DNA from: a virus | Length of the DNA stretch: 64,000 nt | Virus record (IMG/VR): IMGVR_UViG_3300020159_000786 | Location: 1-64,000 of that record | Strand: one strand, 5' to 3' | Shown here: piece after piece, positions 1-64,000 of the stretch | Numbering within the stretch: the first letter of the stretch is position 1 | Layout: each line of letters starts with the position of its first letter | Notes under the pieces: model-generated | What the model saw: the letters and a program-made list of their open reading frames with translations, nothing else | What the model was told of the DNA's origin: nothing | Databases searched by the model: none | Made by a program: the position numbers and the translations under genes

Positions 1-1008
1 CCAGTGAGTTGTTGTTTGATTTTGAGGAGCACATCTAACTTGCTCATCGGTAATCATGTTTGTCATCCACTTATCCCAAGCAAGCATCTCTGATTGCATA
101 CCAGACATAAGTCCCCAAGGATGTAATCCACCAAATGAGCCATCATTTTTTTGATAACCTTCTGGAAAAAGTGTTCCAGATGAATGCATCCATTCATGCC
201 ATTGACCAGTAATTCCTTGTCCATTAAATAATGGCTGTCCATATGTGTATGGATGATCGGTTACGTAGATACGTGTAAATGATTTTTCATTAGTTTTAAT
301 AACCTGTCTATAGTTAGCAAAATTAACTAACTTAGATCTTTTAGTGTTGGGTGGCCCCACAATCCAAATATGATTTGCAACTGAAAAATCAACTTCGGGG
401 TCAGCCGCTTTAACTGCTTCTTCAGCAAGCACTGCAAAATTGTTTGCAGCAGACATATTTTGATGATGTATTGCTCCAACATCATAAGACTCTAAAGTAT
501 TAGGCAACATGAAGTACTTGTCAGGAATAATGATTTTAAATGAGGATGGAACATCACTCATGTTTTTAATCATATCTTCCATACCTTTAAACCAGTCTTT
601 ATAATCTTTTTGTGGATTCGTTTTGGCTTTAAAGTCTGTAGTTTGAAAAGGAATAATTAATAACTTATAGTTTGGATTAACGATATCACCAACATATGCT
701 TGTGCATTCCAATCAGGGAACATTTCAAGTCGACAATTTTGTGTTGGCAATAATGCATTACGATCAGTTTGTACAGCGTTGGGTTGTTTTTTAGTTAAAT
801 TTTGTTTAACAAACCTAAAAGGATATAAACACCTATGTGCTTTTTTTGCTTCTTGTTGATAAACTTTCCAAGCATTTGGAACTTTTGGATCTTCTGCACA
901 TCTTGGAGTAACTTCATTTTGAAAATTCTGTTTATCAAAACTTACTGCATTTGCTGATATAGAAATACTAGACAAAATTAAAGATAAAACAATAATTATT
1001 TTTTTCAC
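1..1008 (-). CDS. Secreted HExxH zinc metalloprotease, 3'-truncated
   Basis: Partial gene whose C-terminus runs off the left edge. The start is GTG at 1008, one base after the upstream stop, with GGAG about 10 nt before it; an in-frame stop lies at 1024-1026. The product begins with a signal peptide (KK, then a hydrophobic stretch ending in SANA near residue 20), so it should be exported. Around residue 271 (bases 184-198) it has HEWMHSSG, which fits the HExxHxxG zinc motif, followed about 25 residues later by PWGLMSG, like the WxLMS segment after the active site of M6-type peptidases. Family knowledge says such enzymes cleave extracellular proteins. Host-envelope or surface-protein cleavage is inference. 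The family assignment is moderate; the zinc motif itself is clear. Confidence 0.7.
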   Translation of the reverse strand, partial: MKKIIIVLSLILSSISISANAVSFDKQNFQNEVTPRCAEDPKVPNAWKVYQQEAKKAHRCLYPFRFVKQNLTKKQPNAVQTDRNALLPTQNCRLEMFPDWNAQAYVGDIVNPNYKLLIIPFQTTDFKAKTNPQKDYKDWFKGMEDMIKNMSDVPSSFKIIIPDKYFMLPNTLESYDVGAIHHQNMSAANNFAVLAEEAVKAADPEVDFSVANHIWIVGPPNTKRSKLVNFANYRQVIKTNEKSFTRIYVTDHPYTYGQPLFNGQGITGQWHEWMHSSGTLFPEGYQKNDGSFGGLHPWGLMSGMQSEMLAWDKWMTNMITDEQVRCAPQNQTTTHW

Positions 1009-1009
1009 T

Positions 1010-1186
1010 TTATGACAACTCCATTAATCTAATTACATAACAACATGGGTCTCCACCCTGGTCCCACTCTTCTTGTTCTTCTTCACTCATATACTTAAAA
1101 CCACCATCATGGGTACTGCAAAATGGTTCAGTTATCCAGCCCTTATCAATGCCTTGTAGTAGCCAGATTTCAAATTCTGTATTCAT
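1010..1186 (-). CDS. Small conserved phage protein, 58 aa (GGDPC motif)
   Basis: A 58-residue ORF that fills the gap between its neighbours. It carries CSTHDGG near residue 23 and an acidic EEEQEEWDQGGDPC segment near residues 36-48. I recognise this pairing (C-x-THD, then E-rich, then GGDPC) from small hypothetical proteins of actinobacteriophages; function unknown. Three or four cysteines could bind metal. A TATACT hexamer lies exactly 6 nt before the ATG with no Shine-Dalgarno sequence, suggesting a leaderless transcript. The stop is 1 nt before the metalloprotease GTG, so the two are probably co-translated. Confidence 0.7.
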   Translation of the reverse strand: MNTEFEIWLLQGIDKGWITEPFCSTHDGGFKYMSEEEQEEWDQGGDPCCYVIRLMELS

Positions 1187-1192
1187 ATATCT

Positions 1193-1198
1193 AGTATA
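1193..1198 (-). promoter_or_regulatory. -10 hexamer TATACT, leaderless spacing
   Basis: TATACT on the minus strand, in the short gap after the Ntn-hydrolase stop, with 6 nt (AGATAT) between it and the ATG at 1186. No -35 is evident. Confidence 0.4.
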
Positions 1199-1201
1199 GA
1201 C

Positions 1202-1723
1202 CTAGATGCTTACCGTGTCAATAGGACCAGTGCAAGATGTTGAAAAATTAATAGCAGCACCAACTGCTTGAATAACTCTGTTTCTTCCATTTTTTTGTTT
1301 TTGAGTAGAGTATAAAGATCCAAGTGCAAACTCTGATGCTGAACCCATTGCTAAATAATCTAAATCATATTCTGTTAATGACATATCTACAGCACTATGT
1401 TCAAAAATTCTACCTTTAACACAAACAATCATTCCAAAGTCTGAGTCTTTAGAAACATCAACCCACCATCTATCATAAAAATCTCTTAAAGATATTAAAA
1501 ATTTTGTATACATAAACTTGTCTAGGTTACCTTCTGGAGCAGGTGGTTTAAAATTTAATCTTATTCTTTCACCATCCATGGTGCCAGCATATCCAATTAG
1601 GTATTGACCAGTTTTCCAAACCTTTGGTGCCTTTAAAGTAAGCATGCTGTTTTCATCTGATGCACCTCTGTCACCAGCCATATAAATTTTATTTTCTTGT
1701 CTAACTACTGCAATGCAGGTCAA
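1202..1723 (-). CDS. Proteasome/HslV-like Ntn-hydrolase
   Basis: 173 residues starting at TTG (1721-1723) with AAGGGG 6 nt upstream. The N-terminus MTCIAVV, then AGDRGASD at about residues 16-23, then LKAPKVW at about 30-36 and LIGYAGTMDG at 42-51, follows the HslV / proteasome beta pattern: Thr nucleophile exposed after Met removal, an Asp near 17-18, a Lys near 33 and a Gly-rich turn. It would be a self-contained threonine peptidase or a related amidohydrolase. No HslU-like ATPase is visible in the window, so it may use a host unfoldase or act alone. It is transcribed divergently from the RsmI-like gene. Fold call is fairly sure; substrate unknown. Confidence 0.7.
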   Translation of the reverse strand: MTCIAVVRQENKIYMAGDRGASDENSMLTLKAPKVWKTGQYLIGYAGTMDGERIRLNFKPPAPEGNLDKFMYTKFLISLRDFYDRWWVDVSKDSDFGMIVCVKGRIFEHSAVDMSLTEYDLDYLAMGSASEFALGSLYSTQKQKNGRNRVIQAVGAAINFSTSCTGPIDTVSI

Positions 1724-1752
1724 GTAAAACCCCTTTAATTATGGTCTTTTTA

Positions 1753-1782
1753 AGTATACCACCTATTCATTATAAAGGTCAA
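1753..1782 (-). promoter_or_regulatory. Promoter for Ntn-hydrolase gene (-35 TTGACC, -10 TATACT)
   Basis: Minus strand: -35 TTGACC (rc of 1777-1782), 18-bp spacer, extended -10 TGGTATACT (hexamer rc of 1753-1758). The predicted transcript starts near 1746, leaving a short leader with AAGGGG before the TTG at 1723. It overlaps the divergent plus-strand promoter. Confidence 0.6.
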
Positions 1783-1787
1783 TACCG

Positions 1788-1793
1788 TATAAT
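1788..1793 (+). promoter_or_regulatory. -10 TATAAT of the plus-strand RsmI-like gene
   Basis: A perfect TATAAT 7 nt upstream of the ATG at 1801. The intervening bases AAGGTAT could act either as the transcription start zone of a leaderless mRNA or as a weak Shine-Dalgarno sequence if transcription starts further upstream. No clear -35. Confidence 0.4.
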
Positions 1794-1800
1794 AAGGTAT

Positions 1801-2481
1801 ATGAGTGGAATTTTAACCCTAGGGGCTGTTCATATTGGCAATAAAATGGACATGTCTTTAAATATCATTAATAGCATTATTAGTCATGATGTGATTGCTG
1901 TAGAAAATGTTATTTTTTTTAAAAAATTACTATATGATTTAAAAATTAATACAAATGCACAAATTGAAGAAATTGGAAATGATGAAAATGAACTTACTAT
2001 TAAAAAAATAATCAAAATATTAAAAAACAATAAAAATGTATTATTATTATCTGATCAAGGCACCTCTGGCTTTTGTGATCCAGGTGGTGCTTTTGTTAAG
2101 TTTGCTATAGAAGAAAATATCAAAGTTACTACAATACCTGGACCAAATTCAGCAATTGCAGCATTAACTGTATCAGGCATAATAAATAATGGGTTTATAT
2201 ATGCTGGACATCCCAACAGTAGTGATGAAAATAAAGAATTATTAAATAAATTTATAAATATTAGACTACCTATACTATTTTTATGTAATCCAGAAAATGC
2301 AGGAATAATTTTAACAGATGCTTTAGAAATTTTTGATGAAAATACTTATTGTGTTGCTTGTGTTGAATTAACTACAAAATTTGAAAATGTAATTAGGTGT
2401 AGTTTAAAAGAAATGCTTAAAAAATATTATAATAACGAACTCTTTGGAGAATCCGTTATTATAATAGATAGAACTACTTAG
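1801..2481 (+). CDS. rsmI-like: RsmI-like tetrapyrrole-methylase-fold SAM methyltransferase
   Basis: One of only two plus-strand genes. From ATG 1801 it gives 226 residues; an in-frame ATG at 1741 would overlap the promoter and is rejected. It matches the RsmI (16S rRNA C1402 2'-O-ribose methyltransferase) layout: LTLGAVHIGN at the N-terminus (family: ..VATPIGN), VENVIFFKKLL (family: AEDTRxTxKLL), LLSDQGTSGFCDPGG (family: VSDAGTPxISDPG), IPGPNSAIAAL, and ELTTKFENVI...FGESVIII near the C-terminus (family: RELTKxxE...GE). It is shorter than cellular RsmI and lacks the usual C-terminal tail. If active it would methylate the decoding centre or another RNA using SAM. It converges on the holin gene with an 8-nt overlap. 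Confidence 0.75.
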   Translation: MSGILTLGAVHIGNKMDMSLNIINSIISHDVIAVENVIFFKKLLYDLKINTNAQIEEIGNDENELTIKKIIKILKNNKNVLLLSDQGTSGFCDPGGAFVKFAIEENIKVTTIPGPNSAIAALTVSGIINNGFIYAGHPNSSDENKELLNKFINIRLPILFLCNPENAGIILTDALEIFDENTYCVACVELTTKFENVIRCSLKEMLKKYYNNELFGESVIIIDRTT

Positions 2482-2758
2482 ACTTTTTGTCTACTGAGTT
2501 AAATGCACTATTGATTTCTTCGATACTCAATCTTCCGTCATCAATGAATCCTCTTGCTAGTTTTTCAACTACTGTAGCAACTCCTAGAGTTCCTGCAAGG
2601 ATTATTGCACTCACGGTATCGATACCAATAATTGCACCAGCACCAATAACTCCAAGACCGTTGGCTGCAAATACAGCGATTATTCTAAGTAGAATATTTT
2701 TAATACCGCTTATTGCTCCCATTGCCTTTTCGTCATCTAATTTTGTTTCCTTTGCCAT
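2474..2758 (-). CDS. Putative holin, two transmembrane segments
   Basis: 94 residues. A short charged N-terminus is followed by two hydrophobic, Ala/Gly/Ile-rich stretches (about residues 21-45 and 48-63), then LARGFIDDGRLSIEEINSAF, a soluble tail of a type I recall in actinophage holins (LDDGxLTxxEIxxAF). Holins open the inner membrane at lysis. It follows a cationic amphipathic membrane protein and a lipoprotein with nearly contiguous spacing, consistent with a lysis cassette. The endolysin candidate is at 62668-63243, far away in this linear view. Holin is an inference from size, topology and context. Confidence 0.6.
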   Translation of the reverse strand: MAKETKLDDEKAMGAISGIKNILLRIIAVFAANGLGVIGAGAIIGIDTVSAIILAGTLGVATVVEKLARGFIDDGRLSIEEINSAFNSVDKKSK

Positions 2759-2759
2759 G

Positions 2760-3242
2760 TTATTCCTCCCCTCTAACTCTTATTGTCACTAACCAGACAA
2801 CAAGAACTACGATGATTGCATAACCAACAGTGGTTTTTGCGGATCCTTCAAGCACTAGCCATGCTGCGAACATACCTAGTAATGTCCACAATTGATTTAA
2901 TGTTTCTACAAATGCTTCTACTAGCCATGCCCATACAAACTTAACTGCCTTCCATGCTTTTTGAAATACCCATACAACTAATTTCCAGGTGCTAACAAAC
3001 ACCCATTTAATTGCACTATATATACTTGTAATAATCCAGGTAATAAATTCAGTACCTTCTTTGATTATCGCTACTATTGCTTTATATATACCTTTTATAA
3101 TCTTCCAAACAAGATTAAGAACATAACTAACTACCGCCCAAACCTTGATTAGAACAAACTTAACTAGGTTTATGGGTAACATAACTACAAACTTAACTGC
3201 TTTGAAGATAAATTTAAAAGGTTTTAATATTGCTTTTATCAT
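2760..3242 (-). CDS. Cationic amphipathic membrane protein (W/K-rich)
   Basis: 160 residues with a striking pattern: the first ~115 are successive amphipathic segments with Lys every 3-4 residues among Phe, Val, Ile and Trp (for example KPFKFIFKAVKF, VWKIIKGIYKAIVAIIK, WKLVVWVFQKAWKAVKFVW), followed by a true membrane span near the C-terminus (about residues 138-154) and a basic end. I do not recognise a family. The composition resembles membrane-active peptides strung together. Position between holin and lipoprotein, with a 4-nt overlap with the latter, suggests a role in lysis or membrane remodelling; a pinholin, antiholin or spanin-like part are alternatives. Reality as a gene is well supported by spacing. 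Confidence 0.55.
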   Translation of the reverse strand: MIKAILKPFKFIFKAVKFVVMLPINLVKFVLIKVWAVVSYVLNLVWKIIKGIYKAIVAIIKEGTEFITWIITSIYSAIKWVFVSTWKLVVWVFQKAWKAVKFVWAWLVEAFVETLNQLWTLLGMFAAWLVLEGSAKTTVGYAIIVVLVVWLVTIRVRGEE

Positions 3243-4747
3243 TTTATCCTCCTTGTATTTCTACGATTCTTAAGTTTAGGCTTACGCTTTACCTTAAGTT
3301 TTTTCCTTTTACCGTCGTCGCTTCCGCCTCCGCCAGCATCTCCTCCACCACTACCTCCACCAGATCCTGATGGACCAGATGTTCCTCCAGTTGGAGAACT
3401 TGGGGCTTGTGGTATTGCTGCCATTGCTGCACCTATTGCTTGAGTAGCAATAACGGATGCAACAACTACATCTTGTGAGTCTTCTCTTTCTTCCTCTGTC
3501 ATGTCAGCACCCAATTGACCAAGTGCTTCTGTAACTTGACCTGGGTCTGAAAATAACTCTCCTATTAATGCTTCAGGATCTGCTAACTGTTGAAATATGA
3601 TTGCAACACCCGCTTCTAAGTTAACACCTTCACGGTATTCAATTACTTGATCTTGATTTAACTGCTCCAAGAATTCTAAGACTTGCTCATCGTCTAACTG
3701 CTCTATCAAATCTGCTACAGGCATTGCCTCATCTACCTGATAATTTTCTTGTAGTAAATCTGCAACATCACCTAACTGTTCATCTGAAATTGGTTCATCA
3801 TTAACAAATAGTTCCTCAATTGCATTGTCAACTTGTTCTTCAACTGGTATAATTTCAAGTAAAGGAGTTGGTTCAGGTGAAGGTTCGATTACAGGTTCTG
3901 GTTGTAACTCTTCTATCACTATTGGTTCTAGTTCCTCTATCACTACTGGCTCTGGTTCGATTATTGGCTGAGGGTTTGGGTCTGGTTGAACTGGATCAGG
4001 AATTGGACTTGGAATTGGATCAGGACTAGGTGTTTCCGTAGGTGTAGGGGTAGGGCTAGGAGTTTCAGTAGGTGTTGGTGTAGGTTCTGGTGTTTGAGTT
4101 TCAGTAGGTGTTGGTGTAGGGGTTGGTGTTGGTGCTGCACCTCCAGTTGATTCATAGATATATCTTGTATATTGAGTACCCCAGTTTAATCCAGTCACAC
4201 TTCCTACTCTCCATCCGTTACAGATCCGTCCATCTCCACAATGACCAGTATGCCAAGATAGTCTAAGAGACCCATTGTCTAAGTTGCCATTCCATGCAGC
4301 GTAAACATCTGCAGAACTTTGTGAAATAGTTGAATTGGGAGCAAACCCCATAGAACCCATACCTGTATTAAAATACCAATATGATCCATTTTCTAATATA
4401 GTTTGATTAGACATGTTTGGTTGAATGGTAAATACCATTTCTCTTTTACCAGCAGCAAGAAGCATTAAGTTTGAATTGTCAGTTAACCCACCAGCATACA
4501 TAATATAGTCTTGATCACAAGCAGTTGTTATGTTTGATAATAAGTCGTTACCGTCGTATGTTCCAGACCAGCATAGGGCCCATCCACTAGACTCAACTAC
4601 AGACTTATCAACATTTTGCTGTGGTCCAGATGGGTAGTAAGTAGGAGGATTGGCAATAGATTTAACTATTGGGACGCAAGCAAGTAATAGTATACAAGAT
4701 ACTATAAAGACAAAGATTGCTCTGCGAAGAGTCCTAAAGGTATTAAT
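3239..4747 (-). CDS. Lipoprotein-like surface protein with TP-repeat stalk; non-canonical start
   Basis: The first in-frame ATG is at 4501, but the frame is open back to 4747 and the extra 82 codons encode RR, a hydrophobic run and LLLAC, a lipobox with Cys near residue 24. No ATG, GTG or TTG exists in frame there, so an AUU start at 4747 (GGGGGT 9 nt upstream, promoter at 4779-4787) is the best reading; a mutated or misassembled ATG is the alternative. After the lipobox comes a module of about 140 residues with SGWALCWSG, SYWYFNTGMGSMGFAP, RLSWHTG, GWRVG and YTRYIYES, resembling an uncharacterised secreted module I recall. Then follow a Thr-Pro-Thr-Glu repeat stalk, a long acidic region, a Gly/Ser linker and a very basic C-terminus. 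Function unknown. Confidence 0.55.
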   Translation of the reverse strand: MNTFRTLRRAIFVFIVSCILLLACVPIVKSIANPPTYYPSGPQQNVDKSVVESSGWALCWSGTYDGNDLLSNITTACDQDYIMYAGGLTDNSNLMLLAAGKREMVFTIQPNMSNQTILENGSYWYFNTGMGSMGFAPNSTISQSSADVYAAWNGNLDNGSLRLSWHTGHCGDGRICNGWRVGSVTGLNWGTQYTRYIYESTGGAAPTPTPTPTPTETQTPEPTPTPTETPSPTPTPTETPSPDPIPSPIPDPVQPDPNPQPIIEPEPVVIEELEPIVIEELQPEPVIEPSPEPTPLLEIIPVEEQVDNAIEELFVNDEPISDEQLGDVADLLQENYQVDEAMPVADLIEQLDDEQVLEFLEQLNQDQVIEYREGVNLEAGVAIIFQQLADPEALIGELFSDPGQVTEALGQLGADMTEEEREDSQDVVVASVIATQAIGAAMAAIPQAPSSPTGGTSGPSGSGGGSGGGDAGGGGSDDGKRKKLKVKRKPKLKNRRNTRRIK

Positions 4748-4778
4748 TTAATAACTACCCCCAATGTGAGATAGTACT

Positions 4779-4787
4779 ATTATAACA
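4779..4787 (-). promoter_or_regulatory. Extended -10 TGTTATAAT
   Basis: Minus-strand TGTTATAAT in the gap downstream of terL, predicted to start transcription near 4772, just ahead of GGGGGT and the AUU-started lipoprotein ORF. It supports a translation start close to 4747 rather than at 4501. Confidence 0.5.
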
Positions 4788-4792
4788 TTTTA

Positions 4793-6562
4793 TTAGATTA
4801 GTTTAAACTGGTCCAAATAATCTTTGGCCTCTGCCAGTGATTCAGGCCTTATAACATTGTCATTGTTTACAAAAATTTGTTTTGGTCTATCGGCAAAAGT
4901 GTGTACCTCTACCTCTAAATCTATATTTTTAGGAGTATTTGCAATTGAGCCAAATATTGCACCGCAAACAGCATCTGCTAAATCTTTAGATTTTTTACGA
5001 GGATGATCAACCTTATCGTTTTTCATAATTTTTAATTCTGTCAATTCTTCAAATAATAAATCTATAGATGGTAAAACAACTCTTTCTTCATAAACTAACA
5101 TTGCCATATCTTCATAATGTTTTTTAGAAACAGAAACTGTATCGGTTTTTATTCCTACTGCTTTTAATTCATTTTGAATATCAAATGACTGCCATCTATC
5201 AAAAGTTACTAAGCCTATATTAAAACCAGTTCTTCTTAAATTTTGAATCCATTGCTTTACTTCTGATAAGTTTACTGGACCTTCAGTTCTTGGCTCCCAC
5301 CAAACCACTGCATCTACAATGACAATAGGGGAGACTTGTTCATAATCTTTAATCACTTGAACATTAACCCATTTTTCTACGTGAGCAATTGCTACAGCAC
5401 ACTTATCGTGCTTTTGTGCAAGATCAGCATGAACATAATATGTTTTATTTGGATCAGGCTTAAAGGCTTCATCAAATCTTTTAAAGTTATCTATAGGGTT
5501 TCTACCAGTCATGCAGGCTCTAACCTTTTCTACTTGCTTAAAAAATGCATCAGATGAATAGGTGGGAACGCATGCAAAACGCATCATCGCATCACCAAGA
5601 TCTGTATAGAAGGCTAGTTTAAAATCATCAATTTTTCTGGTTGGATTAACTTCCCACGTTGGTCTTTTTAATGCAAAAACTCCAGGATATTTATATGAAA
5701 CAATTTCATCTTCTTCCCATGAAATATCAAAAGTATTTCCCATTTCATCTTCTGGTAATGCTGGATTTAAAACAAACTTATGATTTTTTTCAATAACATC
5801 TTTTTCTAAAATAACATCGTCATATCTTTGAGATATAAAGTCTCCAACATATCTTGGAAATGATAGCAAAACAACCTTTCCTAAATCTGGAAAACGAGAG
5901 TCTACTGATCCACGAAATGCTTTATAGATATTTTCTGCAGTCTTACCCTGCTCATTTCCTGTTCCAACCTCAGAAGCAAAACCAGAAATCTCATCAAGTA
6001 CGGCAAGTAAAAGATTCAGCCCTTCATGTGACTCTCTTTCTGAATGCCCAGAATAAACTGTAATAGATTTATTAAACTCTATGCTATCTGCTTTCGCATA
6101 AAATTTTCCTACAAACCATGGTGACTTTTCAATTTTAGTTTTAAATCCTTTAAAGAAAACATTTTTTGCCTGCTGTGCGTTAATAGCAACGTTAATTAAA
6201 TCTATAGCGTCTCCAGATGGTTTACCAAAATATTTAGCAGGATCTTTTAAACAAAGTAGTTTATATACAATATAACAACAGGCAACAGTAGAAGTAAAAT
6301 CTTTACCGCTACCTTTTCCTAACTGAAGAATAATTTCATTTTTAGTATATTTATTATAATATTCCGTACCTTCTTTTTCACCCAACAGATCTATCAATTC
6401 TTCTTTTTTATAAATCTGACTCATGGCTTCAACTATGTCATATTGAATTTTTGAAAGTCCAGGCTGTCCTAAATAATCTTCATGCTCTATAAAGGTTTTA
6501 GCATCTACTGGAATTTCTTCAAATGGATTATCTTTTAGTACTTCTAAAAAATCATCAAACAT
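4793..6562 (-). CDS. terL: Terminase large subunit
   Basis: The packaging motor ATPase/nuclease. The N-terminal ATPase half has Walker A LGKGSGKD and Walker B LLLAVLDEIS; the C-terminal RNase H-like nuclease half shows YVHADLAQKHD, GLVTFDRWQS and LADAVCGAIFG with conserved Asp residues. The product is 589 residues from ATG 6562, which overlaps the terminase small subunit stop (ATGTTTGA), typical of translational coupling. A longer TTG reading from 6598 is possible but would overlap terS by 44 nt. Unlike the usual terS-terL-portal order, the portal is about 38 kb away. Confidence 0.93.
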   Translation of the reverse strand: MFDDFLEVLKDNPFEEIPVDAKTFIEHEDYLGQPGLSKIQYDIVEAMSQIYKKEELIDLLGEKEGTEYYNKYTKNEIILQLGKGSGKDFTSTVACCYIVYKLLCLKDPAKYFGKPSGDAIDLINVAINAQQAKNVFFKGFKTKIEKSPWFVGKFYAKADSIEFNKSITVYSGHSERESHEGLNLLLAVLDEISGFASEVGTGNEQGKTAENIYKAFRGSVDSRFPDLGKVVLLSFPRYVGDFISQRYDDVILEKDVIEKNHKFVLNPALPEDEMGNTFDISWEEDEIVSYKYPGVFALKRPTWEVNPTRKIDDFKLAFYTDLGDAMMRFACVPTYSSDAFFKQVEKVRACMTGRNPIDNFKRFDEAFKPDPNKTYYVHADLAQKHDKCAVAIAHVEKWVNVQVIKDYEQVSPIVIVDAVVWWEPRTEGPVNLSEVKQWIQNLRRTGFNIGLVTFDRWQSFDIQNELKAVGIKTDTVSVSKKHYEDMAMLVYEERVVLPSIDLLFEELTELKIMKNDKVDHPRKKSKDLADAVCGAIFGSIANTPKNIDLEVEVHTFADRPKQIFVNNDNVIRPESLAEAKDYLDQFKLI

Positions 6563-7088
6563 CGTGGACAACTGTAACCACTTCACTTTCTTTGGCAATA
6601 CTTGAAAGTCTTCTCATAATTTCATCACGTACTTGTGGATATTCGGAAGCAATATCTTTTAGTATATTCATAAGCACTTCTTGTTTTCTTTCTATTTGCA
6701 CCATTTCTTCCGCTAGTTCTTTGTTTTCTAAAAGACCTGCCTTCTGCAGCATATCAATTCTTCTAGATTCAATATCTAAAACTAATTTAATTCCTTGACT
6801 CTTAGCATTTAAATTTGCTGTAGTAGTGGCATCTTCAATAACTTCATATGCTTTTGTTATTAATTTACTGTAGTGAGTGTCTGCAGCAACCAATGCTTCT
6901 TTTGCTCTAGCACGAATAGCGTCATTTGCCGAAGCCATCACCTTCCACTCATTTATAAGACTTACAACTTGTTGTCTGGGTATTGCAAGTTCTTTAGATA
7001 TTCTTGTTGGATCATTTCCCTTTAAATACTCTTCAACAACCTTATTTACTCTATCTAGATGTTGGACTAATTCTTGTTCAGTTGACAT
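6555..7088 (-). CDS. terS: Terminase small subunit
   Basis: 177 residues from ATG 7088 (AAGGGA upstream; the longer frame to 7172 lies inside the next gene and is rejected). The N-terminal half has a helix-turn-helix, DPTRISKELAIPRQQVVSLINEW, at about residues 27-49; the rest is a charged coiled-coil that would oligomerise. Small terminase subunits recognise phage DNA and pass it to TerL; here the stop overlaps the terL start. The assignment rests on HTH, size and position rather than a signature motif. Confidence 0.75.
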   Translation of the reverse strand: MSTEQELVQHLDRVNKVVEEYLKGNDPTRISKELAIPRQQVVSLINEWKVMASANDAIRARAKEALVAADTHYSKLITKAYEVIEDATTTANLNAKSQGIKLVLDIESRRIDMLQKAGLLENKELAEEMVQIERKQEVLMNILKDIASEYPQVRDEIMRRLSSIAKESEVVTVVHDV

Positions 7089-8022
7089 TGTTTTTTCCCT
7101 TATATATATCATACAGCATATTTGCCCACACGTAATGAAATGCTGTCCCATAGTGTCTTCCATCTCTTGCAATCATGGCAAATTTATCATCTGGATTGTT
7201 GCTAATATAGTCAAATATTTCTTTTTCTATTTTAATTAACGTGTTTTTGTCAGTAGTTACGTAATAATTATCCAAATCACACATTTTTAAAAATGAATCT
7301 GTTCCATCAACATATGAAAATATATATAACTCTATGTTGTTATTTTTACAATATACCTCTAAAAACATTAAATATTGATATATGTATATTAAAAGTGTAT
7401 GAGAAAACAAAGATATGCTGCTTGGATCTTTAGCCATAGTGTGTCTATAATGTTCATTTAATAAATAAAACAGTTGACTTGGACCTACTGGCTTGTTTAA
7501 GTCTTCAGTATTTTTTGAACTTATTGCGTAAAACCTATTTAAATCTGGTAAGTCTAGAAATATAGAGTCTGGATTTCCATAAGTATTAATATATTTAAAT
7601 GTACTTGCAACAATATCAAAAACACCTTTCCCTGGATTTCCTATATTATAATATCCAGAAAGTTTTACATTTTTAGAAATTAAACTATAAAGCAAATATG
7701 ACCATGTTTCTTTTGTGTACAACCCCTGTCCAAATGTAACCGAGCAACCATTAAACAATATGTGTTTACCAACATGTTTTTTAGTAAATTCATCCGACCT
7801 AAAACCATCTTTATTTGGCAAAAATGAATCTTCTGGAAAGTCAGTCCACATACTATTATCAAATTTATTGTTACTGTTTTTAATTAAATTATCCCATCCA
7901 ATTAATTTTTTTGTAAATGGAAATTCTACCTTTTGATTTTCCAGTATAGACTCATTTTTTTCTTTTGATATTTTATCAAACTCTTTATTTAAAGTTTGAT
8001 ATATGCTATCACTATTGCTCAT
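7078..8022 (-). CDS. SGNH/GDSL-type hydrolase
   Basis: 314 residues. Block I is NGCSVTFGQG with the putative nucleophile Ser94, and near the C-terminus DGRHYG provides the Asp287-x-x-His290 pair of SGNH esterases. An Asn in the IGNPGKG region could supply the oxyanion hole. SGNH enzymes deacylate or deacetylate lipids and polysaccharides. In phages they may modify surface glycans, but this gene sits between packaging and DNA metabolism genes and has no signal peptide, so its substrate is unclear. SD AAGGAAA is well placed before ATG 8022. Its 3' end overlaps the terS start by 11 nt. Confidence 0.65.
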   Translation of the reverse strand: MSNSDSIYQTLNKEFDKISKEKNESILENQKVEFPFTKKLIGWDNLIKNSNNKFDNSMWTDFPEDSFLPNKDGFRSDEFTKKHVGKHILFNGCSVTFGQGLYTKETWSYLLYSLISKNVKLSGYYNIGNPGKGVFDIVASTFKYINTYGNPDSIFLDLPDLNRFYAISSKNTEDLNKPVGPSQLFYLLNEHYRHTMAKDPSSISLFSHTLLIYIYQYLMFLEVYCKNNNIELYIFSYVDGTDSFLKMCDLDNYYVTTDKNTLIKIEKEIFDYISNNPDDKFAMIARDGRHYGTAFHYVWANMLYDIYKGKNNVN

Positions 8023-8023
8023 C

Positions 8024-8296
8024 TTATGTTTCCTTATTATAAATTTTTGAAACCTTTAAAAGTATTAGATATCCAATTAGATCGTCTATATCATTATCTC
8101 CATAGTATTCTGATCCTCTTGATATTCTAGAAAGTTTGTCATCAATTCTTATTTTAATTTGTTCATCTGAACTTGCTTTAGAAAAAACTCTAACTGGATC
8201 AAGTGCTGAATCCCCATATGATTTATTTTTTTCAATAAGCATACTCTTAATGTTGTCACAAATATTGGCAATTGTGTATTGAGTTGTTGTAGTCAT
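8024..8296 (-). CDS. Nmad1/DUF1599-like protein
   Basis: 90 residues. The pattern IKSMLIEKNKSYGDSALDP...RIDDKLSRISRG...DDIDDLIGYLILL matches, as I remember it, the DUF1599 family renamed nucleotide modification associated domain 1 (Nmad1), common in phages and thought to assist nucleotide or base modification chemistry. The start codon overlaps the stop of the upstream HTH gene (ATGA). Together with the oxygenases at 11.1-13.7 kb it raises the possibility of modified DNA, but no base-modifying transferase is seen. The family call is moderately sure. Confidence 0.65.
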   Translation of the reverse strand: MTTTTQYTIANICDNIKSMLIEKNKSYGDSALDPVRVFSKASSDEQIKIRIDDKLSRISRGSEYYGDNDIDDLIGYLILLKVSKIYNKET

Positions 8297-8451
8297 CTTT
8301 TTGATTTCCTTAATCCAAACTTTGCCAAATATACGTATACTGTTTCAACACTACAGTCACACTCTTTAGCAATTTCTTCTGGTGATTTTCTATCCATAAG
8401 ATATCTTTTACGCATAAAAATTTCACTAGTGTACATTTTACCAGAACTCAT
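8293..8451 (-). CDS. Small helix-turn-helix protein, 52 aa
   Basis: A 52-residue protein beginning MSSGKMYTSEIFMRKRYL and containing a helix-turn-helix: KSPEEIAKECDCSVETVYVYLAKFGL (about residues 22-47), ending in basic RKSKR. The layout closely resembles small HTH proteins of actinophages. It should bind DNA as a small regulator or as a nuclease-associated helper. It overlaps the downstream Nmad1-like gene by 4 nt (ATGA) and starts 2 nt after the previous stop, so it is part of a tightly packed operon. Confidence 0.75.
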   Translation of the reverse strand: MSSGKMYTSEIFMRKRYLMDRKSPEEIAKECDCSVETVYVYLAKFGLRKSKR

Positions 8452-8452
8452 A

Positions 8453-9097
8453 TTATTTTTTATCCTCTATATCAATAATATCATAATTATAAGAATTAGA
8501 GTCTTCTGTAACCCACTTATTATACCCTTCGACATCCCAAGCATTTGTGTTAATTAATCTATCTATTACTAAAGATTTTTTAGTAACAAACGATGGCTCA
8601 TATAAACGAACTCTATTATTTGGTTGGATAGCAAAGTTACCATCATCACGTTGAATAACATGACCACACTTGTGCTGCCCTGGGTTTTCAGAGTATCCAT
8701 CATCTAGCACATTACTATCTGGATTATGCCAGTCTAGCGTAAACATATATTTTCCAAAAACATTTTGTTTAGTTCTATCTAAATAAGACATTTTCATGTT
8801 GCTTAAATTTTCAAACTTTGTTACTGATATGTGTGAACTAAAGGAATTCCAAAGAACAAGATTATACAAAGGTTGTTCTGGAGTATTTGGTTTAGTGCAA
8901 AAAGCACTGATTGGCATTCTCCACCAAAGTCCACCGTCTTCCATTAAGAAATGAAACAATGGACTTCTTGATTTTACACTTGACACACCAAAAATTACCA
9001 CAGGAAAATATTGATCATGAGAGTCTTGTTGATCTCTTAAAAAATTACCCCTAACATAACACTCTATTGGTGGAATGTTTGCATTTAACTCTGGCAT
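8453..9097 (-). CDS. Conserved phage protein of unknown function
   Basis: 214 residues, no signal peptide or membrane span. Visible features are FGVSSVKSRSPLFHFLMEDGGLWWRMPISAFC (a beta-rich, Trp-rich stretch), FTLDWHNPDSN, and HKCGHVIQRDDGNFAIQPNNRVR. I associate this pattern (FHVxxExGxxxWRLPISAFC ... HKCGH...QPNNR) with hypothetical proteins of aquatic phages without known function. It overlaps the RuvC-like gene by 1 nt, so it is probably translated with DNA metabolism genes. No function proposed. Confidence 0.7.
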   Translation of the reverse strand: MPELNANIPPIECYVRGNFLRDQQDSHDQYFPVVIFGVSSVKSRSPLFHFLMEDGGLWWRMPISAFCTKPNTPEQPLYNLVLWNSFSSHISVTKFENLSNMKMSYLDRTKQNVFGKYMFTLDWHNPDSNVLDDGYSENPGQHKCGHVIQRDDGNFAIQPNNRVRLYEPSFVTKKSLVIDRLINTNAWDVEGYNKWVTEDSNSYNYDIIDIEDKK

Positions 9098-9684
9098 TAT
9101 TCTTCAATCCTCATTGCCTTGTTCCAATTGTTAATAGCCCAATGACCTATCGCACAGGCATCAGCAACATCATTATCACTTATATTTTTATCATATATAG
9201 TATTAACAAACCTTATAGTTCTTTCTTTCCTTAAGTTTCTTTCATAAGTTTTATACCAAGACTCTGATTTACCAGGGTTTTGATTTATAATTAGTATCTT
9301 TTCTTCTTTAGATATCTTCTTGTTACCTATAAAGTTTTGCCAAGTGATTGGTGATACTGATCCTACTATTGATACCCCGCAAATTTTAAGGGCACCAATA
9401 ATAGCACCCTGAACTAAGGCTAGGTCTGCAGCAGTTTTTGGACTATTCATAAACACTGTATGCTCTATAACAACAGCATCTATTTCATAAAGATCAAATA
9501 GGGCTTGAGTTTTTATACAAGCATCTCCAACTTTTTCATAGGTTGTGTTTCCAGTAAAGTTAACTTTTCCAAAAAATCCAAGTTGTTTATTGTTATAAAC
9601 AGAAAAAGCCAAATTATTTGTACTTGCATCTATTGCACAAATATTATTAGGCATAACTTCTATACCCCACTTATTCTTTGTCAT
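9097..9684 (-). CDS. RuvC-like Holliday junction resolvase
   Basis: 195 residues from ATG 9684, or 185 from ATG 9654 (MPNNICAID), which would put the first catalytic Asp near residue 9 as in RuvC. RNase H-like acidic residues are visible: AIDASTNN (first Asp), VIEH (Glu), and the C-terminal DNDVADACAIG (last Asp cluster). The segment SPKTAADLALVQGAI matches the RuvC dimer-helix region. It would resolve branched recombination intermediates before packaging, working with the RecA-like and Cas4-like proteins nearby. Confidence 0.8.
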   Translation of the reverse strand: MTKNKWGIEVMPNNICAIDASTNNLAFSVYNNKQLGFFGKVNFTGNTTYEKVGDACIKTQALFDLYEIDAVVIEHTVFMNSPKTAADLALVQGAIIGALKICGVSIVGSVSPITWQNFIGNKKISKEEKILIINQNPGKSESWYKTYERNLRKERTIRFVNTIYDKNISDNDVADACAIGHWAINNWNKAMRIEE

Positions 9685-9955
9685 TAATAATAATCCTAAG
9701 TTTCTTTAAAGCCCTTACTACCTCTACAGGATTTATTAAACAAAATGTACATATTGGTTCATCATTATATATAGACAAATCGTTTTCACAGTTTTTACAT
9801 TTTCTTACTTTTCCGATACGTTTTTGTCTTTTAGCAACAATATATCTAGAAGCAATTTTTTCTTTTGTAGCCTGTTCTCTACAGATATCGCTACAATAAA
9901 TTTGATATGTTACCTTTGTTTCAAAAGTTTTTTCACATCTTTTACAATTCTTCAC
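9671..9955 (-). CDS. Double zinc-finger protein
   Basis: 94 residues with two Cys clusters: CKRC...CSDIC at residues 4-24 and CKNC...CTFC at about 53-73, separated by a basic stretch (AKRQKRIGKVRK). Such two-ribbon proteins are frequent in actinophages and likely bind DNA or RNA. Overlaps both neighbours by 14 nt, consistent with a translationally coupled operon between Cas4-like and RuvC-like genes. No specific function. Confidence 0.7.
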   Translation of the reverse strand: MKNCKRCEKTFETKVTYQIYCSDICREQATKEKIASRYIVAKRQKRIGKVRKCKNCENDLSIYNDEPICTFCLINPVEVVRALKKLRIIINDKE

Positions 9956-10781
9956 CCAAGGTCTCCAAGGAATCTATTTTAATAGTTCCCGCATCTGCTT
10001 CAGAGCATGCTTTTTGAATTGGACATTTTGCACAAATTTTTGAGTTGGATCTATAATTTTTTTTAGGAATAGTTTTATCAACCCATGCTTTGCGAACTGT
10101 TTTCATCCAATCAAATGCCTGGTTAACCCACCTACGGTAATGATCGTTTAATTCAACAGGAAGTGTAAGTAATTCATGATTATTTTTATTTTCATAAATT
10201 AAAACACCTTTGTCTTTTTTAAATACTTTCATATAAATAAGAATTTGTTTTAAATGATCTGTTTTTGGTTTTCTATGAATTTTCCTATACTCAAAACCTT
10301 CGCTTGGTACAGTTTTAATTTCACCAACTATATCAGTTCCATTGTAGTGAAGCATTGCATCTGCAAATCCATTTATAGGAGGATCTTCAGATCTAACTGC
10401 TAATTCCAATGCTGGATGCTCTTGTTGGTTATACTTTCTTGGCTCTGGATCAAACTCTAAATCTTCAGCAAGAACTCCAGACTTTAATAAAGCATCTTGA
10501 ATTCTACCGTGACTTAAGTTACCACCTGTTCTATTTGCAACACCATAGGCATCTGCATTGTCTTCCCATACAGTTCCTTCAAAAGCAAGATACCAAAACC
10601 TTGCACACTCTCCATGATTCCATACTATAGTTGATGGAGAAAAACTATATTTTTTTGCATACTTAGGCTTTAACCCTACAGTATATCCTTTTTCAATTGA
10701 CTCAATTAAACCCTTAGTAAAGTCTATATCGTCATTGTGTATTTCTTTTTTAACCATAACTTGCTGTAGTAAATTTTTCAT
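9942..10781 (-). CDS. Cas4-like / RecB-family Fe-S exonuclease
   Basis: 279 residues. PD-(D/E)XK nuclease core: an Asp within the INGFADAMLHYNG strand followed by VGEIKTVP (E-x-K), then LKQILIYMKVF. Four cysteines in the Cas4/AddB arrangement, one in HGECARFWYLAF and three in CAKCPIQKAC, predict a 4Fe-4S cluster. Phage Cas4-like enzymes are 5'-3' exonucleases for recombination or DNA degradation; with no cas1 or repeats here this is not a CRISPR component. ATG 10781 has AGGAT upstream and a TGCTATACT promoter element. Confidence 0.85.
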   Translation of the reverse strand: MKNLLQQVMVKKEIHNDDIDFTKGLIESIEKGYTVGLKPKYAKKYSFSPSTIVWNHGECARFWYLAFEGTVWEDNADAYGVANRTGGNLSHGRIQDALLKSGVLAEDLEFDPEPRKYNQQEHPALELAVRSEDPPINGFADAMLHYNGTDIVGEIKTVPSEGFEYRKIHRKPKTDHLKQILIYMKVFKKDKGVLIYENKNNHELLTLPVELNDHYRRWVNQAFDWMKTVRKAWVDKTIPKKNYRSNSKICAKCPIQKACSEADAGTIKIDSLETLGEEL

Positions 10782-10798
10782 TGTTATCCTTTTAGTAT

Positions 10799-10807
10799 AG
10801 TATAGCA
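10799..10807 (-). promoter_or_regulatory. Extended -10 TGCTATACT
   Basis: Minus-strand TGCTATACT in the 28-nt gap upstream of the Cas4-like gene; the leader then contains AGGAT before ATG 10781. No clear -35. Confidence 0.4.
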
Positions 10808-10809
10808 GA

Positions 10810-11121
10810 CTATCGTGTAATGTATTTAAGTGCAGAAACTAAATCATTAATTGATTCTGCAGCAGTATAATATATATTCTTTTTTGCCCTATCGTTTTTA
10901 TCAACATTTGTCATCCAGGTTGCTTTAAAGGCCATCTTTGCTGCAATAGCCTGTAGTCTAACAATTTCTATAGTTGCTACATTCATTGGTATATCTGGTT
11001 TAATTATTACTTTTGCAATAAAGGTTAATGCTGTGGTTAACTCTTCATCTTGCATATATTCCGCTATTTCAGCAAGACCATTAATCATTTCTAAAGTTGT
11101 TTTATTGTTTTCAATTTCCAA
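10810..11121 (-). CDS. Conserved actinophage-type hypothetical next to Cas4
   Basis: 103 residues from TTG 11121. The longer ATG at 11136 is rejected because GGAGG (11130-11134) lies inside its first codons and is correctly spaced (8 nt) for the TTG. The protein is helical: NGLAEIAEYMQDEELTTALTFIAKVIIKPDIP, then VRLQAIAAKMAFKATW and NIYYTAAESINDLVSALKY. I recall this family (KPDVP ... LQAIAAK ... KNxYYTAAEAI) beside Cas4-like nucleases in actinophages. No function known; a nuclease partner is a guess from position. Confidence 0.7.
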   Translation of the reverse strand: MEIENNKTTLEMINGLAEIAEYMQDEELTTALTFIAKVIIKPDIPMNVATIEIVRLQAIAAKMAFKATWMTNVDKNDRAKKNIYYTAAESINDLVSALKYITR

Positions 11122-11878
11122 GACCAAAACCTCCATTTACATTATCTAATATGCCAAGACTTCTTCCTTCTTCATGATATTGTGACCAACTTTTTTGAAA
11201 TTCTGGCATCTGATTTAAGGATGTGGTATAAGCATTTCTTACCTCTGGATCTGCAAGTGGATTATTTTCCCCTGTAAATCTATAATTGTCTATAGGACAA
11301 TAATCAAAACTAACAATTTCCACAAACTCTCCTGGCTTCCAATGTCTTTTAGGTCTCCAGTGTATTTGATTAACTGCACTAAAAAGCATTGCATCACCAT
11401 TTTTTAAATCATAATGTTTTCCATCAATAACTAATTGCCAATCGTCAACATTTCCACCAATTTGATAATTAAAGGTTACTAAATTTTCGTCTGCATCTAT
11501 ATGTGGAGGGAGTGAGGGAGCATACACTGAGTCTCCAAACTGCATATCATATCTTATATAATTATAATGACACAGTTTTAGTTCTTCTTTATAAACTGGT
11601 ATCGCATATGAATCCATAACTTCTTCAATTTGTTTAGGGCATTCAAACTCTATTAATTGTCTAGACATATGTTTGATCTTTTTAGGATAAAACCGATTCA
11701 TTTTAGAAATAATCTCAGAATCTATTTCTACTAAATCATCAACCTTTATATGTTTATTTATTTCAATAGCATTTCTTAATATAGATATTTCTTCTACACT
11801 AAATGGATTATTAATATATATTGGCAACTCTTTGTTATATTTTTCAAAACTAGTCAAATATTTGTGAACTTTTGTCAT
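11111..11878 (-). CDS. 2OG-Fe(II) oxygenase-like, tandem copy 1
   Basis: 255 residues with the double-stranded beta-helix iron site His126-x-Asp128 (PPHIDAD) and distal His173 (QIHWRPKRHW), the last followed by Arg residues that may bind 2-oxoglutarate. These enzymes hydroxylate or oxidise proteins, nucleic acids or small molecules using O2 and 2OG. It is the most downstream of four adjacent paralogues sharing the frame (HxD ... WxLVIDG ... AxLFSxxxQIHWRPKR). It overlaps the next copy by 1 nt. Substrate unknown. Confidence 0.75.
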   Translation of the reverse strand: MTKVHKYLTSFEKYNKELPIYINNPFSVEEISILRNAIEINKHIKVDDLVEIDSEIISKMNRFYPKKIKHMSRQLIEFECPKQIEEVMDSYAIPVYKEELKLCHYNYIRYDMQFGDSVYAPSLPPHIDADENLVTFNYQIGGNVDDWQLVIDGKHYDLKNGDAMLFSAVNQIHWRPKRHWKPGEFVEIVSFDYCPIDNYRFTGENNPLADPEVRNAYTTSLNQMPEFQKSWSQYHEEGRSLGILDNVNGGFGLGN

Positions 11879-12513
11879 TAGTATTGTCCATGAACTGGGT
11901 TTTTAGATATTCCAAAAGTATTTAACCAAATCGTTGATTTCTCACTAACTCTCTCTCTCATTTCTTTTTTATGATCCTCAGATAATGGTGAATCATTTTC
12001 TGCTGGAACAAAATGCATAAAAAGCATATCTAAGTATTCACCTTTTTCAAAATTACGTTTTGGTCTCCAATGAACTTGATGTGTTCCACTAAATGTTATG
12101 GCTTCGTTGTCATTTAATGTAAATGATTTTTCTGATACCCAATCATCTACGATTATGTCCCAAGAAACGTTGGAATCAAGTTGTAAATCTAAAGTAAATC
12201 TTTTGCTATCAAAAGCCTCATCTGTATGTGGATGCAACAATGGGTTATGCATCAGTGTCTTACAATCTGATATTGCCTTGTGATATCTAGAAAGGTTATA
12301 TTCCTTTAATATAAGTTTTTCTTTAGCGACTGCTTCGGCACACTCGGTTAACTTACCAATTAAACTATCAGGTAATTGAATATGCCAACTTGTGTAGGAA
12401 AGGTCTTCTTGAAAACTTTTATTAGTTGTTTGATCTAAAATTTTATATATTTCAAAAATTTCTTCATTACTTAAAACATTTTTAATAATAACATTTGGTA
12501 TGTCTTTTCTCAT
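11878..12513 (-). CDS. 2OG-Fe(II) oxygenase-like, tandem copy 2
   Basis: 211 residues. Iron ligands His96-x-Asp98 (LHPHTDEAF) and His148 (THQVHWRPKRNF). The segments FTLDLQLDSNVSWDIIVDDW and AITFSGTHQVHWRPKR align well with copies 1 and 3. Own start has GGAG and a TATAAT hexamer in the 34-nt gap upstream, so copies 1 and 2 may form a transcription unit separate from copies 3 and 4. Substrate unknown. Confidence 0.75.
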   Translation of the reverse strand: MRKDIPNVIIKNVLSNEEIFEIYKILDQTTNKSFQEDLSYTSWHIQLPDSLIGKLTECAEAVAKEKLILKEYNLSRYHKAISDCKTLMHNPLLHPHTDEAFDSKRFTLDLQLDSNVSWDIIVDDWVSEKSFTLNDNEAITFSGTHQVHWRPKRNFEKGEYLDMLFMHFVPAENDSPLSEDHKKEMRERVSEKSTIWLNTFGISKNPVHGQY

Positions 12514-12530
12514 TTTTCTCCTTTTTATAT

Positions 12531-12536
12531 ATTATA
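12531..12536 (-). promoter_or_regulatory. -10 TATAAT upstream of oxygenase copy 2
   Basis: Minus-strand GTGTATAAT in the gap between oxygenase copies 3 and 2, followed by AAAAAGGAGAAAA and ATG 12513. No clear -35. Confidence 0.4.
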
Positions 12537-12547
12537 CACTATACCTT

Positions 12548-13192
12548 TTAAATCTTTATTGGCTGATTGCTTATTCCTGTACTTTGAACAAGTCTATGTG
12601 ACCAATACTCTAATATTTCTTTTTGATTTTTACTCCATGGTTTTTGTTTAGCATATGCAAAATGTGCAAACAACATATCTACACAATCATCATCTGTTAA
12701 TGTTTTATTTTCTCTCCAATGTATTTGTTGAGTACCTGAAAAAATTAAAGCATCGTTGTTGTTAAAATAATAATACATTCCTTCAACTATAACTGCCCAC
12801 GGAAAAGTAGAATTTAACTGAATGTCTACCGTAATTCTTTGTCCATCTTTGTCGTGTGTATCATAGTGTGGAAAGAGTTTTGGCTCATATCCAAACTTTC
12901 TTGAATATCTAGCAAAAGAGTACTCTTTTAAAACCATCTCTTCACCAATTATTTTACTAACATGTTCATTTAAATATTTTTCTAGTTCTAAAGATTTAAA
13001 TGACCAAGCCCTATGTCCAACAAAATTTTGATCTATATATTTATTTTTTACTTTTTCAACTTCTTTATAAATGTGATCACTTTGTTCTTTAGAAATAATG
13101 TCTTTAATTATTAATGGACTAAAGTTTTGATTATCTACATAACCATTTTCATAATCTTCATTATATTCTGCGGGATCAAAATTATTAGTCAT
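12548..13192 (-). CDS. 2OG-Fe(II) oxygenase-like, tandem copy 3
   Basis: 214 residues from ATG 13192, which overlaps the stop of copy 4 by 8 nt. The 253-residue reading from 13309 lies in another frame of copy 4 and is rejected. Ligands: His109-x-Asp111 (LFPHYDTHD) and His158 (QQIHWRENK). The segments ITVDIQLNSTFPWAVIVEGM and DALIFSGTQQIHWR match copy 2 closely. Copy 3 lacks the PKR after HWR that copies 1 and 2 have, so the 2OG-binding Arg may be elsewhere. Substrate unknown. Confidence 0.75.
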   Translation of the reverse strand: MTNNFDPAEYNEDYENGYVDNQNFSPLIIKDIISKEQSDHIYKEVEKVKNKYIDQNFVGHRAWSFKSLELEKYLNEHVSKIIGEEMVLKEYSFARYSRKFGYEPKLFPHYDTHDKDGQRITVDIQLNSTFPWAVIVEGMYYYFNNNDALIFSGTQQIHWRENKTLTDDDCVDMLFAHFAYAKQKPWSKNQKEILEYWSHRLVQSTGISNQPIKI

Positions 13193-13736
13193 TAGCAGGC
13201 ATTTCGAACCAAAAGAAGAACATGTTAAGAAATTCTTCATTTTCAAACTCTTTAGGTTTTCTTCCATGAAACTGAACGCTTGGTTGAAAGATAACAGACT
13301 GATTGTCAACTAGTTCATATTCATTTTTATCTATAACCAAAGCCCACTGAGTATTTGACTCAAACTGATAATCTAAGCAAGCATTGTTTCCTTTTCTATC
13401 AAAATGCATTTCTAATATAGGATTGTTTCCATATTTTTTATCGTATTCGCAGTATGTTGCTCCAACATATTTACAATCTGCATATTCATCTTTTACAACT
13501 TTTGTTAATTTACTTATAATATTTTCTGGAATATTTATTGACTCTATTAATAACCTACCCCTGTCACCATCAATTCTTATAACATTGTATTCTTCTGGAT
13601 CAACAATTACTCCATCATCTCCATGTATTACAACCCCCATTAATCTATTTTGTTTTTCATAAATAATTACATCTTTGAGTTGTTGTCTTTCTTCGGCACT
13701 AAGCAAAGCATTAAATACTTTATTTTTTAAAATCAT
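13185..13736 (-). CDS. 2OG-Fe(II) oxygenase-like, tandem copy 4 (divergent)
   Basis: 183 residues from ATG 13736; a GTG start at 13754 is possible but would include the -10 hexamer. Ligands: His111-x-Asp113 (LEMHFDRKG) and His157 (VQFHGRKPKEF). It retains the pattern ACLDYQFESNTQWALVIDKNEY that aligns with the other copies, but the distal site reads FHGR instead of IHWR, so it is the most divergent. First gene of the four in transcription order, with TATAAT 6 nt before the ATG (leaderless geometry). Confidence 0.7.
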   Translation of the reverse strand: MILKNKVFNALLSAEERQQLKDVIIYEKQNRLMGVVIHGDDGVIVDPEEYNVIRIDGDRGRLLIESINIPENIISKLTKVVKDEYADCKYVGATYCEYDKKYGNNPILEMHFDRKGNNACLDYQFESNTQWALVIDKNEYELVDNQSVIFQPSVQFHGRKPKEFENEEFLNMFFFWFEMPAND

Positions 13737-13742
13737 ATATAT

Positions 13743-13748
13743 ATTATA
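13743..13748 (-). promoter_or_regulatory. -10 TATAAT, leaderless spacing, oxygenase cluster
   Basis: Minus-strand TATAAT overlapping the 3' end of the upstream gene, 6 nt (ATATAT) before ATG 13736 and without a Shine-Dalgarno sequence. It would start the oxygenase transcript at the ATG. Confidence 0.4.
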
Positions 13749-14034
13749 CACCACTATCTTTTATTAATTGTTCTAAAATATCCATCTCAATAATAGCCAA
13801 TCTAACTTTAGTATTACCTTCTCCCAAAACTACAACTATTGCTGGATCCATATTTTTTTTAATAGCATCTGTTACAGCCTTAGCCCAAACCTCTTTATTT
13901 AAAGTAAATGATTTAGATACTTCTTTAAAATCAATTACAAAGTTGTTCCAAGATGCATCACCCTTTACGGTGTTTCTTCCTGAATTCTTGTGTTGCTTGG
14001 CATTTATTCTTTTACTTTCGCTTTTCTCGCTCAT
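13744..14034 (-). CDS. Possible small PD-(D/E)XK-like resolvase/nuclease
   Basis: 96 residues. A basic N-terminus (SKRINAKQHKNSGRNTVKGD) precedes VIDFKEVSKSFTLNKEVWAKAV and PAIVVVLGEG. The order GD, then D-x-K (IDFK), then a helix and a hydrophobic strand resembles small phage PD-(D/E)XK nucleases or resolvases I recall with the form GDxxxxxFLIDxKxTxKxSxxL. Its neighbours are RecA-like and zinc-ribbon genes, consistent with recombination. The motif is short, so the call is tentative; it overlaps the zinc-ribbon gene by 23 nt. Confidence 0.5.
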   Translation of the reverse strand: MSEKSESKRINAKQHKNSGRNTVKGDASWNNFVIDFKEVSKSFTLNKEVWAKAVTDAIKKNMDPAIVVVLGEGNTKVRLAIIEMDILEQLIKDSGV

Positions 14035-14194
14035 AATCCTTCTTTGTTTTTGTTTTTAAAGATACCTCACTTAAGTGTTTGTCTTTACACATCCAGGTTA
14101 ATTTTTGTAAATGTGGGTAACACCTTAAAGATAAAACCTCTGTTTTACAAGTATGACAAGGAAACTTACCATTAAACAATACGTAATTAGACAC
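14012..14194 (-). CDS. Zinc-ribbon protein, 60 aa
   Basis: 60 residues with CHTC near residue 13-16 and two further Cys (LRCYP, WMCKDKHL), forming a small treble-clef or ribbon, then a very basic tail (KTKTKKDYEREKRK). I recognise FNGKFPCHTCKxEVxSLRxYPxxxxLTWMC as a recurrent small actinophage protein located by recombination genes. It overlaps the recA-like stop by 8 nt. Function unknown; nucleic-acid binding is likely. Confidence 0.7.
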   Translation of the reverse strand: MSNYVLFNGKFPCHTCKTEVLSLRCYPHLQKLTWMCKDKHLSEVSLKTKTKKDYEREKRK

Positions 14195-15194
14195 TAAGTT
14201 TGTTCTTAATCATATCTTGAAGATCAAGATCCTCTCTTACTCTATCTATAAACGCTTCTCTACCCTGAATCTTTGTACCGTCGTCAAGTTGATACCAAGC
14301 ACCTGTTCTATTTATAATCCCAACATTTTCTGCAGTATCTACAAGATCACCTATAGCATCTACACCTAGGCCATCACCTCTAAAATAAAAATCATATTCT
14401 CCTGACTGAAATCCTGGAGATGTTTTAGAAAACTGTAATTCCCATCTAATTTTTCTACCAATTTTTTCTTCTATTAATTTGTCACCAATTTTTATCTTTC
14501 CTTTAAGTGCTTGATTATCTGATTCGGAAGAAAACAACTTAATCACACATGATGAATAAAACTTGGTAGCCTGTCCACCAGATGGTTGTTGGCTAGTATA
14601 CATTGCATTAATATTATTTCTTGATTGAGAAATAAGAACTAATAACGTTGGCTTTACTTTATTATTTGCATAATTTAACATTTTCCATGCATTACTAAAA
14701 TCACGAGATTCAGCACCAATTTGTTTTGTGTTTTCTAATGCTTTCATTTCATCAGTATCTTTTTCAAAATAAATTGCAGGAAGCATAGATGTTATTGAAT
14801 CAACAACAATTAAATCCACTCCAGCATTCATTAGTCCAACACCCACATCAACCATATCACTGATAGTTCTTGCTTGTGAATAAATAAGTTTTTCTGGATC
14901 AACACCAAGCGACTTGGCCCAATCTTCAGAATATGACATTTCTGAATCAATCCAAGCACAAACCTTTCCTTCTTTTTGTGCAAGAGCAATCATTTGTAAA
15001 CACATCGAAGATTTTGCAGAAGACTTGCTTCCCCAAATTAAAACCTGTCTACCATATGGAAGTCCTCCACCAAGTGCACGATTTAAACCAAAACTGGGTG
15101 TAGGTTGATATTCAAAATTTACCCCAACTCCGTTGCCAAGTCTTTTGCGTAACTTAGGATCTAACTGTGATAATACTTCTTCTACGCTAACCAT
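14187..15194 (-). CDS. RecA-like recombinase
   Basis: 335 residues. RecA-type ATPase core: FEYQPTPSFGLNRALGGGLPYGRQVLIWG, Walker A GSKSSAKSS (the canonical GPESSGKTT with Gly to Ala before Lys), IDSEMSYSEDWAKSLGVD, Walker B LIVVDSITSMLP, and LISQSRNNI (motif 3/L2 region). It binds single-stranded DNA and drives strand exchange or replication restart. It overlaps the polymerase gene by 8 nt, so it is likely co-translated with it. Shorter than most cellular RecA proteins and lacks an evident C-terminal acidic tail. Confidence 0.88.
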   Translation of the reverse strand: MVSVEEVLSQLDPKLRKRLGNGVGVNFEYQPTPSFGLNRALGGGLPYGRQVLIWGSKSSAKSSMCLQMIALAQKEGKVCAWIDSEMSYSEDWAKSLGVDPEKLIYSQARTISDMVDVGVGLMNAGVDLIVVDSITSMLPAIYFEKDTDEMKALENTKQIGAESRDFSNAWKMLNYANNKVKPTLLVLISQSRNNINAMYTSQQPSGGQATKFYSSCVIKLFSSESDNQALKGKIKIGDKLIEEKIGRKIRWELQFSKTSPGFQSGEYDFYFRGDGLGVDAIGDLVDTAENVGIINRTGAWYQLDDGTKIQGREAFIDRVREDLDLQDMIKNKLSV

Positions 15195-18100
15195 TGATGT
15201 CCTCCAAAATTACGGTTCCGTCTTTTGTTTTACCTAAAGTAAACTTGTATGCATGTCCTTCTTCTAACTTCATGTATGCCTGTGCAAATGATGTTGGAAA
15301 TACCATAACTGAATGTAAATCTCTTGATGTATCTGCCAAAGTTAGTGATGCCATTTTTTTACCTGCTTTTGTTGTTCTAGGTTTAAATGATACCACATAC
15401 ATCTCCTCTTCTGTAAATGGCAACTGTTTATAATTTAAAAATTTAACCAATGCATTAGATGATCCTTTAATTTGATCAACTGGAATTGCAGAAAGAATTC
15501 TGTTATCATTAACTAGTATTAAATAAGTTTGTCCAGTTTCAATGGTGGTTTGCTCTTCATCAAATATTCCAACACTACCAGTTTTATCTAAAACTTCAAC
15601 TCTAGACCAACCTTTACTTCTTTTAATATTTTTTACCATACCCATAATTACAAAAGATCCTTTTTCTTCATACTCTTCTATATCTTTTATAAAAGCATGA
15701 TAGTGTGCTGGAACTGTAATATTAAATTCTGGCAAATTTAAAATTTCATAAAGATTATGACGAATATCTTCATCATTTCTAGGATTATCTGGAAAAGTTG
15801 CAGCACCAATTAACTTTAATGCATTAAGTGCTCTACTGTTTACACCATTGCCTTTAGTAAAAGTAAATTCCTCTAATTCTTTATATGAATTAAACGGTCT
15901 GGCATCAATATATTTTTTAGCAATATTATCAGATATGTACTTGATAGCAGAAAGTCCAAACCTAATTCCTTTACCTTCAATCTTAAAATCTATATCAGAA
16001 TCATTAATGTGTGGTAACTTAACTGGAATGCCCATTCTTTTTGCTTCAATTAAATATTCAGTACGAGTATCTTTGTTGCTTTCATTTTTAAGCAAAGCAA
16101 ACATAAACTCAAGTGGATAGTAATACTTTAACCACGCTGTCCAATACGAGAGCGTAGAGTAAGCAACCGCATGAGACTTGTTGAACGAATATCCCGCATG
16201 TGCTTCAAAATCATGCCAAAGATCGCGAGCAACGTTAGGAGCAACATACTTAGAAGCACCCTCAACAAACTTTTCTTTAAAAACATCAAACTCCCTTGCA
16301 TCCTTCTTTTTACCAATAATCTTTCTAACCTTGTCTGCATCTGCCATTGTCATACCGCCAAGATGTACGCAAGCCTGCATAACTTGTTCTTGATATAAAA
16401 CACATCCGTATGTATCAGATGTAAACTCTTTCATTACTTGATGAACGTATGATACATTTTGTTTTCCATGTTTACGAGCCAAATAATCTTTACCAATAGT
16501 ATTCATGGCACCTGGTCTAACCAATGCGTTAGATGCAGCAAGTTCATTTAAATTCTTAACACCCATCTTAACTAACAAGTTTGTATATGGTGTTGCTTCA
16601 CATTGAAACACACCCTTTGTATATCCATCAGAAAGCATTTCATAAACTTTGGCATCTTCCATATTAATTTTTAATGGATCTATATCTACATAATGATTTT
16701 CTTTAATCATATCTATAGCATCTTTAACAACACTTAGCGTTTTTAATCCAAGTGCGTCTATTTTAATTAAACCAATTCTTTCTGCTTCTTCCATATCAAT
16801 ACCAACTACTGGAATTCTTTCGTCACTTCCAGGTGATGATCTTGTTTCTAATGGTGCGTATCTAAAGATTGGATTTTTGCTTGTTACAACACCAGCGGCA
16901 TGAATACCAGTACCACGAATTCTTCCACGCAACTGCTCTCCATAAACTTCCACCTCTGGATATTTTTCTCTAAACCAATCTGTTGATCTTGAACTGCAGT
17001 ACTCTTCCCAAGTATCTACTAACTTCAAAACTTTGTTAACATCTGACAAAGGAATGTTTAAAACTCTTGATACGTCTCTAACAACACCTTTGTCTTTAAA
17101 TTGTAAAAATGTAGCAATAGATGCAACGTGTCTATATTGTCTAACTAGATAATCTTTTACTTCATCACGACGTGAATCTTGAATATCTGTATCAATATCT
17201 GGAAAGTCATTACGTTCTGGATTAATAAATCTAAAGAAAAGCAAACCATGTTTAATTGGATCAATATCTGTAATATTTAAAGCATAACACAAAAGTGATC
17301 CAGCAGAAGATCCTCGGCCTGGGCCTACCATAATTCCTTCTTTTTTAGCCCAGTTAATCATACTTTGTACAACTAGAAAATATGGACCAAACTTCTTATC
17401 TTTAATTATCTCTAACTCTTCATTAAGTCTTTCTACATACACAAGGTCATTTAACAAACCTTTGTCTTTCAAACCTTGCATTGCAATTTCTTTAAGTTCT
17501 TTATCTGGATTTCTGTATTGAACTGGTAGCAAGTCCAAGCCTTCTTGTAGGTCATAATCTTCTACCTTATTAGCAATCTCTATAGTATTGGAGTATATGT
17601 CTTCTCTAAATATACCCTGCTTTTCCATGGCATACTTAATCTCTTCATAACTTAATAGATGTATGTCAAATTTATTAAATGTTATCTGTCTGTCTTTACC
17701 GTACAAATAGTCTAAACGTTCCATCATGTCTTTGTGTTTTTTAGATTTTTCGTATGTATGATCTTTTTCTATTTTGGCATGTGTGTTTAACAGTAGTTTA
17801 AATTCTTGAACTTCCCTTTGTTCTTTGCAACTATGATGACAGTCTGGAGTAACAACTACCTTTACACCAAATTCATCGGCAAGGGCAATAAGTTGTTTAT
17901 TTATCTCAGCAGCATTGTGTGGCATTACTTCAATATAATAATCATCTTTAAAAGTATCTTTAAACCATTCAATATATTTTTTTGCTACTGCAAATGCATT
18001 TTCTTCTAAAGCCTTAACAAGCACGCTACTTGGACAAGCAGATGTGACTATAATACCTTCTGAATATTGTTTTAATATTTCAAAATCAAATCTTGGTTTT

Positions 18101-18459
18101 TTAAAATATCCTTCAGTCCAAGCGATTTCATTTATTTTATTTAAGTTTTCTAAACCAACTTTGTTTTTAGCGAGAAGGACTATATGGTTGTAGACTAAAT
18201 CAAGTTGACCGTCTCTCTCAGACTTGTCTCTTGTATCAAATCTATCCTGACACATATAGCCTTCTACGCCAAGAATAGGCTTAACGTTCTTTGCTTTTGC
18301 ACCTCGATACAGTTCTCTATGCCCAGATAAGGTTCCGTGATCTGTGATTGCAATTGCTTGCATACCCAAATCAACTGCACGGTCTATATATTCTTCTGGA
18401 GTAGCAACACCATCAAATAATGAATAGTGTGTGTGAACGTGTAAGCCTACATAACTCAT
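15187..18459 (-). CDS. dnaE-like: C-family replicative DNA polymerase with PHP domain
   Basis: 1090 residues. The N-terminal PHP domain has VHTHYSLFDG, ITDHGTLSG, LGVEGYM and TPDCHHSC, so metal ligands look intact and proofreading is possible. The polymerase palm contains GPGRGSSAGSLLCYALNIT and PDIDTDIQDSRR with the catalytic Asp residues; further motifs include FLQFKDKGVVRDVSRVL, SNALVRPGAMNTIGK and YQEQVMQ...GYSFNKSHAVAYS. A C-terminal OB-like segment (FVIMGMVKNIKRSK) follows. The stop is 8 nt inside the recA-like gene; the start is 4 nt after the SSB stop. Phage polymerases of C family are typical of large actinophages. Confidence 0.95.
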   Translation of the reverse strand: MSYVGLHVHTHYSLFDGVATPEEYIDRAVDLGMQAIAITDHGTLSGHRELYRGAKAKNVKPILGVEGYMCQDRFDTRDKSERDGQLDLVYNHIVLLAKNKVGLENLNKINEIAWTEGYFKKPRFDFEILKQYSEGIIVTSACPSSVLVKALEENAFAVAKKYIEWFKDTFKDDYYIEVMPHNAAEINKQLIALADEFGVKVVVTPDCHHSCKEQREVQEFKLLLNTHAKIEKDHTYEKSKKHKDMMERLDYLYGKDRQITFNKFDIHLLSYEEIKYAMEKQGIFREDIYSNTIEIANKVEDYDLQEGLDLLPVQYRNPDKELKEIAMQGLKDKGLLNDLVYVERLNEELEIIKDKKFGPYFLVVQSMINWAKKEGIMVGPGRGSSAGSLLCYALNITDIDPIKHGLLFFRFINPERNDFPDIDTDIQDSRRDEVKDYLVRQYRHVASIATFLQFKDKGVVRDVSRVLNIPLSDVNKVLKLVDTWEEYCSSRSTDWFREKYPEVEVYGEQLRGRIRGTGIHAAGVVTSKNPIFRYAPLETRSSPGSDERIPVVGIDMEEAERIGLIKIDALGLKTLSVVKDAIDMIKENHYVDIDPLKINMEDAKVYEMLSDGYTKGVFQCEATPYTNLLVKMGVKNLNELAASNALVRPGAMNTIGKDYLARKHGKQNVSYVHQVMKEFTSDTYGCVLYQEQVMQACVHLGGMTMADADKVRKIIGKKKDAREFDVFKEKFVEGASKYVAPNVARDLWHDFEAHAGYSFNKSHAVAYSTLSYWTAWLKYYYPLEFMFALLKNESNKDTRTEYLIEAKRMGIPVKLPHINDSDIDFKIEGKGIRFGLSAIKYISDNIAKKYIDARPFNSYKELEEFTFTKGNGVNSRALNALKLIGAATFPDNPRNDEDIRHNLYEILNLPEFNITVPAHYHAFIKDIEEYEEKGSFVIMGMVKNIKRSKGWSRVEVLDKTGSVGIFDEEQTTIETGQTYLILVNDNRILSAIPVDQIKGSSNALVKFLNYKQLPFTEEEMYVVSFKPRTTKAGKKMASLTLADTSRDLHSVMVFPTSFAQAYMKLEEGHAYKFTLGKTKDGTVILEDING

Positions 18460-18462
18460 CTA

Positions 18463-19119
18463 TTACCAGTCAGTGTTTGTTGACGAAGTAGTAGATGGAG
18501 AGTCAAACCCCAAATAGAAAGCCTCTTGTTCTGCATAAGGAACTTTCTTAAGAGCCATTTCTAATGGATAGGGTTCAATACCCTCCCAATTAAATGGTTC
18601 TTTGTCTGGAGCAGATGGAATAAGAGTGTAACTAGTTTCAGTTCCTTGACCATTACGCTTTAACTTCCATGTAATGTTTGAAATGCTTCCTGTTTCTAAA
18701 GCATATTCACGAATTGTATTGAAGGATGATTGTTTGCTTAGCCCCATTGACCAAATTGCAACATATGGTGCTTCGATGCCATCGTCTACAAGAACGTTGC
18801 AGTAAAAACGAAGACGGCCTCTCCAGCCAGCCTTTGGATCTTTACGATGCATTTCTTCAGCCCAATCGCGGCCCTCTGTTTCCATTGTATCTACAGCACG
18901 ACGCTTGTAGTCTTTTGGATTTACGTGTTCTTTAACAACTAGTGCTAGTCCACGTTTTTCATTATAGTTGGCAGAATCTTCATCAAGTTCTTCAATGAAT
19001 CTGATTTTTGCTGATTGACCGTCTGCAAGTTTTAACCACTTTACTTTTGGTCCTGTACTTTCATACTTTGGTTTGTCGAGCAGGGCGTTGATGTTTTTTA
19101 ATCCCTTTACTACGCTCAT
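18463..19119 (-). CDS. Phage single-stranded DNA-binding protein (putative)
   Basis: 218 residues located directly upstream of the polymerase. It contains VKWLKLADGQSAKIRFIEEL, GWRGRLRFYCNVLVDDG, and SNITWKLKRNGQGTETSYTLIPSAP, a pattern I recall from actinophage SSBs of the gp32/OB-fold type, in which basic and aromatic residues bind single-stranded DNA. The C-terminus ends in a short acidic/Trp peptide (TNTDW). The start has AAGGAG and a TGCTAAAAT element upstream. Assignment is from pattern and context rather than a hard motif. Confidence 0.65.
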   Translation of the reverse strand: MSVVKGLKNINALLDKPKYESTGPKVKWLKLADGQSAKIRFIEELDEDSANYNEKRGLALVVKEHVNPKDYKRRAVDTMETEGRDWAEEMHRKDPKAGWRGRLRFYCNVLVDDGIEAPYVAIWSMGLSKQSSFNTIREYALETGSISNITWKLKRNGQGTETSYTLIPSAPDKEPFNWEGIEPYPLEMALKKVPYAEQEAFYLGFDSPSTTSSTNTDW

Positions 19120-19143
19120 TCGTTCTCCTTTGTTTGTTCTATT

Positions 19144-20088
19144 CTATTTTAGCATAGCGATTATAGAGTTGTCAAATCTAAATTCAAGTTTCTTTATAGA
19201 TTCGTCATCCATATCGCCAATATCTTTATACTGTTTTTCTAACTTTATTACACTAACACGAGAGCCAAGTTTTTCCACAAGCCTGTCTTTCATGTTATTT
19301 CCTGCTTCATCATTGTCTGCAATAACAATAATATCATTAAAATATTTTTTAAGCAACTCTACCTGTTGACTAGATATTGTTGCCCCAAGTGTTGCAACTG
19401 CTGGAAATCCAACCTGATCCAATCTTATAACATCAAATGAGGATTCTACCACATAGACCTTATTAGCAGCCTTAACTCTATTAAGATTAAACAATGTTTT
19501 AGATTTTGGCATACCTGGAGTATTTTTAAATTCTTTTCCATCAATGGATCTTCCAACAAAACCAATCATCATGCCATCTGGTGAATGAACTGGTATTGTT
19601 ACCATATCTTGTTTTTCAGAATAACCCAAACTAAACTTAAGTATTGATTCTTTAGTTACTTTTCTCTTAGTGTAATAATCCATTGCCCTTGAGGACTCTA
19701 GGGCTTGATTATTTAATCTTTTAATTATTAACTCATCAAACTGAACAAAGTCTGGTTTAACAAATAATTTTTTATTAATCTGTTTTTCAATATCCATGTT
19801 TTGCTCTTTGTCTTTAATAAATCTTATGGACTCAAAATATGTCCTACCTGTAGCATGCATGACAAACTCAATTAAATCTGCTATTTTATTACAAGAGAAA
19901 CAAAAAAACATTCCAGTATTCATATTAACTTCACCTGCTGGAGTTCTGTGATTATTATGAAACGGACAAAATACAATAAATTCAGAGCCTACTTGTGACT
20001 CAATGTTTAAACCTGATCCCTCAATGACTCTTTCGATTTGTTCTTTTGTGTATATATTGGTGTTGCCTGACTTATTCCGTCTATCCAT
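19144..20088 (-). CDS. DnaG-like primase
   Basis: 314 residues. N-terminal CHC2-type zinc site: CPFHNNHRTP (Cys, His) and FFCFSCNKIADLIEF (two Cys). Then a TOPRIM domain with KVYVVESSFDVIRLD (Glu), FPAVATLGATIS and IIVIADNDEAGNNM (the DxD-like acidic pair). It makes RNA primers at the fork with the adjacent helicase. It is shorter than cellular DnaG and lacks the C-terminal helicase-binding domain. Its 5' end overlaps the preceding gene by 82 nt, a long overlap suggesting a later start is possible, although no better start with a ribosome site is obvious. Confidence 0.88.
   Translation of the reverse strand: MDRRNKSGNTNIYTKEQIERVIEGSGLNIESQVGSEFIVFCPFHNNHRTPAGEVNMNTGMFFCFSCNKIADLIEFVMHATGRTYFESIRFIKDKEQNMDIEKQINKKLFVKPDFVQFDELIIKRLNNQALESSRAMDYYTKRKVTKESILKFSLGYSEKQDMVTIPVHSPDGMMIGFVGRSIDGKEFKNTPGMPKSKTLFNLNRVKAANKVYVVESSFDVIRLDQVGFPAVATLGATISSQQVELLKKYFNDIIVIADNDEAGNNMKDRLVEKLGSRVSVIKLEKQYKDIGDMDDESIKKLEFRFDNSIIAMLK
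19146..19154 (-). promoter_or_regulatory. Extended -10-like TGCTAAAAT
   Basis: Minus-strand TGCTAAAAT at the 3' end of the primase gene, upstream of the SSB-like gene, whose leader contains AAAGGAGAACG before ATG 19119. One mismatch from the TGnTATAAT family of this window. Confidence 0.3.
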
Positions 20089-20333
20089 TCACTCTTTCTC
20101 TTTCCTACATATATTCCGTATATTGTTATTTCAAATTCAAAACTTTTTGTTTTCATATCATAGTCTATTGTAAAGTCAGGTTCTATGTCAAATTTGGGCA
20201 CATAACCAGACAGCCTCATTTCTGATACCAGTAGTTTTATATATTCAGATTTAAGCCTTTCAATGGCTGAATCGTCGTGTATGTTTCCACTGAGGTTAAA
20301 GTTTTTAATAGGTTTATGATGATAATTGTCCAC
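20007..20333 (-). CDS. Conserved hypothetical between primase and helicase
   Basis: 108 residues: helical N-terminus (IERLKSEYIKLLVSEMRLSGYVPKFDIEPDFTIDY) followed by FEFEITIYGIYVGKRKSEWIDGI. I recall this as a conserved actinophage protein (GYVPRxDxxPDFTIxY ... FEFxISIYGxYVGKK) in replication modules, with no known role. The start is 7 nt after the helicase stop; the 3' end overlaps the primase gene by 82 nt. A replication accessory role is inferred from position only. Confidence 0.65.
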   Translation of the reverse strand: MDNYHHKPIKNFNLSGNIHDDSAIERLKSEYIKLLVSEMRLSGYVPKFDIEPDFTIDYDMKTKSFEFEITIYGIYVGKRKSEWIDGISQATPIYTQKNKSKESLRDQV

Positions 20334-20339
20334 ATAATA

Positions 20340-21566
20340 TTATAACTGCTTATCTTCATAATCTTTATACCTGTAATATCCTTTGTCAAAGTCTACCTGA
20401 ACTAAAAACTCACCCATAAATCCATTTCTATTCTTTCTAAAAGCACACTCAATAATGTCGCTATTGGATGCACGACCAAGTGCCATCACCCAATCAGCAT
20501 CATAAGCAATCTGCCTAGACCATGCAGTTTGACCCAATGTGGGAACACTGCTTAAATCATTCACATCGTCTGGAGTTGCAGAAGATATTGCAATAATAGG
20601 AATCTCTTCGCCAATAGCCATAAGTTTAAGTTCTCTTGAAAGGTTTTTCATTCGTACAGTTTCATTATCAGACCTTTGGTTTGGACTCATTAACTGCAAG
20701 TAATCCACAATAACAAAGTCTGGCTTATACTGATCTATCTTTCCACGAAGAACTGATGGATTTATCTCTCCACCATTGTCATTTGAAATAATATGAAACT
20801 CTGGCTTTCCTGAAATCTTATTGGCATGCCATTTATTAAACATGTCAAGTTCAATCTCACCCTTGCTTAATTTTCTATGTGACCAAAGTCCTTCTCCCAT
20901 AATCGTGTAGACACGATTTCTTACTTCTGCTTCACCCATTTCTAAAGATATGATTAACGGAGACTTGCCTTGTTTCCAGGCCTGTACGGCAAAATACAGG
21001 GCTAACCAAGACTTACCTATACCTGGGTATGCAAGAAACACTCCAAGTTGTCCTGGCATGATTCCTGATGGCAAATAATTGTCAAACCCTGGAAGCCCAG
21101 TAGTAATACCAACCAAGCCAAGTTCTTGTTGCTTTTTAAGATTTTCAAAGTATGCAATTGCAGACTGCAAGTCAGTAACATCAATATCACGTATTGCGGA
21201 TGTGTTCTTTTTTAATTCTGAGGTTTTTGTAATAAGATTATTTAAGGCCTCTGTGCCTTTGTTATCTGAAACATCAGATGCGGCAGATCTCAATATATCT
21301 TTAAGGCTATCATTTAAATATTCAATCTGTAACTCTTCTAAATGATGCTTTGTTGATCCTACATTTTCTACTGGTTTAAAATCTCTAAATTTTTCTACTA
21401 CAAGAGATACTGGTGGAACAGAAGAGTTTTGTTCAAAATATATTCTAATAAAGTTCCAAATATCATTATGAGTTTTTAATAAATTGTCAACGTTATTTTG
21501 AAGCAGAACATGCAGTTGTTTGTCTTGTAATACTGCAGATATTACTTTTGCTTCAACATTATTCAC
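20340..21566 (-). CDS. DnaB-like replicative helicase
   Basis: 408 residues. RecA-fold hexameric helicase: Walker A AYPGIGKSWLA, LIISLEMGEAEVRNRV (H1a), Walker B FVIVDYLQLM, then SRELKLMAIGEEIPIIAISSATPDD (H3/H4 region) and a final RASNSDIIECAFRKNRNG. The N-terminal ~140 residues are a helical domain. It unwinds DNA ahead of the C-family polymerase and pairs with the DnaG-like primase. Overlaps the preceding small gene by 8 nt. Confidence 0.9.
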   Translation of the reverse strand: MNNVEAKVISAVLQDKQLHVLLQNNVDNLLKTHNDIWNFIRIYFEQNSSVPPVSLVVEKFRDFKPVENVGSTKHHLEELQIEYLNDSLKDILRSAASDVSDNKGTEALNNLITKTSELKKNTSAIRDIDVTDLQSAIAYFENLKKQQELGLVGITTGLPGFDNYLPSGIMPGQLGVFLAYPGIGKSWLALYFAVQAWKQGKSPLIISLEMGEAEVRNRVYTIMGEGLWSHRKLSKGEIELDMFNKWHANKISGKPEFHIISNDNGGEINPSVLRGKIDQYKPDFVIVDYLQLMSPNQRSDNETVRMKNLSRELKLMAIGEEIPIIAISSATPDDVNDLSSVPTLGQTAWSRQIAYDADWVMALGRASNSDIIECAFRKNRNGFMGEFLVQVDFDKGYYRYKDYEDKQL

Positions 21567-21867
21567 TTAGCCACTCCTTTGCTTTGCGTCGTCTTTCTAA
21601 TCTTTCAAAGTTATCTTTTTCTTTATCTATTTTAGCATTCCAAATTTTTTCAGCATTGTATGAAAAATAGTTCCAACTAGGACTTTGTGCTACCTTAAAA
21701 TAATACTCAAGCAAATCGTAACATGTGCCCAAACCATATGATTCTATAAGGGCATCAGCAGACCATTGCTCTACCCATTTATTTATTGATGGCTGTTGCC
21801 CATACTTAACCTTATGGTGTTTAGCGTATGTTCCTAGCAAAGCCATTCGGTCTTTGCGTTCTGCCAC
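21559..21867 (-). CDS. Small protein upstream of helicase (possible helicase loader)
   Basis: 102 residues, helical, rich in Tyr and Trp: MALLGTYAKHHKVKYGQQPSINKWVEQW, then ALIESYGLGTCYDLLEYYFKV and a charged end (ERLERRRKAKEWLSE). I recall comparable proteins in actinophage replication modules. The 8-nt overlap with the helicase gene and single-base overlap with the gene before it suggest coupled translation, and a helicase-loading or DNA-binding role is plausible. No motif proves it. Confidence 0.6.
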   Translation of the reverse strand: MAERKDRMALLGTYAKHHKVKYGQQPSINKWVEQWSADALIESYGLGTCYDLLEYYFKVAQSPSWNYFSYNAEKIWNAKIDKEKDNFERLERRRKAKEWLSE

Positions 21868-22082
21868 TATTCGACTATTTCTGCTTTTGCTTCTTGGATT
21901 TTTTCTGTAAGTTTACCTTCAACAAAACCATAAACTCTTTCAAATGCTTCACTAGTAGTTTCTCCGTCTTTCTTAGAATCTACAACGCCAAGATCTAATC
22001 TTAGTGATTGAAAGTTGCCTAGATTTAATGTATAACCAAGAGTAATAGAAACCTTGGTACTATCGTTTTCTTGCATACCCAC
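21867..22082 (-). CDS. Conserved small phage protein, 71 aa
   Basis: 71 residues with VSITLGYTLNLGNFQSLRLDLGVVDSKKDGE followed by a helical FERVYGFVEGKLTEKIQEAKAEI. This beta-then-helix pattern (YxxNLGNxxSxxxDxGVxDSxxDGE ... AxxRVYxFVExKL) is familiar from actinophage genomes as a conserved hypothetical. No function known. It lies in the early replication operon, sharing a base with the next gene. Confidence 0.65.
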   Translation of the reverse strand: MGMQENDSTKVSITLGYTLNLGNFQSLRLDLGVVDSKKDGETTSEAFERVYGFVEGKLTEKIQEAKAEIVE

Positions 22083-22091
22083 TCCTTATTG

Positions 22092-22637
22092 CTAGTTAAT
22101 CGATTCGTTCCAAATTGGAATAAATCTACCGTCTTCCGTCTTCGTATATTTAAGTATACCATCACCCATTCTTCTAGTCAATTCTTGAGTGCTAGGCGTA
22201 ATGTCATTTGTAATTAAATTATCTTTCCTTGGTCTACCTATATGGTACGAAGCAAGTATATCACGTATGTCTTTTACTTGTGATTCTGAGTAATATGATC
22301 TTACTTGCCATCCCCTTGCCCCGCCTTTTTGTGATCCAGTGGGAAATGGTATAATCCCTCTTCTCATTAAAGAAGGCATATATTTTTTATGCCTGTTTAC
22401 TAGTTCAGCCGTTTGTCTAACTGTATATGCACGCTCTCTTTTATTTTTAAAATCAGAAATTAAACAACTTTCAATTCTATCTTTATTAATGTTGTACACA
22501 GACATTATTCCATTAGATTTATTAAAATGATGTATTCTTACCAATTCGCCATTAAGAAACCAAACCTTTTTATTGCCAGGTATTACAGGGGCGAGATTGT
22601 ATGCTTCGCTCTCAAGATTTCCTTTTCTAACAGCCAT
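22092..22637 (-). CDS. MerR/excisionase-like DNA-binding protein
   Basis: 181 residues from ATG 22637, chosen because AGGAGG lies 3-4 nt before it; the longer frame to 22688 overlaps the zinc-ribbon gene. The middle contains YTVRQTAELVNRHKKYMPSLMRRGIIPFPTGSQ, a winged-helix arrangement typical of MerR/excisionase-like readers (HTH, then wing with Pro/Gly), followed by SYYSESQVKDIRDIL. It likely binds DNA as a regulator at the boundary of replication and tail modules. Which genes it controls is unknown. Confidence 0.6.
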   Translation of the reverse strand: MAVRKGNLESEAYNLAPVIPGNKKVWFLNGELVRIHHFNKSNGIMSVYNINKDRIESCLISDFKNKRERAYTVRQTAELVNRHKKYMPSLMRRGIIPFPTGSQKGGARGWQVRSYYSESQVKDIRDILASYHIGRPRKDNLITNDITPSTQELTRRMGDGILKYTKTEDGRFIPIWNESIN

Positions 22638-22774
22638 GATCCTCCTATAACACTCTGTGGTGGGTTCATAAACTGTCTTACCCCACACGACATGCAGTAC
22701 AACTCTAAATGAAGACGTGAACTATAAAGTCTGTCAACAAACATTCTTCCTTTACATTTTTTACATTTTAACAT
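22583..22774 (-). CDS. Zinc-ribbon protein, 63 aa
   Basis: 63 residues: MLKCKKCKGRMFVDR, then LELYCMSCGVRQFM, giving CxxC...CxxC zinc ligands about 24 residues apart. The C-terminal part is basic and amphipathic. I recognise this ribbon from small actinophage proteins. It overlaps the next gene's start by 55 nt and abuts the tail gene upstream, so it may be translated from the same message. Confidence 0.65.
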   Translation of the reverse strand: MLKCKKCKGRMFVDRLYSSRLHLELYCMSCGVRQFMNPPQSVIGGSWLLEKEILRAKHTISPL

Positions 22775-23214
22775 TAATTAGGAATTCCAAGAGCAATAAC
22801 GTTAACACCAATTGACACATTACCGCTTGATTTAAACTTAACAACCCCATCTGCCCTAGAAGTTGTTATATTTTTTAAAATAACAGAAATATCAGAACCA
22901 GCAGAAGTTCCATCAATATTTATTGGAGTTGCTGTAACAATTGGTGTAAACTTAAAACCAGCATAGTTGATATAAAAAGAAATTTCATTTCCAGCACTTA
23001 CCGTGCTATTATTTGCAACCTCTACATAGCCACCAATCATTCTTATTTCTGAAGATTTGACGTCTTGTTTTCCAGAGGATATTGTATCAATTGTAATGTA
23101 TTTGTTTAATGCTGGAGATATTTGAGTAGAAAGAGAGTTTACCGCTTCTGATATTTGATAAATATATCCAACATCAAGAGGTTGTCCACGATTTGGTAAG
23201 GGTATTCTAGCCAT
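22774..23214 (-). CDS. Minor tail/baseplate structural protein
   Basis: 146 residues beginning MARIPLPNRGQPLDVGYIYQISEAVNSLSTQ, an N-terminal segment I have seen in minor virion proteins of aquatic phages, followed by a beta-rich domain (IRMIGGYVEVANN, ISFYINYAGFKFTPIVTATP). It is the last of the tail-tip genes. TGGTATAAT lies 9 nt before its ATG. Role at the tail tip or fibre attachment is inferred from position. Confidence 0.55.
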   Translation of the reverse strand: MARIPLPNRGQPLDVGYIYQISEAVNSLSTQISPALNKYITIDTISSGKQDVKSSEIRMIGGYVEVANNSTVSAGNEISFYINYAGFKFTPIVTATPINIDGTSAGSDISVILKNITTSRADGVVKFKSSGNVSIGVNVIALGIPN

Positions 23215-23223
23215 GATTAATCT

Positions 23224-23232
23224 ATTATACCA
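23224..23232 (-). promoter_or_regulatory. Extended -10 TGGTATAAT, short leader
   Basis: Minus-strand TGGTATAAT with 9 nt between the hexamer and ATG 23214 and no Shine-Dalgarno sequence; the leader would be about 2-3 nt. Confidence 0.4.
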
Positions 23233-23733
23233 CTAAAGCGAATGATTAATAACTTCATATACCTTTAAAAATGAAGAATTTCGTGATACAGGATTTCCTT
23301 TTAAATATACCTCAATACTAATTCTATTAGGTGCTGATGACTGAATAACTCCATTGATGGTATATGTGCTTGGATGTGGTGTAGAATAAGCATTTCCAGC
23401 AATCCTTTGTTTATATATCCAATCTCCACCATCATTTCTATCATACCTTATCCATACATCAAAATCTACTGCAGTTCTTATTAAGTTGTTATTTTTTTTA
23501 ATACCTACTGGATCCCATGAAAATGTTGTAAGACTTTGAGAACTTGATGTTCCGATTACACCCAACTCATACTCATATTCTGGATTAAGTAAAACTATTG
23601 GCGACCAATGTGATGCTCTGTTTTTATCTTCTGAAATAATCCTATATCTTAAAAGGTATCCTTCATTTATAGAAGATATATCTGGAAAGTTTTTGTTTTC
23701 AATTATTATTTTTTTAATATTATCGTCTACCAT
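23233..23733 (-). CDS. Tail-tip protein, beta-sandwich-like
   Basis: 166 residues, no signal peptide. LLRYRIISEDKNRASHWSPIVLL and FDVWIRYDRNDGGDWIYKQRI look like fibronectin-type beta strands. Its ATG overlaps the stop of the larger tail gene by 1 nt. It probably forms part of the tail tip or fibre base; no catalytic motif seen. Confidence 0.5.
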   Translation of the reverse strand: MVDDNIKKIIIENKNFPDISSINEGYLLRYRIISEDKNRASHWSPIVLLNPEYEYELGVIGTSSSQSLTTFSWDPVGIKKNNNLIRTAVDFDVWIRYDRNDGGDWIYKQRIAGNAYSTPHPSTYTINGVIQSSAPNRISIEVYLKGNPVSRNSSFLKVYEVINHSL

Positions 23734-24893
23734 TAAACTACATCCAAAATAAATCTAAACTCTATATAACTATTAGTGTTTGATAATTTTGTAATTGGTA
23801 AACTATCAATATTTCTAATTACAGTATATCCAGTTAAACCATATAAAGGATTTAGTCTATTTTGGTTTTCAAGTCTTAACGCATCTAATGCAATATAATA
23901 ATTATCATTTATTTCATTAGCAGACACAGTTCCACTTAAAACCTGTGCATATATATTAACTGTGTCAACTGCTTTCCAAGAAAAACCATTGGTTGTATTT
24001 AATTCGTTTATTTTTTTATTTACAACAAAATATCTGTTCTCATTAAAGTTATAAATATTGCTTGACAAGGAGTGGTCTACTCTGCACTCCATTCGTGAAT
24101 AAGCAGATGGATCATTAGAACACAAAAATTCTACCATTATATTTACAGCAACTTTTGGCTCTACAGTTAAATCTGTTCCATCTTTATTAATTAAACTAAA
24201 GGCTATTCTTAATTCATCATTTAATGAGTTTTTTGACAAGTCTACCGAGTTACCTGAAATTTGTATAAAATTACCATCTCCAACTAAAGACCCAGAACTT
24301 CCAGAAAATGTAGACGAATCTCCACGCATAATTATTGTGTTATTTAAAAATCTAGGTGTTTCATTTTTAATATACCTTGATTCATTAAAAAATATAGGAT
24401 TGTCTGCATTTGATTGAAATATGTCCAAAGCAACTGATGCAGAATTTACAGTAAATACATCTTTTATTACATTTAAAATAAGTGGATCATCTAGTGGTTC
24501 TGAAACAGTAATTAAACTTGTTGATCCATTGATTTTCCAATTTTCTTTAGATGTAAAAGCAAACAATGTTTTACTATCTGTGGACCCCAAGGATGTGTTA
24601 TAGCCTGCTGAATAAATTCCAACCTCAGTAATTTCATATCTTTCTTCTGTCGGTATCTCTGCAGTTAAAACTATTTTTGATACTCCATCATCATTTACAA
24701 TTCCTCTAGCAGATATTGGAACACGAAACATTTCAAAGTCTAAATCTGTTTTATTAGAATAATCTGGTAACTCTCCGTCTACATAAGGCTCTAGTGGTTT
24801 TGCTCCACAACCTACCGCTATGTATGAAGCGTAAGATGGTGCCTGACCTAATAAATATTTAGCAATTATATTTTTTCCAACATTTGTAATCAT
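23733..24893 (-). CDS. Tail-tip / fibre-base protein
   Basis: 386 residues. N-terminus MITNVGKNIIAKYLLGQAPSYASYIAVGCGAKPL is a motif I recall in phage baseplate/fibre proteins, followed by FEMFRVPISARGIV and EITEVGIYSAGYN. The C-terminal two thirds are beta-rich and low in charge, compatible with a receptor-binding or carbohydrate-binding fold. It starts with GGAG and a TGATACAAT element upstream. Likely at the distal tail; receptor unknown. Confidence 0.6.
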   Translation of the reverse strand: MITNVGKNIIAKYLLGQAPSYASYIAVGCGAKPLEPYVDGELPDYSNKTDLDFEMFRVPISARGIVNDDGVSKIVLTAEIPTEERYEITEVGIYSAGYNTSLGSTDSKTLFAFTSKENWKINGSTSLITVSEPLDDPLILNVIKDVFTVNSASVALDIFQSNADNPIFFNESRYIKNETPRFLNNTIIMRGDSSTFSGSSGSLVGDGNFIQISGNSVDLSKNSLNDELRIAFSLINKDGTDLTVEPKVAVNIMVEFLCSNDPSAYSRMECRVDHSLSSNIYNFNENRYFVVNKKINELNTTNGFSWKAVDTVNIYAQVLSGTVSANEINDNYYIALDALRLENQNRLNPLYGLTGYTVIRNIDSLPITKLSNTNSYIEFRFILDVV

Positions 24894-24908
24894 AAAAAAT
24901 CTCCTAAT

Positions 24909-25400
24909 CTATATTGTATCATAGTAAGTGTTTCCATTTAATAAAATTTCAACTTCTACCTGTTCGTCTTTTTCCATATTAATAAGTTCTATGACAATAT
25001 TTCCAGTTATTTCATCTATATATATGTTAGAATTATTTGGACCGCTTGCTACATTGGGAATTTTTGATTCAAACAAAATAGGAAAATTTTTAAAATATTG
25101 AAGAGAGGTTTGATCAACTGGTGATAAGTTATATGAGTTATATTTTTGATATATTTGATTAGAATTACCTATTGGTTCGTAAATTAAGTTTGATCCAAAA
25201 ACAGTGTCGTTACGTGAAATATTAAGTATTTCTTGACTACCAATATCTTCAAATATTAATTTAGTCATTAATTCTACTGGAGTAGACTCTTCATCGAGCA
25301 GTACATATTGCGGGGTAGCGGTTTTAACAAGATTGTTGTCAACGCTAGTAGAATTATTAGAAGATATTTTTATTGGTGTATTAGGATTAGAATCAGTCAT
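24909..25400 (-). CDS. Hypothetical tail-tip protein
   Basis: 163 residues from ATG 25400, overlapping the 1422-residue tail protein's stop by 8 nt. Polar, Asn/Ser-rich, with predicted strands (QYVLLDEESTPVELMTKLIFEDIG). No domain recognised. Position among tail-tip genes suggests a structural role. Confidence 0.5.
   Translation of the reverse strand: MTDSNPNTPIKISSNNSTSVDNNLVKTATPQYVLLDEESTPVELMTKLIFEDIGSQEILNISRNDTVFGSNLIYEPIGNSNQIYQKYNSYNLSPVDQTSLQYFKNFPILFESKIPNVASGPNNSNIYIDEITGNIVIELINMEKDEQVEVEILLNGNTYYDTI
24913..24921 (-). promoter_or_regulatory. Extended -10 TGATACAAT
   Basis: Minus-strand variant of the TGATATAAT element, overlapping the 3' end of the 163-residue gene; the leader carries GGAG before ATG 24893. 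Confidence 0.35.
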
Positions 25401-28400
25401 CTGATATCTCCATAGCATATATACTCATTAATGGGCCATCTTTTGTTCTACTATATGACATGTTGTATATAACAAACCTAACGTTTTCATTAACAAAAAT
25501 ATTCTTACCGTCTTTATCTTTGTAATAAATATTTACAATATCTCCAAGTTGCAATGTTGGTATTGGAAAAATGTCTAAACCTATTGATTTTTTAGGATTT
25601 AAAGTTTTATCTACAATCCAACCCAAAAGAGATTCGGCATCTTGTTTATTTTGTACATATGGCAAATCTAATGTAAACTCTTTTTTTCCATACTTTGTTC
25701 TGCTTATTTTAATTTTATTATATTTATCTTGTTTTTTAACATTAGATCTTATTGTAGCGTCATCTAAATATTTATATTTTAAAAAATTGCTTTTATCAGA
25801 ATAATAGTCATCTACAGTTATTGTATTTGTTGTTGATTGAGTAAATGCTACACCTTGAATTCTTAAATAATTTCCAGATGTTTCATCTAAACTAAGAACG
25901 GTGTCAGTTGCATTAAACAATAAAAATTCTGCACCATATGCATCTGGCAAAAATCCAGATACAGTGTATCCTTTTATTTTATTAAATGTTGGTGATATTT
26001 TTGCATATAATGCTGGGTATGCTTTATCGTATTTAATATTCATATAAGCACATTCACGCATAATTGATCCAAACTCATCAAAATACATGCTGTACGCTGG
26101 TGGCTCATTTGAACTTAAACCAGATAAATATGTTGATTGAATAACTGAACTCATAGCATATTTTCTAAATGCATCATCTGATGTTATTTCTTGATTATCA
26201 AATATATTATTAAATGGTAAATCAATTTCTTGTGAAGTATTTTGTGAGTAGTTGCTAGTTAATGCAAATATATTTTCAAACATAATTTTAGAAGAACCTC
26301 TTGTAAACAAGCACATGTTATTATATATTGGAAGTGGATTGTTATCATCTACGATTGCTATGATTTTGTTATTTACATATAAATAAAATTTTCTAATATT
26401 TCCTACATCTATATACTCTACAGCAATATCATATACAGTAGGATTTTGTTCTCCAGTCATCCTATATTGTCCAGTAAACAATCCATCGTCAACAATTATG
26501 TTTGATGACCCAGACCATAGTTTTATAGGAACTGCAGTAGTACTATTACTATCTTTTAATATTTTATAAAAAACCATATTTGCAATATTTGATTCAGAAG
26601 CATACGAATTAATATTTGTATCTGTTAAAGCAATCATTTCAAAATAATACCCAACATTAGTGTTAGGGTTAACTAAAACACCTATTCCTCCTGAGCCCCC
26701 ACCAATACTAATATTTTGTGATGGGTTGGTTCCAGGAACTACATAATATGTTGTAGATCCTACAGGAGTTTGTCCACGAACCTCATTATTTTCTATTTTT
26801 CCAATAATTCTTAATCTTGTTCCAAAATGTTTAAACTTGTTATTTAATTCTTTGTTGACGTATGTTATATAATTAATTGAATCTTTATCTGTTGGAAAAA
26901 CTGGTCCACTAAAAACTAATGCTGATGATTGTATAGATCCAGAACTAGTTGACAAAATTTCTTTTTTTGAATATTCTGAATTATAGGAGTTACTCATAAA
27001 GTTTTTAATAATTCCAGACCTGTTGGACTGTTGAGCAATTACATTATCTAAACCAGCCTCACCGATGATGGTAGTTTTATCTAATTCTTTATCTTGAAAC
27101 AAATATTCAGCATACATGTTGCATGATCTTACATTATCATTATTTGTCCAATATGAATTTAATCCCGCTGTATGTGTTGCAATCGTGGTTCCAAACTGAC
27201 CTCTACCATTTTTTAAGATATCTCCGCTTTTTAACCTTAACTCATTATTTATTAATTCATAATCTGGTTCTGAATATATTCTTACCAATCCTGTTGGATA
27301 AATTTTTCCATTAAAGGGGATGGTAGAAAAATAATATTCATATTCTTTGTCATTTGATATCCACACATTGCCTATTTTAGGTATGTTATATTCTACCGCA
27401 TCATATTTTATAATTTCTCCATTTGAATAAAAATATCCTTCATAATTGCTAATCCAATATACATTTTCTCCCAAATCTAAAAGATTATTGACTACTGAGT
27501 TGTTAATAACTGACGGAACAGAGTCTGACAAGTTTGAATTTAATGGCATAGCACTTAAAACATAAGAAGACATAGAACTGGTAGAGTCATTCATAGTTTT
27601 TGTATTCTTTTTGCCAGACGCTTCCCATAAAAGTACTGGCTTGTAAATCCAATTTTTATCTTTATCTATAGAACTTGCTTGCTTGACAGATCCTAATGAT
27701 TTTTGAACATATCTTGTAGTATAGTTAATTTTTCCATCATTAAATATTTTTTTATCAATAGAAGATATGTTAATAATATTTTCTTTTTTATTATTTTGAG
27801 AATCTTCATTTCCATATAATGTAAAAGATGTATCTCTTTGATTTATTTTTGGTAACATATATTCTTTACTCATCATAACAAAATTATTATATTCATCAAA
27901 AAACATTGCATACTGTGATGAAATAGCAATATCGTTTAGCACTTGAGCAATAGTGGTATCTGAATTGCAAAAGAAAAATGGAATAATTGTTTCGCTTTCT
28001 CCATCAATACTTTTAAAAACATAATTAGAAAAACCAACGTAATCCAATAAAGTTGAAACTACAAAACTTACAGAAACATTAGTAAAAAATAAACTTGGTG
28101 CTGCCAATGACTCAAAATAAAAATACATGTCTCTAAGTTCTATATCTATTGTTGCATCTTTAACATTACTTTGTGGCATACTGTCTGAATACATCGTTTT
28201 TATTGGAATCCACTGATTAAAACTTCTTAATAAATTATTTGCTTGAATAGATTCATAAAAATTAAACTTAACATTAATATCTAAAAATTCATTAATAATG
28301 CTATTTGTATTATTTTTATTAAATATTTGATTAAAATCAAAAATACTTAAATTTCCAGTAGAAGCAAGTAGTTGTCCAACTGGTAATCCGTTTGCTGTAG

Positions 28401-29661
28401 AATCTGATAAACTCTTGTTTATAGAATATTTTGAAACCATATCGGTTATGTCAGCATAAAGTCTTGGAGAAAGTTCTATTAGTTCAAAACAACTGTCAAA
28501 TTTATTCATTGTTGTAACTACAATTCTAAGCCCATCAATATTTTCAAATTCTCTATATTTATTTTTATTAGTTTTAACATCATAAAATTGAGGATAATCT
28601 ATAAAACTTTTTAATAATTTTGTATTGCTTTGTATAGAATCTTCTTGTATACTCCAACCATAATTTGGAACATGTGTTTCATATAAAGAACCATTCCATA
28701 TGTATAAAGTTCCAAGATCATTCTCACTTGATATAAGTAAATATGCATTTCCAGTATTTGCACTATCTGGTATTTGACCAGTATAAGAAATTGTATCAAT
28801 TAATAAAAAGGTGTCCACATACTTACTTGGTGGTATTAATCCATACCCAATTTCTACATAACCATCTTCTTTTATTATTGAAGTTCCGTCATTTCTTTCT
28901 GATGATGAATCAAAATTTATGATATCTTCCCAGTTATTATTTATTAATTTTTGCACCTTCCAACTTATTGGTGTTGTTTGATTTGAATATCCATAAAATG
29001 GATCATCTATCTCTCCATATATTGTATTAAATGGACCTAAGTTTTTTGTTCCAACATGGGTTTGCATTTTAATAACAATCTTGTTAGTTGGTACACTTTT
29101 ATTATAAATAACAAAAGGAGCAACATCGTCTATAAAATTTTGACCATTTTGTATATTTGTTGCAATTCCACACTCTTTATTGTTTTCAGTTCTATATGAT
29201 GTCCAATATTTAAATAAATCTTTGTTACTGTGCATGTAATATCTTGGTCTTACTGCTAGATATTGATTGGTATTATGTAAATAATTATTATTAAAATATC
29301 TAATTTTGTTTATTCCTGATCTAGGTCTAAACTTTTCAAAACAACTTTCTAAAGAATTTAACTGTTTTTCTTTATCTTTTTTTGATATAAATATTTGTGG
29401 TTCATCAAGATTATTAAATCCGCCATCTATTTCAATATCTGCATCTGTTGCATTTGTATAAAAGTTTCCATAATCATTTGGATCATACGTATTATTTATT
29501 ATATTATAAAGAGAGTTGCTTTCTAATGGTCTGTATCGATAGTTACCTACAGAAGATATATTTTCTGGATTATTAAAATTCCACTCTGCTGTAACTTTTG
29601 AAATTGTACTTATACTATTTGAGGTTTCTAAGTAATTATTTATAACATTATTTGTAAACAT
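25393..29661 (-). CDS. Large minor tail protein (tail hub/tip)
   Basis: 1422 residues. Asn/Ser/Tyr-rich. Residues roughly 900-1150 read like a concanavalin/LamG-type beta-sandwich (YYFEMIALTDTN...FYLYVNNKIIAIVDD), and the C-terminus LQLGDIVNIYYKDKDGKN with VRFVIYNMSYSRTKDGP resembles the hub domain of tail-associated proteins. It follows the Dit-like protein in order, where siphophages place the Tal/hub protein. No peptidase motif seen. Likely builds the tail tip and contacts the host. Confidence 0.65.
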   Translation of the reverse strand: MFTNNVINNYLETSNSISTISKVTAEWNFNNPENISSVGNYRYRPLESNSLYNIINNTYDPNDYGNFYTNATDADIEIDGGFNNLDEPQIFISKKDKEKQLNSLESCFEKFRPRSGINKIRYFNNNYLHNTNQYLAVRPRYYMHSNKDLFKYWTSYRTENNKECGIATNIQNGQNFIDDVAPFVIYNKSVPTNKIVIKMQTHVGTKNLGPFNTIYGEIDDPFYGYSNQTTPISWKVQKLINNNWEDIINFDSSSERNDGTSIIKEDGYVEIGYGLIPPSKYVDTFLLIDTISYTGQIPDSANTGNAYLLISSENDLGTLYIWNGSLYETHVPNYGWSIQEDSIQSNTKLLKSFIDYPQFYDVKTNKNKYREFENIDGLRIVVTTMNKFDSCFELIELSPRLYADITDMVSKYSINKSLSDSTANGLPVGQLLASTGNLSIFDFNQIFNKNNTNSIINEFLDINVKFNFYESIQANNLLRSFNQWIPIKTMYSDSMPQSNVKDATIDIELRDMYFYFESLAAPSLFFTNVSVSFVVSTLLDYVGFSNYVFKSIDGESETIIPFFFCNSDTTIAQVLNDIAISSQYAMFFDEYNNFVMMSKEYMLPKINQRDTSFTLYGNEDSQNNKKENIINISSIDKKIFNDGKINYTTRYVQKSLGSVKQASSIDKDKNWIYKPVLLWEASGKKNTKTMNDSTSSMSSYVLSAMPLNSNLSDSVPSVINNSVVNNLLDLGENVYWISNYEGYFYSNGEIIKYDAVEYNIPKIGNVWISNDKEYEYYFSTIPFNGKIYPTGLVRIYSEPDYELINNELRLKSGDILKNGRGQFGTTIATHTAGLNSYWTNNDNVRSCNMYAEYLFQDKELDKTTIIGEAGLDNVIAQQSNRSGIIKNFMSNSYNSEYSKKEILSTSSGSIQSSALVFSGPVFPTDKDSINYITYVNKELNNKFKHFGTRLRIIGKIENNEVRGQTPVGSTTYYVVPGTNPSQNISIGGGSGGIGVLVNPNTNVGYYFEMIALTDTNINSYASESNIANMVFYKILKDSNSTTAVPIKLWSGSSNIIVDDGLFTGQYRMTGEQNPTVYDIAVEYIDVGNIRKFYLYVNNKIIAIVDDNNPLPIYNNMCLFTRGSSKIMFENIFALTSNYSQNTSQEIDLPFNNIFDNQEITSDDAFRKYAMSSVIQSTYLSGLSSNEPPAYSMYFDEFGSIMRECAYMNIKYDKAYPALYAKISPTFNKIKGYTVSGFLPDAYGAEFLLFNATDTVLSLDETSGNYLRIQGVAFTQSTTNTITVDDYYSDKSNFLKYKYLDDATIRSNVKKQDKYNKIKISRTKYGKKEFTLDLPYVQNKQDAESLLGWIVDKTLNPKKSIGLDIFPIPTLQLGDIVNIYYKDKDGKNIFVNENVRFVIYNMSYSRTKDGPLMSIYAMEISDD

Positions 29662-30296
29662 TATGCTTCTACCAAATTTATATTAATGTTCCAAAGATCG
29701 TAAGTTCCGCTTCCTCTCTTTACTACATCATAAGAAAAATCATTAAAAAATACTTCAACAACTTCTTGATATTCTTGCAATCTATCATATGAACTCTCTC
29801 CAAGAGTGTTAAAGTTTGACCTTTTATCATAACACAAAAACATATAAAATGAGCCAGTTTGATTTTTATACCAGTCTAGTAACTCGTTACCACCTGCACC
29901 ACCATCTACCGTATGTGCTATTATTCCTTCAGGAACTTCTCCACTTATTGGATCAAAAGAGGGCCTATCACTATATGCTCTTGATGGAAAATTTGTCCAA
30001 GACAAACTGAATGATCTTTTATCTGCTATGTGGTAAGATCTCATTTTTCCATTTATCATTCTTTGTTTTTGCTCTACTCTTTCATTTGTTATGTCAATTG
30101 GCCCACGATTATGATCACTTAATATGATAAAAAAATCACTACCTTGTTCTGGAGAATCTGTATCTATTTCATATCCGTTTGGAACGTATATATTACCTAA
30201 ATCTGTAGATACTTTGCTTCCTGGATTATTAGAAAAAAGAACAGCCTGTGGTCTGTAGTATTTTTTTCTATTATTCATATATACTAAATTAGCCAT
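29661..30296 (-). CDS. Distal tail (Dit)-like protein
   Basis: 211 residues directly downstream of the tape measure gene (1-nt overlap), where the Dit hub usually sits. The strands SFSLSWTNFPSRAYSDRP and VVEVFFNDFSYDVVKRGSGTYDLWNININLVEA resemble the beta-rich belt domain of Dit-like proteins. It would form the hexameric hub that closes the tail tube. Assigned from synteny plus beta-rich pattern. Confidence 0.6.
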   Translation of the reverse strand: MANLVYMNNRKKYYRPQAVLFSNNPGSKVSTDLGNIYVPNGYEIDTDSPEQGSDFFIILSDHNRGPIDITNERVEQKQRMINGKMRSYHIADKRSFSLSWTNFPSRAYSDRPSFDPISGEVPEGIIAHTVDGGAGGNELLDWYKNQTGSFYMFLCYDKRSNFNTLGESSYDRLQEYQEVVEVFFNDFSYDVVKRGSGTYDLWNININLVEA

Positions 30297-33200
30297 TATA
30301 TTCTATTCCCCTTGATTCTTTGAGAATCTATTTGTTTAATCTGCATCATTACCGTTCTAGCAATTTCGTTAGGATTTGCATCAGATTTAACATTAACATT
30401 CAGATTATAATTATACACTGAAGAAGACATAGGGGCTTCGCCTTTATTAATTGCCCTTAGATTATCTACTCCAAATTTATCTACACCATACTTACTTACA
30501 ATAAACTCTCCAGGAGTTAACATTGCTGGAACGGTATCTGTGCCAACGGCAAAACCACCTGAAGCAAAATATTTATTTTTAATTTTACTACCCAACGTAG
30601 CACCCAACGTAGTAAGGCTGTTTGGTTTTCCTAAAATATTAAGGCCGCTTGTTTTTCCTAAAGTACTAGAGCCGCTTGTTTTTACTGGAGCATAAAAGTT
30701 TGGAGTATAGGCATAAGCGTAGATATTCGATGTTTGAGTTTTTTTAGGATCTAGTTTTTTAGGATCTATTTTTTTAGGATCTAGTTTTGTATCTACTGGT
30801 GGTGGGGGCGGCCCAGTATCAGCAGGAGGTCCTGGAATGGTTGTGCCAGAGTATCTCGCAAGTTGTTCTATAACTCTAGTCCACATAGCATCAATTTCAG
30901 TTATGGTTGTCAAAGAGTCTTGCAATACTTTGTTATATTTTCCTGAAGCAGTTGTTGCTACATCAATTCGTACTTTTTGATCTTCCCATTGTTGTTTAGT
31001 CATTCCAGCAATGGTTAGTCCTTCTACCTGCTTTTCAATTTGTTTGTTAATTGTATCTAGTTGTACTTGTGCTAATCTTGCTTGCTCTTGTAATGGTGCA
31101 ATTGTGTCTTGTTCAATTCTATAATTTTGTTTTTTTATTGCATTTACTTTTGCTTCTAGTTGATCTCTTGTTAATCCACCAGCAGTAAGTCTGTTAATTT
31201 GAGCATCTCTTGCTGCTTCCATTCCTGCTCTTTGTTGAGTAATTGCATCTTGAGCACTTTGTGCACGAAGTTCTTGAACTGCTCTTGCAGCAGCAAAAAT
31301 ATCTCCTTGTGATAATGCCTGAGCAACTGAAAGTCTTCCTTGTTCTTGTCTTGCAATAACTTCGTTGATTTTATTAATCTTATCTAATGATTCAAACTGC
31401 TTTTCATATCTTTCGTTTATCTTTTCTGCTTGATCATCAATAGTTTTTAATCCATCCTCATATCTACTAATTTGATAATTATTTGTATCTATGATATTTT
31501 GTGCGGATTTTATTTGTTCTTCTGCATTTTTAATTATTAATTCTTGTTTGCTTGTTTCTGCCCTTCTTTGCATTTTTATTAATTTTTCTTGAACATCAAA
31601 GAATTTATTGGCAGCATCATATCCAGGATCAAACGCTTGTGCATATTCTCCAAATTTAAAGAATGTCCTTAGTTTTTCAAGATTAGATTTATTAGTTATA
31701 TCAATAATCTTTTGCATATCTTTTCCAAGTTTATTAGTTGCTACTGATGAAGCAAATGCTGAATCTTGAACTGCATCATATGCACTTGAAACATCCATTC
31801 CCGCTGCTGTTAATTTTTCAAATGCTAAGGCTTGGTTTTTAGCATCTGCAATATTCTTTTCTTGTTGATTTTGATATTCTCCAATGGCAATTGCATCAAT
31901 AACCTTTTGTAATGTTTCTATATCCTTAAACAAACCTTTATATTTATCATAATCATCTGGAGACAATCCAGTAATAAAATCGATAACGCTTTGTGATGCC
32001 CCCTGCCCTCTAAGTTTTTGTGCCAAACCTTGAAATCCTTCAATGCCACGTTTAACTAAATTCTTTAATGCTGATGCTGATGATTCCCAACCAATTGTAA
32101 GTTCTTGGGTAGCAGATCTTACTTCTCTTATCTTCTTTACTAGTTCATCTAGTGGCGATGATGTTGGTCCTGTACCGCCGAAATCCTCACCCAATTCACC
32201 TGTGTTAACAGCCTCAGCCTCTACGCTAACCTTTGTTACTTGTTGAGCACCCTGAATCATATACTGTTCTGGCGATGCACCTGGGTTTGCTCTTTGCCAT
32301 GCCAAAAATTCTGGACTATTGTTTCCAGTTACTTCTGCCATCGTAGTCAATGTTTGTAAATAAATCTTTTGTTGTTCTGGTGGAAGACTCATAAAATATT
32401 CTTGATCTTGCCTTAATGCTTCCATTTCTTCAGCACCAAGTATGCTTGCTGCTATTGTTAAATCAATTTTACCCTTTTGTGCTTTTATATCTGCTATTGT
32501 TTGTTCTAGTCTAGTAGCAACTTCAGGATTTTTTTGTAAAAATTCTACAGCAATTCCAGTATTTAACACTTCTCCAGTTTTTGTAATGTCTGCAAAGAAA
32601 GTCAACATCTTTTGTGCTTCTTTTGGAGTCTTTGTAGATATGTCTGCTACAAACTTTGTTTGTGCTTTCTTGTTTGGATCTCCATTTTTATCTTGAAATG
32701 CGGATATAACTTGCACTGCTTGGTCTGCAAACTTTCCACCAAATTTTGTAGTTATATCAATGACCTTTGAAAGAGTTTCTTTATCTTCTCCAAATTGTTC
32801 AAATAGTGATACTACTTGCATTGGATCTATTTGACCACTTGCTAACTGAAACTTTATTGTATATTGTTGTTCTTCTTTTAGTCCAGCACCGCTTATCATA
32901 TCTGTTGCAAGTGGAACAATATCTTCTGATGCTGTTCCTTTATACTTTGCAGTTATTGCTTTATCTACTCCAGTCATCAATGCATTTTGAACTGCACCAC
33001 TAGCGTTTGCATAATTGTTTTGAATATCCATAGTTAATTGCGTGCCTTTTTCCAACATGGCTGCTTTTGCTTCTTCTTGTTTTAATATTAACTCATTTGC
33101 TTTTATAGTATCCCCCATTGCACGAGCAGATTCAATTCTTTTTTCATACTCTAAATCTAATGAGTCCATCAACTGTTGCTGTTGCTCTACTGCTATTTTT

Positions 33201-36200
33201 TGTATTGCAATAGATGCACCTGATGCTTCTCCAAGTCTTTTTTGTCTGTCTTTCATTGCATAAATTCCACCAGCAACCATTCCAACACCTGCACCAATTG
33301 CTGTACCAATTCCTGGAACAAATGATCCAGTTGCTGCACCCAATGTTAAGCCAGTTGCAAGACCACCAGCAATTCCTCCACCTACACCATACAAAGCACT
33401 TTTTCCGTAATCAGAAGTCTTTGGAACACCATTGCTACCTAACATTCTATTTGCAGTTCCCATTGTCTTTCTTGTTTCATCTATCATTTTTATTCTTACT
33501 GCCAAAGGATCTTTATTTAAGTTTTCACCATTTGGTCCAATCAAATCAATTACTTTTGCATTAACCTGTATGCCAAAAGAATAATCTCCAAGTTCTTGTG
33601 CTATATTTTGTGCAACACTTCTTGCTTGGGCTGCAGTTAATGCTCCAGAAGAAACTGCTGTTGCTAATTGATTTACAAGTTGTGACTGTGCTCCTGAACG
33701 TCCACTTGTTTTTATTGATTCTCCAATAGATTTGATTAATTGTTTTCCTAAGTCTGATTGAACAAAACTTTGACCAAAGGTAGTTTTACCAGTTTGTATT
33801 TGAAATGGACTTAGTAAGTTTTGACGTCTTCTATCCATAATTTCAGTTGCTGTTACTTTGCCAGAAAATTTAGCAAATTCATCCATTGCTTTTTTGCCAG
33901 AACCAAGTGATTCTCCCAACTTAAGTGCTGCATCTTGTGCCGAATTAAATGCTTTTTTAACTGAGTAAATTGCAGCACCCAATCCTGCTAGAACTAATGC
34001 AATGCCAGCAAATTTTGCAGGTAGCATAGATAGTATTGATGTTGCTGCTAACAAAGGACCAATAAGTTTTTGAGCAGTATCGCCTACCTGACCAGGGAGC
34101 ATTGATGCACCCATTGCAAGGGTGCTAACTCCCATAGCAACTCCGCCTGTGCTAAATCTTCGTGTTTTTCTATCATCCATAACACCTTTGTTTGGATTGT
34201 ATGGACTTGTTGGTCCAACCACACCTCTATTTAATTGTGAAAGTTGTGATTGTGGCATATTGTAAGCACCTTGAACAGTGCTAAGTGCTAACTTTTGTCC
34301 AGCAAATCTTGCATCATCTACATATTCTTGAGCACCTAAAATAAAACCTCTTGCCATATCTTTTCCAGATTCTTTAGTTTTTTTAGATGGTGAACTAATT
34401 TGTGCTGCTTGTTTAATTCCAACAAGAACGTCTTCTACTACACTAACGCCTAACTGTCTGGCTACGTTTTGTACTTGTTTTGATTTTCCAGGGTTATTTA
34501 ATAATTCTCTAATTGGCATTTGAGTAGGTCCATAAACATGACCCATTTGCATATTTTCAGCACCCATTCCAGTTCTTCTACCATATAATGCTTTTGCTGA
34601 TTTTCTAAGTTCTGAGTATGATGATGGTGCTCCAGATGACTTAAGGAATGCACCTCGACGAGAACGATTGTTTGCTACATCTGTTGATATGGTTCCATAA
34701 AAGTCTGGATCTAGTCCAAATGTTTTTCTAACTACACCTTTATCAACATCTTTTGTAATTTGATTAACATCTGATTCTACTGACTTTCCTGCAGCAGTCC
34801 AAGACTTTTTAAATCTTTCGTTAGTATCTTGTATACTTGCATAAGTTTCATCAAATTCTATATTTAACCTATCAACAAATTTTTGAGTAATTGATTCATA
34901 TTCGTTCATTATTGGATCAAAACTTCCTTGTCCTACTTGTGACATTGAAGGTGATATACCTCTTGCTTCTCCAACCCTTAATGCTAATGGAGATAATACT
35001 TGTGCAACATTAGCAATTCCAGATGCTCTTTGACTCATGTTTTCACTTGCATTTTGTAATCTAATTGCATATTCTGGATAAACACCAACATTAGGATTTC
35101 CATTTTCAAAACCAGGTATGTTTCCTGCAATAATGCCCTTTACTAAACCAGAATATTTTTTATTTTTGTCTGCTGGAATAACTGCTTCTCCTGGAGAAAG
35201 CATTGAAGGTATTATATCTCCTGCCCCCTTTGGTCCTGGCACACTTACGATGCCTTTGGCAAATCCCATTCTTGGTTGATTTGCAATACCTTTTCCTATT
35301 GAAAAATTAGTTGCAGCAGAGTTTGCTTGATTGTATGCACTTGCTAATGCTTTTACTGCCTGAGTTTCTGAAGTAAATCTTTGAGTTAAGTTTGCATGTG
35401 CTTGATCTAGTGAGGAGGCAACAGCCGCAGCCTCCAACTGTTCTTGTGTCAAGTAATTAACTTGTTCTCCAAGATACATACTAGATGTTCCAGCCTTATT
35501 AAATACAGACTTTACTCCAGTAAAAAGTTTAATAATGTTTGCTACACCGTTAGCCAACAAACCAAATGACATGATTGCTATTGGACCTATGCCAGCCAAT
35601 AAAGTTGTCAAATATACTACAAACTGTTTTGTACCGTCGCTAAGATTATCAAAACGCTTTAAAAGTTTACCAAAAAACTCTATTACTGGTGTAAGTGCTT
35701 TTAAGAACTGTTCGCCAATTGGAACTATTGCTGTTTTAAGATCTTGAACTTGCTTTTTAAATTTATACATTGGTGATTCAGAAATTTTATTTAATTCTCG
35801 TTCAGACAATATTGCAAGTTCTTCTACGGTGGCAGTGGTTAACTCAGCAACAGTTTGTGCTTGAGTACCTTCTTTAATAACGTTTTGAAATAACGTAGAT
35901 ATACGTGAAAATTGAAACTTACCAAATAGTTGTTCGATTGCTCTAGCACGATTAAGTGGATCTAGTGTGTCTAATGCACTTGCTACGTCTACAACAAGTT
36001 GTTTAACATTACCCTGATTTGCATCTACTATTCCTTTTATATTAATGCCAAAGCCAGCAAGAAACTCTGATGCTCTTTTGGTTGGATTGATAATAGAAGC
36101 CAAACCAGATTTTAATGCGTTAGCACCTTCTCCAGCCTGAATACCACCTTCACGCATAGCAGTCATAAAGAATGCTAAGTCTTTAACATCTCCACCAAGT

Positions 36201-37249
36201 TGCTTAATTACTGGTGCTGCTTTAGGAATTGCTGTTGTTAAATCATCAATACTTAGAATTGTTTGGTTTTCTACTGCGTTTAAGAAGTCAATTTGTTGTG
36301 CAGTCTTTTCTGCAGTAATTCCAAAAGTAGAAGTTAAAGAAATTAGGGTGTCCAAAGATTTTTGTTGATCAATGCCACCAAGTACAGCAAGTTTATTTGC
36401 TTGGGCAACCTGAACTAATAAATCATTTCCAACTTTACCTGTTGCTGCAACATCTGCAGCCATTTTCATAGTATCTGCAACCGCTACTCCATATTTAGTA
36501 AATTCATTTGCTAGTAATTGAACATTTTTTAATGCTTTTGTTGTTTCAGCACTAGTTGTAAACATGTCTCCGTAAACACGCTTAAATCTTATTGCTTGCT
36601 CTTCCAATTCCATAAATGTTTTTGCAGCAACTGATCCAAAATATGTTAATGGAATTGTAAAACCAACCATTAACTGTCTACCAGCCCACTGAGTATTCTT
36701 ACCAAAATTTAATAACTGTGTAGATCCCTGTCTAAGTAGTTGATTTAACAATGCTTGCTTTTGTGCAGCCATTGCAGTTTTAGTTGCATAGTCATTCATG
36801 TCCAATGCTAATGGACGAATAGACATTGCCTTAAGTGCACTATTTGCATCTCTACCCATTTTAATATATTGGGTTTGTAATGTTTTTACATTTTCTCTTA
36901 CAACTTTATTAATTGTATCAAACTCTGTTTTAAATAACTTACCAAAAGTTTTAGTTGAGGCACCAGCATACTTAAAGTATTGCCCCATTGTAAATTTATT
37001 TTTTTCTAATGAATCATTAAATGTATCTGTAGTTGTTTTTATTTTTTTCATTTCGGCATAGAATTTGCCGCCAGCATTTATCTGATTAACTAAGTTTTGT
37101 GCCATGTTTTGGGAAACCGCAGTACCTGCGGCCCCAGTTTTGGCCATTGTAGAATAAAAGGCTGATAGTTGACGCTGTAACGCTTTTAATTGCCGCAACG
37201 CTTCGTCAGCATCAACTCCAATTTTAATATTGGATTCTACATCAGCCAT
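30296..37249 (-). CDS. Tail tape measure protein
   Basis: 2317 residues, the largest gene. N-terminal coiled-coil, then a tape-measure segment (FMELEEQAIRFKRVYGDMF...TFGITAEKTAQQIDFLNAVEN...MREGGIQAGEGANALKSGLASII), hydrophobic helices around residues 550 and 1120, a Gly/Ala-rich glycine-zipper-like region, further coiled-coil, then a basic Lys-Asp-Pro repeat and a C-terminal region. The motif DxxPxMLxPGE occurs twice (mid-protein and near the C-terminus). Using the usual rule of about 1.5 A per residue the tail would be near 350 nm, an inference. SD GAGGT precedes ATG 37249 by 8 nt. Confidence 0.9.
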   Translation of the reverse strand: MADVESNIKIGVDADEALRQLKALQRQLSAFYSTMAKTGAAGTAVSQNMAQNLVNQINAGGKFYAEMKKIKTTTDTFNDSLEKNKFTMGQYFKYAGASTKTFGKLFKTEFDTINKVVRENVKTLQTQYIKMGRDANSALKAMSIRPLALDMNDYATKTAMAAQKQALLNQLLRQGSTQLLNFGKNTQWAGRQLMVGFTIPLTYFGSVAAKTFMELEEQAIRFKRVYGDMFTTSAETTKALKNVQLLANEFTKYGVAVADTMKMAADVAATGKVGNDLLVQVAQANKLAVLGGIDQQKSLDTLISLTSTFGITAEKTAQQIDFLNAVENQTILSIDDLTTAIPKAAPVIKQLGGDVKDLAFFMTAMREGGIQAGEGANALKSGLASIINPTKRASEFLAGFGINIKGIVDANQGNVKQLVVDVASALDTLDPLNRARAIEQLFGKFQFSRISTLFQNVIKEGTQAQTVAELTTATVEELAILSERELNKISESPMYKFKKQVQDLKTAIVPIGEQFLKALTPVIEFFGKLLKRFDNLSDGTKQFVVYLTTLLAGIGPIAIMSFGLLANGVANIIKLFTGVKSVFNKAGTSSMYLGEQVNYLTQEQLEAAAVASSLDQAHANLTQRFTSETQAVKALASAYNQANSAATNFSIGKGIANQPRMGFAKGIVSVPGPKGAGDIIPSMLSPGEAVIPADKNKKYSGLVKGIIAGNIPGFENGNPNVGVYPEYAIRLQNASENMSQRASGIANVAQVLSPLALRVGEARGISPSMSQVGQGSFDPIMNEYESITQKFVDRLNIEFDETYASIQDTNERFKKSWTAAGKSVESDVNQITKDVDKGVVRKTFGLDPDFYGTISTDVANNRSRRGAFLKSSGAPSSYSELRKSAKALYGRRTGMGAENMQMGHVYGPTQMPIRELLNNPGKSKQVQNVARQLGVSVVEDVLVGIKQAAQISSPSKKTKESGKDMARGFILGAQEYVDDARFAGQKLALSTVQGAYNMPQSQLSQLNRGVVGPTSPYNPNKGVMDDRKTRRFSTGGVAMGVSTLAMGASMLPGQVGDTAQKLIGPLLAATSILSMLPAKFAGIALVLAGLGAAIYSVKKAFNSAQDAALKLGESLGSGKKAMDEFAKFSGKVTATEIMDRRRQNLLSPFQIQTGKTTFGQSFVQSDLGKQLIKSIGESIKTSGRSGAQSQLVNQLATAVSSGALTAAQARSVAQNIAQELGDYSFGIQVNAKVIDLIGPNGENLNKDPLAVRIKMIDETRKTMGTANRMLGSNGVPKTSDYGKSALYGVGGGIAGGLATGLTLGAATGSFVPGIGTAIGAGVGMVAGGIYAMKDRQKRLGEASGASIAIQKIAVEQQQQLMDSLDLEYEKRIESARAMGDTIKANELILKQEEAKAAMLEKGTQLTMDIQNNYANASGAVQNALMTGVDKAITAKYKGTASEDIVPLATDMISGAGLKEEQQYTIKFQLASGQIDPMQVVSLFEQFGEDKETLSKVIDITTKFGGKFADQAVQVISAFQDKNGDPNKKAQTKFVADISTKTPKEAQKMLTFFADITKTGEVLNTGIAVEFLQKNPEVATRLEQTIADIKAQKGKIDLTIAASILGAEEMEALRQDQEYFMSLPPEQQKIYLQTLTTMAEVTGNNSPEFLAWQRANPGASPEQYMIQGAQQVTKVSVEAEAVNTGELGEDFGGTGPTSSPLDELVKKIREVRSATQELTIGWESSASALKNLVKRGIEGFQGLAQKLRGQGASQSVIDFITGLSPDDYDKYKGLFKDIETLQKVIDAIAIGEYQNQQEKNIADAKNQALAFEKLTAAGMDVSSAYDAVQDSAFASSVATNKLGKDMQKIIDITNKSNLEKLRTFFKFGEYAQAFDPGYDAANKFFDVQEKLIKMQRRAETSKQELIIKNAEEQIKSAQNIIDTNNYQISRYEDGLKTIDDQAEKINERYEKQFESLDKINKINEVIARQEQGRLSVAQALSQGDIFAAARAVQELRAQSAQDAITQQRAGMEAARDAQINRLTAGGLTRDQLEAKVNAIKKQNYRIEQDTIAPLQEQARLAQVQLDTINKQIEKQVEGLTIAGMTKQQWEDQKVRIDVATTASGKYNKVLQDSLTTITEIDAMWTRVIEQLARYSGTTIPGPPADTGPPPPPVDTKLDPKKIDPKKLDPKKTQTSNIYAYAYTPNFYAPVKTSGSSTLGKTSGLNILGKPNSLTTLGATLGSKIKNKYFASGGFAVGTDTVPAMLTPGEFIVSKYGVDKFGVDNLRAINKGEAPMSSSVYNYNLNVNVKSDANPNEIARTVMMQIKQIDSQRIKGNRI

Positions 37250-37274
37250 TCATTCTTACCTCTTTATTTTTTAT

Positions 37275-37595
37275 TTATGGAAGAGCATTAAGAAGTGCAG
37301 CATCTGCTAGTTTAACACCAGAGGCTTCTTCAATAATTTTATATACCGTTGGAAGATCCATATTTTCTTCTAACGCTGCCAAATTTTCTGCAAGTTCTGG
37401 CTTGTATTGTTTCATTGCAATTTGAATACATTCCATTAATATATTCATTGATTTTTCGTTATCTTCTGAAACTGCCGCTACACCTTCAAATTTTTTCATA
37501 AATTCACGTAGTAGAGAGATTTTCAGTGGTCTTACTTTTATCTTTGTACCGTCTATAAGCGTAACTGTTTTTTCTTCGTTAACAGTAGTTGCCAT
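37275..37595 (-). CDS. Tail assembly chaperone, short paralogue (G-like)
   Basis: 106 residues. It is a paralogue of the N-terminal half of the gene before it: both begin MAT-K/T, share VDGTKI/IDGTKI, a helical core ending in ...ME..I...QYKPEL / ...ME.F..QL and ..YKIIEEASGVKL / ..YKVLEFSAGIKL. In phages the G protein is usually followed by a G-T fusion made by a frameshift. Here the short form is a separate gene between the long form and the tape measure gene. It would bind the tape measure during tail assembly. GGAGG and TGATATAAT precede it. Confidence 0.7.
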   Translation of the reverse strand: MATTVNEEKTVTLIDGTKIKVRPLKISLLREFMKKFEGVAAVSEDNEKSMNILMECIQIAMKQYKPELAENLAALEENMDLPTVYKIIEEASGVKLADAALLNALP

Positions 37596-37622
37596 TTATT
37601 CCTCCTTATAAGGTTAGATATA

Positions 37623-37631
37623 ATTATATCA
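37623..37631 (-). promoter_or_regulatory. Extended -10 TGATATAAT
   Basis: Minus-strand TGATATAAT in the 52-nt gap upstream of the short tail chaperone; AAGGAGG lies downstream of it, before ATG 37595. Confidence 0.45.
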
Positions 37632-37647
37632 CAAAGAGGGATATATT

Positions 37648-38334
37648 TTAACCAACAATCTCTTCATAGTCTAAGCCATTCCCAATTCCAAACCCTGCTT
37701 TTTGTGCTTTAACGCCACGAAGGTTTGTTATATCATTAGCATCTTTTCCTTTATACAATACTCTTTTTTTCATATCTTCCCAGGCATTATCATTTTTATC
37801 TTTGTCAATATCTACTCCTTGTATTGCAGCAGAAAACTTTTTATCATTATGATCTAACTCTCTTTTTATTTCTAATGTTAAGATTAGTTCTGGCATAGAT
37901 AATGATGCCTCTAATTCTTCATAATTTTTCCAAGCACCTAGTAAAAAAACCTCAGACTCTAATTTAGCAAGATCTAGATCGTCCCAACTAGATCCTTTGT
38001 CATTTTCTGATTTTGCTTGTTGTTCTATACTGTCTTTTTTATCTTCATTTAGTTTGATACCTGCTGAAAATTCTAAAACTTTATAAAGTTGTTTAATATC
38101 AAAGTTATCCTCAATGTCCCTTATGCTATTTGACAACTGAGGGTAAAACTGTTCCATTGATATTCTTACACATTCTAAGACTATTTCTAAAGTTTCATCT
38201 TCGCCATCAACCTTAGATATTAATGAAAACTGATCTAATATTTTTTTTAAATATTTTATTTTTGCTGGACCTACTGTTATTTTTGTACCGTCTACTAACT
38301 CAACAATACCTTCTTTGTAAATTTTAGTGGCCAT
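37648..38334 (-). CDS. Tail assembly chaperone, long paralogue (G-T-like)
   Basis: 228 residues. Residues 1-115 are paralogous to the 106-residue chaperone; residues about 120-228 are an extra region with LESEVFLLGAWKNYEELEASLSMPELILTLEIKRE and a basic C-terminus, comparable to the T part of phage G-T proteins (LxxLPxWxxYEELExSLSMPEL). It would thus be a ready-made G-T protein, needing no frameshift. The start has TATAAT 6 nt before ATG and no Shine-Dalgarno sequence. It is separated from the major tail gene by a terminator and promoter. Confidence 0.7.
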   Translation of the reverse strand: MATKIYKEGIVELVDGTKITVGPAKIKYLKKILDQFSLISKVDGEDETLEIVLECVRISMEQFYPQLSNSIRDIEDNFDIKQLYKVLEFSAGIKLNEDKKDSIEQQAKSENDKGSSWDDLDLAKLESEVFLLGAWKNYEELEASLSMPELILTLEIKRELDHNDKKFSAAIQGVDIDKDKNDNAWEDMKKRVLYKGKDANDITNLRGVKAQKAGFGIGNGLDYEEIVG

Positions 38335-38340
38335 AAAACT

Positions 38341-38349
38341 ATTATATCA
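38341..38349 (-). promoter_or_regulatory. Extended -10 TGATATAAT, leaderless spacing
   Basis: Minus-strand TGATATAAT between the terminator at 38355-38378 and the long tail chaperone, 6 nt (AGTTTT) before ATG 38334. The hairpin sits where a -35 would be. Confidence 0.55.
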
Positions 38350-38354
38350 AATAG

Positions 38355-38378
38355 AAAAGCCCACCTTGTTAGATGGGC
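38355..38378 (-). terminator. Rho-independent terminator after major tail protein gene
   Basis: Minus strand GCCCATCT-AACA-AGGTGGGC (stem 38371-38378 with 38359-38366, one G.U pair) followed by TTTT (38355-38358). Sits 22 nt after the stop of the major tail protein and just before the TGATATAAT promoter. Confidence 0.75.
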
Positions 38379-38399
38379 CAGTCTATTATTTATTTTGAA

Positions 38400-39026
38400 C
38401 TAAAATGTTCTGTCAACAATCTTTCCATACTTACCATTATCTAATGGTAACATACGGAAGGTAACGTCAAACATAGATGCTGCATCACGTTTTGCGGATG
38501 CTACTACGTTTTCGATTGACAAAGCACGGTATCCAATATAGATACGTTCTTTATCGATTGAAGGGTCACCTGTTCCTGGACCAACTGCAACTAAGCCTCG
38601 TTCTAGAGGAACTTCGCCTAATTCTCCTGAGTTAAGGTCAAGGGTGTCGATTCCGCTTGGTGAGTTTGTAACTAATGCAGAATCTTGTGCAGCAAGAGAA
38701 ACTAATAAGTTTTCTAATGTTGCTTCTGCAAAAGATGTTGCCAAAGAAACTTGCATGCCGTCTTTGAAAAGACGTGCAACGTCAAGAACTTGATCAACTT
38801 GAACTTCACCAAAAGATGGTTGAAATGTTAATTCAATACCATTGCTGGTATAGCCAACATTTGTAAAGTCAAGATCTTCAGACAAAGTATCTTTGTATGA
38901 AACTCCTGCTTGAAATGCTGGTAGTGGTCCACTAGCACTAGGAGCACCAGACAATGCTTCACTGTATGTGAACAATGCTGCTGCACCAACTATAATGTTA
39001 TTGGACGAGCCACGGTTATATGCCAT
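38400..39026 (-). CDS. Major tail protein
   Basis: 208 residues, Ala/Gly/Ser-rich and beta-strand-rich, as tail tube proteins are (FTNVGYTSNGIELTFQPSFGEVQVDQVLDVARLF, YIGYRALSIENVVASAKRD, FDVTFRMLPLDNG). Position before a terminator and the tail chaperones is the standard place for the tube subunit. SD AAGGAGAGGTG is strong, as expected for an abundant virion protein, and TGTTATACT lies upstream. No motif proves it, but synteny is good. Confidence 0.75.
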   Translation of the reverse strand: MAYNRGSSNNIIVGAAALFTYSEALSGAPSASGPLPAFQAGVSYKDTLSEDLDFTNVGYTSNGIELTFQPSFGEVQVDQVLDVARLFKDGMQVSLATSFAEATLENLLVSLAAQDSALVTNSPSGIDTLDLNSGELGEVPLERGLVAVGPGTGDPSIDKERIYIGYRALSIENVVASAKRDAASMFDVTFRMLPLDNGKYGKIVDRTF

Positions 39027-39088
39027 TTATTTCACCTCTCCTTGTAAAGGGTTTTATTAAATTGTAAAGCGTTGTTTCCTCAAGGTTA

Positions 39089-39097
39089 AGTATAACA
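39089..39097 (-). promoter_or_regulatory. Extended -10 TGTTATACT
   Basis: Minus-strand TGTTATACT in the 79-nt gap upstream of the major tail protein gene; the leader would be about 55 nt with a strong Shine-Dalgarno sequence. Confidence 0.45.
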
Positions 39098-39105
39098 CCA
39101 TTTTC

Positions 39106-39639
39106 TTATCCTTTATGCCAATCATAATCAAGAATAATCTTATTTCCAGCATATGTTCTTGCTGTTCCAAAGTCTATGATGTCCCTTGTTTCTTGAAGTT
39201 GATAAGTTTTGAAAGTATGAAAGTATAAGGGAAGTGACATATCTTTAAGTGCTATATTTGGTCCAGGTATCAGTGTGTTTTGATTATCTCTTATCCATTT
39301 ATTTATATCAATAGCAGACTCATCTAATTGATTTAACAAATCTTGCATTTTTTGACTTACCACAATAGTTCTTTCCACTGCGTTTTCTCCAAAATTATAA
39401 AAATAATACATTATTTGTTCACAGTTTATGTGTGGAAATGTTTTTTTATTCATTCTAAACATTCTGTCATATACAGCAAAAGTTCCTGTTGAATTTGGAA
39501 ATGTTTCAGTTAAAGCACCTATATCTGTTGGACTAGTAGGAAAAAATGGAATAGTTAAATCTTGATCAAAAAACTCACTAATCTTATTTTGTAAATAAGC
39601 ATTAATTAATGATGGTGGATGGTGTATTGTAGCAGTCAT
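39106..39639 (-). CDS. Tail terminator / neck-type protein
   Basis: 177 residues, no catalytic motif. Features such as LINAYLQNKISEFFDQDLTIPFFPTSPTDI and TFKTYQLQETRDIIDFGTARTYAGNKIILDYDW resemble small tail-completion or tail-terminator proteins placed between head-tail connectors and the major tail protein. It shares a base with the previous gene's stop. The role is inferred from gene order only. Confidence 0.5.
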   Translation of the reverse strand: MTATIHHPPSLINAYLQNKISEFFDQDLTIPFFPTSPTDIGALTETFPNSTGTFAVYDRMFRMNKKTFPHINCEQIMYYFYNFGENAVERTIVVSQKMQDLLNQLDESAIDINKWIRDNQNTLIPGPNIALKDMSLPLYFHTFKTYQLQETRDIIDFGTARTYAGNKIILDYDWHKG

Positions 39640-40307
39640 TATGCAATCACCGCATTAGCAATCCACTTATATCCAGTTGAATATCCAAAACCTTTGCCGT
39701 ACTTGGCACCTGCTTTTAAATTAGTTTTAAATGCTTTTGGATTTTTAATATAATCTGATAATCCAGATGACTTTAAAAATGATTGTTTAAAATATTGATT
39801 TAAAAATATGTCCAACACTTCTTCAAATCCACCTTGAGCATCTTCTCCTCCAGGGTTGTTAACTGTAACTGGATTTCTAGTAAATACTGTTTCTCCATTT
39901 TCTTCAAATACTAGCACGTTAGATTTTTTAGGTCTTATTGTTACTGGTATTCCCTTTTCCATAATTCTTGCCTTACTATAAAAAGGAGTAGTTGATCCGT
40001 TTTTAATACTTGAAGATTGACTAAATGTAGAATAAATCGATAAACCCTGATTACTTACAGTATAATCAATATCAAACAACCTTGCATCTGGACTACCCAC
40101 CCTATACCATTCATAGACATGTTGTAGCATTGCTGGATCTATTCTAGCATTCATATCAATAAATTCTTTTAATGTTTTTATAGTTTCACGTCCAAGATTA
40201 TTAAAGAACGCTGTCTTTCCCCCTTTTACCCCTTCTAAAAATCCAATGGAGTAATCTATTATATTGTTCATTTCTTTTTTAAATTGTCTATTATCAACCT
40301 TTATCAT
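39639..40307 (-). CDS. Neck / HK97 gp10-like protein
   Basis: 222 residues, basic, with helical N-terminus (FKKEMNNIIDYSIGFLEGVKGGKTAFFNNLGRETI) and a beta region (VTIRPKKSNVLVFEENGETVFTR). The size, basic charge and place among head-tail joining genes fit the HK97 gp10 / tail-completion group. Overlaps the preceding gene by 4 nt. Confidence 0.5.
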   Translation of the reverse strand: MIKVDNRQFKKEMNNIIDYSIGFLEGVKGGKTAFFNNLGRETIKTLKEFIDMNARIDPAMLQHVYEWYRVGSPDARLFDIDYTVSNQGLSIYSTFSQSSSIKNGSTTPFYSKARIMEKGIPVTIRPKKSNVLVFEENGETVFTRNPVTVNNPGGEDAQGGFEEVLDIFLNQYFKQSFLKSSGLSDYIKNPKAFKTNLKAGAKYGKGFGYSTGYKWIANAVIA

Positions 40308-40753
40308 AAATCTACCGCCTGATTATCAGACCTTTTAATTATAATTTTATAATATTCTGTTTTTCCAAATAATCCAGAATATGGTGAAAGAGTTGCAATT
40401 TCAAATAATGTAGACTTACCAGCACGAACTCCACCAGTTTCAACATAGATAGGGTTGCCTTCTCCATCTAAAATATTAGTTATGAGTAAATTTGTTAATG
40501 CAATTCCATTATTCATATCATTAAATCTTATATCGTTTGGCACCCTTCCACTTAAAATGGTATCAAATAAAATTGCTACACCTTGTGTTTGTTGCTCTTC
40601 TTTATTTTTAATGCCTCCAGCAGCAAAATAACATGCAGTATCTTTATATTTTGACCACTGTTTTTTTATATTTCCGTATTGGCCCTGTTCAACGCTTGAA
40701 TAGTAAACTTCTGCTGTCATTGGATATAAAAAATTGTCGTCTAAACATGTCAT
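40304..40753 (-). CDS. Head-closure-like connector protein
   Basis: 149 residues, beta-rich (EVYYSSVEQGQYGNIKKQW, YYKIIIKRSDNQAVDL), in the connector block; overlaps both neighbours by 4 nt. Head-closure (stopper) proteins have this length and place. No motif, so the call is from synteny. Confidence 0.5.
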   Translation of the reverse strand: MTCLDDNFLYPMTAEVYYSSVEQGQYGNIKKQWSKYKDTACYFAAGGIKNKEEQQTQGVAILFDTILSGRVPNDIRFNDMNNGIALTNLLITNILDGEGNPIYVETGGVRAGKSTLFEIATLSPYSGLFGKTEYYKIIIKRSDNQAVDL

Positions 40754-41664
40754 AGTATTCCTAATCTAGTAATATTCTTAGTATATTTTGATAGTATTTG
40801 ATCAACTATAATATTACCTGTACCGTTAAACAATTTATTAGCATTAAACTTAACTTGATATTGTTCTGTTCTATATTCTTCAACATATCTTTTATATTGA
40901 TCAAGTCTTCCACATTTAATATCATTAATAAGCATTTCTGTTGCTGCTTGAATGTCTGACGGTACTGTTTTATATCCAGCATCTAAAACTAATGTGTAGT
41001 CGTATCCTGTAGGGAATGTGACTGTATCCCAACCATAATATCCTAAATCACCATAAGAAACTGGAACATTTGGGATTGTTTTTTCTAACCTATTCCATGA
41101 ATTTGTAGAATCTGGTATGTATGCTTGAACTGCAGAATTGTCAAGTGTTAGTTTAAAATATTTTTCATTTACTTCTTCATCTATATCAAAAACTAATACA
41201 TCATTTTCATAAACTTTTAATACTTTATATGTATTTATCCATAAAGGTATATAGTCTAGTCCTTCTCCAACTGTTTGATATATGATTTTTTTATTATAAA
41301 AACCATCAGTAATAAATGAATCGATTATAGATCTTGCAATAAGTTCGTTGTATGTTGCTTCTGATATTTCTGAAGCAGTTGATCCAAGTTTGTTTGGATT
41401 GGTATATGGTCTAATTATATCTAAGTTGTCTTCAAAAATTATTTCTTCATCTGAATTTAAAATTTTGACTTCATAACTTCTATCAAACTCTACCTTTGAA
41501 AATGGTAAGACATATGTTAATTGTAAGTTTTCATCTGAAGTTATATCAGATGTTTCAACAAAGTGTTCCACCAAATCCTGTAATCTAAGAGTGTAGATAT
41601 CTCCACTTGTTGGAACATCAAATTTTAAAACAATTGGATATGGTGGTACTCTTAAGGCTTCCAT
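40750..41664 (-). CDS. Head-tail connector/adaptor-like protein
   Basis: 304 residues. A beta-rich N-terminal half (IVLKFDVPTSGDIYTLRLQDLVEHF) precedes a helical C-terminal region (IQAATEMLINDIKCGRLDQYKRYVEEYRTEQY), like head-tail adaptor (gp6/gp15-type) subunits. It is the second gene after the major capsid gene. The start overlaps the stop of the 104-residue gene boundary by no base (1-nt gap). Confident as structural, tentative as adaptor. Confidence 0.55.
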   Translation of the reverse strand: MEALRVPPYPIVLKFDVPTSGDIYTLRLQDLVEHFVETSDITSDENLQLTYVLPFSKVEFDRSYEVKILNSDEEIIFEDNLDIIRPYTNPNKLGSTASEISEATYNELIARSIIDSFITDGFYNKKIIYQTVGEGLDYIPLWINTYKVLKVYENDVLVFDIDEEVNEKYFKLTLDNSAVQAYIPDSTNSWNRLEKTIPNVPVSYGDLGYYGWDTVTFPTGYDYTLVLDAGYKTVPSDIQAATEMLINDIKCGRLDQYKRYVEEYRTEQYQVKFNANKLFNGTGNIIVDQILSKYTKNITRLGIL

Positions 41665-41979
41665 TTATAAGTTAAACTCCCTTGCTACCTCTTCTGGCGT
41701 TAGAAGAGTGATGTTTTGTTTAGTTAGCCATTTTTCTGCTTGTTCCTCTGTTACAAAATTAATACCAATTTTTACAGAGCCAACCCCACCCCAATAAATA
41801 TTATCTGCAGATCTAATTGCTACTTTTTTTAATTTTGGATGTTCTGATTGTATATCTTCTATTTTTTTAAATTCTTGTACAGTTGTACCAATAATTCCAT
41901 TATGTGTATACCCCAAGGCTTGTTTTTCTGTTACCTTTTTAAAAGTATCTTGTGAACTTGTATTTTGTAAATCAAACAT
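41665..41979 (-). CDS. Small head-module protein, 104 aa
   Basis: 104 residues between capsid and connectors. VTEKQALGYTHNGIIGTT and EEQAEKWLTKQNITLLTPEEVAREFNL, with a helical C-terminus. Possibly a head decoration or connector accessory. It has its own promoter element (TGATATAAT at 41997) and AAAGGAGAG just before the ATG, so it starts a new transcription unit after the capsid terminator. No domain recognised. Confidence 0.5.
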   Translation of the reverse strand: MFDLQNTSSQDTFKKVTEKQALGYTHNGIIGTTVQEFKKIEDIQSEHPKLKKVAIRSADNIYWGGVGSVKIGINFVTEEQAEKWLTKQNITLLTPEEVAREFNL

Positions 41980-41996
41980 TGGGCTCTCCTTTAAAT

Positions 41997-42005
41997 ATTA
42001 TATCA
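41997..42005 (-). promoter_or_regulatory. Extended -10 TGATATAAT after capsid terminator
   Basis: Minus-strand TGATATAAT 14 nt after the capsid-gene terminator hairpin. Its leader carries AAAGGAGAG before ATG 41979. Confidence 0.5.
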
Positions 42006-42019
42006 TTTTATTAAATATT

Positions 42020-42051
42020 AAAGGGAGTAAGAAATTAATCCTACTCCCTTT
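42020..42051 (-). terminator. Terminator hairpin after major capsid gene
   Basis: A perfect 10-bp inverted repeat, AAAGGGAGTA (42042-42051 read on minus) and TACTCCCTTT (42020-42029), with a 12-nt loop, followed on the minus strand by TTTAATATTTAAT. It sits 16 nt after the capsid stop. The T-run is interrupted, so efficiency may be partial. Confidence 0.7.
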
Positions 42052-42067
42052 AAACATGCACTATAAA

Positions 42068-43207
42068 TTATGCTTGTGCGTAAGCAACTGCATCCAGTTC
42101 TTCCCATTGAATACCAAAGCGAACAAATACTGTGTATTCTACAGTATCTTTCTTTGGCTTATATTCACGGTTAACTGTGATGTCGCGTTGGAAACCCCAT
42201 ACACGGTTCTGTGGGAATGTCAAATCGACATATCCTGCAGGGTAGTAAGGAACTTCTTGAACATCGATTCCCAATACACGCGTTGAACGTGCACCGCCGA
42301 ATGTTTGTCCTGCACCATCAAGGTATGTTTGACGGTTTGCTTGTGTACTTCCTGGAATTAATGAACCAAATGATTCAGCAATTGCATCAGCAAGAGTACC
42401 GTTATTCTTAACAATACCTTGGAATGCGTCAGTACCTGCGTAGAACTTAAGATTATTCTTAAGTGCACGGTATTTACGTGGCATTGCCAAGATTATGTCT
42501 TGCATAACTCCTGTTGTCCAAGCATCTCCAGACACTGAAACTGATGCTTCGTGAGCACCAGATCCAACGGCTTTTGCATTATGCACAAAACCTGCCATGA
42601 TGGATGTAAAGGCATTGCTACCTGAACCTACACCATTGATTGCAAGGTCTTCGATATCGTTACCGAAAGCATTAGTCATCAATCTTACGATATGATCTTC
42701 CAATGCTGCACCTTCAATATTGTCTTCTAATGCTTCTGATGAAACTTCCCAATCTAAGCGAATTTTCTTTGTAGTCAATTCAACTTTTGAGAATGTTGCA
42801 CCTGCGTTTGTGTAATCGCCAACTGCTTGTGCTGCTGCACGAATAACACGTTCACCAACGTTAACTTTTTCAAGTTCCATTGTGTTTGCTCTCATTGTAA
42901 CTCTACGACCGTCTTGGGCCAATACAGTTGCATCCCACACGTAGTCAATAAAACGACGTGCTTGTTCAGGGCGTAAGATACCGCTTCCAGTATCACCTGA
43001 AGGGTTTACTGCGTTTGGACCAGATGTGATTCCTGATATTGCATTAGGAATATTTCCTAATTCGCCACCATTGCTATAGTTACCTGGAACATTACTGGCT
43101 GAATCAGATCCTGATGCAAATGCACCTTGACCTTGGAATAGACCAGGAGTTGTTCCTCCTAATTGTCCGCTTTCGCCAGGTTGGTTTTTAATAATTTCTT
43201 CCGACAT
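42068..43207 (-). CDS. Major capsid protein
   Basis: 379 residues from ATG 43207, chosen because GGAGGTGA precedes it with correct spacing; the longer ATG at 43222 is rejected. HK97-type features: a flexible Gly/Asn-rich N-terminus, GILRPEQARRFIDYVWDATVLAQDGRRVTMRANTMELEKVNVGERVI (E-loop/N-arm), VELTTKKIRLDWEVSSEALEDNIEGAALEDHIVRLM (spine), then a P-domain (MPRKYRALKNNLKFYAG) and the final VYTVFVRF. Adjacent to the protease-scaffold gene and followed by a terminator, as expected for the most abundant gene product. Confidence 0.9.
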   Translation of the reverse strand: MSEEIIKNQPGESGQLGGTTPGLFQGQGAFASGSDSASNVPGNYSNGGELGNIPNAISGITSGPNAVNPSGDTGSGILRPEQARRFIDYVWDATVLAQDGRRVTMRANTMELEKVNVGERVIRAAAQAVGDYTNAGATFSKVELTTKKIRLDWEVSSEALEDNIEGAALEDHIVRLMTNAFGNDIEDLAINGVGSGSNAFTSIMAGFVHNAKAVGSGAHEASVSVSGDAWTTGVMQDIILAMPRKYRALKNNLKFYAGTDAFQGIVKNNGTLADAIAESFGSLIPGSTQANRQTYLDGAGQTFGGARSTRVLGIDVQEVPYYPAGYVDLTFPQNRVWGFQRDITVNREYKPKKDTVEYTVFVRFGIQWEELDAVAYAQA

Positions 43208-43230
43208 ATATTTCACCTCCAAGTGATTTC

Positions 43231-43830
43231 TTACTTAAATAGATCGGCTGTTTTGAGGAAACGTCCGCCCCATAGGGATTTTTCAACCATTTCTGGTTGT
43301 AACTGTACGATCTCACCGAGATCGCCAGACTTTCGGAAAGCGGTATCAGATTCTACTGATTCCATTCTCTTTCCAAAATCATTTACTGCACCATTTGTTT
43401 CAACTAGTGCATTTTGTGTTTGTGCTACTTGTGATTTCACATCTCCAAGTGCTTTATTTAAATCTGCAACTTCTGTCTGTAAAGACTTTACTGTTGCAAT
43501 TAGATCGCTAAAGGCTGATGTAAGAGTATTCTTAACTTCAGTTACTGCCTCAACAATAACTTCGTCTGATTTAGATACTTCTGTAGAAACTTCTTCAGCA
43601 ACTTCTGCTACTGACTCTACTGTATCTGCTTTTTCAGCATCTACAACTGCTTCTGCTGCTGGTGCATCTTCTGCAACTACGTCTGCTGCTGGTGCATCTT
43701 CTGCAACAACTTCTTCTGCAACTGGAGCATCAACTACGGCATCTGCCTCTGGAGCAACCTCAACATTTTCAACTTCAACATCAGATTTTTCAACAATCTC
43801 TGATACTGATTTTTTAGTTGACTTTGTCAT
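43231..43830 (-). CDS. Putative scaffold protein from internal start
   Basis: In-frame ATG at 43830 (MTKSTKKSVSEIVEK) is preceded by AAGGAGG (43839-43845) with an 8-nt gap, a better ribosome site than that of the full-length gene. It would yield a 199-residue scaffold-only product with the acidic Ala/Glu repeats and coiled coil, without the protease domain. This is the lambda C/Nu3 arrangement. The nested product is predicted, not shown. Confidence 0.6.
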   Translation of the reverse strand: MTKSTKKSVSEIVEKSDVEVENVEVAPEADAVVDAPVAEEVVAEDAPAADVVAEDAPAAEAVVDAEKADTVESVAEVAEEVSTEVSKSDEVIVEAVTEVKNTLTSAFSDLIATVKSLQTEVADLNKALGDVKSQVAQTQNALVETNGAVNDFGKRMESVESDTAFRKSGDLGEIVQLQPEMVEKSLWGGRFLKTADLFK

Positions 43831-44583
43831 AGGACTTACCTCCTTAGTAATCTTAGAAGTATTAATGCCTTTAGCACTATCAACTAAGAACTTTATCATA
43901 TTAACTTTTTCGTTATCCGTTTTTTCAACGAATCCTATATTTTTCATTTCATTTCCAGTGGTGGGACTAAACTCTGTTTCATTTTCTGAAACCATAACAA
44001 TTCCAGTTTCTGAATCCCAAAAAACATTTTCTAGGGTTGTATTGTCACCCTTAATTACTGCAACTCCATCTACCTTTTCAACAGACACAATGTTTGCAAA
44101 CTGATTTGCTGGAGAATCAACCAAACTTAATTCAACAAGATCATAATCTTTAATAATTCTAATTTGAGAATCTAACTTCTCATCAAAAGCATCATCCCAT
44201 TTATTCATTTTGCCACCAATAGAAAAACCTGTTAATGTACCATCCAAAACCTTTTCCCATGTGTTTTGGGCACCCTTTGAAACATATGCGGAAACAAAAA
44301 CACCGTTATAAAATTTCTTTGATTCTGAATCAAAATATTTATCTTGTTTAAATGAAACCATTTTGCCTACTGCTAATGGTTGATGCATCTCTCTTATGTT
44401 GCCTCTAAAATTTTCAAATGCCTTCATGCTGGCTTCTGTAGTTACAATGTCCATTTGACGATCTACGTTATCTAATGAGGCAAAACCTGAAACAATGCGG
44501 CGTTCTTTATCAACCTTACTAAAAGGCATAGAAAGGCGAACATTTTCACCTTCTGTATTCCATTGGGCTTTTAATATAGACAT
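43231..44583 (-). CDS. HK97-type prohead protease fused to scaffold
   Basis: 450 residues from ATG 44583; the frame's earlier ATG (44595) lies in a TATAAT hexamer at 44594-44599. Residues about 1-180 are a U35-like protease: LSMPFSKVDKERRIVSGFAS, IREMHQPLAVGK (His), GTLTGFSIGG (Ser) and LVELSLVDSPANQ. The second half has acidic Ala/Val/Glu repeats (VAEDAPAADVVAEDAPAAEAV) and a coiled coil (SDLIATVKSLQTEVADLNKALGDVKSQVAQT), typical of scaffold. It cleaves scaffold and the capsid N-arm during head maturation. An internal start at 43830 may make scaffold alone. Confidence 0.88.
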   Translation of the reverse strand: MSILKAQWNTEGENVRLSMPFSKVDKERRIVSGFASLDNVDRQMDIVTTEASMKAFENFRGNIREMHQPLAVGKMVSFKQDKYFDSESKKFYNGVFVSAYVSKGAQNTWEKVLDGTLTGFSIGGKMNKWDDAFDEKLDSQIRIIKDYDLVELSLVDSPANQFANIVSVEKVDGVAVIKGDNTTLENVFWDSETGIVMVSENETEFSPTTGNEMKNIGFVEKTDNEKVNMIKFLVDSAKGINTSKITKEVSPMTKSTKKSVSEIVEKSDVEVENVEVAPEADAVVDAPVAEEVVAEDAPAADVVAEDAPAAEAVVDAEKADTVESVAEVAEEVSTEVSKSDEVIVEAVTEVKNTLTSAFSDLIATVKSLQTEVADLNKALGDVKSQVAQTQNALVETNGAVNDFGKRMESVESDTAFRKSGDLGEIVQLQPEMVEKSLWGGRFLKTADLFK

Positions 44584-44593
44584 CGTACTATAC

Positions 44594-44599
44594 ATTATA
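44594..44599 (-). promoter_or_regulatory. -10 TATAAT upstream of protease-scaffold gene
   Basis: Minus-strand CTCTATAAT in the gap after the portal gene, 10 nt before ATG 44583. It includes the ATG at 44595, so that codon is unlikely to be the start. Confidence 0.4.
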
Positions 44600-44644
44600 G
44601 AGCCCTTTTATACACAAGTTATAAACATGTTATAAACAGTGTAA

Positions 44645-46240
44645 CTAGGTTGAAGATCTACCCTCGCCCTTTGGGTTTCTACCACTTACAGTTGCAGATC
44701 CATCGGACTGATTATTAAGTCTTTCGCCATCTCTTGCACGATTAGCATCATTATTCATTGTCTCTGGTTTGGCTACAAATGGTTCGTCTCCACCGTCTCT
44801 TTGTGGAAGACCCAGTGCAACTCTTGCTTCATTAGGCATCATAATCTGTGTTTTTACATATCGTTCAAGAATTTGTGACTGTGCTATTTCGTCTGTCAAT
44901 GTCAATTCGTTAAACTTAAACTCTAAGATATCTTGCTTTTCACGTATAATCTTATTGATTTGTTTTTCTAGTTGAGCCTGTGCTGGTCTGGCTACTTGCT
45001 CTTTAAATGTTCTATCTTGAGCCAGGGCTGCTGCGATTGCACCTGAGTCTGAGCCACCCAGTTTTGAAAGTGGTACTTGATGTGCTACCAAAATATCATC
45101 ACGATTTTGTTTTCTGTATTCTTTAAATGATCCTTCTTGTACACCAGATTCAATAGGCTCCATCTTGAACTCTACCTTATTATTTTCTGTATCTCCAGGA
45201 AGAGGTATGTATAAAGTTCTATGGTTCTGACCCTTTAATCCAGTTTGTAAAAATCTAAACATCTTGTCTTCTGCATCTGCAGATAGTTTGGCACCTTTCA
45301 TGGTTACCACATATCTTGGAACTGCTTTATTGCCAAAGTAGTCTATGTTATATTGTGATGCTAATTGATCACCCTGTAACGAAGATATTGCTGAAATAAT
45401 ATCTGGTACTCCATAAAAGGTATTTAGTGGCGAGTATTGTTTAAAATGAATAATTTCATTTGGCCTTGGGTCTGCGGTTACTGGGTTAGCGTTTGTTGCA
45501 CCAAAATTTCTAAAGTAAACAACTTTATTTGCAATAACCTGTACATACCCATCTCTTAATCTACGACAACGCATTGTGGTTGCTGGAATATGACCAACGT
45601 ATCCAATTTCACCACGAGTGGTTCTACCAATTTCCATATATCCATTACCAATAGCCTGAACATCTGTGTATATCTTTTCCATTGTTGTGGTAAAAGAATC
45701 ATCTCCGTTTAAACTTTCTAACCAATCACGCAATTCAATTTTGGCTCTTTCAATTCTATTTCTTGCACGACTTACCGCTGCATCATCAGAAGATCCTTCT
45801 AATTTAAGCATTGTTCTTTTTGATACATCAAAATCATATCCCAAACCTACAATATTTTCAACCTTAGCATCAATGGCTGCGTGATTTGCAAAAGATGTGT
45901 CATAGTAATTGGCTAGTTCATAAACATTCCATGGCGGAGTGATTACGTCAAATAGTCCATAACCATTTCTAAAAACGTTACCAGGATTTATCTGATTAGA
46001 GCGAGCACCATCAAGACCTTGTGGAACCGCTATAGAACTATCAATATAAGATTGTTGGGTTGTATCTACCAATGCTTTAGACATTCTTGCTGCACGACGT
46101 TTAAAATTATTATCTAAACCAGAATAGTTTTTTAACTCTTCCCAGTTTTTACTAAATGGATCTGAGTTGGCAAAAGCATTTGGAGATTGTTGATTTTCAT
46201 CTATTCTTGCACCAATAATATAATCAAAATCTTCACTCAT
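44645..46240 (-). CDS. Portal protein
   Basis: 531 residues. Portal-type layout: helical N-terminus, VIAVPQGLDG-like segment, NVYELANYYDTSFANHAAIDAKVENIVGLGYDF, the wing (YMEIGRTTRGEIGYVGHIPATTMRCRRL), NEIIHFKQYSPLNTFYGVPDIISAI and a long crown region, then an unstructured Asn/Gly-rich C-terminus. Precedes the protease-scaffold and capsid genes in the order typical of HK97-like phages. It forms the dodecameric vertex for packaging and tail attachment. Confidence 0.9.
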   Translation of the reverse strand: MSEDFDYIIGARIDENQQSPNAFANSDPFSKNWEELKNYSGLDNNFKRRAARMSKALVDTTQQSYIDSSIAVPQGLDGARSNQINPGNVFRNGYGLFDVITPPWNVYELANYYDTSFANHAAIDAKVENIVGLGYDFDVSKRTMLKLEGSSDDAAVSRARNRIERAKIELRDWLESLNGDDSFTTTMEKIYTDVQAIGNGYMEIGRTTRGEIGYVGHIPATTMRCRRLRDGYVQVIANKVVYFRNFGATNANPVTADPRPNEIIHFKQYSPLNTFYGVPDIISAISSLQGDQLASQYNIDYFGNKAVPRYVVTMKGAKLSADAEDKMFRFLQTGLKGQNHRTLYIPLPGDTENNKVEFKMEPIESGVQEGSFKEYRKQNRDDILVAHQVPLSKLGGSDSGAIAAALAQDRTFKEQVARPAQAQLEKQINKIIREKQDILEFKFNELTLTDEIAQSQILERYVKTQIMMPNEARVALGLPQRDGGDEPFVAKPETMNNDANRARDGERLNNQSDGSATVSGRNPKGEGRSST

Positions 46241-46635
46241 TATTCTTCATCACCATATTTAGCAATTGTTGCTTTTGCTGCTGCGACTGCACCAAGATCG
46301 TTTAAGTTAGGAATTAAACCTGACTTCATTCTATCCAATTGTTCAGAATACTCTTCGTCTGAAACCCTTCCCATACCTGGAAAAAATACAGGTTCTCCGT
46401 CTGGTTCTCCATAATATGCTGCTGCTTTTTTTATTTCTGCTAGTGCGGCAATATCATTTTTCATTGCTGGTATATTTAATATATTACCACTTCCATCAGT
46501 AAACCATCTGCCATTAGCCTTTTTCCAAACGTATATACCCCAATTATAATTTTTTTCAATCATTGTTATTTTAGAATCGCCAATTTGGCCTTTCATGCGT
46601 GGTTTACCATTTTTGTTTATATTATTACTATTCAT
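46240..46635 (-). CDS. Small protein upstream of portal
   Basis: 131 residues from ATG 46635; MKGQIGDSKITMIEKNYNWGIYVWKKANGRWFTDGSGNILNIPAMKNDI and a helical, charged C-terminus (EEYSEQLDRMKSGLIPNLNDLGAVAAAKATIAKYG). I recall similar small proteins before portals in aquatic siphophages without function. TATACT sits 7 nt before the ATG and no Shine-Dalgarno sequence is visible, suggesting leaderless translation. Overlaps the portal start by 1 nt. Confidence 0.6.
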   Translation of the reverse strand: MNSNNINKNGKPRMKGQIGDSKITMIEKNYNWGIYVWKKANGRWFTDGSGNILNIPAMKNDIAALAEIKKAAAYYGEPDGEPVFFPGMGRVSDEEYSEQLDRMKSGLIPNLNDLGAVAAAKATIAKYGDEE

Positions 46636-46642
46636 AACCACA

Positions 46643-46651
46643 AGTATACCA
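46643..46651 (-). promoter_or_regulatory. Extended -10 TGGTATACT, leaderless spacing
   Basis: Minus-strand TGGTATACT with 7 nt (TGTGGTT) before ATG 46635, in the 18-nt gap after the LamG-like gene. It would start the portal operon transcript at or next to the start codon. Confidence 0.5.
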
Positions 46652-46653
46652 TA

Positions 46654-49600
46654 TTATGTTGCCGATACAACATATTGTTGCCAAGATGATCCAGTATATA
46701 CATTAACCTCATTAGAACCTACCGTAAATGATTTTTCTCCCTCGTTTCCAACAATTATTTTATTTGTTCCCATATAGGTTTTATAAATGTCGGATGGAGT
46801 TGTTCCATAATCATAACTACTATTTCTTACTAAAACCCCATACCATAGATAAGAGGAATCCCAATATTGCCAATCAAAAGATACTGGAGTTGGACTTCCT
46901 ATAACGTATTGTTGCTTTACGTTGTCCCAAACTCTAGTAGAAAAGGACTGTCTTTGTTTTAAAGATGAAATCTTATAATAAGATATATTATTAAAAGTTA
47001 ATCCATTTTTTAAATTAATAGATCCAGAAAATGAATTAAATTTTAATGGATTTGCAAACGACAAACTTATAAAGTTCCAATATTTTTTAGTAATAATTGG
47101 ATTTGATACCAAAATACCATTTAAATAATAAGATATACCGTTTTCTAATTTTCCAGTTTTTGAATTTACTGCATATATTTTTGCACGATCTGCATTAGGA
47201 CTATTAGCAATCATGTAAAAATTTATATTATAATTTTCTAAAACTATCTCAAAAATTGGAGTTGGAGTTGGATTAAAAAAATCCTCATCATATCTTACTG
47301 CCAACTGAACATTGTTTATTAAATAATTAGATGTTTTATTTTCATTTATTATTATCCCAATCCCTCTATCAACAAATGGGTCTATAGACCCCCTTAAAGA
47401 TATTCCACTATATCTAGATAAAAATAAATATGGAGTACTTTTTTTATAAACGCTTATGGGATTTTTACTTTTATAATTATAATACAAACCATTTTTTACA
47501 TATGGATACAATTTTGTTCCAGATCTTGTACCAATTACACTTGGACTATTTTCATCAAAAGATTGAGATGACAACTCTAAAGACTTTAATTTTAATTCTT
47601 TTTCAATAATTCCAGGATGGGTAAACTTTAATGCAACAACAATTGCCAAGTCATTAAAGTCAACATTTGAAGGTGGATAAATAATACTATCGTTAACTAC
47701 TTCAAATAAAGTATTTTGCCAATCTTCATAATTGTCTATATTAATTAATCCATTTTTAAGTGCTGGAGCAATATTAGTAAAAGAGTTGATGTCTTTGTTT
47801 AAACCGTCTTTTATAAACTGAAAGGAAATATATGCTTTAACTATTGACTCTCTTGTATCATATTCATACTGAAGACTTGATCTATTATATGATAAATCAT
47901 CATAACTTTTATATCCAGTATATACAGAATTATCAAGATATTCATAAGTTCTAGCAATGGGAACTGAAAAAAAATCATTTAAATCTCCATATGTCCAATT
48001 TTCTACTTCTGTACTTGATTGAAATTTAGACGGAGATGGATAATCTAGATTAAATTGAAGATAATCCAAATCATATTTTTTTTCATTAGAATAATTTGTT
48101 GTATATTTAGCAAAATATTTTAATGGAACGTAGTCTTCCCAATACCCCTCAACACCTATGTCTAAATAATATCTGTCATAATTTATTTTTGGCAAAAAAG
48201 TATAACTGGCTATGTGATTAATTAACTCGTTTCCTAATTTTACTATGCCATTATCATTAAAATGAATAGCAATTTTTTCAAAACCAAGTTTAGTAGAAAA
48301 TCCAAAACTATAAACTTTTCCTGAATAACATGAATTTAAACTATCATCATTAAGTAACATTATTTCAAGAGAACTTGTATTTCCAAAAAATGCAGCAACG
48401 TTTTTTCCAAAACTAAGAATAAGTCTATCTATATTTATTCCTATCTGAAATTTTTCATAAGAATATTCTTCTTCATGCAATATTGTTTCTAAACCATTCA
48501 ACATAATTTTATAATATACTGATGATCCATTTAATGTTATAGAAAAGTAATCAGAGTTTATTTTATTTTTTATTAACAATAAGGTTTCAGTAGTATTTGA
48601 AAACTCATTCACTTCAAATACTCCGTATATGCAACTTATTTTATCTATTAAAACATTATATGAACTATATTTTAATATACCATTAAAATCTGTGTCTGGT
48701 TTTAATGTAAAAAACAAAGTATCTTCATTTTGTATGTTTTTGCATTCAGAGTATAACTGATCTGTAGTTCCGTTGTCTAAAAATATTTCTGGTAAAATAT
48801 ATTCTGGAGTGTGCAAAGATGATCTATCTCCAACCAAGTTATCTATTTTTGCTTGACCCCAACTTCCTATATTTGGATACGAATAATTAACTGCATAATT
48901 AGAAAAAGTATAGTCCATTTGTGCAGAAGTTCCATTGTAAGAACTATCTATACTTTCTACAGATGAAACTGCTTGACCATATACCCATCTTTTTTTAGCA
49001 ACAACCTCTGGAACAACATATGGATAAATAGCAATACAGTCTAACTCTATAGGTAAGACATCTTCATAACAATAAAACCCTAACCAGTCTTGATTTTTAT
49101 TTGTTTCTGAATATTCTTTTGGTAAGTTAAGCAAAGAACCATCAAATGAAATTGTAAAAACATTTTCTCCATTTATGATTAATGCTATTTGATTAATCGA
49201 ATAAGTAATTTGAATTAACATTGGCTTTGACCACTCATTAATATATGCAGACTTAAAATTATTTCCAACAACTAAAGTTAAAAAAGAATCTTCAACATAC
49301 AAACCATCACTAGAAGATATTGGTCCAAATATTTTTTTATTTTCTTTTGAAAAATTGGTAATTTTTGCCCACATCTCAAAAGTATAATCTTGATATTTAC
49401 CAACTTCATTTAAAAATCCAAGACCTGGAATAATTAATGATGGCTTTACGCTATTGTCTATATTTTTATTAGGATATAAGTGTGTTGTGTTGTATGCACC
49501 ATATACTAAAGGTACTCCAAAATTTTTTGCTGTTAAAAAATTATTATTAGATAAATAATATCCAACATTAGTATTTGAACCATAACTTTTTGCTTCAATG

Positions 49601-50256
49601 CCATAAGAAGACTCTAATGCTATTGAAGATGAAACATTTGAAAGTTCTAATCCAAGTGATTGTGAATTAAACTCTTCTGACCATTGGCCAATGCTTAATC
49701 CATTAATAAAAAATTGATATTGATCTTGAAGTTCTAAACTAGGAGAATATCCAATTTTTATAACAACCCTAATATTTGTACTTTGTTGAATAATTGGAAA
49801 TGTTTCTGATAAAAACATCCATTTTTCATTTACAGTAATTGGTACATTTTTTAAATTTTGAATTATTGTGCTACTGTTGACATCTGTATATTCATAACCA
49901 ATAGAAATAGAGTTTAAGTATAAACTTTCAGAATAAAAGTAACACCCTATGGAAAAAGAATCATAGTCTTGATTAAGTGAGTCAAAATTAAATAAATTAT
50001 TGCTTATTAAAGTAGCAGTTTTACTTTCTGTTTCTGAAGGAATACCTTGAATAACATATCTGGCATTATCTATAAATGGTTGATCAGATACCGTAGAAGA
50101 TATAGATGCTGTACATTCTGATAAATCCCATAAAGATATATTTCTATCTACATCATTTATAAGGCTGATATAGTCTGAGTTATCGTCTAAAGCCCAAAGA
50201 GCAGTTGGATGTTCAGAAAATATTTTTTCAGCATATAGATTGGATGGGTTATACAT
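46654..50256 (-). CDS. Large LamG/concanavalin-like virion protein
   Basis: 1200 residues, Asn/Ser/Tyr-rich, low in Lys/Arg clusters. It begins with HPTALWALDDN, as many LamG-like proteins do, then shows repeated beta-sandwich signatures: QYQFFINGLSIGQWSEEF (~180), YTFEMWAKITNFS...LIINGENVFTISFDG (~290-370), and further copies near 600 and 1050 (GISYYLNGILVSN). These domains commonly bind glycans. It lies between RNR and the portal operon, so it may be a head fibre, decoration or adsorption protein. Starts with AGGAG and a TGATAAAAT element. Function inferred. Confidence 0.6.
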   Translation of the reverse strand: MYNPSNLYAEKIFSEHPTALWALDDNSDYISLINDVDRNISLWDLSECTASISSTVSDQPFIDNARYVIQGIPSETESKTATLISNNLFNFDSLNQDYDSFSIGCYFYSESLYLNSISIGYEYTDVNSSTIIQNLKNVPITVNEKWMFLSETFPIIQQSTNIRVVIKIGYSPSLELQDQYQFFINGLSIGQWSEEFNSQSLGLELSNVSSSIALESSYGIEAKSYGSNTNVGYYLSNNNFLTAKNFGVPLVYGAYNTTHLYPNKNIDNSVKPSLIIPGLGFLNEVGKYQDYTFEMWAKITNFSKENKKIFGPISSSDGLYVEDSFLTLVVGNNFKSAYINEWSKPMLIQITYSINQIALIINGENVFTISFDGSLLNLPKEYSETNKNQDWLGFYCYEDVLPIELDCIAIYPYVVPEVVAKKRWVYGQAVSSVESIDSSYNGTSAQMDYTFSNYAVNYSYPNIGSWGQAKIDNLVGDRSSLHTPEYILPEIFLDNGTTDQLYSECKNIQNEDTLFFTLKPDTDFNGILKYSSYNVLIDKISCIYGVFEVNEFSNTTETLLLIKNKINSDYFSITLNGSSVYYKIMLNGLETILHEEEYSYEKFQIGINIDRLILSFGKNVAAFFGNTSSLEIMLLNDDSLNSCYSGKVYSFGFSTKLGFEKIAIHFNDNGIVKLGNELINHIASYTFLPKINYDRYYLDIGVEGYWEDYVPLKYFAKYTTNYSNEKKYDLDYLQFNLDYPSPSKFQSSTEVENWTYGDLNDFFSVPIARTYEYLDNSVYTGYKSYDDLSYNRSSLQYEYDTRESIVKAYISFQFIKDGLNKDINSFTNIAPALKNGLINIDNYEDWQNTLFEVVNDSIIYPPSNVDFNDLAIVVALKFTHPGIIEKELKLKSLELSSQSFDENSPSVIGTRSGTKLYPYVKNGLYYNYKSKNPISVYKKSTPYLFLSRYSGISLRGSIDPFVDRGIGIIINENKTSNYLINNVQLAVRYDEDFFNPTPTPIFEIVLENYNINFYMIANSPNADRAKIYAVNSKTGKLENGISYYLNGILVSNPIITKKYWNFISLSFANPLKFNSFSGSINLKNGLTFNNISYYKISSLKQRQSFSTRVWDNVKQQYVIGSPTPVSFDWQYWDSSYLWYGVLVRNSSYDYGTTPSDIYKTYMGTNKIIVGNEGEKSFTVGSNEVNVYTGSSWQQYVVSAT

Positions 50257-50270
50257 TGTTCTCCTAATCT

Positions 50271-50279
50271 ATTTTATCA
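50271..50279 (-). promoter_or_regulatory. Extended -10-like TGATAAAAT
   Basis: Minus-strand TGATAAAAT upstream of the 1200-residue gene; AGGAG lies between it and ATG 50256. Confidence 0.3.
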
Positions 50280-50807
50280 TAAAATACGTGTAAACCAGCG
50301 TGGTAACGTAAACCTAACACCCTTTGATATTTGCTTAACTCCGTGAATAAAGTTTGGATTATCTGGAAAACATAAAAGGTCTCCAGGATTTGGCTTAAAG
50401 GACATGTTGTATTCTGGAAAATATATGTCTCCACCCTCATATTCATTATTTAAATAAACTAGTGTTGCTATGTCTTTTGGTCTAGATGAATCAAAGTGTT
50501 CGTGCATTCCTGCACCTTCAACAAATTTAGCAATATGTGTTTTTTCATCAATAAACGGTTCAAAACTATATTCATAGTTATTTATAACAAAATCATATAC
50601 TTTATGTGCAGTATTTTGTATAACATTAAGAATGTTTTCATCTAAACCACCTATTTCGTGGTATGTATGAACTGTAAATTCTTGTTCATTGTTTCCATAA
50701 TTAGAAAACAATTCAGAGTGTTTTTTGGCATATTGAGTTATTAATTCTGCTTCACTGGGATCCATAAATCCCTCAACATACTTAATTTGAGACTTAAAGT
50801 CTTCCAT
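50277..50807 (-). CDS. 2OG-Fe(II) oxygenase (prolyl-hydroxylase-like)
   Basis: 176 residues with a full iron/2OG site: His104-x-Asp106 (HEHFDSS), distal His155 (FIHGVKQI) and Arg165 ten residues later (GVRFTLPRW), matching the P4H-type 2OG-Fe(II) oxygenase family. It is adjacent to and upstream of the LamG-like gene, 1 nt after the RNR stop. Substrate unknown: a protein side chain, a nucleotide or a small molecule are all possible. Not closely similar to the tandem copies at 11-13.7 kb. Confidence 0.85.
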   Translation of the reverse strand: MEDFKSQIKYVEGFMDPSEAELITQYAKKHSELFSNYGNNEQEFTVHTYHEIGGLDENILNVIQNTAHKVYDFVINNYEYSFEPFIDEKTHIAKFVEGAGMHEHFDSSRPKDIATLVYLNNEYEGGDIYFPEYNMSFKPNPGDLLCFPDNPNFIHGVKQISKGVRFTLPRWFTRIL

Positions 50808-50808
50808 A

Positions 50809-52839
50809 TTAACCTATCTTTATTTCACAAACATCAGTGGTGCAGTATGACTCACCTTGTGCTTCTAGATTTTTTACTCCATCATAGATAGCATCCCAGT
50901 TAATCTTACCAATCTTTCCTACATAACTATTATACTCTTCTTCAGTAATTTCTGTATATGGTTGTTGTGGATATACCGTGTTTCCCATAGGCAAAAATGA
51001 TACTGCCTTCAATTGTCCCTCATACATGTGTAATGCTGGAGCAACATATTTAGACTCTGTTTCTTTGTCAAAAGACAACGTTACTGATACGCCATTGTCT
51101 GACCAATATTTTTGAGCAGTTGCTGCAAGAGCAATTTTTTCAAAAAGTGAAACATCTTTTTCAGCCCTTTGGTGCTCAGAAGCAATTGGAAAATAAACAA
51201 CCTTTGTATTTGCAGAAACAACGTCATCTTCTATCTTATATCCAGCAGCCTTAAATAAATGAACCATAGGATCATTTTCACCAAATCTAATTGCTCTTAT
51301 AAAGAATCTTCCACCTGGACCCCAATGAACTCCTGGAGTTGCTCCAGAAAGAATACTTACGCTACCAGAAGGTTTCACTGTTGTAACTCTGATTGATTCG
51401 CGAACACAAAGCCATTCTGAATATTGATGATCATATTTTTTAATATTTAAATATCCTTCATCCATCCATTCACGAACTGTTGGCAAACCGTGTTTATCTG
51501 AAAAAGAAGCAATTCCAGTTAAAGAAGTTCCGATTCTTCTGTTTCTTTGCATGATACCATTTGTTTGTTGCCAATGAGTTGGAACTAGTGTAACTGTTTT
51601 TCCATATAAGTATGCAAACTTTAATGTTCTTAAAAAGTCTTCTTTATCTTCATGTCTATTTAAATGAACTTCAACCAGTGTACACAATTCATAAGACTCT
51701 AATGGTTGTTCTGCACATGGATTAAATCCCATAACTCTATAATCTTTGTTATCTGCTGGATCTTTTAATCTGCCGTAGTTTCTGGCAACATCTAACCATA
51801 TAAAACCTGGCTCTCCGTTATTTACAATTAAATCTACATAGTCTTCGTACTTGGTTCCAACAGTTGCAGAAATAGAGTTATTAGACATCCAAGCCCAACC
51901 TGGATTATCTGAATCAAATGAATTTCTTTCTGGAAAAACCTCTGGATTTTTTAAATTAATAAAGTCTTTGTCTTCGGCAGAACCTAATGCTAGTGTTGCT
52001 GATCTACGAACATTTCCTGCAACGACACAAGTTCCAATTAAGTTAATAACATCTACTATTGCTCTAGAATCAAGTTTCTCTCCTGTTCTATTGCCTATAA
52101 CGTTATCAATTTGATTATGTAATTTTATTAATGGATCTGGTCCTGATGCTGTACCGCCAAAACCTTTAATGGGGGCACCAAATGGTCTTATTAAATCATA
52201 ATTAAATTTTTGTTTTGATTGGCCTTGTCTGAGATATGAGTTTAACAATAATCTAACAGACTCTACCCATCCCTCTCTAGTATCTGGAATTTCATAAACC
52301 GATTCAACTTCTGATGGTGTGTATATAGAAAATTCTTTGTCTTGTCCAACGGTATCAAAACCAACTCCAATACCTAGCATAAGGGCGTCCATAACCCACG
52401 CAAACAGGGCTCCTGGATCGTTTCTATCTAGATCCTTGGTAGATACCATGGCACAGTTTTGAAGGGCTGCAGAGTTCCTTTTTTCCATTGTCATAGGGGT
52501 TCCAAATGCCCACATGCCACGACCTGGTGGTGTCCATTTAAGATTAAACATACGGTCAAATGCTTCTTGAGCAGACTTTTGAGCCTTATAGTCATTCCAT
52601 GGCAATCTGTTTTCTTTTGCATGATTTTTTTGCACTGAATACATACCTTCAATTACACGCTTACAAACTTCGTACCATCTTTCTTTAGTACCATCTTCTT
52701 TAACACGAGAATATGTTCTTATAAAAGTAATCTCACCTAGTGAGTTGTTTCCAGCATCGTTAAATCCAAATGGACTATCCATGGTTGTATACTTTGCTAC
52801 AAAATCCTCTGGAAGTTTAAAACTAAAAAAGTCTGACAT
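50809..52839 (-). CDS. nrdJ: Adenosylcobalamin-dependent (class II) ribonucleotide reductase
   Basis: 676 residues. Class II monomeric pattern: TPPGRGMWAFGTP, ALQNCAMVSTKDL, FAWVMDALMLGIGVGFDTVG, GNVRRSATLALG, FNPCAEQPLESYELCTLVEV (the NPCAExxLxxxExC active-site segment) and TTVKPSGSVSILSGATPGVHWGPGGRFF, with a C-terminal Cys pair (CTTDVC) for electron transfer. It reduces ribonucleotides to deoxyribonucleotides, requiring host B12. No separate radical subunit is present, consistent with class II. SD TAGGAG and TGTTATACT lie upstream. Confidence 0.88.
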   Translation of the reverse strand: MSDFFSFKLPEDFVAKYTTMDSPFGFNDAGNNSLGEITFIRTYSRVKEDGTKERWYEVCKRVIEGMYSVQKNHAKENRLPWNDYKAQKSAQEAFDRMFNLKWTPPGRGMWAFGTPMTMEKRNSAALQNCAMVSTKDLDRNDPGALFAWVMDALMLGIGVGFDTVGQDKEFSIYTPSEVESVYEIPDTREGWVESVRLLLNSYLRQGQSKQKFNYDLIRPFGAPIKGFGGTASGPDPLIKLHNQIDNVIGNRTGEKLDSRAIVDVINLIGTCVVAGNVRRSATLALGSAEDKDFINLKNPEVFPERNSFDSDNPGWAWMSNNSISATVGTKYEDYVDLIVNNGEPGFIWLDVARNYGRLKDPADNKDYRVMGFNPCAEQPLESYELCTLVEVHLNRHEDKEDFLRTLKFAYLYGKTVTLVPTHWQQTNGIMQRNRRIGTSLTGIASFSDKHGLPTVREWMDEGYLNIKKYDHQYSEWLCVRESIRVTTVKPSGSVSILSGATPGVHWGPGGRFFIRAIRFGENDPMVHLFKAAGYKIEDDVVSANTKVVYFPIASEHQRAEKDVSLFEKIALAATAQKYWSDNGVSVTLSFDKETESKYVAPALHMYEGQLKAVSFLPMGNTVYPQQPYTEITEEEYNSYVGKIGKINWDAIYDGVKNLEAQGESYCTTDVCEIKIG

Positions 52840-52876
52840 TGATTTTCTCCTATTAAATGAAATTGAATAAGTACTA

Positions 52877-52909
52877 AGTATAACAGAGTTTTTTAATTTT
52901 AAAAACTCT
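52877..52909 (-). promoter_or_regulatory. Extended -10 TGTTATACT behind a hairpin
   Basis: The element (52877-52885) directly follows a 9-bp inverted repeat, AGAGTTTTT (52901-52909 on minus) and AAAAACTCT (52885-52893), which could terminate the upstream transcript. The leader has TAGGAG before the RNR start. No B12-riboswitch-like box was seen here. Confidence 0.45.
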
Positions 52910-52929
52910 CCCCATGTTTAACTTGTGCG

Positions 52930-53058
52930 TTAGTGAAATGACATTGCTGTATGTGGTTTTGAACTACAACGTTCACATAATGTATATGTATTTTTAGTAT
53001 AAGGACATGTAATTGAATTTATTTTATGTCCAAAAATAAAACAAAGTATTTTACTCAA
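52930..53058 (-). CDS. 42-aa CxxC zinc-knuckle protein with TTG start
   Basis: A short ORF beginning at TTG 53058, overlapping the upstream oxygenase-like stop (TTGA), 42 residues: MSKILCFIFGHKI, TCPYTK, LCERC, MSFH. One Cys near residue 6, one at 18, and CxxC at 28-31, with nearby His residues, look like a small zinc site. Small proteins of the form CFxFGHKxxxxxCPxTK...CxRC...HMSF occur in phages. It fills the gap between the oxygenase-like pair and RNR. Function unknown; the overlap argues it is real. Confidence 0.6.
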   Translation of the reverse strand: MSKILCFIFGHKINSITCPYTKNTYTLCERCSSKPHTAMSFH

Positions 53059-53684
53059 GGTAATGGAACCCAATGCTGTAATTCATCTCCATCCATATAC
53101 ATCATTGGAGATATGTCATAAGCAATTGTTATTCTTGGTTTATCAAATAACCAAGGACCTATTCCATGAGGATGACCAGTTTCAGACAAAATAGCCCTAT
53201 TGTTTTTATTAATGTTTTCAATTACAGGCTTGTCTTGCCCACCTATTTTGTAATATGTAACCGATGGCTCAGCATCTACACAGTAGTATCCGTGAAAATT
53301 AGGAGCACCAGTTCCTCCTAAGTGATCATGATAATGACTTGATTCATCTACTGGTGGTTCAGCAATACCGTCGGTATTAAACCATCCTTGTACCATATAG
53401 GCTTGTTTTTTATAGTCAATACCATAATAAACACATGCTTCCACAGTCATATCTCTTAATGCTGAAAATAATTTGTGAATTTGTGGATTATAGCATTGAA
53501 AAATATTAAACTTAGTTCCTAGGTTGTGCGTACCACCAATATTACTTGCAAACTCTTTAGAAACTTTTGGATAAATTCCGTTAAATAAATCTTTTTCTAC
53601 ATTTAATAAATATTGAGAAAGAGTATTTAGTTCATTGTTTAAATATTTTTCAAAAAACTTATGTGGTTGACTATTATTTTTCAC
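53055..53684 (-). CDS. Oxygenase-like protein (HDH/HFHG type), paralogue B
   Basis: 209 residues from GTG 53684, which overlaps the stop of the upstream paralogue (GTGA). A run of His/Asp residues (SHYHDHLGGTGAPNFHGYYC) is followed by TYYKIGGQ and GHPHGIGPW...RITIAYDI, consistent with a cupin/double-stranded beta-helix metal site like the 2OG-FeII_Oxy_5 group. It is a sister of the next gene and lies in the RNR cluster. Substrate unknown; the exact family is uncertain. Confidence 0.55.
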   Translation of the reverse strand: MKNNSQPHKFFEKYLNNELNTLSQYLLNVEKDLFNGIYPKVSKEFASNIGGTHNLGTKFNIFQCYNPQIHKLFSALRDMTVEACVYYGIDYKKQAYMVQGWFNTDGIAEPPVDESSHYHDHLGGTGAPNFHGYYCVDAEPSVTYYKIGGQDKPVIENINKNNRAILSETGHPHGIGPWLFDKPRITIAYDISPMMYMDGDELQHWVPLP

Positions 53685-54343
53685 AACAGAGGAATCCAAT
53701 GTTGTTCATTTTCCATTCCAAGTTGTTGTAAATCTCTTAGTGGAACAACATCGTAAGCAACAGTTATTCTTGGACCATCCCAACTCCAATCTCCTTGTGC
53801 ATGTGGATGTCCCATTTCTGAAAATATAGCACGATTATCTATATTTTTATTTATAATATCTTTACCAAAAACTTTATAATATGTTGTTGATGGTTCTGCT
53901 TTTACGCAATAATATCCATGAAAATGTGGTGCTCCTGAATGACCATGATCATGCCAATTAAGTTTTCCTTTTTTATTATAGTTAATATTAAACCATCCCT
54001 GAACCATAAATTTTTCTTTATCAAAATCTAACTCATAGTATTCGCAGGCCTCTTTAGCCATTTCGCTTATTGATTTATACAAATTAAACAATCCAACACT
54101 ATGAAATTGAAATACGTTATATTCTCTCCATTTAACTGTAGAAACACTTCCAGACTCGGTCCAAAAATCATCTTTTGTTACTGGAGTTATACCCTCTAGT
54201 TCTACTTGTTCAATTTTTTTATATCTTTCTGACAACTCTTGAGATAAAATATCAAGATCATTATTTAAAAATCTTTCAAAAAATTTATGTGGCTTTAATG
54301 AACTCTTAATCCCAGGAATTTCTGGTGGTAAACTATTTTGCAT
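53681..54343 (-). CDS. Oxygenase-like protein (HDH/HFHG type), paralogue A
   Basis: 220 residues. It shares with paralogue B the pattern WHDHGHSGAPHFHGYYCV-x-AEPS-x-TYYK and GHPHAQGDWSWDGPRITVAYDV, plus the N-terminal KPHKFFERFLNNDL / QPHKFFEKYLNNEL. Conserved His-rich positions suggest a non-haem iron site (2OG-FeII_Oxy_5-like), but the HxD triad is not as clear as in the other oxygenases. Two tandem -10 elements lie upstream, so it starts the RNR operon. Confidence 0.55.
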   Translation of the reverse strand: MQNSLPPEIPGIKSSLKPHKFFERFLNNDLDILSQELSERYKKIEQVELEGITPVTKDDFWTESGSVSTVKWREYNVFQFHSVGLFNLYKSISEMAKEACEYYELDFDKEKFMVQGWFNINYNKKGKLNWHDHGHSGAPHFHGYYCVKAEPSTTYYKVFGKDIINKNIDNRAIFSEMGHPHAQGDWSWDGPRITVAYDVVPLRDLQQLGMENEQHWIPLL

Positions 54344-54365
54344 TTTATTCCTATCTGTTTAAATA

Positions 54366-54395
54366 AATTATATCACATAGAATTATATCACATAG
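54366..54395 (-). promoter_or_regulatory. Tandemly duplicated extended -10 promoter
   Basis: A 15-bp unit (AATTATATCACATAG on the plus strand) occurs twice head to tail at 54366-54380 and 54381-54395, giving two TGATATAAT elements 15 bp apart on the minus strand upstream of the oxygenase pair and RNR. AGGAAT precedes ATG 54343. Confidence 0.55.
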
Positions 54396-54398
54396 ATT

Positions 54399-55673
54399 TT
54401 AAAGATATTCTGGATAATATTCTGGATGTGTTGTTATACCAGATGCGTTTATAAATCCTATATCTTTAAATTTATAACTATATACTGTTCTATCTTCTTC
54501 TATAATCTCAAAACTTTCTAATAAATATCTAAATTCTAGCCCATTAATATTTGTAACTAAATAATCTCCAACTATGAGTTTTGTTGATGTACAAAATAAA
54601 TATTCTTTATTTCTATATATTAAAATTTCTTCTGAATCTGATATTCTTTTATTTATATCTTTATTAATTATGACAGTTCTTTTAACTGGTGTTATAATAA
54701 TATCTTCTATCCTAGATTCTATTATTTTAAAATTATTTAAATCTTTAACTTTCCATTCTTTTAATTTTTCTACAGTATCCACAATTGGTTTATTATCAAA
54801 TGTTTGCAACAACAAACTATCTTCAATCCTAATATCTTGTGCTTTTTTCCAACCAGAAACTGTAAGAATTAAAGTATCTTGGTCTATGCATCTGATTGTT
54901 GGAGAAAAACCAAATACTCTAAATGGAGAAAAACCAAATACTTTAAATGGTGTAAATGAAAATGGAGAAAAACCAAATACTTTAAAAGGTGTAAAACTAA
55001 ATACTGAAAAAGGTACAAAACTAAATACTTCAAAAGGAGAGAATCCAAAAACTCCAAATGGAGCAAAAGAAAATGTTGTGGTTATAGTATTAGAATAATC
55101 AGAAAAAACAGAGTTTCCATTTGCATTTGTAGCATACACCCTATATGCTTGAGAGGTTCCTGCTTCTTGTCCTAATGATGCACTTGTTGAAGTTCCAGAA
55201 TTACCCGCTTTACTATCATTTGATTCCCAATAATAATTCGTAATTACTGATCCACCATTTGCAGGTGCTGACCAACTAATTTGGTCTTCATTTGCGTTTG
55301 GAGAAGATGCAGTTGGCGTGCCAGGTTTGTCTGGAACTGTTGTTGAAGTAATAGAATTAGATGCTGTTGATGCTGCTGATGTTCCATAGGTATTAGTTGC
55401 AGTTACTGTAAAGGTATATGTGGTATCTGATTGTAGACCTGTAACTGTAATTGGAGATGATGCTCCAGTTGCTGTAAAACTACCTGGAGTTGATGTAACT
55501 GTAAAAGAATCTGCTGCATAGGTAGGATCTGCTGTAAATGTTACTGTGGCTGCACCATTGTTATATGCCCGCCCTGTTCCAACGTTTGTTGCTGTACCAA
55601 TTGTTGGTGCTTTTGGTGCTAAAAAGTCATTAGCCTGTTGTGACTTTCTTCCTGCCTTTTTTCCTGCTGCCAT
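54399..55673 (-). CDS. Fn3 - FSFxPFxV repeat - Hint-like domain protein
   Basis: 424 residues. A short basic N-terminus, then two fibronectin type III-like domains (about 22-110: SFTVTSTPGSFTATG, TTYTFTVTATNTYGTS; about 112-200), then an octapeptide repeat F[SG]FxPFxV at residues 201-258, then Cys262 opening CIDQDTLILTVSGWKKAQDI. The last ~160 residues have Hint/intein order: block A Cys and GD/ED turn, a T-V-I-I-N strand, LIVGDYLV, and a final VYSYKFKDIGFINASGITTHPEYY. The block B His and the closing Asn are not clearly kept. A fibre-associated, possibly self-processing surface protein. A paralogue is at 63240-64000. Confidence 0.7.
   Translation of the reverse strand: MAAGKKAGRKSQQANDFLAPKAPTIGTATNVGTGRAYNNGAATVTFTADPTYAADSFTVTSTPGSFTATGASSPITVTGLQSDTTYTFTVTATNTYGTSAASTASNSITSTTVPDKPGTPTASSPNANEDQISWSAPANGGSVITNYYWESNDSKAGNSGTSTSASLGQEAGTSQAYRVYATNANGNSVFSDYSNTITTTFSFAPFGVFGFSPFEVFSFVPFSVFSFTPFKVFGFSPFSFTPFKVFGFSPFRVFGFSPTIRCIDQDTLILTVSGWKKAQDIRIEDSLLLQTFDNKPIVDTVEKLKEWKVKDLNNFKIIESRIEDIIITPVKRTVIINKDINKRISDSEEILIYRNKEYLFCTSTKLIVGDYLVTNINGLEFRYLLESFEIIEEDRTVYSYKFKDIGFINASGITTHPEYYPEYL
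54894..55073 (-). repeat. 24-bp coding repeats encoding F[SG]FxPFxV
   Basis: Imperfect tandem 24-bp units in frame within the Fn3-Hint gene, about seven copies, one irregular by a 5-codon insertion. Same unit as at 63723-63942. Confidence 0.75.
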
Positions 55674-55690
55674 TTTTCTCCCTAAACCTT

Positions 55691-55699
55691 ATTATATCA
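55691..55699 (-). promoter_or_regulatory. Extended -10 TGATATAAT
   Basis: Minus-strand TGATATAAT 17 nt before a short leader with AGGGAG and ATG 55673 of the Fn3-Hint gene. Confidence 0.45.
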
Positions 55700-55704
55700 A
55701 ACAC

Positions 55705-58344
55705 TTAGTTAGTTAGATCTCCATATGCAACCCAAGTATTTTCTGCTCTTTTAAATATAGTTGCCGAAGACCATTGTGTTCTTAATTTTAATCCTGGAGT
55801 AGCATTTATTGTTACTCCAACTTCTCCATCAATTGTTACCTGTCCTGTACCAGTTTGAAGAATATCAAGAGAAGTTCCAATTGGAAAGGCTACTGCTGAA
55901 TTAAGAGGAATAGTCAATGTAGTTGGACTAGAACTACCCATTTCTATCAAATCATCTCTTTCAGTTAATGCTGACAAAGTATAACTTGCTGTTTTTTGAA
56001 TAATTGGTGTTAATGATGGGACACCTTGTAATGATTGGGTTCCGTCAGAAAATGTGATGCTTGTTGCGTTTGCTGCACCAAGAGTAGGGGTAGTAAATGA
56101 AGGACTACTTGTTCTAGCAATAGATGATGGTATTACTGTTTCGCTTATTGTTCCAGTTGTAATATTATTTGCATTAATATCGGTTATATTATTTCCACTA
56201 CCTTCAAAAGAAGATGCCACAACTGTACCTAATGTAAAAGATGCATCTGCTGTATTTATTGTTCCAGTAGGTTCAGGGTCATACTCTTTAAAAAATTTAA
56301 ACTTGTCATCACTAACATCAAAAAACATTCCAAGATGTGTATATCCAGTGCCAGTATTACCAGTATTTCTATTGCCAATAAAAGCGATGTCTAAATTAAC
56401 TGGAGATGCTGTACCAGACCAAATATCATCAAGAATATGTCCGTGATCTTCTATAAAAGAAACTTTAATACCGTCACTAAGTGCGTACTCTACTCCTGGC
56501 TCAATTAAAATATCTGAACCATTGTTTGTTACAAAGTTATCTACTGACCATCTAAATGAATCTGGATTGCTTCCACTACCGTTTATTGTAATCTTAACTT
56601 TAAAAGTTTTAGTTGTTGTTCCATCATAATGACCAACAAGTGTTGCATCATCTACACCAGTTCCAGAGAAAGTAGTTCCTAATGCTCCAATGGTATCTCC
56701 ACTATTCAAATAAATAAAATTATTTGAAACAGAAAGATTAGTTAATTGTAATTCAGATTGAGAACCAATTAATGTAAAATCTCCACCAACTATTAAGTCT
56801 CCATCAATATATGCACCATCTATAACTCTTATTCTTTCAAAAGCATGATCAACAATATGAACATACACACTCCCATCAATATCATCTGATGTTAAACAAA
56901 TTCCAAGGTCTGTTGGGAAATTCGGGTATTCTGGAGCATCTGCAACTATTTGTCCAGGAGATTCAAAACCTAAATGAAAGCGTCCACCACTAGTGAGTGC
57001 AGAAGTATCTATTCCTTTTAAGTATCCACGAACAACAACATATCCAAATGAGTTTGAATTAATACTTTCACCAGTTAATCCAATAATATTAGTTTTAGTT
57101 CCATCTGTTGCGTCTCCTATATCAATAGTTGGGCAGTGTCCATAAACTGGATCTCCAGAAATATGTACTCCATTTATATATACTGGTGTACCTTTAGGAA
57201 TTGTTGTTAATGTTGAATTTCTACACCTTACCCACTCTCTTTGTCCTAAACTCATTTCAAAATTTGTTCCACTGCCTTGACCAATAAATGTTTTTTCGTC
57301 ATCACTATAATAAAAATTACCTTCTTGCCATGTTGGGTAATTTGCACTTGCTGATGGAGTCAAATGTATGTAATCATTTACTTCAAAACTGTCTACAGTT
57401 ACTGTATTGCTAAAAGTTGGGCCATTTAAGTTTGCTTTTAAATCTAAAGCACTTTGTTGTGCAGTTGATACTGGCTTATTCAAATCTGAGGTATTATCTA
57501 CATCACCTAAACCAACATCTGATTTAGTTATTCCCAAAGGAGATTGTATAGTTTTATTTGTAAGTGTTTGTGTGCCGTCAAGTGTAACTAAGTTTGCTGT
57601 ATTTACTATTCCGTGTACATTTTCTGTTAAAAGATTGTGAGCATTTACCTTATCTAAAGAATCTTGTGCTGCTGTGTTTATTGCACCCAAAACTTGTGTA
57701 TTTCTGGCTTCAGCCTCTGCATAAATTAATTGATAAGCATAACAAGCAGATGATGTTTGAGATTCCTCAATAGACAAAGAAAGTGATGCACTTACGTCTA
57801 ATAAATCTTGTGAAACACTGCTAATTAATGCATTTGTAGCAAAAAATTCATCACTTACTAAATTTGAATAAAGTGCTATTGAACCATCAGTGTATGATGC
57901 ACTTGTTGCTATTCCATCTATAATGTTATTATTAATCTGTTCAATGTCTATTGTGTTTGCTAATGCTGTTACACTTTCGTCTGTATAAAAATTTGAACTA
58001 CTTATTGCATCATACACACTAAGAGTAAGCGTTTCATTTACATTTTCAAGTTGTTGATAAACATAATTATATGAAGCAGAAACTTGAGACATTCTTGCTA
58101 TGTCAGAAGATATTTGCTCATCTGGAACAACAACTAGTCCATTTAATGTTGCAACACCATTAGCAGCACCCTTTTCTGAATATGGGATTCCACCAGATGA
58201 AACTAGCGTATCATCTACATATTCTTTAGTGGCAGCATGATTATCTTGTGTAGGTGTACCTACTACTACGCTGCCACCAAAGGATCCGCCATTGGTAACT
58301 AGAAGACCATTTTTGACTTTAAAGTCTTTATTATTAGTCGTCAA
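55705..58344 (-). CDS. Tail fibre protein, T4-like shaft motifs
   Basis: 879 residues starting at TTG 58344 with AAGGAGG. KDFKVKNGLLVTNGG, DNHAATKEYVDD and LDGTQTLTNKTIQSPLGITKSDVGLGDVDNTSDLNKPVSTAQQSALDLKANL are typical of long tail fibre shafts of marine and enterobacterial phages. The middle is beta-rich (ISGDPVYGHCPTIDIGDATDGT), and the end has FPIGTSLDILQTGTGQVTIDGE, a trimeric fibre-tip type domain. It is a receptor-binding fibre or its distal half. Confidence 0.7.
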   Translation of the reverse strand: MTTNNKDFKVKNGLLVTNGGSFGGSVVVGTPTQDNHAATKEYVDDTLVSSGGIPYSEKGAANGVATLNGLVVVPDEQISSDIARMSQVSASYNYVYQQLENVNETLTLSVYDAISSSNFYTDESVTALANTIDIEQINNNIIDGIATSASYTDGSIALYSNLVSDEFFATNALISSVSQDLLDVSASLSLSIEESQTSSACYAYQLIYAEAEARNTQVLGAINTAAQDSLDKVNAHNLLTENVHGIVNTANLVTLDGTQTLTNKTIQSPLGITKSDVGLGDVDNTSDLNKPVSTAQQSALDLKANLNGPTFSNTVTVDSFEVNDYIHLTPSASANYPTWQEGNFYYSDDEKTFIGQGSGTNFEMSLGQREWVRCRNSTLTTIPKGTPVYINGVHISGDPVYGHCPTIDIGDATDGTKTNIIGLTGESINSNSFGYVVVRGYLKGIDTSALTSGGRFHLGFESPGQIVADAPEYPNFPTDLGICLTSDDIDGSVYVHIVDHAFERIRVIDGAYIDGDLIVGGDFTLIGSQSELQLTNLSVSNNFIYLNSGDTIGALGTTFSGTGVDDATLVGHYDGTTTKTFKVKITINGSGSNPDSFRWSVDNFVTNNGSDILIEPGVEYALSDGIKVSFIEDHGHILDDIWSGTASPVNLDIAFIGNRNTGNTGTGYTHLGMFFDVSDDKFKFFKEYDPEPTGTINTADASFTLGTVVASSFEGSGNNITDINANNITTGTISETVIPSSIARTSSPSFTTPTLGAANATSITFSDGTQSLQGVPSLTPIIQKTASYTLSALTERDDLIEMGSSSPTTLTIPLNSAVAFPIGTSLDILQTGTGQVTIDGEVGVTINATPGLKLRTQWSSATIFKRAENTWVAYGDLTN

Positions 58345-58368
58345 ACTATAGCCTCCTTAAGTTATTTA

Positions 58369-60852
58369 CTAAACTAACAATGTGCCAACAACTGTTACAT
58401 CTGAGTTATTGTTTAATGTTGTTACTCTTAGTCTTACATCTGTTCCAGATACGTCTGCAGAAATGCTGGATGAAGATCCATTTGTTCCTACAATTGCGTA
58501 CTCTGTAATTGCTATGTTGTCTGAAGTATCAAGAGTTAACATAACTTTTGATATTTCTGTGTGCGTGCTATAAGCAACCTTTACTAAAAATTCTGCTGAG
58601 CGAAATGATGCTTTTGCCCAATCGAATGCTGTAATTGTGCTTGCTGTTGCAACTTCTACTGTTGCTGCAACTTGTCTAGCAACACTATTAACATCAATTT
58701 CAGTGAAATTAGGAACTACTGCTTCAAGAGCATCTACTGCACGTTGATCTGTGAAGTAAAGGTTTGTTGTTCCTTCAGTTAGATCATCTGTATCAGAATC
58801 TGCTACACCATTTTCTGCGGTAATAGTAAGTCCTGAACCTGAGCCTGTGATTGTAATGTTTGTTAGTGTTGCATTTGTTAACAAATCTGCTGCAGAACCT
58901 TTAGCACGAGCATCGGTAAAATATTGATTATTTGTACCTTCGTCTAAATCATCTGTAGTAGAGTCTTCTACTCCGTTTTCTGCAGTAATGATCAATTCAC
59001 CAGAAACTTCAGTGATAGAGATGTTTGTTTGGGTTGAACCAGTTAATACGTCTCTAACTCTTTGTGCTGTGAAATATTGATTTGTTGTACCTTCTGCTAC
59101 ATCATCAGTATCTTGGTCATCTACATATTGCTGAGTTGCAATTTCATTTCCAGATGCTGCTGATCCAAGGTATGAAGTACCATCTGCATTAAGAATAATG
59201 TCGCCATTATTAGTAGTTAGTACTATATCATCACTACCATCAATTTTTAAATTATCTGCATTTGCATAAATTGCAGAATAATTATTTATGCCATCTTGAA
59301 AATGAAGTGAATCTGTAATTGTTTTATTGGAAAGACTTTGAGTATCTGATGTTCCAACAATATTACCAGAAACTCCGTGTGTTGAAGTTAAATCAGCATG
59401 TGTTGAAATAGCACCTGCTGGTTCGTACCAAGTATCAACAGTTGTACGATCTACTGAAACTTCTAGACCATCTACTGTAATGCCTGATCCTGCTGTTACA
59501 GAACCTGAACCAGAGAACTGTGTCCAGTTTTGTGCTGTAAAATCAGTTAGGTAAGCATTGCTTTGTACCCAAGAAGTTGCACCATATTGGTCTCCTTCTG
59601 CAACATAAACTGCTGCACCAAGAAGTTCTGTGTATACATCTGCATCTGCTGAACGAGTTAAAACTACATCCCCATCAACGTTAGAAATAACATAGATACC
59701 ATTTTGTGATCCTGTTGTCTGCCCTACAAGAAGTACTCTAAGTCCAGCATCTGCTGTAGTAAGAACATGTCCATCGTATGTTCCAGCGGCATCTAAAAGA
59801 TCGCTAATGTTTGAATCAATCTTTACGTGTACTGCATTCTTCCAGTCAAGACCAGAAATTGCGTTATCTACATATGAGTGAGTTGCAATCTCGTTACCTG
59901 CTGATGATCCACCAATGTATGAATTTCCATCTGCATCAAGGATTATATCTCCACTATCTGAAATAATTTTAACATCAGCACCAGACGCTACTGTTTTAAG
60001 ATCAAGATCTCCATAATTAGCCTTAATCTCAAACTCATGGTTTGGAGAAAGAATAGAAATTTGTCCTTCATCATTTACTGTTACACCATCTGTAAAATAT
60101 GTTGTATCAATAAATCTTTTATTTGAAAGATCTTGTGTATCAGTTGTTCCAACTACTGAACCAGTTACTCCGTGTACTCCAGAAGTTAAACCTTCGTGTG
60201 TTGAAAGATCTCCAGCAACATCGCTTGCTGCTCCGTTTGCATCATACCAAGTATCTACTGTTGTACGATCAATTTTAATTTGTGCAGCATCAATATGAAG
60301 ACCACCAGACACATCAGCAGATATATCTCCAGTTGTATCATTAAATGAAATTCCATCTCCACCTGTAAGTGTATCTCGAACACGTTGTTCTGTAAAGTAC
60401 TTGTTTGTTGTGCCTTCTTCTAAATCATCAGTTGTAGAATCGTCCACACCGTTTTCTGCAGTGATGTGTAAGTCTCCATCAACTTCTGTTATAGAAATAT
60501 TAGTTTGTGTTGATCCAGTCAAAACATTCTTTACACGTTGTGCTGTAAAGTATTGATTTGTTGAACCTTCTGTTAAATCATCAGTATCGTGATTAGAGAT
60601 ATCTGATACTTGACCAAGAACGTCTCCTATAAGATCTGCTGAGATTTCTCTTGCAGCAAAATCTCCATTTGCATCACGTATTACTACTTTTAAAGCAGTG
60701 CTTGCTGAGGTAGCAGCACCTTCAATAAGATCAATAAGATAATCTTGATCATCTTGTTTTTTTGTAAGAATGTCATAGTTGTTAATAGTACCTGTGGTAC
60801 CTTCTACTACTAAACCACTCTTTACTTTGAAATTTTTTGTTACTGTTGCCAT
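58369..60852 (-). CDS. Tail fibre protein with DDLTEGTTNxYFTxQRV repeats
   Basis: 827 residues. N-terminus shares NFKVKSGLVV with the next fibre gene. Five copies of TDDLxEGTTNxYFTxQRV (near residues 92, 143, 585, 633, 679) punctuate the shaft; between lie GxxIxADV-type beta turns and LDWKNAVHVKIDSN, LLGAAVYVAEGDQYGATSWV. Such repeats occur in trimeric fibres of aquatic phages. SD AAGGAG upstream. It is part of the adsorption apparatus, probably co-assembled with the adjacent fibre. Confidence 0.7.
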   Translation of the reverse strand: MATVTKNFKVKSGLVVEGTTGTINNYDILTKKQDDQDYLIDLIEGAATSASTALKVVIRDANGDFAAREISADLIGDVLGQVSDISNHDTDDLTEGSTNQYFTAQRVKNVLTGSTQTNISITEVDGDLHITAENGVDDSTTDDLEEGTTNKYFTEQRVRDTLTGGDGISFNDTTGDISADVSGGLHIDAAQIKIDRTTVDTWYDANGAASDVAGDLSTHEGLTSGVHGVTGSVVGTTDTQDLSNKRFIDTTYFTDGVTVNDEGQISILSPNHEFEIKANYGDLDLKTVASGADVKIISDSGDIILDADGNSYIGGSSAGNEIATHSYVDNAISGLDWKNAVHVKIDSNISDLLDAAGTYDGHVLTTADAGLRVLLVGQTTGSQNGIYVISNVDGDVVLTRSADADVYTELLGAAVYVAEGDQYGATSWVQSNAYLTDFTAQNWTQFSGSGSVTAGSGITVDGLEVSVDRTTVDTWYEPAGAISTHADLTSTHGVSGNIVGTSDTQSLSNKTITDSLHFQDGINNYSAIYANADNLKIDGSDDIVLTTNNGDIILNADGTSYLGSAASGNEIATQQYVDDQDTDDVAEGTTNQYFTAQRVRDVLTGSTQTNISITEVSGELIITAENGVEDSTTDDLDEGTNNQYFTDARAKGSAADLLTNATLTNITITGSGSGLTITAENGVADSDTDDLTEGTTNLYFTDQRAVDALEAVVPNFTEIDVNSVARQVAATVEVATASTITAFDWAKASFRSAEFLVKVAYSTHTEISKVMLTLDTSDNIAITEYAIVGTNGSSSSISADVSGTDVRLRVTTLNNNSDVTVVGTLLV

Positions 60853-60868
60853 TGCTTATCTTCTCCTT

Positions 60869-61315
60869 TTATGCCTTAAGTCCTATACGTGCGTAACGTA
60901 CAGTGACTGGCTTGATTGTTGGATGTGGGGTAAAGTTTAAACTAACCACACTTCCAGATCTAGATATATCAATGGTGCCAATATTCCCATCATTATCTAT
61001 TGTTCCATATTCGGTTACATTGAGATTTATCCCATCAACCAATACGGTCAACTCTGTTGCATAGTAGTAGTTATCTCCTTGTGTTTTTTTAGAAATTGAA
61101 ACAAGGTATTTAACTACTCTCCATTCTGTAGAATTAAATGTATCTATTACTGTAAAATTATCTATTTCAGAAATTGTGTTATCATTATTTCCATAAGTTC
61201 CTAATCTGGTGGCCTGCGAAGAAGTAGTGTCAATTAAATCTTCATAGTCTTGTTGAGATGGCCTATCGCCAGTCTCATAACGTGATTTTATTGTAGGAAT
61301 AGATATTTGTGCCAT
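60869..61315 (-). CDS. Small tail/fibre-module protein
   Basis: 148 residues. N-terminal SIPTIKSRYETGDRPSQQDYEDLID looks like a short adaptor or fibre-attachment helix, then beta-rich (FNSTEWRVVKYLVSISKK, ELTVLVDGINLNVTEYGTI). TGTTATAAT occurs 6 nt before ATG, with no Shine-Dalgarno sequence. Located immediately before the large fibre gene; probably a fibre accessory or baseplate part. Confidence 0.5.
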   Translation of the reverse strand: MAQISIPTIKSRYETGDRPSQQDYEDLIDTTSSQATRLGTYGNNDNTISEIDNFTVIDTFNSTEWRVVKYLVSISKKTQGDNYYYATELTVLVDGINLNVTEYGTIDNDGNIGTIDISRSGSVVSLNFTPHPTIKPVTVRYARIGLKA

Positions 61316-61321
61316 ACTTAG

Positions 61322-61330
61322 ATTATAACA
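61322..61330 (-). promoter_or_regulatory. Extended -10 TGTTATAAT, leaderless spacing
   Basis: Minus-strand TGTTATAAT with 6 nt (CTAAGT) before ATG 61315. Confidence 0.5.
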
Positions 61331-61347
61331 TAATTTTGATTTTTACA

Positions 61348-61572
61348 TTATAATATATAGTTGCTAAATCCAATTATTTGAAGGGGTATTGGTGGTACAT
61401 TATTTGGACCATATCCTTCTATTGTTATGGTAGTAAATCTTATTCTAAAAGGTAGGGTGTAGTTTATTTCTACCGTGTTGGGTTTGTAGGATATGTTGGT
61501 TTTGTAATAATCTGACGTTTCAATACGTCTTAATTTTTGTTTATTATTATCAATAATAATTGCTGTTGCCAT
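61348..61572 (-). CDS. Small fibre-module protein, 74 aa
   Basis: 74 residues, mostly beta-prone (AIIIDNNKQKLRRIETS, NYTLPFRIRFTTITIEGYG), no domain recognised. It shares a base with the preceding gene's stop. Likely a structural or chaperone partner by position only. Confidence 0.4.
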   Translation of the reverse strand: MATAIIIDNNKQKLRRIETSDYYKTNISYKPNTVEINYTLPFRIRFTTITIEGYGPNNVPPIPLQIIGFSNYIL

Positions 61573-61979
61573 TAATCAGTTACATCTTCAAGGATAATCA
61601 TGCTACCTTGTGCTACTGTCCATACTGTATCTGCATTAGATAACTCGATATCAAAGATATCTCCTGTTTGAAGATTATGTGATTCTTCTGCTAAAAGTCT
61701 AACTGTAAATTCTCCATCTAAATCATCTGCATCTGCTGCTGGATTTAAAGCCATAACAGTGGTTGCGTTGTCTGTAATTACTCCAAGATCTGCAACATCA
61801 TTTGGTCTTTTAATTTTCATAGCAATGTCCCAATCTTCTATTACTAAGGGAGATTGTTGATCATCTGTTACGTAAACCTTAAATGCTGAGGTATCACCAC
61901 GAACTACTGTCCATTTAACAGTTGGGGGTTTTGCACCTACGTTATATAAATCTTGAGAAGAGTTTCTAAGAGTGGCCAT
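61572..61979 (-). CDS. BppU-like immunoglobulin-type baseplate protein
   Basis: 135 residues: a strand-rich domain (WTVVRGDTSAFKVYVTDD...WDIAMKIKRPNDVADLG...DGEFTVRLLAEESHNLQTGDIFDIELSNADTVWTVAQGSMIILEDV). The order 'RGDTxxFxVxVxD ... WxxxMxIR ... GxxxxxLxxxxTxxLxxGxYxYDIxLxxxxxVxTxxxGxxxVxxDVT' matches the BppU-N-type Ig-like fold used in baseplate peripheral proteins. TATAAT lies 6 nt before the ATG with TG upstream (TGATATAAT) and no Shine-Dalgarno sequence. Virion-surface role inferred. Confidence 0.65.
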   Translation of the reverse strand: MATLRNSSQDLYNVGAKPPTVKWTVVRGDTSAFKVYVTDDQQSPLVIEDWDIAMKIKRPNDVADLGVITDNATTVMALNPAADADDLDGEFTVRLLAEESHNLQTGDIFDIELSNADTVWTVAQGSMIILEDVTD

Positions 61980-61985
61980 ATCATA

Positions 61986-61994
61986 ATTATATCA
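61986..61994 (-). promoter_or_regulatory. Extended -10 TGATATAAT, leaderless spacing
   Basis: Minus-strand TGATATAAT with 6 nt (TATGAT) before ATG 61979. Confidence 0.5.
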
Positions 61995-62009
61995 TCTTTG
62001 AAGAAATAA

Positions 62010-62528
62010 TTATGAAAGACCGTTCTTTAATGCTCCCCAAGTACCGTTACCTTTAGCGGTAACTACTAAAATTCCATTTGTTGCATCAGAATATGCACAT
62101 ATAGCAATTGCACCAGCACCACTAGATGGACGTGTTGCCGTTAATCCTCCACCATCTTTAACGTATAAAATATCTCCTGCTACAAATGATGATGTATTTA
62201 CTCCAGGAAGAACTCCAGATACCACGCACACCCCATCAGCGTTATTAGATGTTGTTGATCTCATTAATCCAAGTATTGGAGCAGTTGTTTCTGGTAATGC
62301 TTTTGCAACAGTAGTTTTAGTAGAAAAACCAGTTACATATACAGGATATCCAGCATTAATTGAGGTTCCGCTAATATTTTTAACATCCAACTTCATGTAA
62401 GAAAGACCTAGACCAGCAAGGGTTGTATCTAAAGTAGAAGTTAAAGACTCTATATCTCCGTGAACATTTACATAATCATCAACCTGTGGAAATGGTAAGT
62501 TATATGTTCCTGATAATCCTGTTGCCAT
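62010..62528 (-). CDS. Virion surface protein (fibre/decoration type)
   Basis: 172 residues. After an N-terminal LPFPQVDDYVNVHGDIESLTSTL helix there is a compact beta domain: MKLDVKNISGTSINAGYPVYVTGF, KALPETTAPILGLMRSTTSNNADGVCVVSGVLPGVNTSSFVAGDILYVKDGGGLT. That is the capsid decoration/fibre knob pattern (NxSGxxIxxGxPVYxTG ... GxVxGVxTSxxxxGxxLYVxxxGGLT) I recall in aquatic phage structural genes. It has TATAAT 6 nt before the ATG and none of the usual Shine-Dalgarno sequences. First gene of the minus-strand late block. Confidence 0.6.
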   Translation of the reverse strand: MATGLSGTYNLPFPQVDDYVNVHGDIESLTSTLDTTLAGLGLSYMKLDVKNISGTSINAGYPVYVTGFSTKTTVAKALPETTAPILGLMRSTTSNNADGVCVVSGVLPGVNTSSFVAGDILYVKDGGGLTATRPSSGAGAIAICAYSDATNGILVVTAKGNGTWGALKNGLS

Positions 62529-62534
62529 ATAAAT

Positions 62535-62543
62535 ATTATATCA
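62535..62543 (-). promoter_or_regulatory. Extended -10 TGATATAAT, leaderless spacing
   Basis: Minus-strand TGATATAAT with 6 nt (ATTTAT) before ATG 62528, in the divergent intergenic region that also carries the endolysin promoter. Confidence 0.5.
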
Positions 62544-62590
62544 TTTTAAATAATTTTTTTTAATTATCTTACTAATATAACATTTTTAAT

Positions 62591-62619
62591 TTGACATGCT
62601 GGCAAATAGATGTTATACT
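62591..62619 (+). promoter_or_regulatory. Strong promoter of the endolysin gene (-35 TTGACA, -10 TATACT)
   Basis: Perfect TTGACA (62591-62596), 17-bp spacer, TATACT (62614-62619) with an extended TG (TGTTATACT). It is the most canonical promoter in the window. Predicted start near 62626, at an 8-bp inverted repeat. Confidence 0.75.
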
Positions 62620-62625
62620 TGATAT

Positions 62626-62648
62626 ATGACACCTACCAAGGGTGTCAT
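62626..62648 (+). promoter_or_regulatory. Perfect 8-bp inverted repeat at the endolysin transcript start
   Basis: ATGACACC (62626-62633) and GGTGTCAT (62641-62648) with a 7-nt centre TACCAAG. It begins at the predicted transcription start, so the RNA would start with a stem-loop that could stabilise the 5' end, or the DNA could be an operator. The AGGAGAG site follows before ATG 62668. Confidence 0.6.
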
Positions 62649-62667
62649 GTTTTCTTAGGAGAGAACT

Positions 62668-63243
62668 ATGAAAAAAGATAAAAAATTTTTAATAGGATTG
62701 CTCGCAAGTCTTGGATTGTTTTCAGTATTCTTGAATATTTCTAATGCTCAAGGTGTTGAAACTAACCTGAAAAACGATAAATATGCAACATTTACCGCTG
62801 AGGCGGTTTTTTTGCTTTCTAGGCCAGATCACCTAGACAAACCATCTAGAGATAACGTAAGGACCCTTGCTGAGTATCAGGACAAAGGACAATTTACAGA
62901 TATTGAATTAAAAACTTTGCTATCTGCTTGTGGATTTGAAGATAGGCGTTTAGTTGAAGCCTGGGCTATTGTTAAAAAAGAATCAATGGGCAATGCTCTA
63001 GCCTTTAACGGTAATAAGAAAACTGGAGACAGTTCTTATGGTTTATTTCAAATCAACATGATTGGTGCTTTAAATGATGATAGAAAAGAAAAATATAATT
63101 TAGATTACACTAGTCAACTATTAAATCCATCTATTAATTGTCAGGTTGCTTATATTATGAGTGATGGTGGTAATGATTGGGGACCTTGGAAAGGTATTAC
63201 ATCAAAAACTAGAGAGTTTATGTATCAGTTTCCAAAAGATTAA
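62668..63243 (+). CDS. Secreted lytic transglycosylase-like endolysin
   Basis: 191 residues with a signal peptide (MKKDKKFLIGLLASLGLFSVFLNISNAQG). Then LLSACGFEDRRLVEAWAIVKKESMGNALAFN: the Glu105 in KKES is the expected catalytic acid of lysozyme-like SLT enzymes, followed by DSSYGLFQINM, a hallmark SLT motif, and LLNPSINCQVAYIMSDGGNDWGPW. It would cut cell-wall glycan after export, independent of holin or with it. SD AGGAG, own strong promoter. Converges on the Hint-domain gene with a 4-nt stop overlap. Confidence 0.8.
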   Translation: MKKDKKFLIGLLASLGLFSVFLNISNAQGVETNLKNDKYATFTAEAVFLLSRPDHLDKPSRDNVRTLAEYQDKGQFTDIELKTLLSACGFEDRRLVEAWAIVKKESMGNALAFNGNKKTGDSSYGLFQINMIGALNDDRKEKYNLDYTSQLLNPSINCQVAYIMSDGGNDWGPWKGITSKTREFMYQFPKD

Positions 63244-64000
63244 TCTATTGGGTAGGCATTGTATACATATAATGAATCTGCTACTATTAATCCAAATGGC
63301 TCTCTTATAAAATCATAAACTTCTCTATCTTCTTTTACAATTTGAATAGAGTCAATATTGCAATAAGGAACAGTTGTTTCATCTATGTCTTTAACTATCT
63401 TATCTCCTGATTGTAAATCAGAAGAAACTATAAATTTTAATTTTCCATCTCTTATTGTTAATATATCTTCTTGAGTTGAAAATCTTTTAAATTTATCACT
63501 ATTAACTATTACTGTTTCTGAAACTTTTGTTATTTCAATATTTTTAACTTCAGATTCTAAAGTTTGATATTCTTTGTTTAATTCAGATGACCAATTTTTT
63601 AAACCATTGTGATCTGTTATTGGTAAATCTTCAAATATTTTAGTTATTAAAATATCACCAATCTTAATATCTTTTGCCAACACATAACCATTTTTTGTTA
63701 AAACTGGAGTATCTTGGTCTATACATACTGGGACTGCTGGAGAAAAACCAAATACTTTAAATGGAGAAAATCCAAATGGAGAAAAACCAAATACTTTAAA
63801 AGGTGTAAAACTAAATACTGAAAAAGGTGTAAAACTAAATACTGAAAAAGGTGTAAAACTAAATACTGAAAAAGGTGCAAAACTAAATACTGCAAATGGA
63901 GAAAATCCAAAAACACCGAATGGAGCAAAAGAAAATGTCCTTATTGTTAAATCTACTGGTGTTTCATAATTAGCAATTGTTGCTGCTGACGGATTCTGAT
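63240..64000 (-). CDS. Repeat - Hint-like domain protein, 5'-truncated
   Basis: Partial gene whose N-terminus runs off the right edge. The visible 5' part has TFSFAPFGV, then many F[SG]FxPFxV octapeptides, then Cys at the start of CIDQDTPVLTKNGYVLAKDIKIGDILITK. The Hint-like region ends REVYDFIREPFGLIVADSLYVYNAYPID. It is a clear paralogue of the 54399-55673 protein. In the block B position it has SETVIVNSDKFKRFSTQEDIL, with Glu where His would be expected, and the closing pair is Tyr-Asn rather than His-Asn, so self-splicing is doubtful; cleavage or a purely structural role remains possible. Confidence 0.7.
   Translation of the reverse strand, partial: QNPSAATIANYETPVDLTIRTFSFAPFGVFGFSPFAVFSFAPFSVFSFTPFSVFSFTPFSVFSFTPFKVFGFSPFGFSPFKVFGFSPAVPVCIDQDTPVLTKNGYVLAKDIKIGDILITKIFEDLPITDHNGLKNWSSELNKEYQTLESEVKNIEITKVSETVIVNSDKFKRFSTQEDILTIRDGKLKFIVSSDLQSGDKIVKDIDETTVPYCNIDSIQIVKEDREVYDFIREPFGLIVADSLYVYNAYPID
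63723..63942 (-). repeat. 24-bp coding repeats encoding F[SG]FxPFxV, second locus
   Basis: About eight in-frame units, several nearly identical (AAAGGTGTAAAACTAAATAC-type 24-mers on the plus strand), within the truncated Hint gene. They match the repeats at 54894-55073 and would recombine readily. Confidence 0.75.

What the first reader, a model, noticed from the sequence alone, without database searches (positions are those of the whole stretch)
54399..55673. Fibronectin-like domains, octapeptide stalk and C-terminal Hint/intein-like domain in one virion-type protein
Seen: two Fn3-like domains, about seven F[SG]FxPFxV octapeptides, then Cys262 in CIDQDTLILT and a ~160-residue C-terminal region ending in GFINASGITTHP. 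Known: Hint domains begin with a nucleophilic Cys followed by D-T-x-[VIL] and end with a G-[IV]-x-[VT]-HN stretch. Inference: a fibre-associated protein carrying a C-terminal autoprocessing or crosslinking module, not an intein interrupting an extein. A second paralogue sits at 63240-64000. This is the strongest candidate for an undescribed system here: self-cleaving or covalently attached repeat proteins.
Basis: partly seen in the sequence, partly recalled or inferred. Interest (0 to 1): 0.85.

Follow-up and report, generated by a model that had tools for sequence, protein, structure and literature searches.

The report
Phage stalk protein with Hint cap
A phage tail-associated protein ends in a domain with the fold of self-cutting inteins; the same end-cap sits on many different repetitive stalks in uncultured phages and always keeps the one amino acid needed for the chemistry, which suggests that these phages trim or attach their stalks with it.

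Summary
ORF 54399-55673 (-) is a 424-aa protein: tandem Fn3 domains, six full F[SG]FxPFxV octapeptides, then a C-terminal domain starting at Cys262. AlphaFold2 plus structure search shows that this domain is a genuine Hint fold, closest to bacterial intein-like (BIL) domains; Cys262 falls on intein residue 1. The paralogue is PASTA + octapeptides + Hint and runs past the window end (63240-64181 of the record).

Among 126 distinct caps the first residue is always Cys (79) or Ser (47), although the window's cap is only 32-38% identical to its orthologues' caps and the other intein catalytic positions vary. The cap sits on at least eight kinds of low-complexity stalk and is swapped between paralogues. 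In 100 of 112 cases the gene directly follows a tail-protein gene with one conserved C-terminal domain.

Best reading: a terminal, non-splicing Hint that makes a (thio)ester at the end of the stalk and cleaves itself off. Cleavage, cross-linking and a purely structural role are not separated by sequence, and the window copy lacks block-B His and the terminal Asn. It is a new variant of a known kind, not a new fold or an intein.

The parts
54399..55673 (-). Whole gene: 424-aa Fn3 - octapeptide stalk - Hint protein
   Evidence: ORF; domains
55074..55613 (-). Tandem Fn3 domains (residues 21-200)
   Evidence: Pfam fn3 E=1.2e-7; AF2 pLDDT mostly 79-94 and best PDB matches mostly tandem Fn3
54891..55073 (-). 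Octapeptide stalk (residues 201-261): six full F[SG]FxPFxV units and two truncated ones
   Evidence: low confidence as a monomer, pLDDT about 31
54402..54890 (-). C-terminal Hint domain (residues 262-424)
   Evidence: AF2 pLDDT 93, pTM 0.88; PDB matches are BIL, intein and Hedgehog domains
54888..54890 (-). Codon of Cys262, the predicted nucleophile (intein position 1)
   Evidence: Structural alignments run model residue 5 = Cys262 to intein residue 1; Cys or Ser in 126 of 126 caps
54630..54641 (-). Block B: Ser345-x-x-Glu348 in place of Thr-x-x-His
   Evidence: Profile-PDB alignment; Ser and Glu invariant in clade A
54423..54428 (-). Block G: His416-Pro417 in place of His-Asn
   Evidence: Model residue 160 = Pro417 is the last residue aligned, to the intein's terminal residue 440; Asn, Asp, His, Ser or Gly in relatives
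55708..56013 (-). Conserved C-terminal domain of the upstream tail protein (gene 55705-58344), the fixed gene partner
   Evidence: Same domain ends the gene directly before 100 of 112 distinct Hint genes; PHROG minor tail protein 8780
63240..64000 (-). Paralogue, window part: PASTA (end only) - octapeptide stalk - Hint; complete gene is 63240-64181 in the record
63243..63725 (-). Hint domain of the paralogue; Cys codon 63723-63725; ends LYVYNAYPID
53055..54343 (-). Two small genes, 2OG-Fe(II)-oxygenase-like by weak match, directly downstream; association with the Hint gene recurs in relatives
   Evidence: phrog_81 E=0.015 for 53055-53699 only; neighbour table

Best explanation
The protein is a tail-associated stalk protein. 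Its N-terminal Fn3 (or, in the paralogue, PASTA) part probably docks on or near the tail protein encoded just upstream, and its F/P-rich stalk projects outward. Its C-terminal domain is a terminal, non-splicing Hint domain of bacterial intein-like or Hedgehog type. The first residue of the cap (Cys262; Ser in a sister clade) attacks the preceding peptide bond (N-S or N-O acyl shift). The stalk then hangs on the cap by a (thio)ester that is resolved by water, so the cap is released as a C-terminal maturation module. Shown here: domain make-up, Hint fold, nucleophile position, universal Cys/Ser, cap modularity, gene pairing. Inferred: the acyl shift, hydrolysis, release of the cap, and its timing during assembly.
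For: Fold; profile search hits a solved BIL domain first, E=3.5e-8. Nucleophile: Cys or Ser in 126 of 126 caps and 78 of 78 representatives under 80% identity, collected by three different search patterns. The octapeptide scan selected on the stalk only (48 of 48) and the clade C scan on a C-terminal motif only, so neither could favour a Cys or Ser. On a tree the nucleophile changes once (Cys/Ser), block B 3 times, block G 5 times, and the residue before it 7 times. Proline is never the residue before the nucleophile in 78 representatives, though stalk composition predicts about 17; a Pro there would hinder the shift (established intein chemistry). Only 0-36 residues (median 5) follow block G, so there is no C-extein to splice to. 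Stalk proteins without any Hint exist behind the same partner gene (26 of 29) and end at or just after the stalk (FNFAPWG, VFGFR, SPYSRG), much as a cleaved product would. BIL domains are known to give mainly cleaved products (PMC7664689).
Against: No cleavage has been observed. The window copy has Glu in place of the block-B His that helps the acyl shift in most inteins, and Pro in place of the terminal Asn. The cap differs far more between orthologues than the rest of the protein (32-38% against 71-83% identity), as expected of an exposed binding module rather than one that is thrown away. A few inteins lacking block-B His are active (own knowledge), so this is not decisive.
Confidence: 0.5

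Rival explanations
1. The Hint fold is kept as a structural or receptor-binding tip: a hypervariable, exchangeable end domain of a tail-tip adhesin, without bond cleavage.
For: Cap identity 32-38% against 71-79% for the N-terminal part and 80-83% for the stalk. Caps are swapped between the Fn3 and PASTA paralogues: 67-72% identity within one group of contigs against 34-42% to orthologous caps. The gene order 'fibre gene, then small variable gene' resembles T2-type gp37-gp38, where gp38 sits at the tip of gp37 and binds the receptor (PMC12892980). Block-B His and terminal Asn are missing in the window copy.
Against: A purely structural cap would not need Cys or Ser at position 1 in 126 of 126 caps across such divergence, nor a block-B position restricted to His, Glu or Gln.
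Confidence: 0.27
2. Acyl transfer instead of hydrolysis: the stalk end is handed from Cys/Ser to an amine or hydroxyl on another virion protein (most likely the gene partner or a neighbouring stalk), cross-linking the fibre.
For: Same chemistry as the best explanation up to the (thio)ester. A fixed gene partner exists (100 of 112). BIL domains can ligate without a side-chain nucleophile (title of the Aranko 2013 reference, seen).
Against: The partner is also fixed for Hint-less stalk proteins (26 of 29), so pairing does not require the Hint. No acceptor residue was identified.
Confidence: 0.15
3. Degenerate intein or selfish insertion left at the end of a tail gene.
For: Hint fold; inteins are common in phage genes.
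Against: Always terminal, never inside a conserved extein, no homing endonuclease insert, hundreds of relatives with a conserved nucleophile, two copies per phage on different proteins.
Confidence: 0.03

Closest known systems
Bacterial intein-like (BIL) domains (2lwy Clostridium thermocellum; 6y75 Tetrahymena BUBL BIL2)
   Same: Hint fold (Z 16.4 and 16.8), Cys at position 1, no +1 nucleophile, sits in variable proteins; A-type keeps His-Asn, as part of this family does (17 of 78 representatives have Cys/His/His-Asn).
   Different: Here the cap is always terminal, on low-complexity phage stalks. The window copy lacks block-B His and the terminal Asn, and a whole sister clade uses Ser/His/Asp.
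Hedgehog autoprocessing (Hog) domain, 1at0
   Same: C-terminal Hint that uses only the first acyl shift; Z 14.7.
   Different: No sterol-recognition region after the Hint; viral, not secreted animal protein; the acceptor is unknown.
Class 1 inteins (RadA, MtuRecA, gp41-1)
   Same: Fold, block A, position of the nucleophile.
   Different: No extein on the C side, no splicing signature, no homing endonuclease.
Erwinia phage pEa_SNUABM_5 gp108 and Phage NCTB BN7874_132/136
   Same: Cultured or sequenced phage tail proteins with a C-terminal Hint, remote similarity to this cap (E 2e-3 to 9e-3).
   Different: Collagen-like or other stalks; canonical HEHP/HN motifs in the Erwinia protein; no octapeptides.
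T2/S16-type gp38 tail-fibre tip adhesin
   Same: Works like it in layout only: a variable protein encoded directly after a fibre gene, low-complexity scaffold, variable distal part (PMC12892980).
   Different: gp38 has polyglycine helices and receptor loops, no Hint; here the scaffold is Phe/Pro-rich and no docking was tested.

Membership tests
HINT superfamily | Hedgehog/intein fold | tested here: met
   AF2 pLDDT 93; VIA Z 16.8, 139 residues, 2.2 A to 6y75; all 50 listed entries are inteins, BILs or Hedgehog
HINT superfamily | Cys or Ser nucleophile at the first residue | tested here: met
   Cys262 in the window copy; Cys/Ser in 126 of 126 caps
HINT superfamily | Block-B Thr-x-x-His | tested here: not met
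   Ser-x-x-Glu in both window copies; His in 42 of 78 representatives
Intein | Interrupts an extein and has residues to splice on both sides | tested here: not met
   Median 5 residues after block G, at most 36
A-type BIL domain | Conserved C-terminal His-Asn (PMC7765530) | tested here: not met
   Window copy ends His-Pro; paralogue Tyr-Asn. Met in other clades
A-type BIL domain | N- and/or C-terminal autocleavage | not testable with these tools
   Needs protein
B-type BIL domain | B-type sequence motifs | not tested
   No B-type alignment was at hand
Hedgehog (Hog) domain | Sterol-recognition region C-terminal to the Hint | tested here: not met
   Nothing but a short tail follows
gp38-type tip adhesin | Polyglycine-rich scaffold | tested here: not met
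   Stalk end is 27% Phe, 22% Pro
gp38-type tip adhesin | Protein docks on the end of the fibre encoded upstream | not testable with these tools
   Only gene order shown: 100 of 112

The most novel reading that the evidence does not exclude
The cap is a covalent attachment device: the (thio)ester at the stalk end is transferred to an amine or hydroxyl of another virion protein or of the host surface, so that these phages build or anchor fibres by acyl transfer, with Cys and Ser versions of the same chemistry.
Probability: 0.1. Interest if true: 0.9.

Novelty: new variant of a known kind. Interest (0 to 1): 0.6.

Why it matters
The natural role of terminal Hint/BIL domains is, to my knowledge, poorly understood. 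Here is a large viral family in which the cap has a fixed place (end of a stalk), a fixed gene partner, interchangeable stalks, and a natural series of catalytic variants (Cys/His/Asn, Cys/Glu/Asn, Ser/His/Asp). That makes it testable what such domains do, and whether phages use self-cleaving or acyl-transfer chemistry to finish their fibres. If active, the caps would also be a new source of cleavage and ligation tags.

Tried and rejected
Canonical intein: rejected, the cap is terminal. Chance repeat: rejected by shuffles. Non-catalytic degenerate Hint: looked for relatives that lost the nucleophile; none among 126. Cultured phages with the octapeptide protein: none by tblastn. Bacterial or archaeal genomes: no relative in the GTDB contigs scanned, so the host stays unknown. 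The mixed alignment A2 could not be used for a collection scan. Pfam and NCBIfam give only sub-threshold Hint/intein matches for single members, so family libraries alone would miss it. Structure of the stalk: unresolved as a monomer, pLDDT about 31; an oligomer could not be modelled. Literature: ten searches found papers on inteins in phage terminase, RNR and similar genes, none on terminal Hint caps of phage stalks; subscription journals are not covered.

Full report
What is there. The ORF at 54399-55673 (-) encodes 424 residues. Residues 21-200 are two Fn3 domains (Pfam E=1.2e-7; tandem Fn3 pairs dominate the PDB matches of the full-length model). Residues 201-261 hold six full F[SG]FxPFxV octapeptides and two truncated units; none appeared in 2000 shuffles. 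Residue 262 is the Cys of CIDQDTLILT. The window is bases 1-64000 of a 70,983-base virus record. The paralogue at 63240 continues to 64181 and starts with a PASTA domain. The record carries portal, head protease, major capsid, DNA polymerase and helicase genes, so it is a tailed phage.

The C-terminal domain is a Hint domain. Single sequences give only sub-threshold matches to intein/Hint models. A profile of 30 relatives finds a solved bacterial intein-like domain first (2lwy, E=3.5e-8), then RadA, Cdc21 and gp41-1 inteins. AlphaFold2 on that alignment gives pLDDT 93 and pTM 0.88. VIA-align gives Z 16.8 to Tetrahymena BIL2 (139 residues, 2.2 A), 16.4 to 2lwy, about 15-16 to mini-inteins and 14.7 to Hedgehog. 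Several alignments run from model residue 5 (Cys262) = intein residue 1 to model residue 160 (Pro417) = the terminal intein residue.

A family, not a single case. Of the octapeptide ORFs, 48 distinct ones had more than 100 residues after the stalk; all 48 align as Hint. Scans with cap alignments added 79, 80 (best of 255) and 39 loci. The same cap occurs on many stalks: F[SG]FxPFxV, FF[AGS]PPx, FFPPFFPF, PGFNEPAF, NPPPYDNYGNYGNY, GFYHGFTHYAGF, VTPAVTPEVTP, TPVTPV, PTSPTAP, VVVNDP. About 34 distinct octapeptide ORFs have no Hint; a few of these are cut by a contig end.

The nucleophile is never lost. Among 126 distinct caps position 1 is Cys 79 times and Ser 47 times; among 78 representatives under 80% identity it is Cys 53, Ser 25. 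Some scans used a pattern containing the Cys, but the octapeptide scan did not look at the cap at all and the clade C scan used only a C-terminal motif, so the result is not an artefact of the search. The other catalytic positions move in sets: Cys/His/Asn 17, Cys/Glu/Asn 26, Cys/Gln/Asn 5, Ser/His/Asp 24, and six odd ones including the window's Cys/Glu/Pro. Parsimony on a tree gives one Cys/Ser change, three block-B changes and five block-G changes (the tree included these columns). Proline never precedes the nucleophile in 78 representatives although about 17 are expected from stalk composition; sequences are related, so this is suggestive only.

Gene context. In 100 of 112 distinct Hint genes with enough upstream sequence, the gene directly before (same strand, within 150 bases) ends in one conserved domain of about 100 residues. 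In the window this is the C-terminus of 55705-58344 for the Fn3 copy and of the gene at record 64189-64839 for the PASTA copy; PHROGs link it to minor tail and virion proteins. The same holds for 26 of 29 Hint-less octapeptide genes, so the pairing belongs to the stalk protein and the Hint is one of several possible ends. 2OG-oxygenase-like genes lie within 1.5 kb downstream for 67 of 122.

Variability. Window against eight orthologues: N-terminal part 71-79% identical, stalk 80-83%, Hint 32-38%. In one contig group the Hints of the Fn3 and PASTA paralogues are 67-72% identical while orthologous Hints are 34-42%. So the cap is a swapped, fast-changing module.

How it most likely works. Established intein/Hint chemistry (BIL domains mainly cleave, PMC7664689; Hedgehog uses only the first acyl shift) plus the universal Cys/Ser make N-terminal (thio)ester formation the best-supported activity, with release of the cap by hydrolysis as the simplest outcome (confidence 0.5). 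The high variability and the lost His and Asn keep a structural or receptor-binding tip alive (0.27), and transfer to another protein (0.15). None of these has been tested in protein.

Novelty. The fold and chemistry are known. Hint-capped fibres exist in records (Erwinia phage pEa_SNUABM_5, Phage NCTB, uncultured Caudovirales entries). I found no paper that describes the terminal caps, their Cys/Ser/Asp variants, their exchange between stalks or the gene pairing. I therefore call it a new variant of a known kind.

Noticed in passing
50277-50807, 53055-54343: One clear 2OG-Fe(II) oxygenase (Pfam PF13640, E=1.3e-9) and two small genes 2OG-oxygenase-like by weak match, around a B12-dependent RNR (50809-52839); the same set recurs next to Hint genes in relatives. 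They might modify the Pro/Phe-rich stalk.
   Followed up: partly
L007, L030, L032, L120; L009, L025, L040, L079, L102; L006, L011, L013: Octapeptide stalk proteins without a Hint end in Cys-rich tails (e.g. CCGAGSGAACATCSCRAC), in FNFAPWG, or in VFGFR; some carry a WSEWSAW stretch that looks like thrombospondin type 1.
   Followed up: partly
L125:744-1205 (Phage NCTB BN7874_135): A small protein that looks like a Hint domain nearly without an N-terminal extein, next to a tail gene with its own C-terminal Hint.
   Followed up: no
62668-63243: Lone + strand gene between the two Hint units, lysozyme or lytic-transglycosylase-like by eye, 93% or more conserved in close relatives.
   Followed up: no
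15187-18459; 11878-12513: Phage-encoded DNA polymerase III alpha subunit and a ferrochelatase-like gene (phrog_2954).
   Followed up: no
L226 and L259: 957-residue proteins ending in a Hint with no separate partner gene directly before; the partner may be fused.
   Followed up: no
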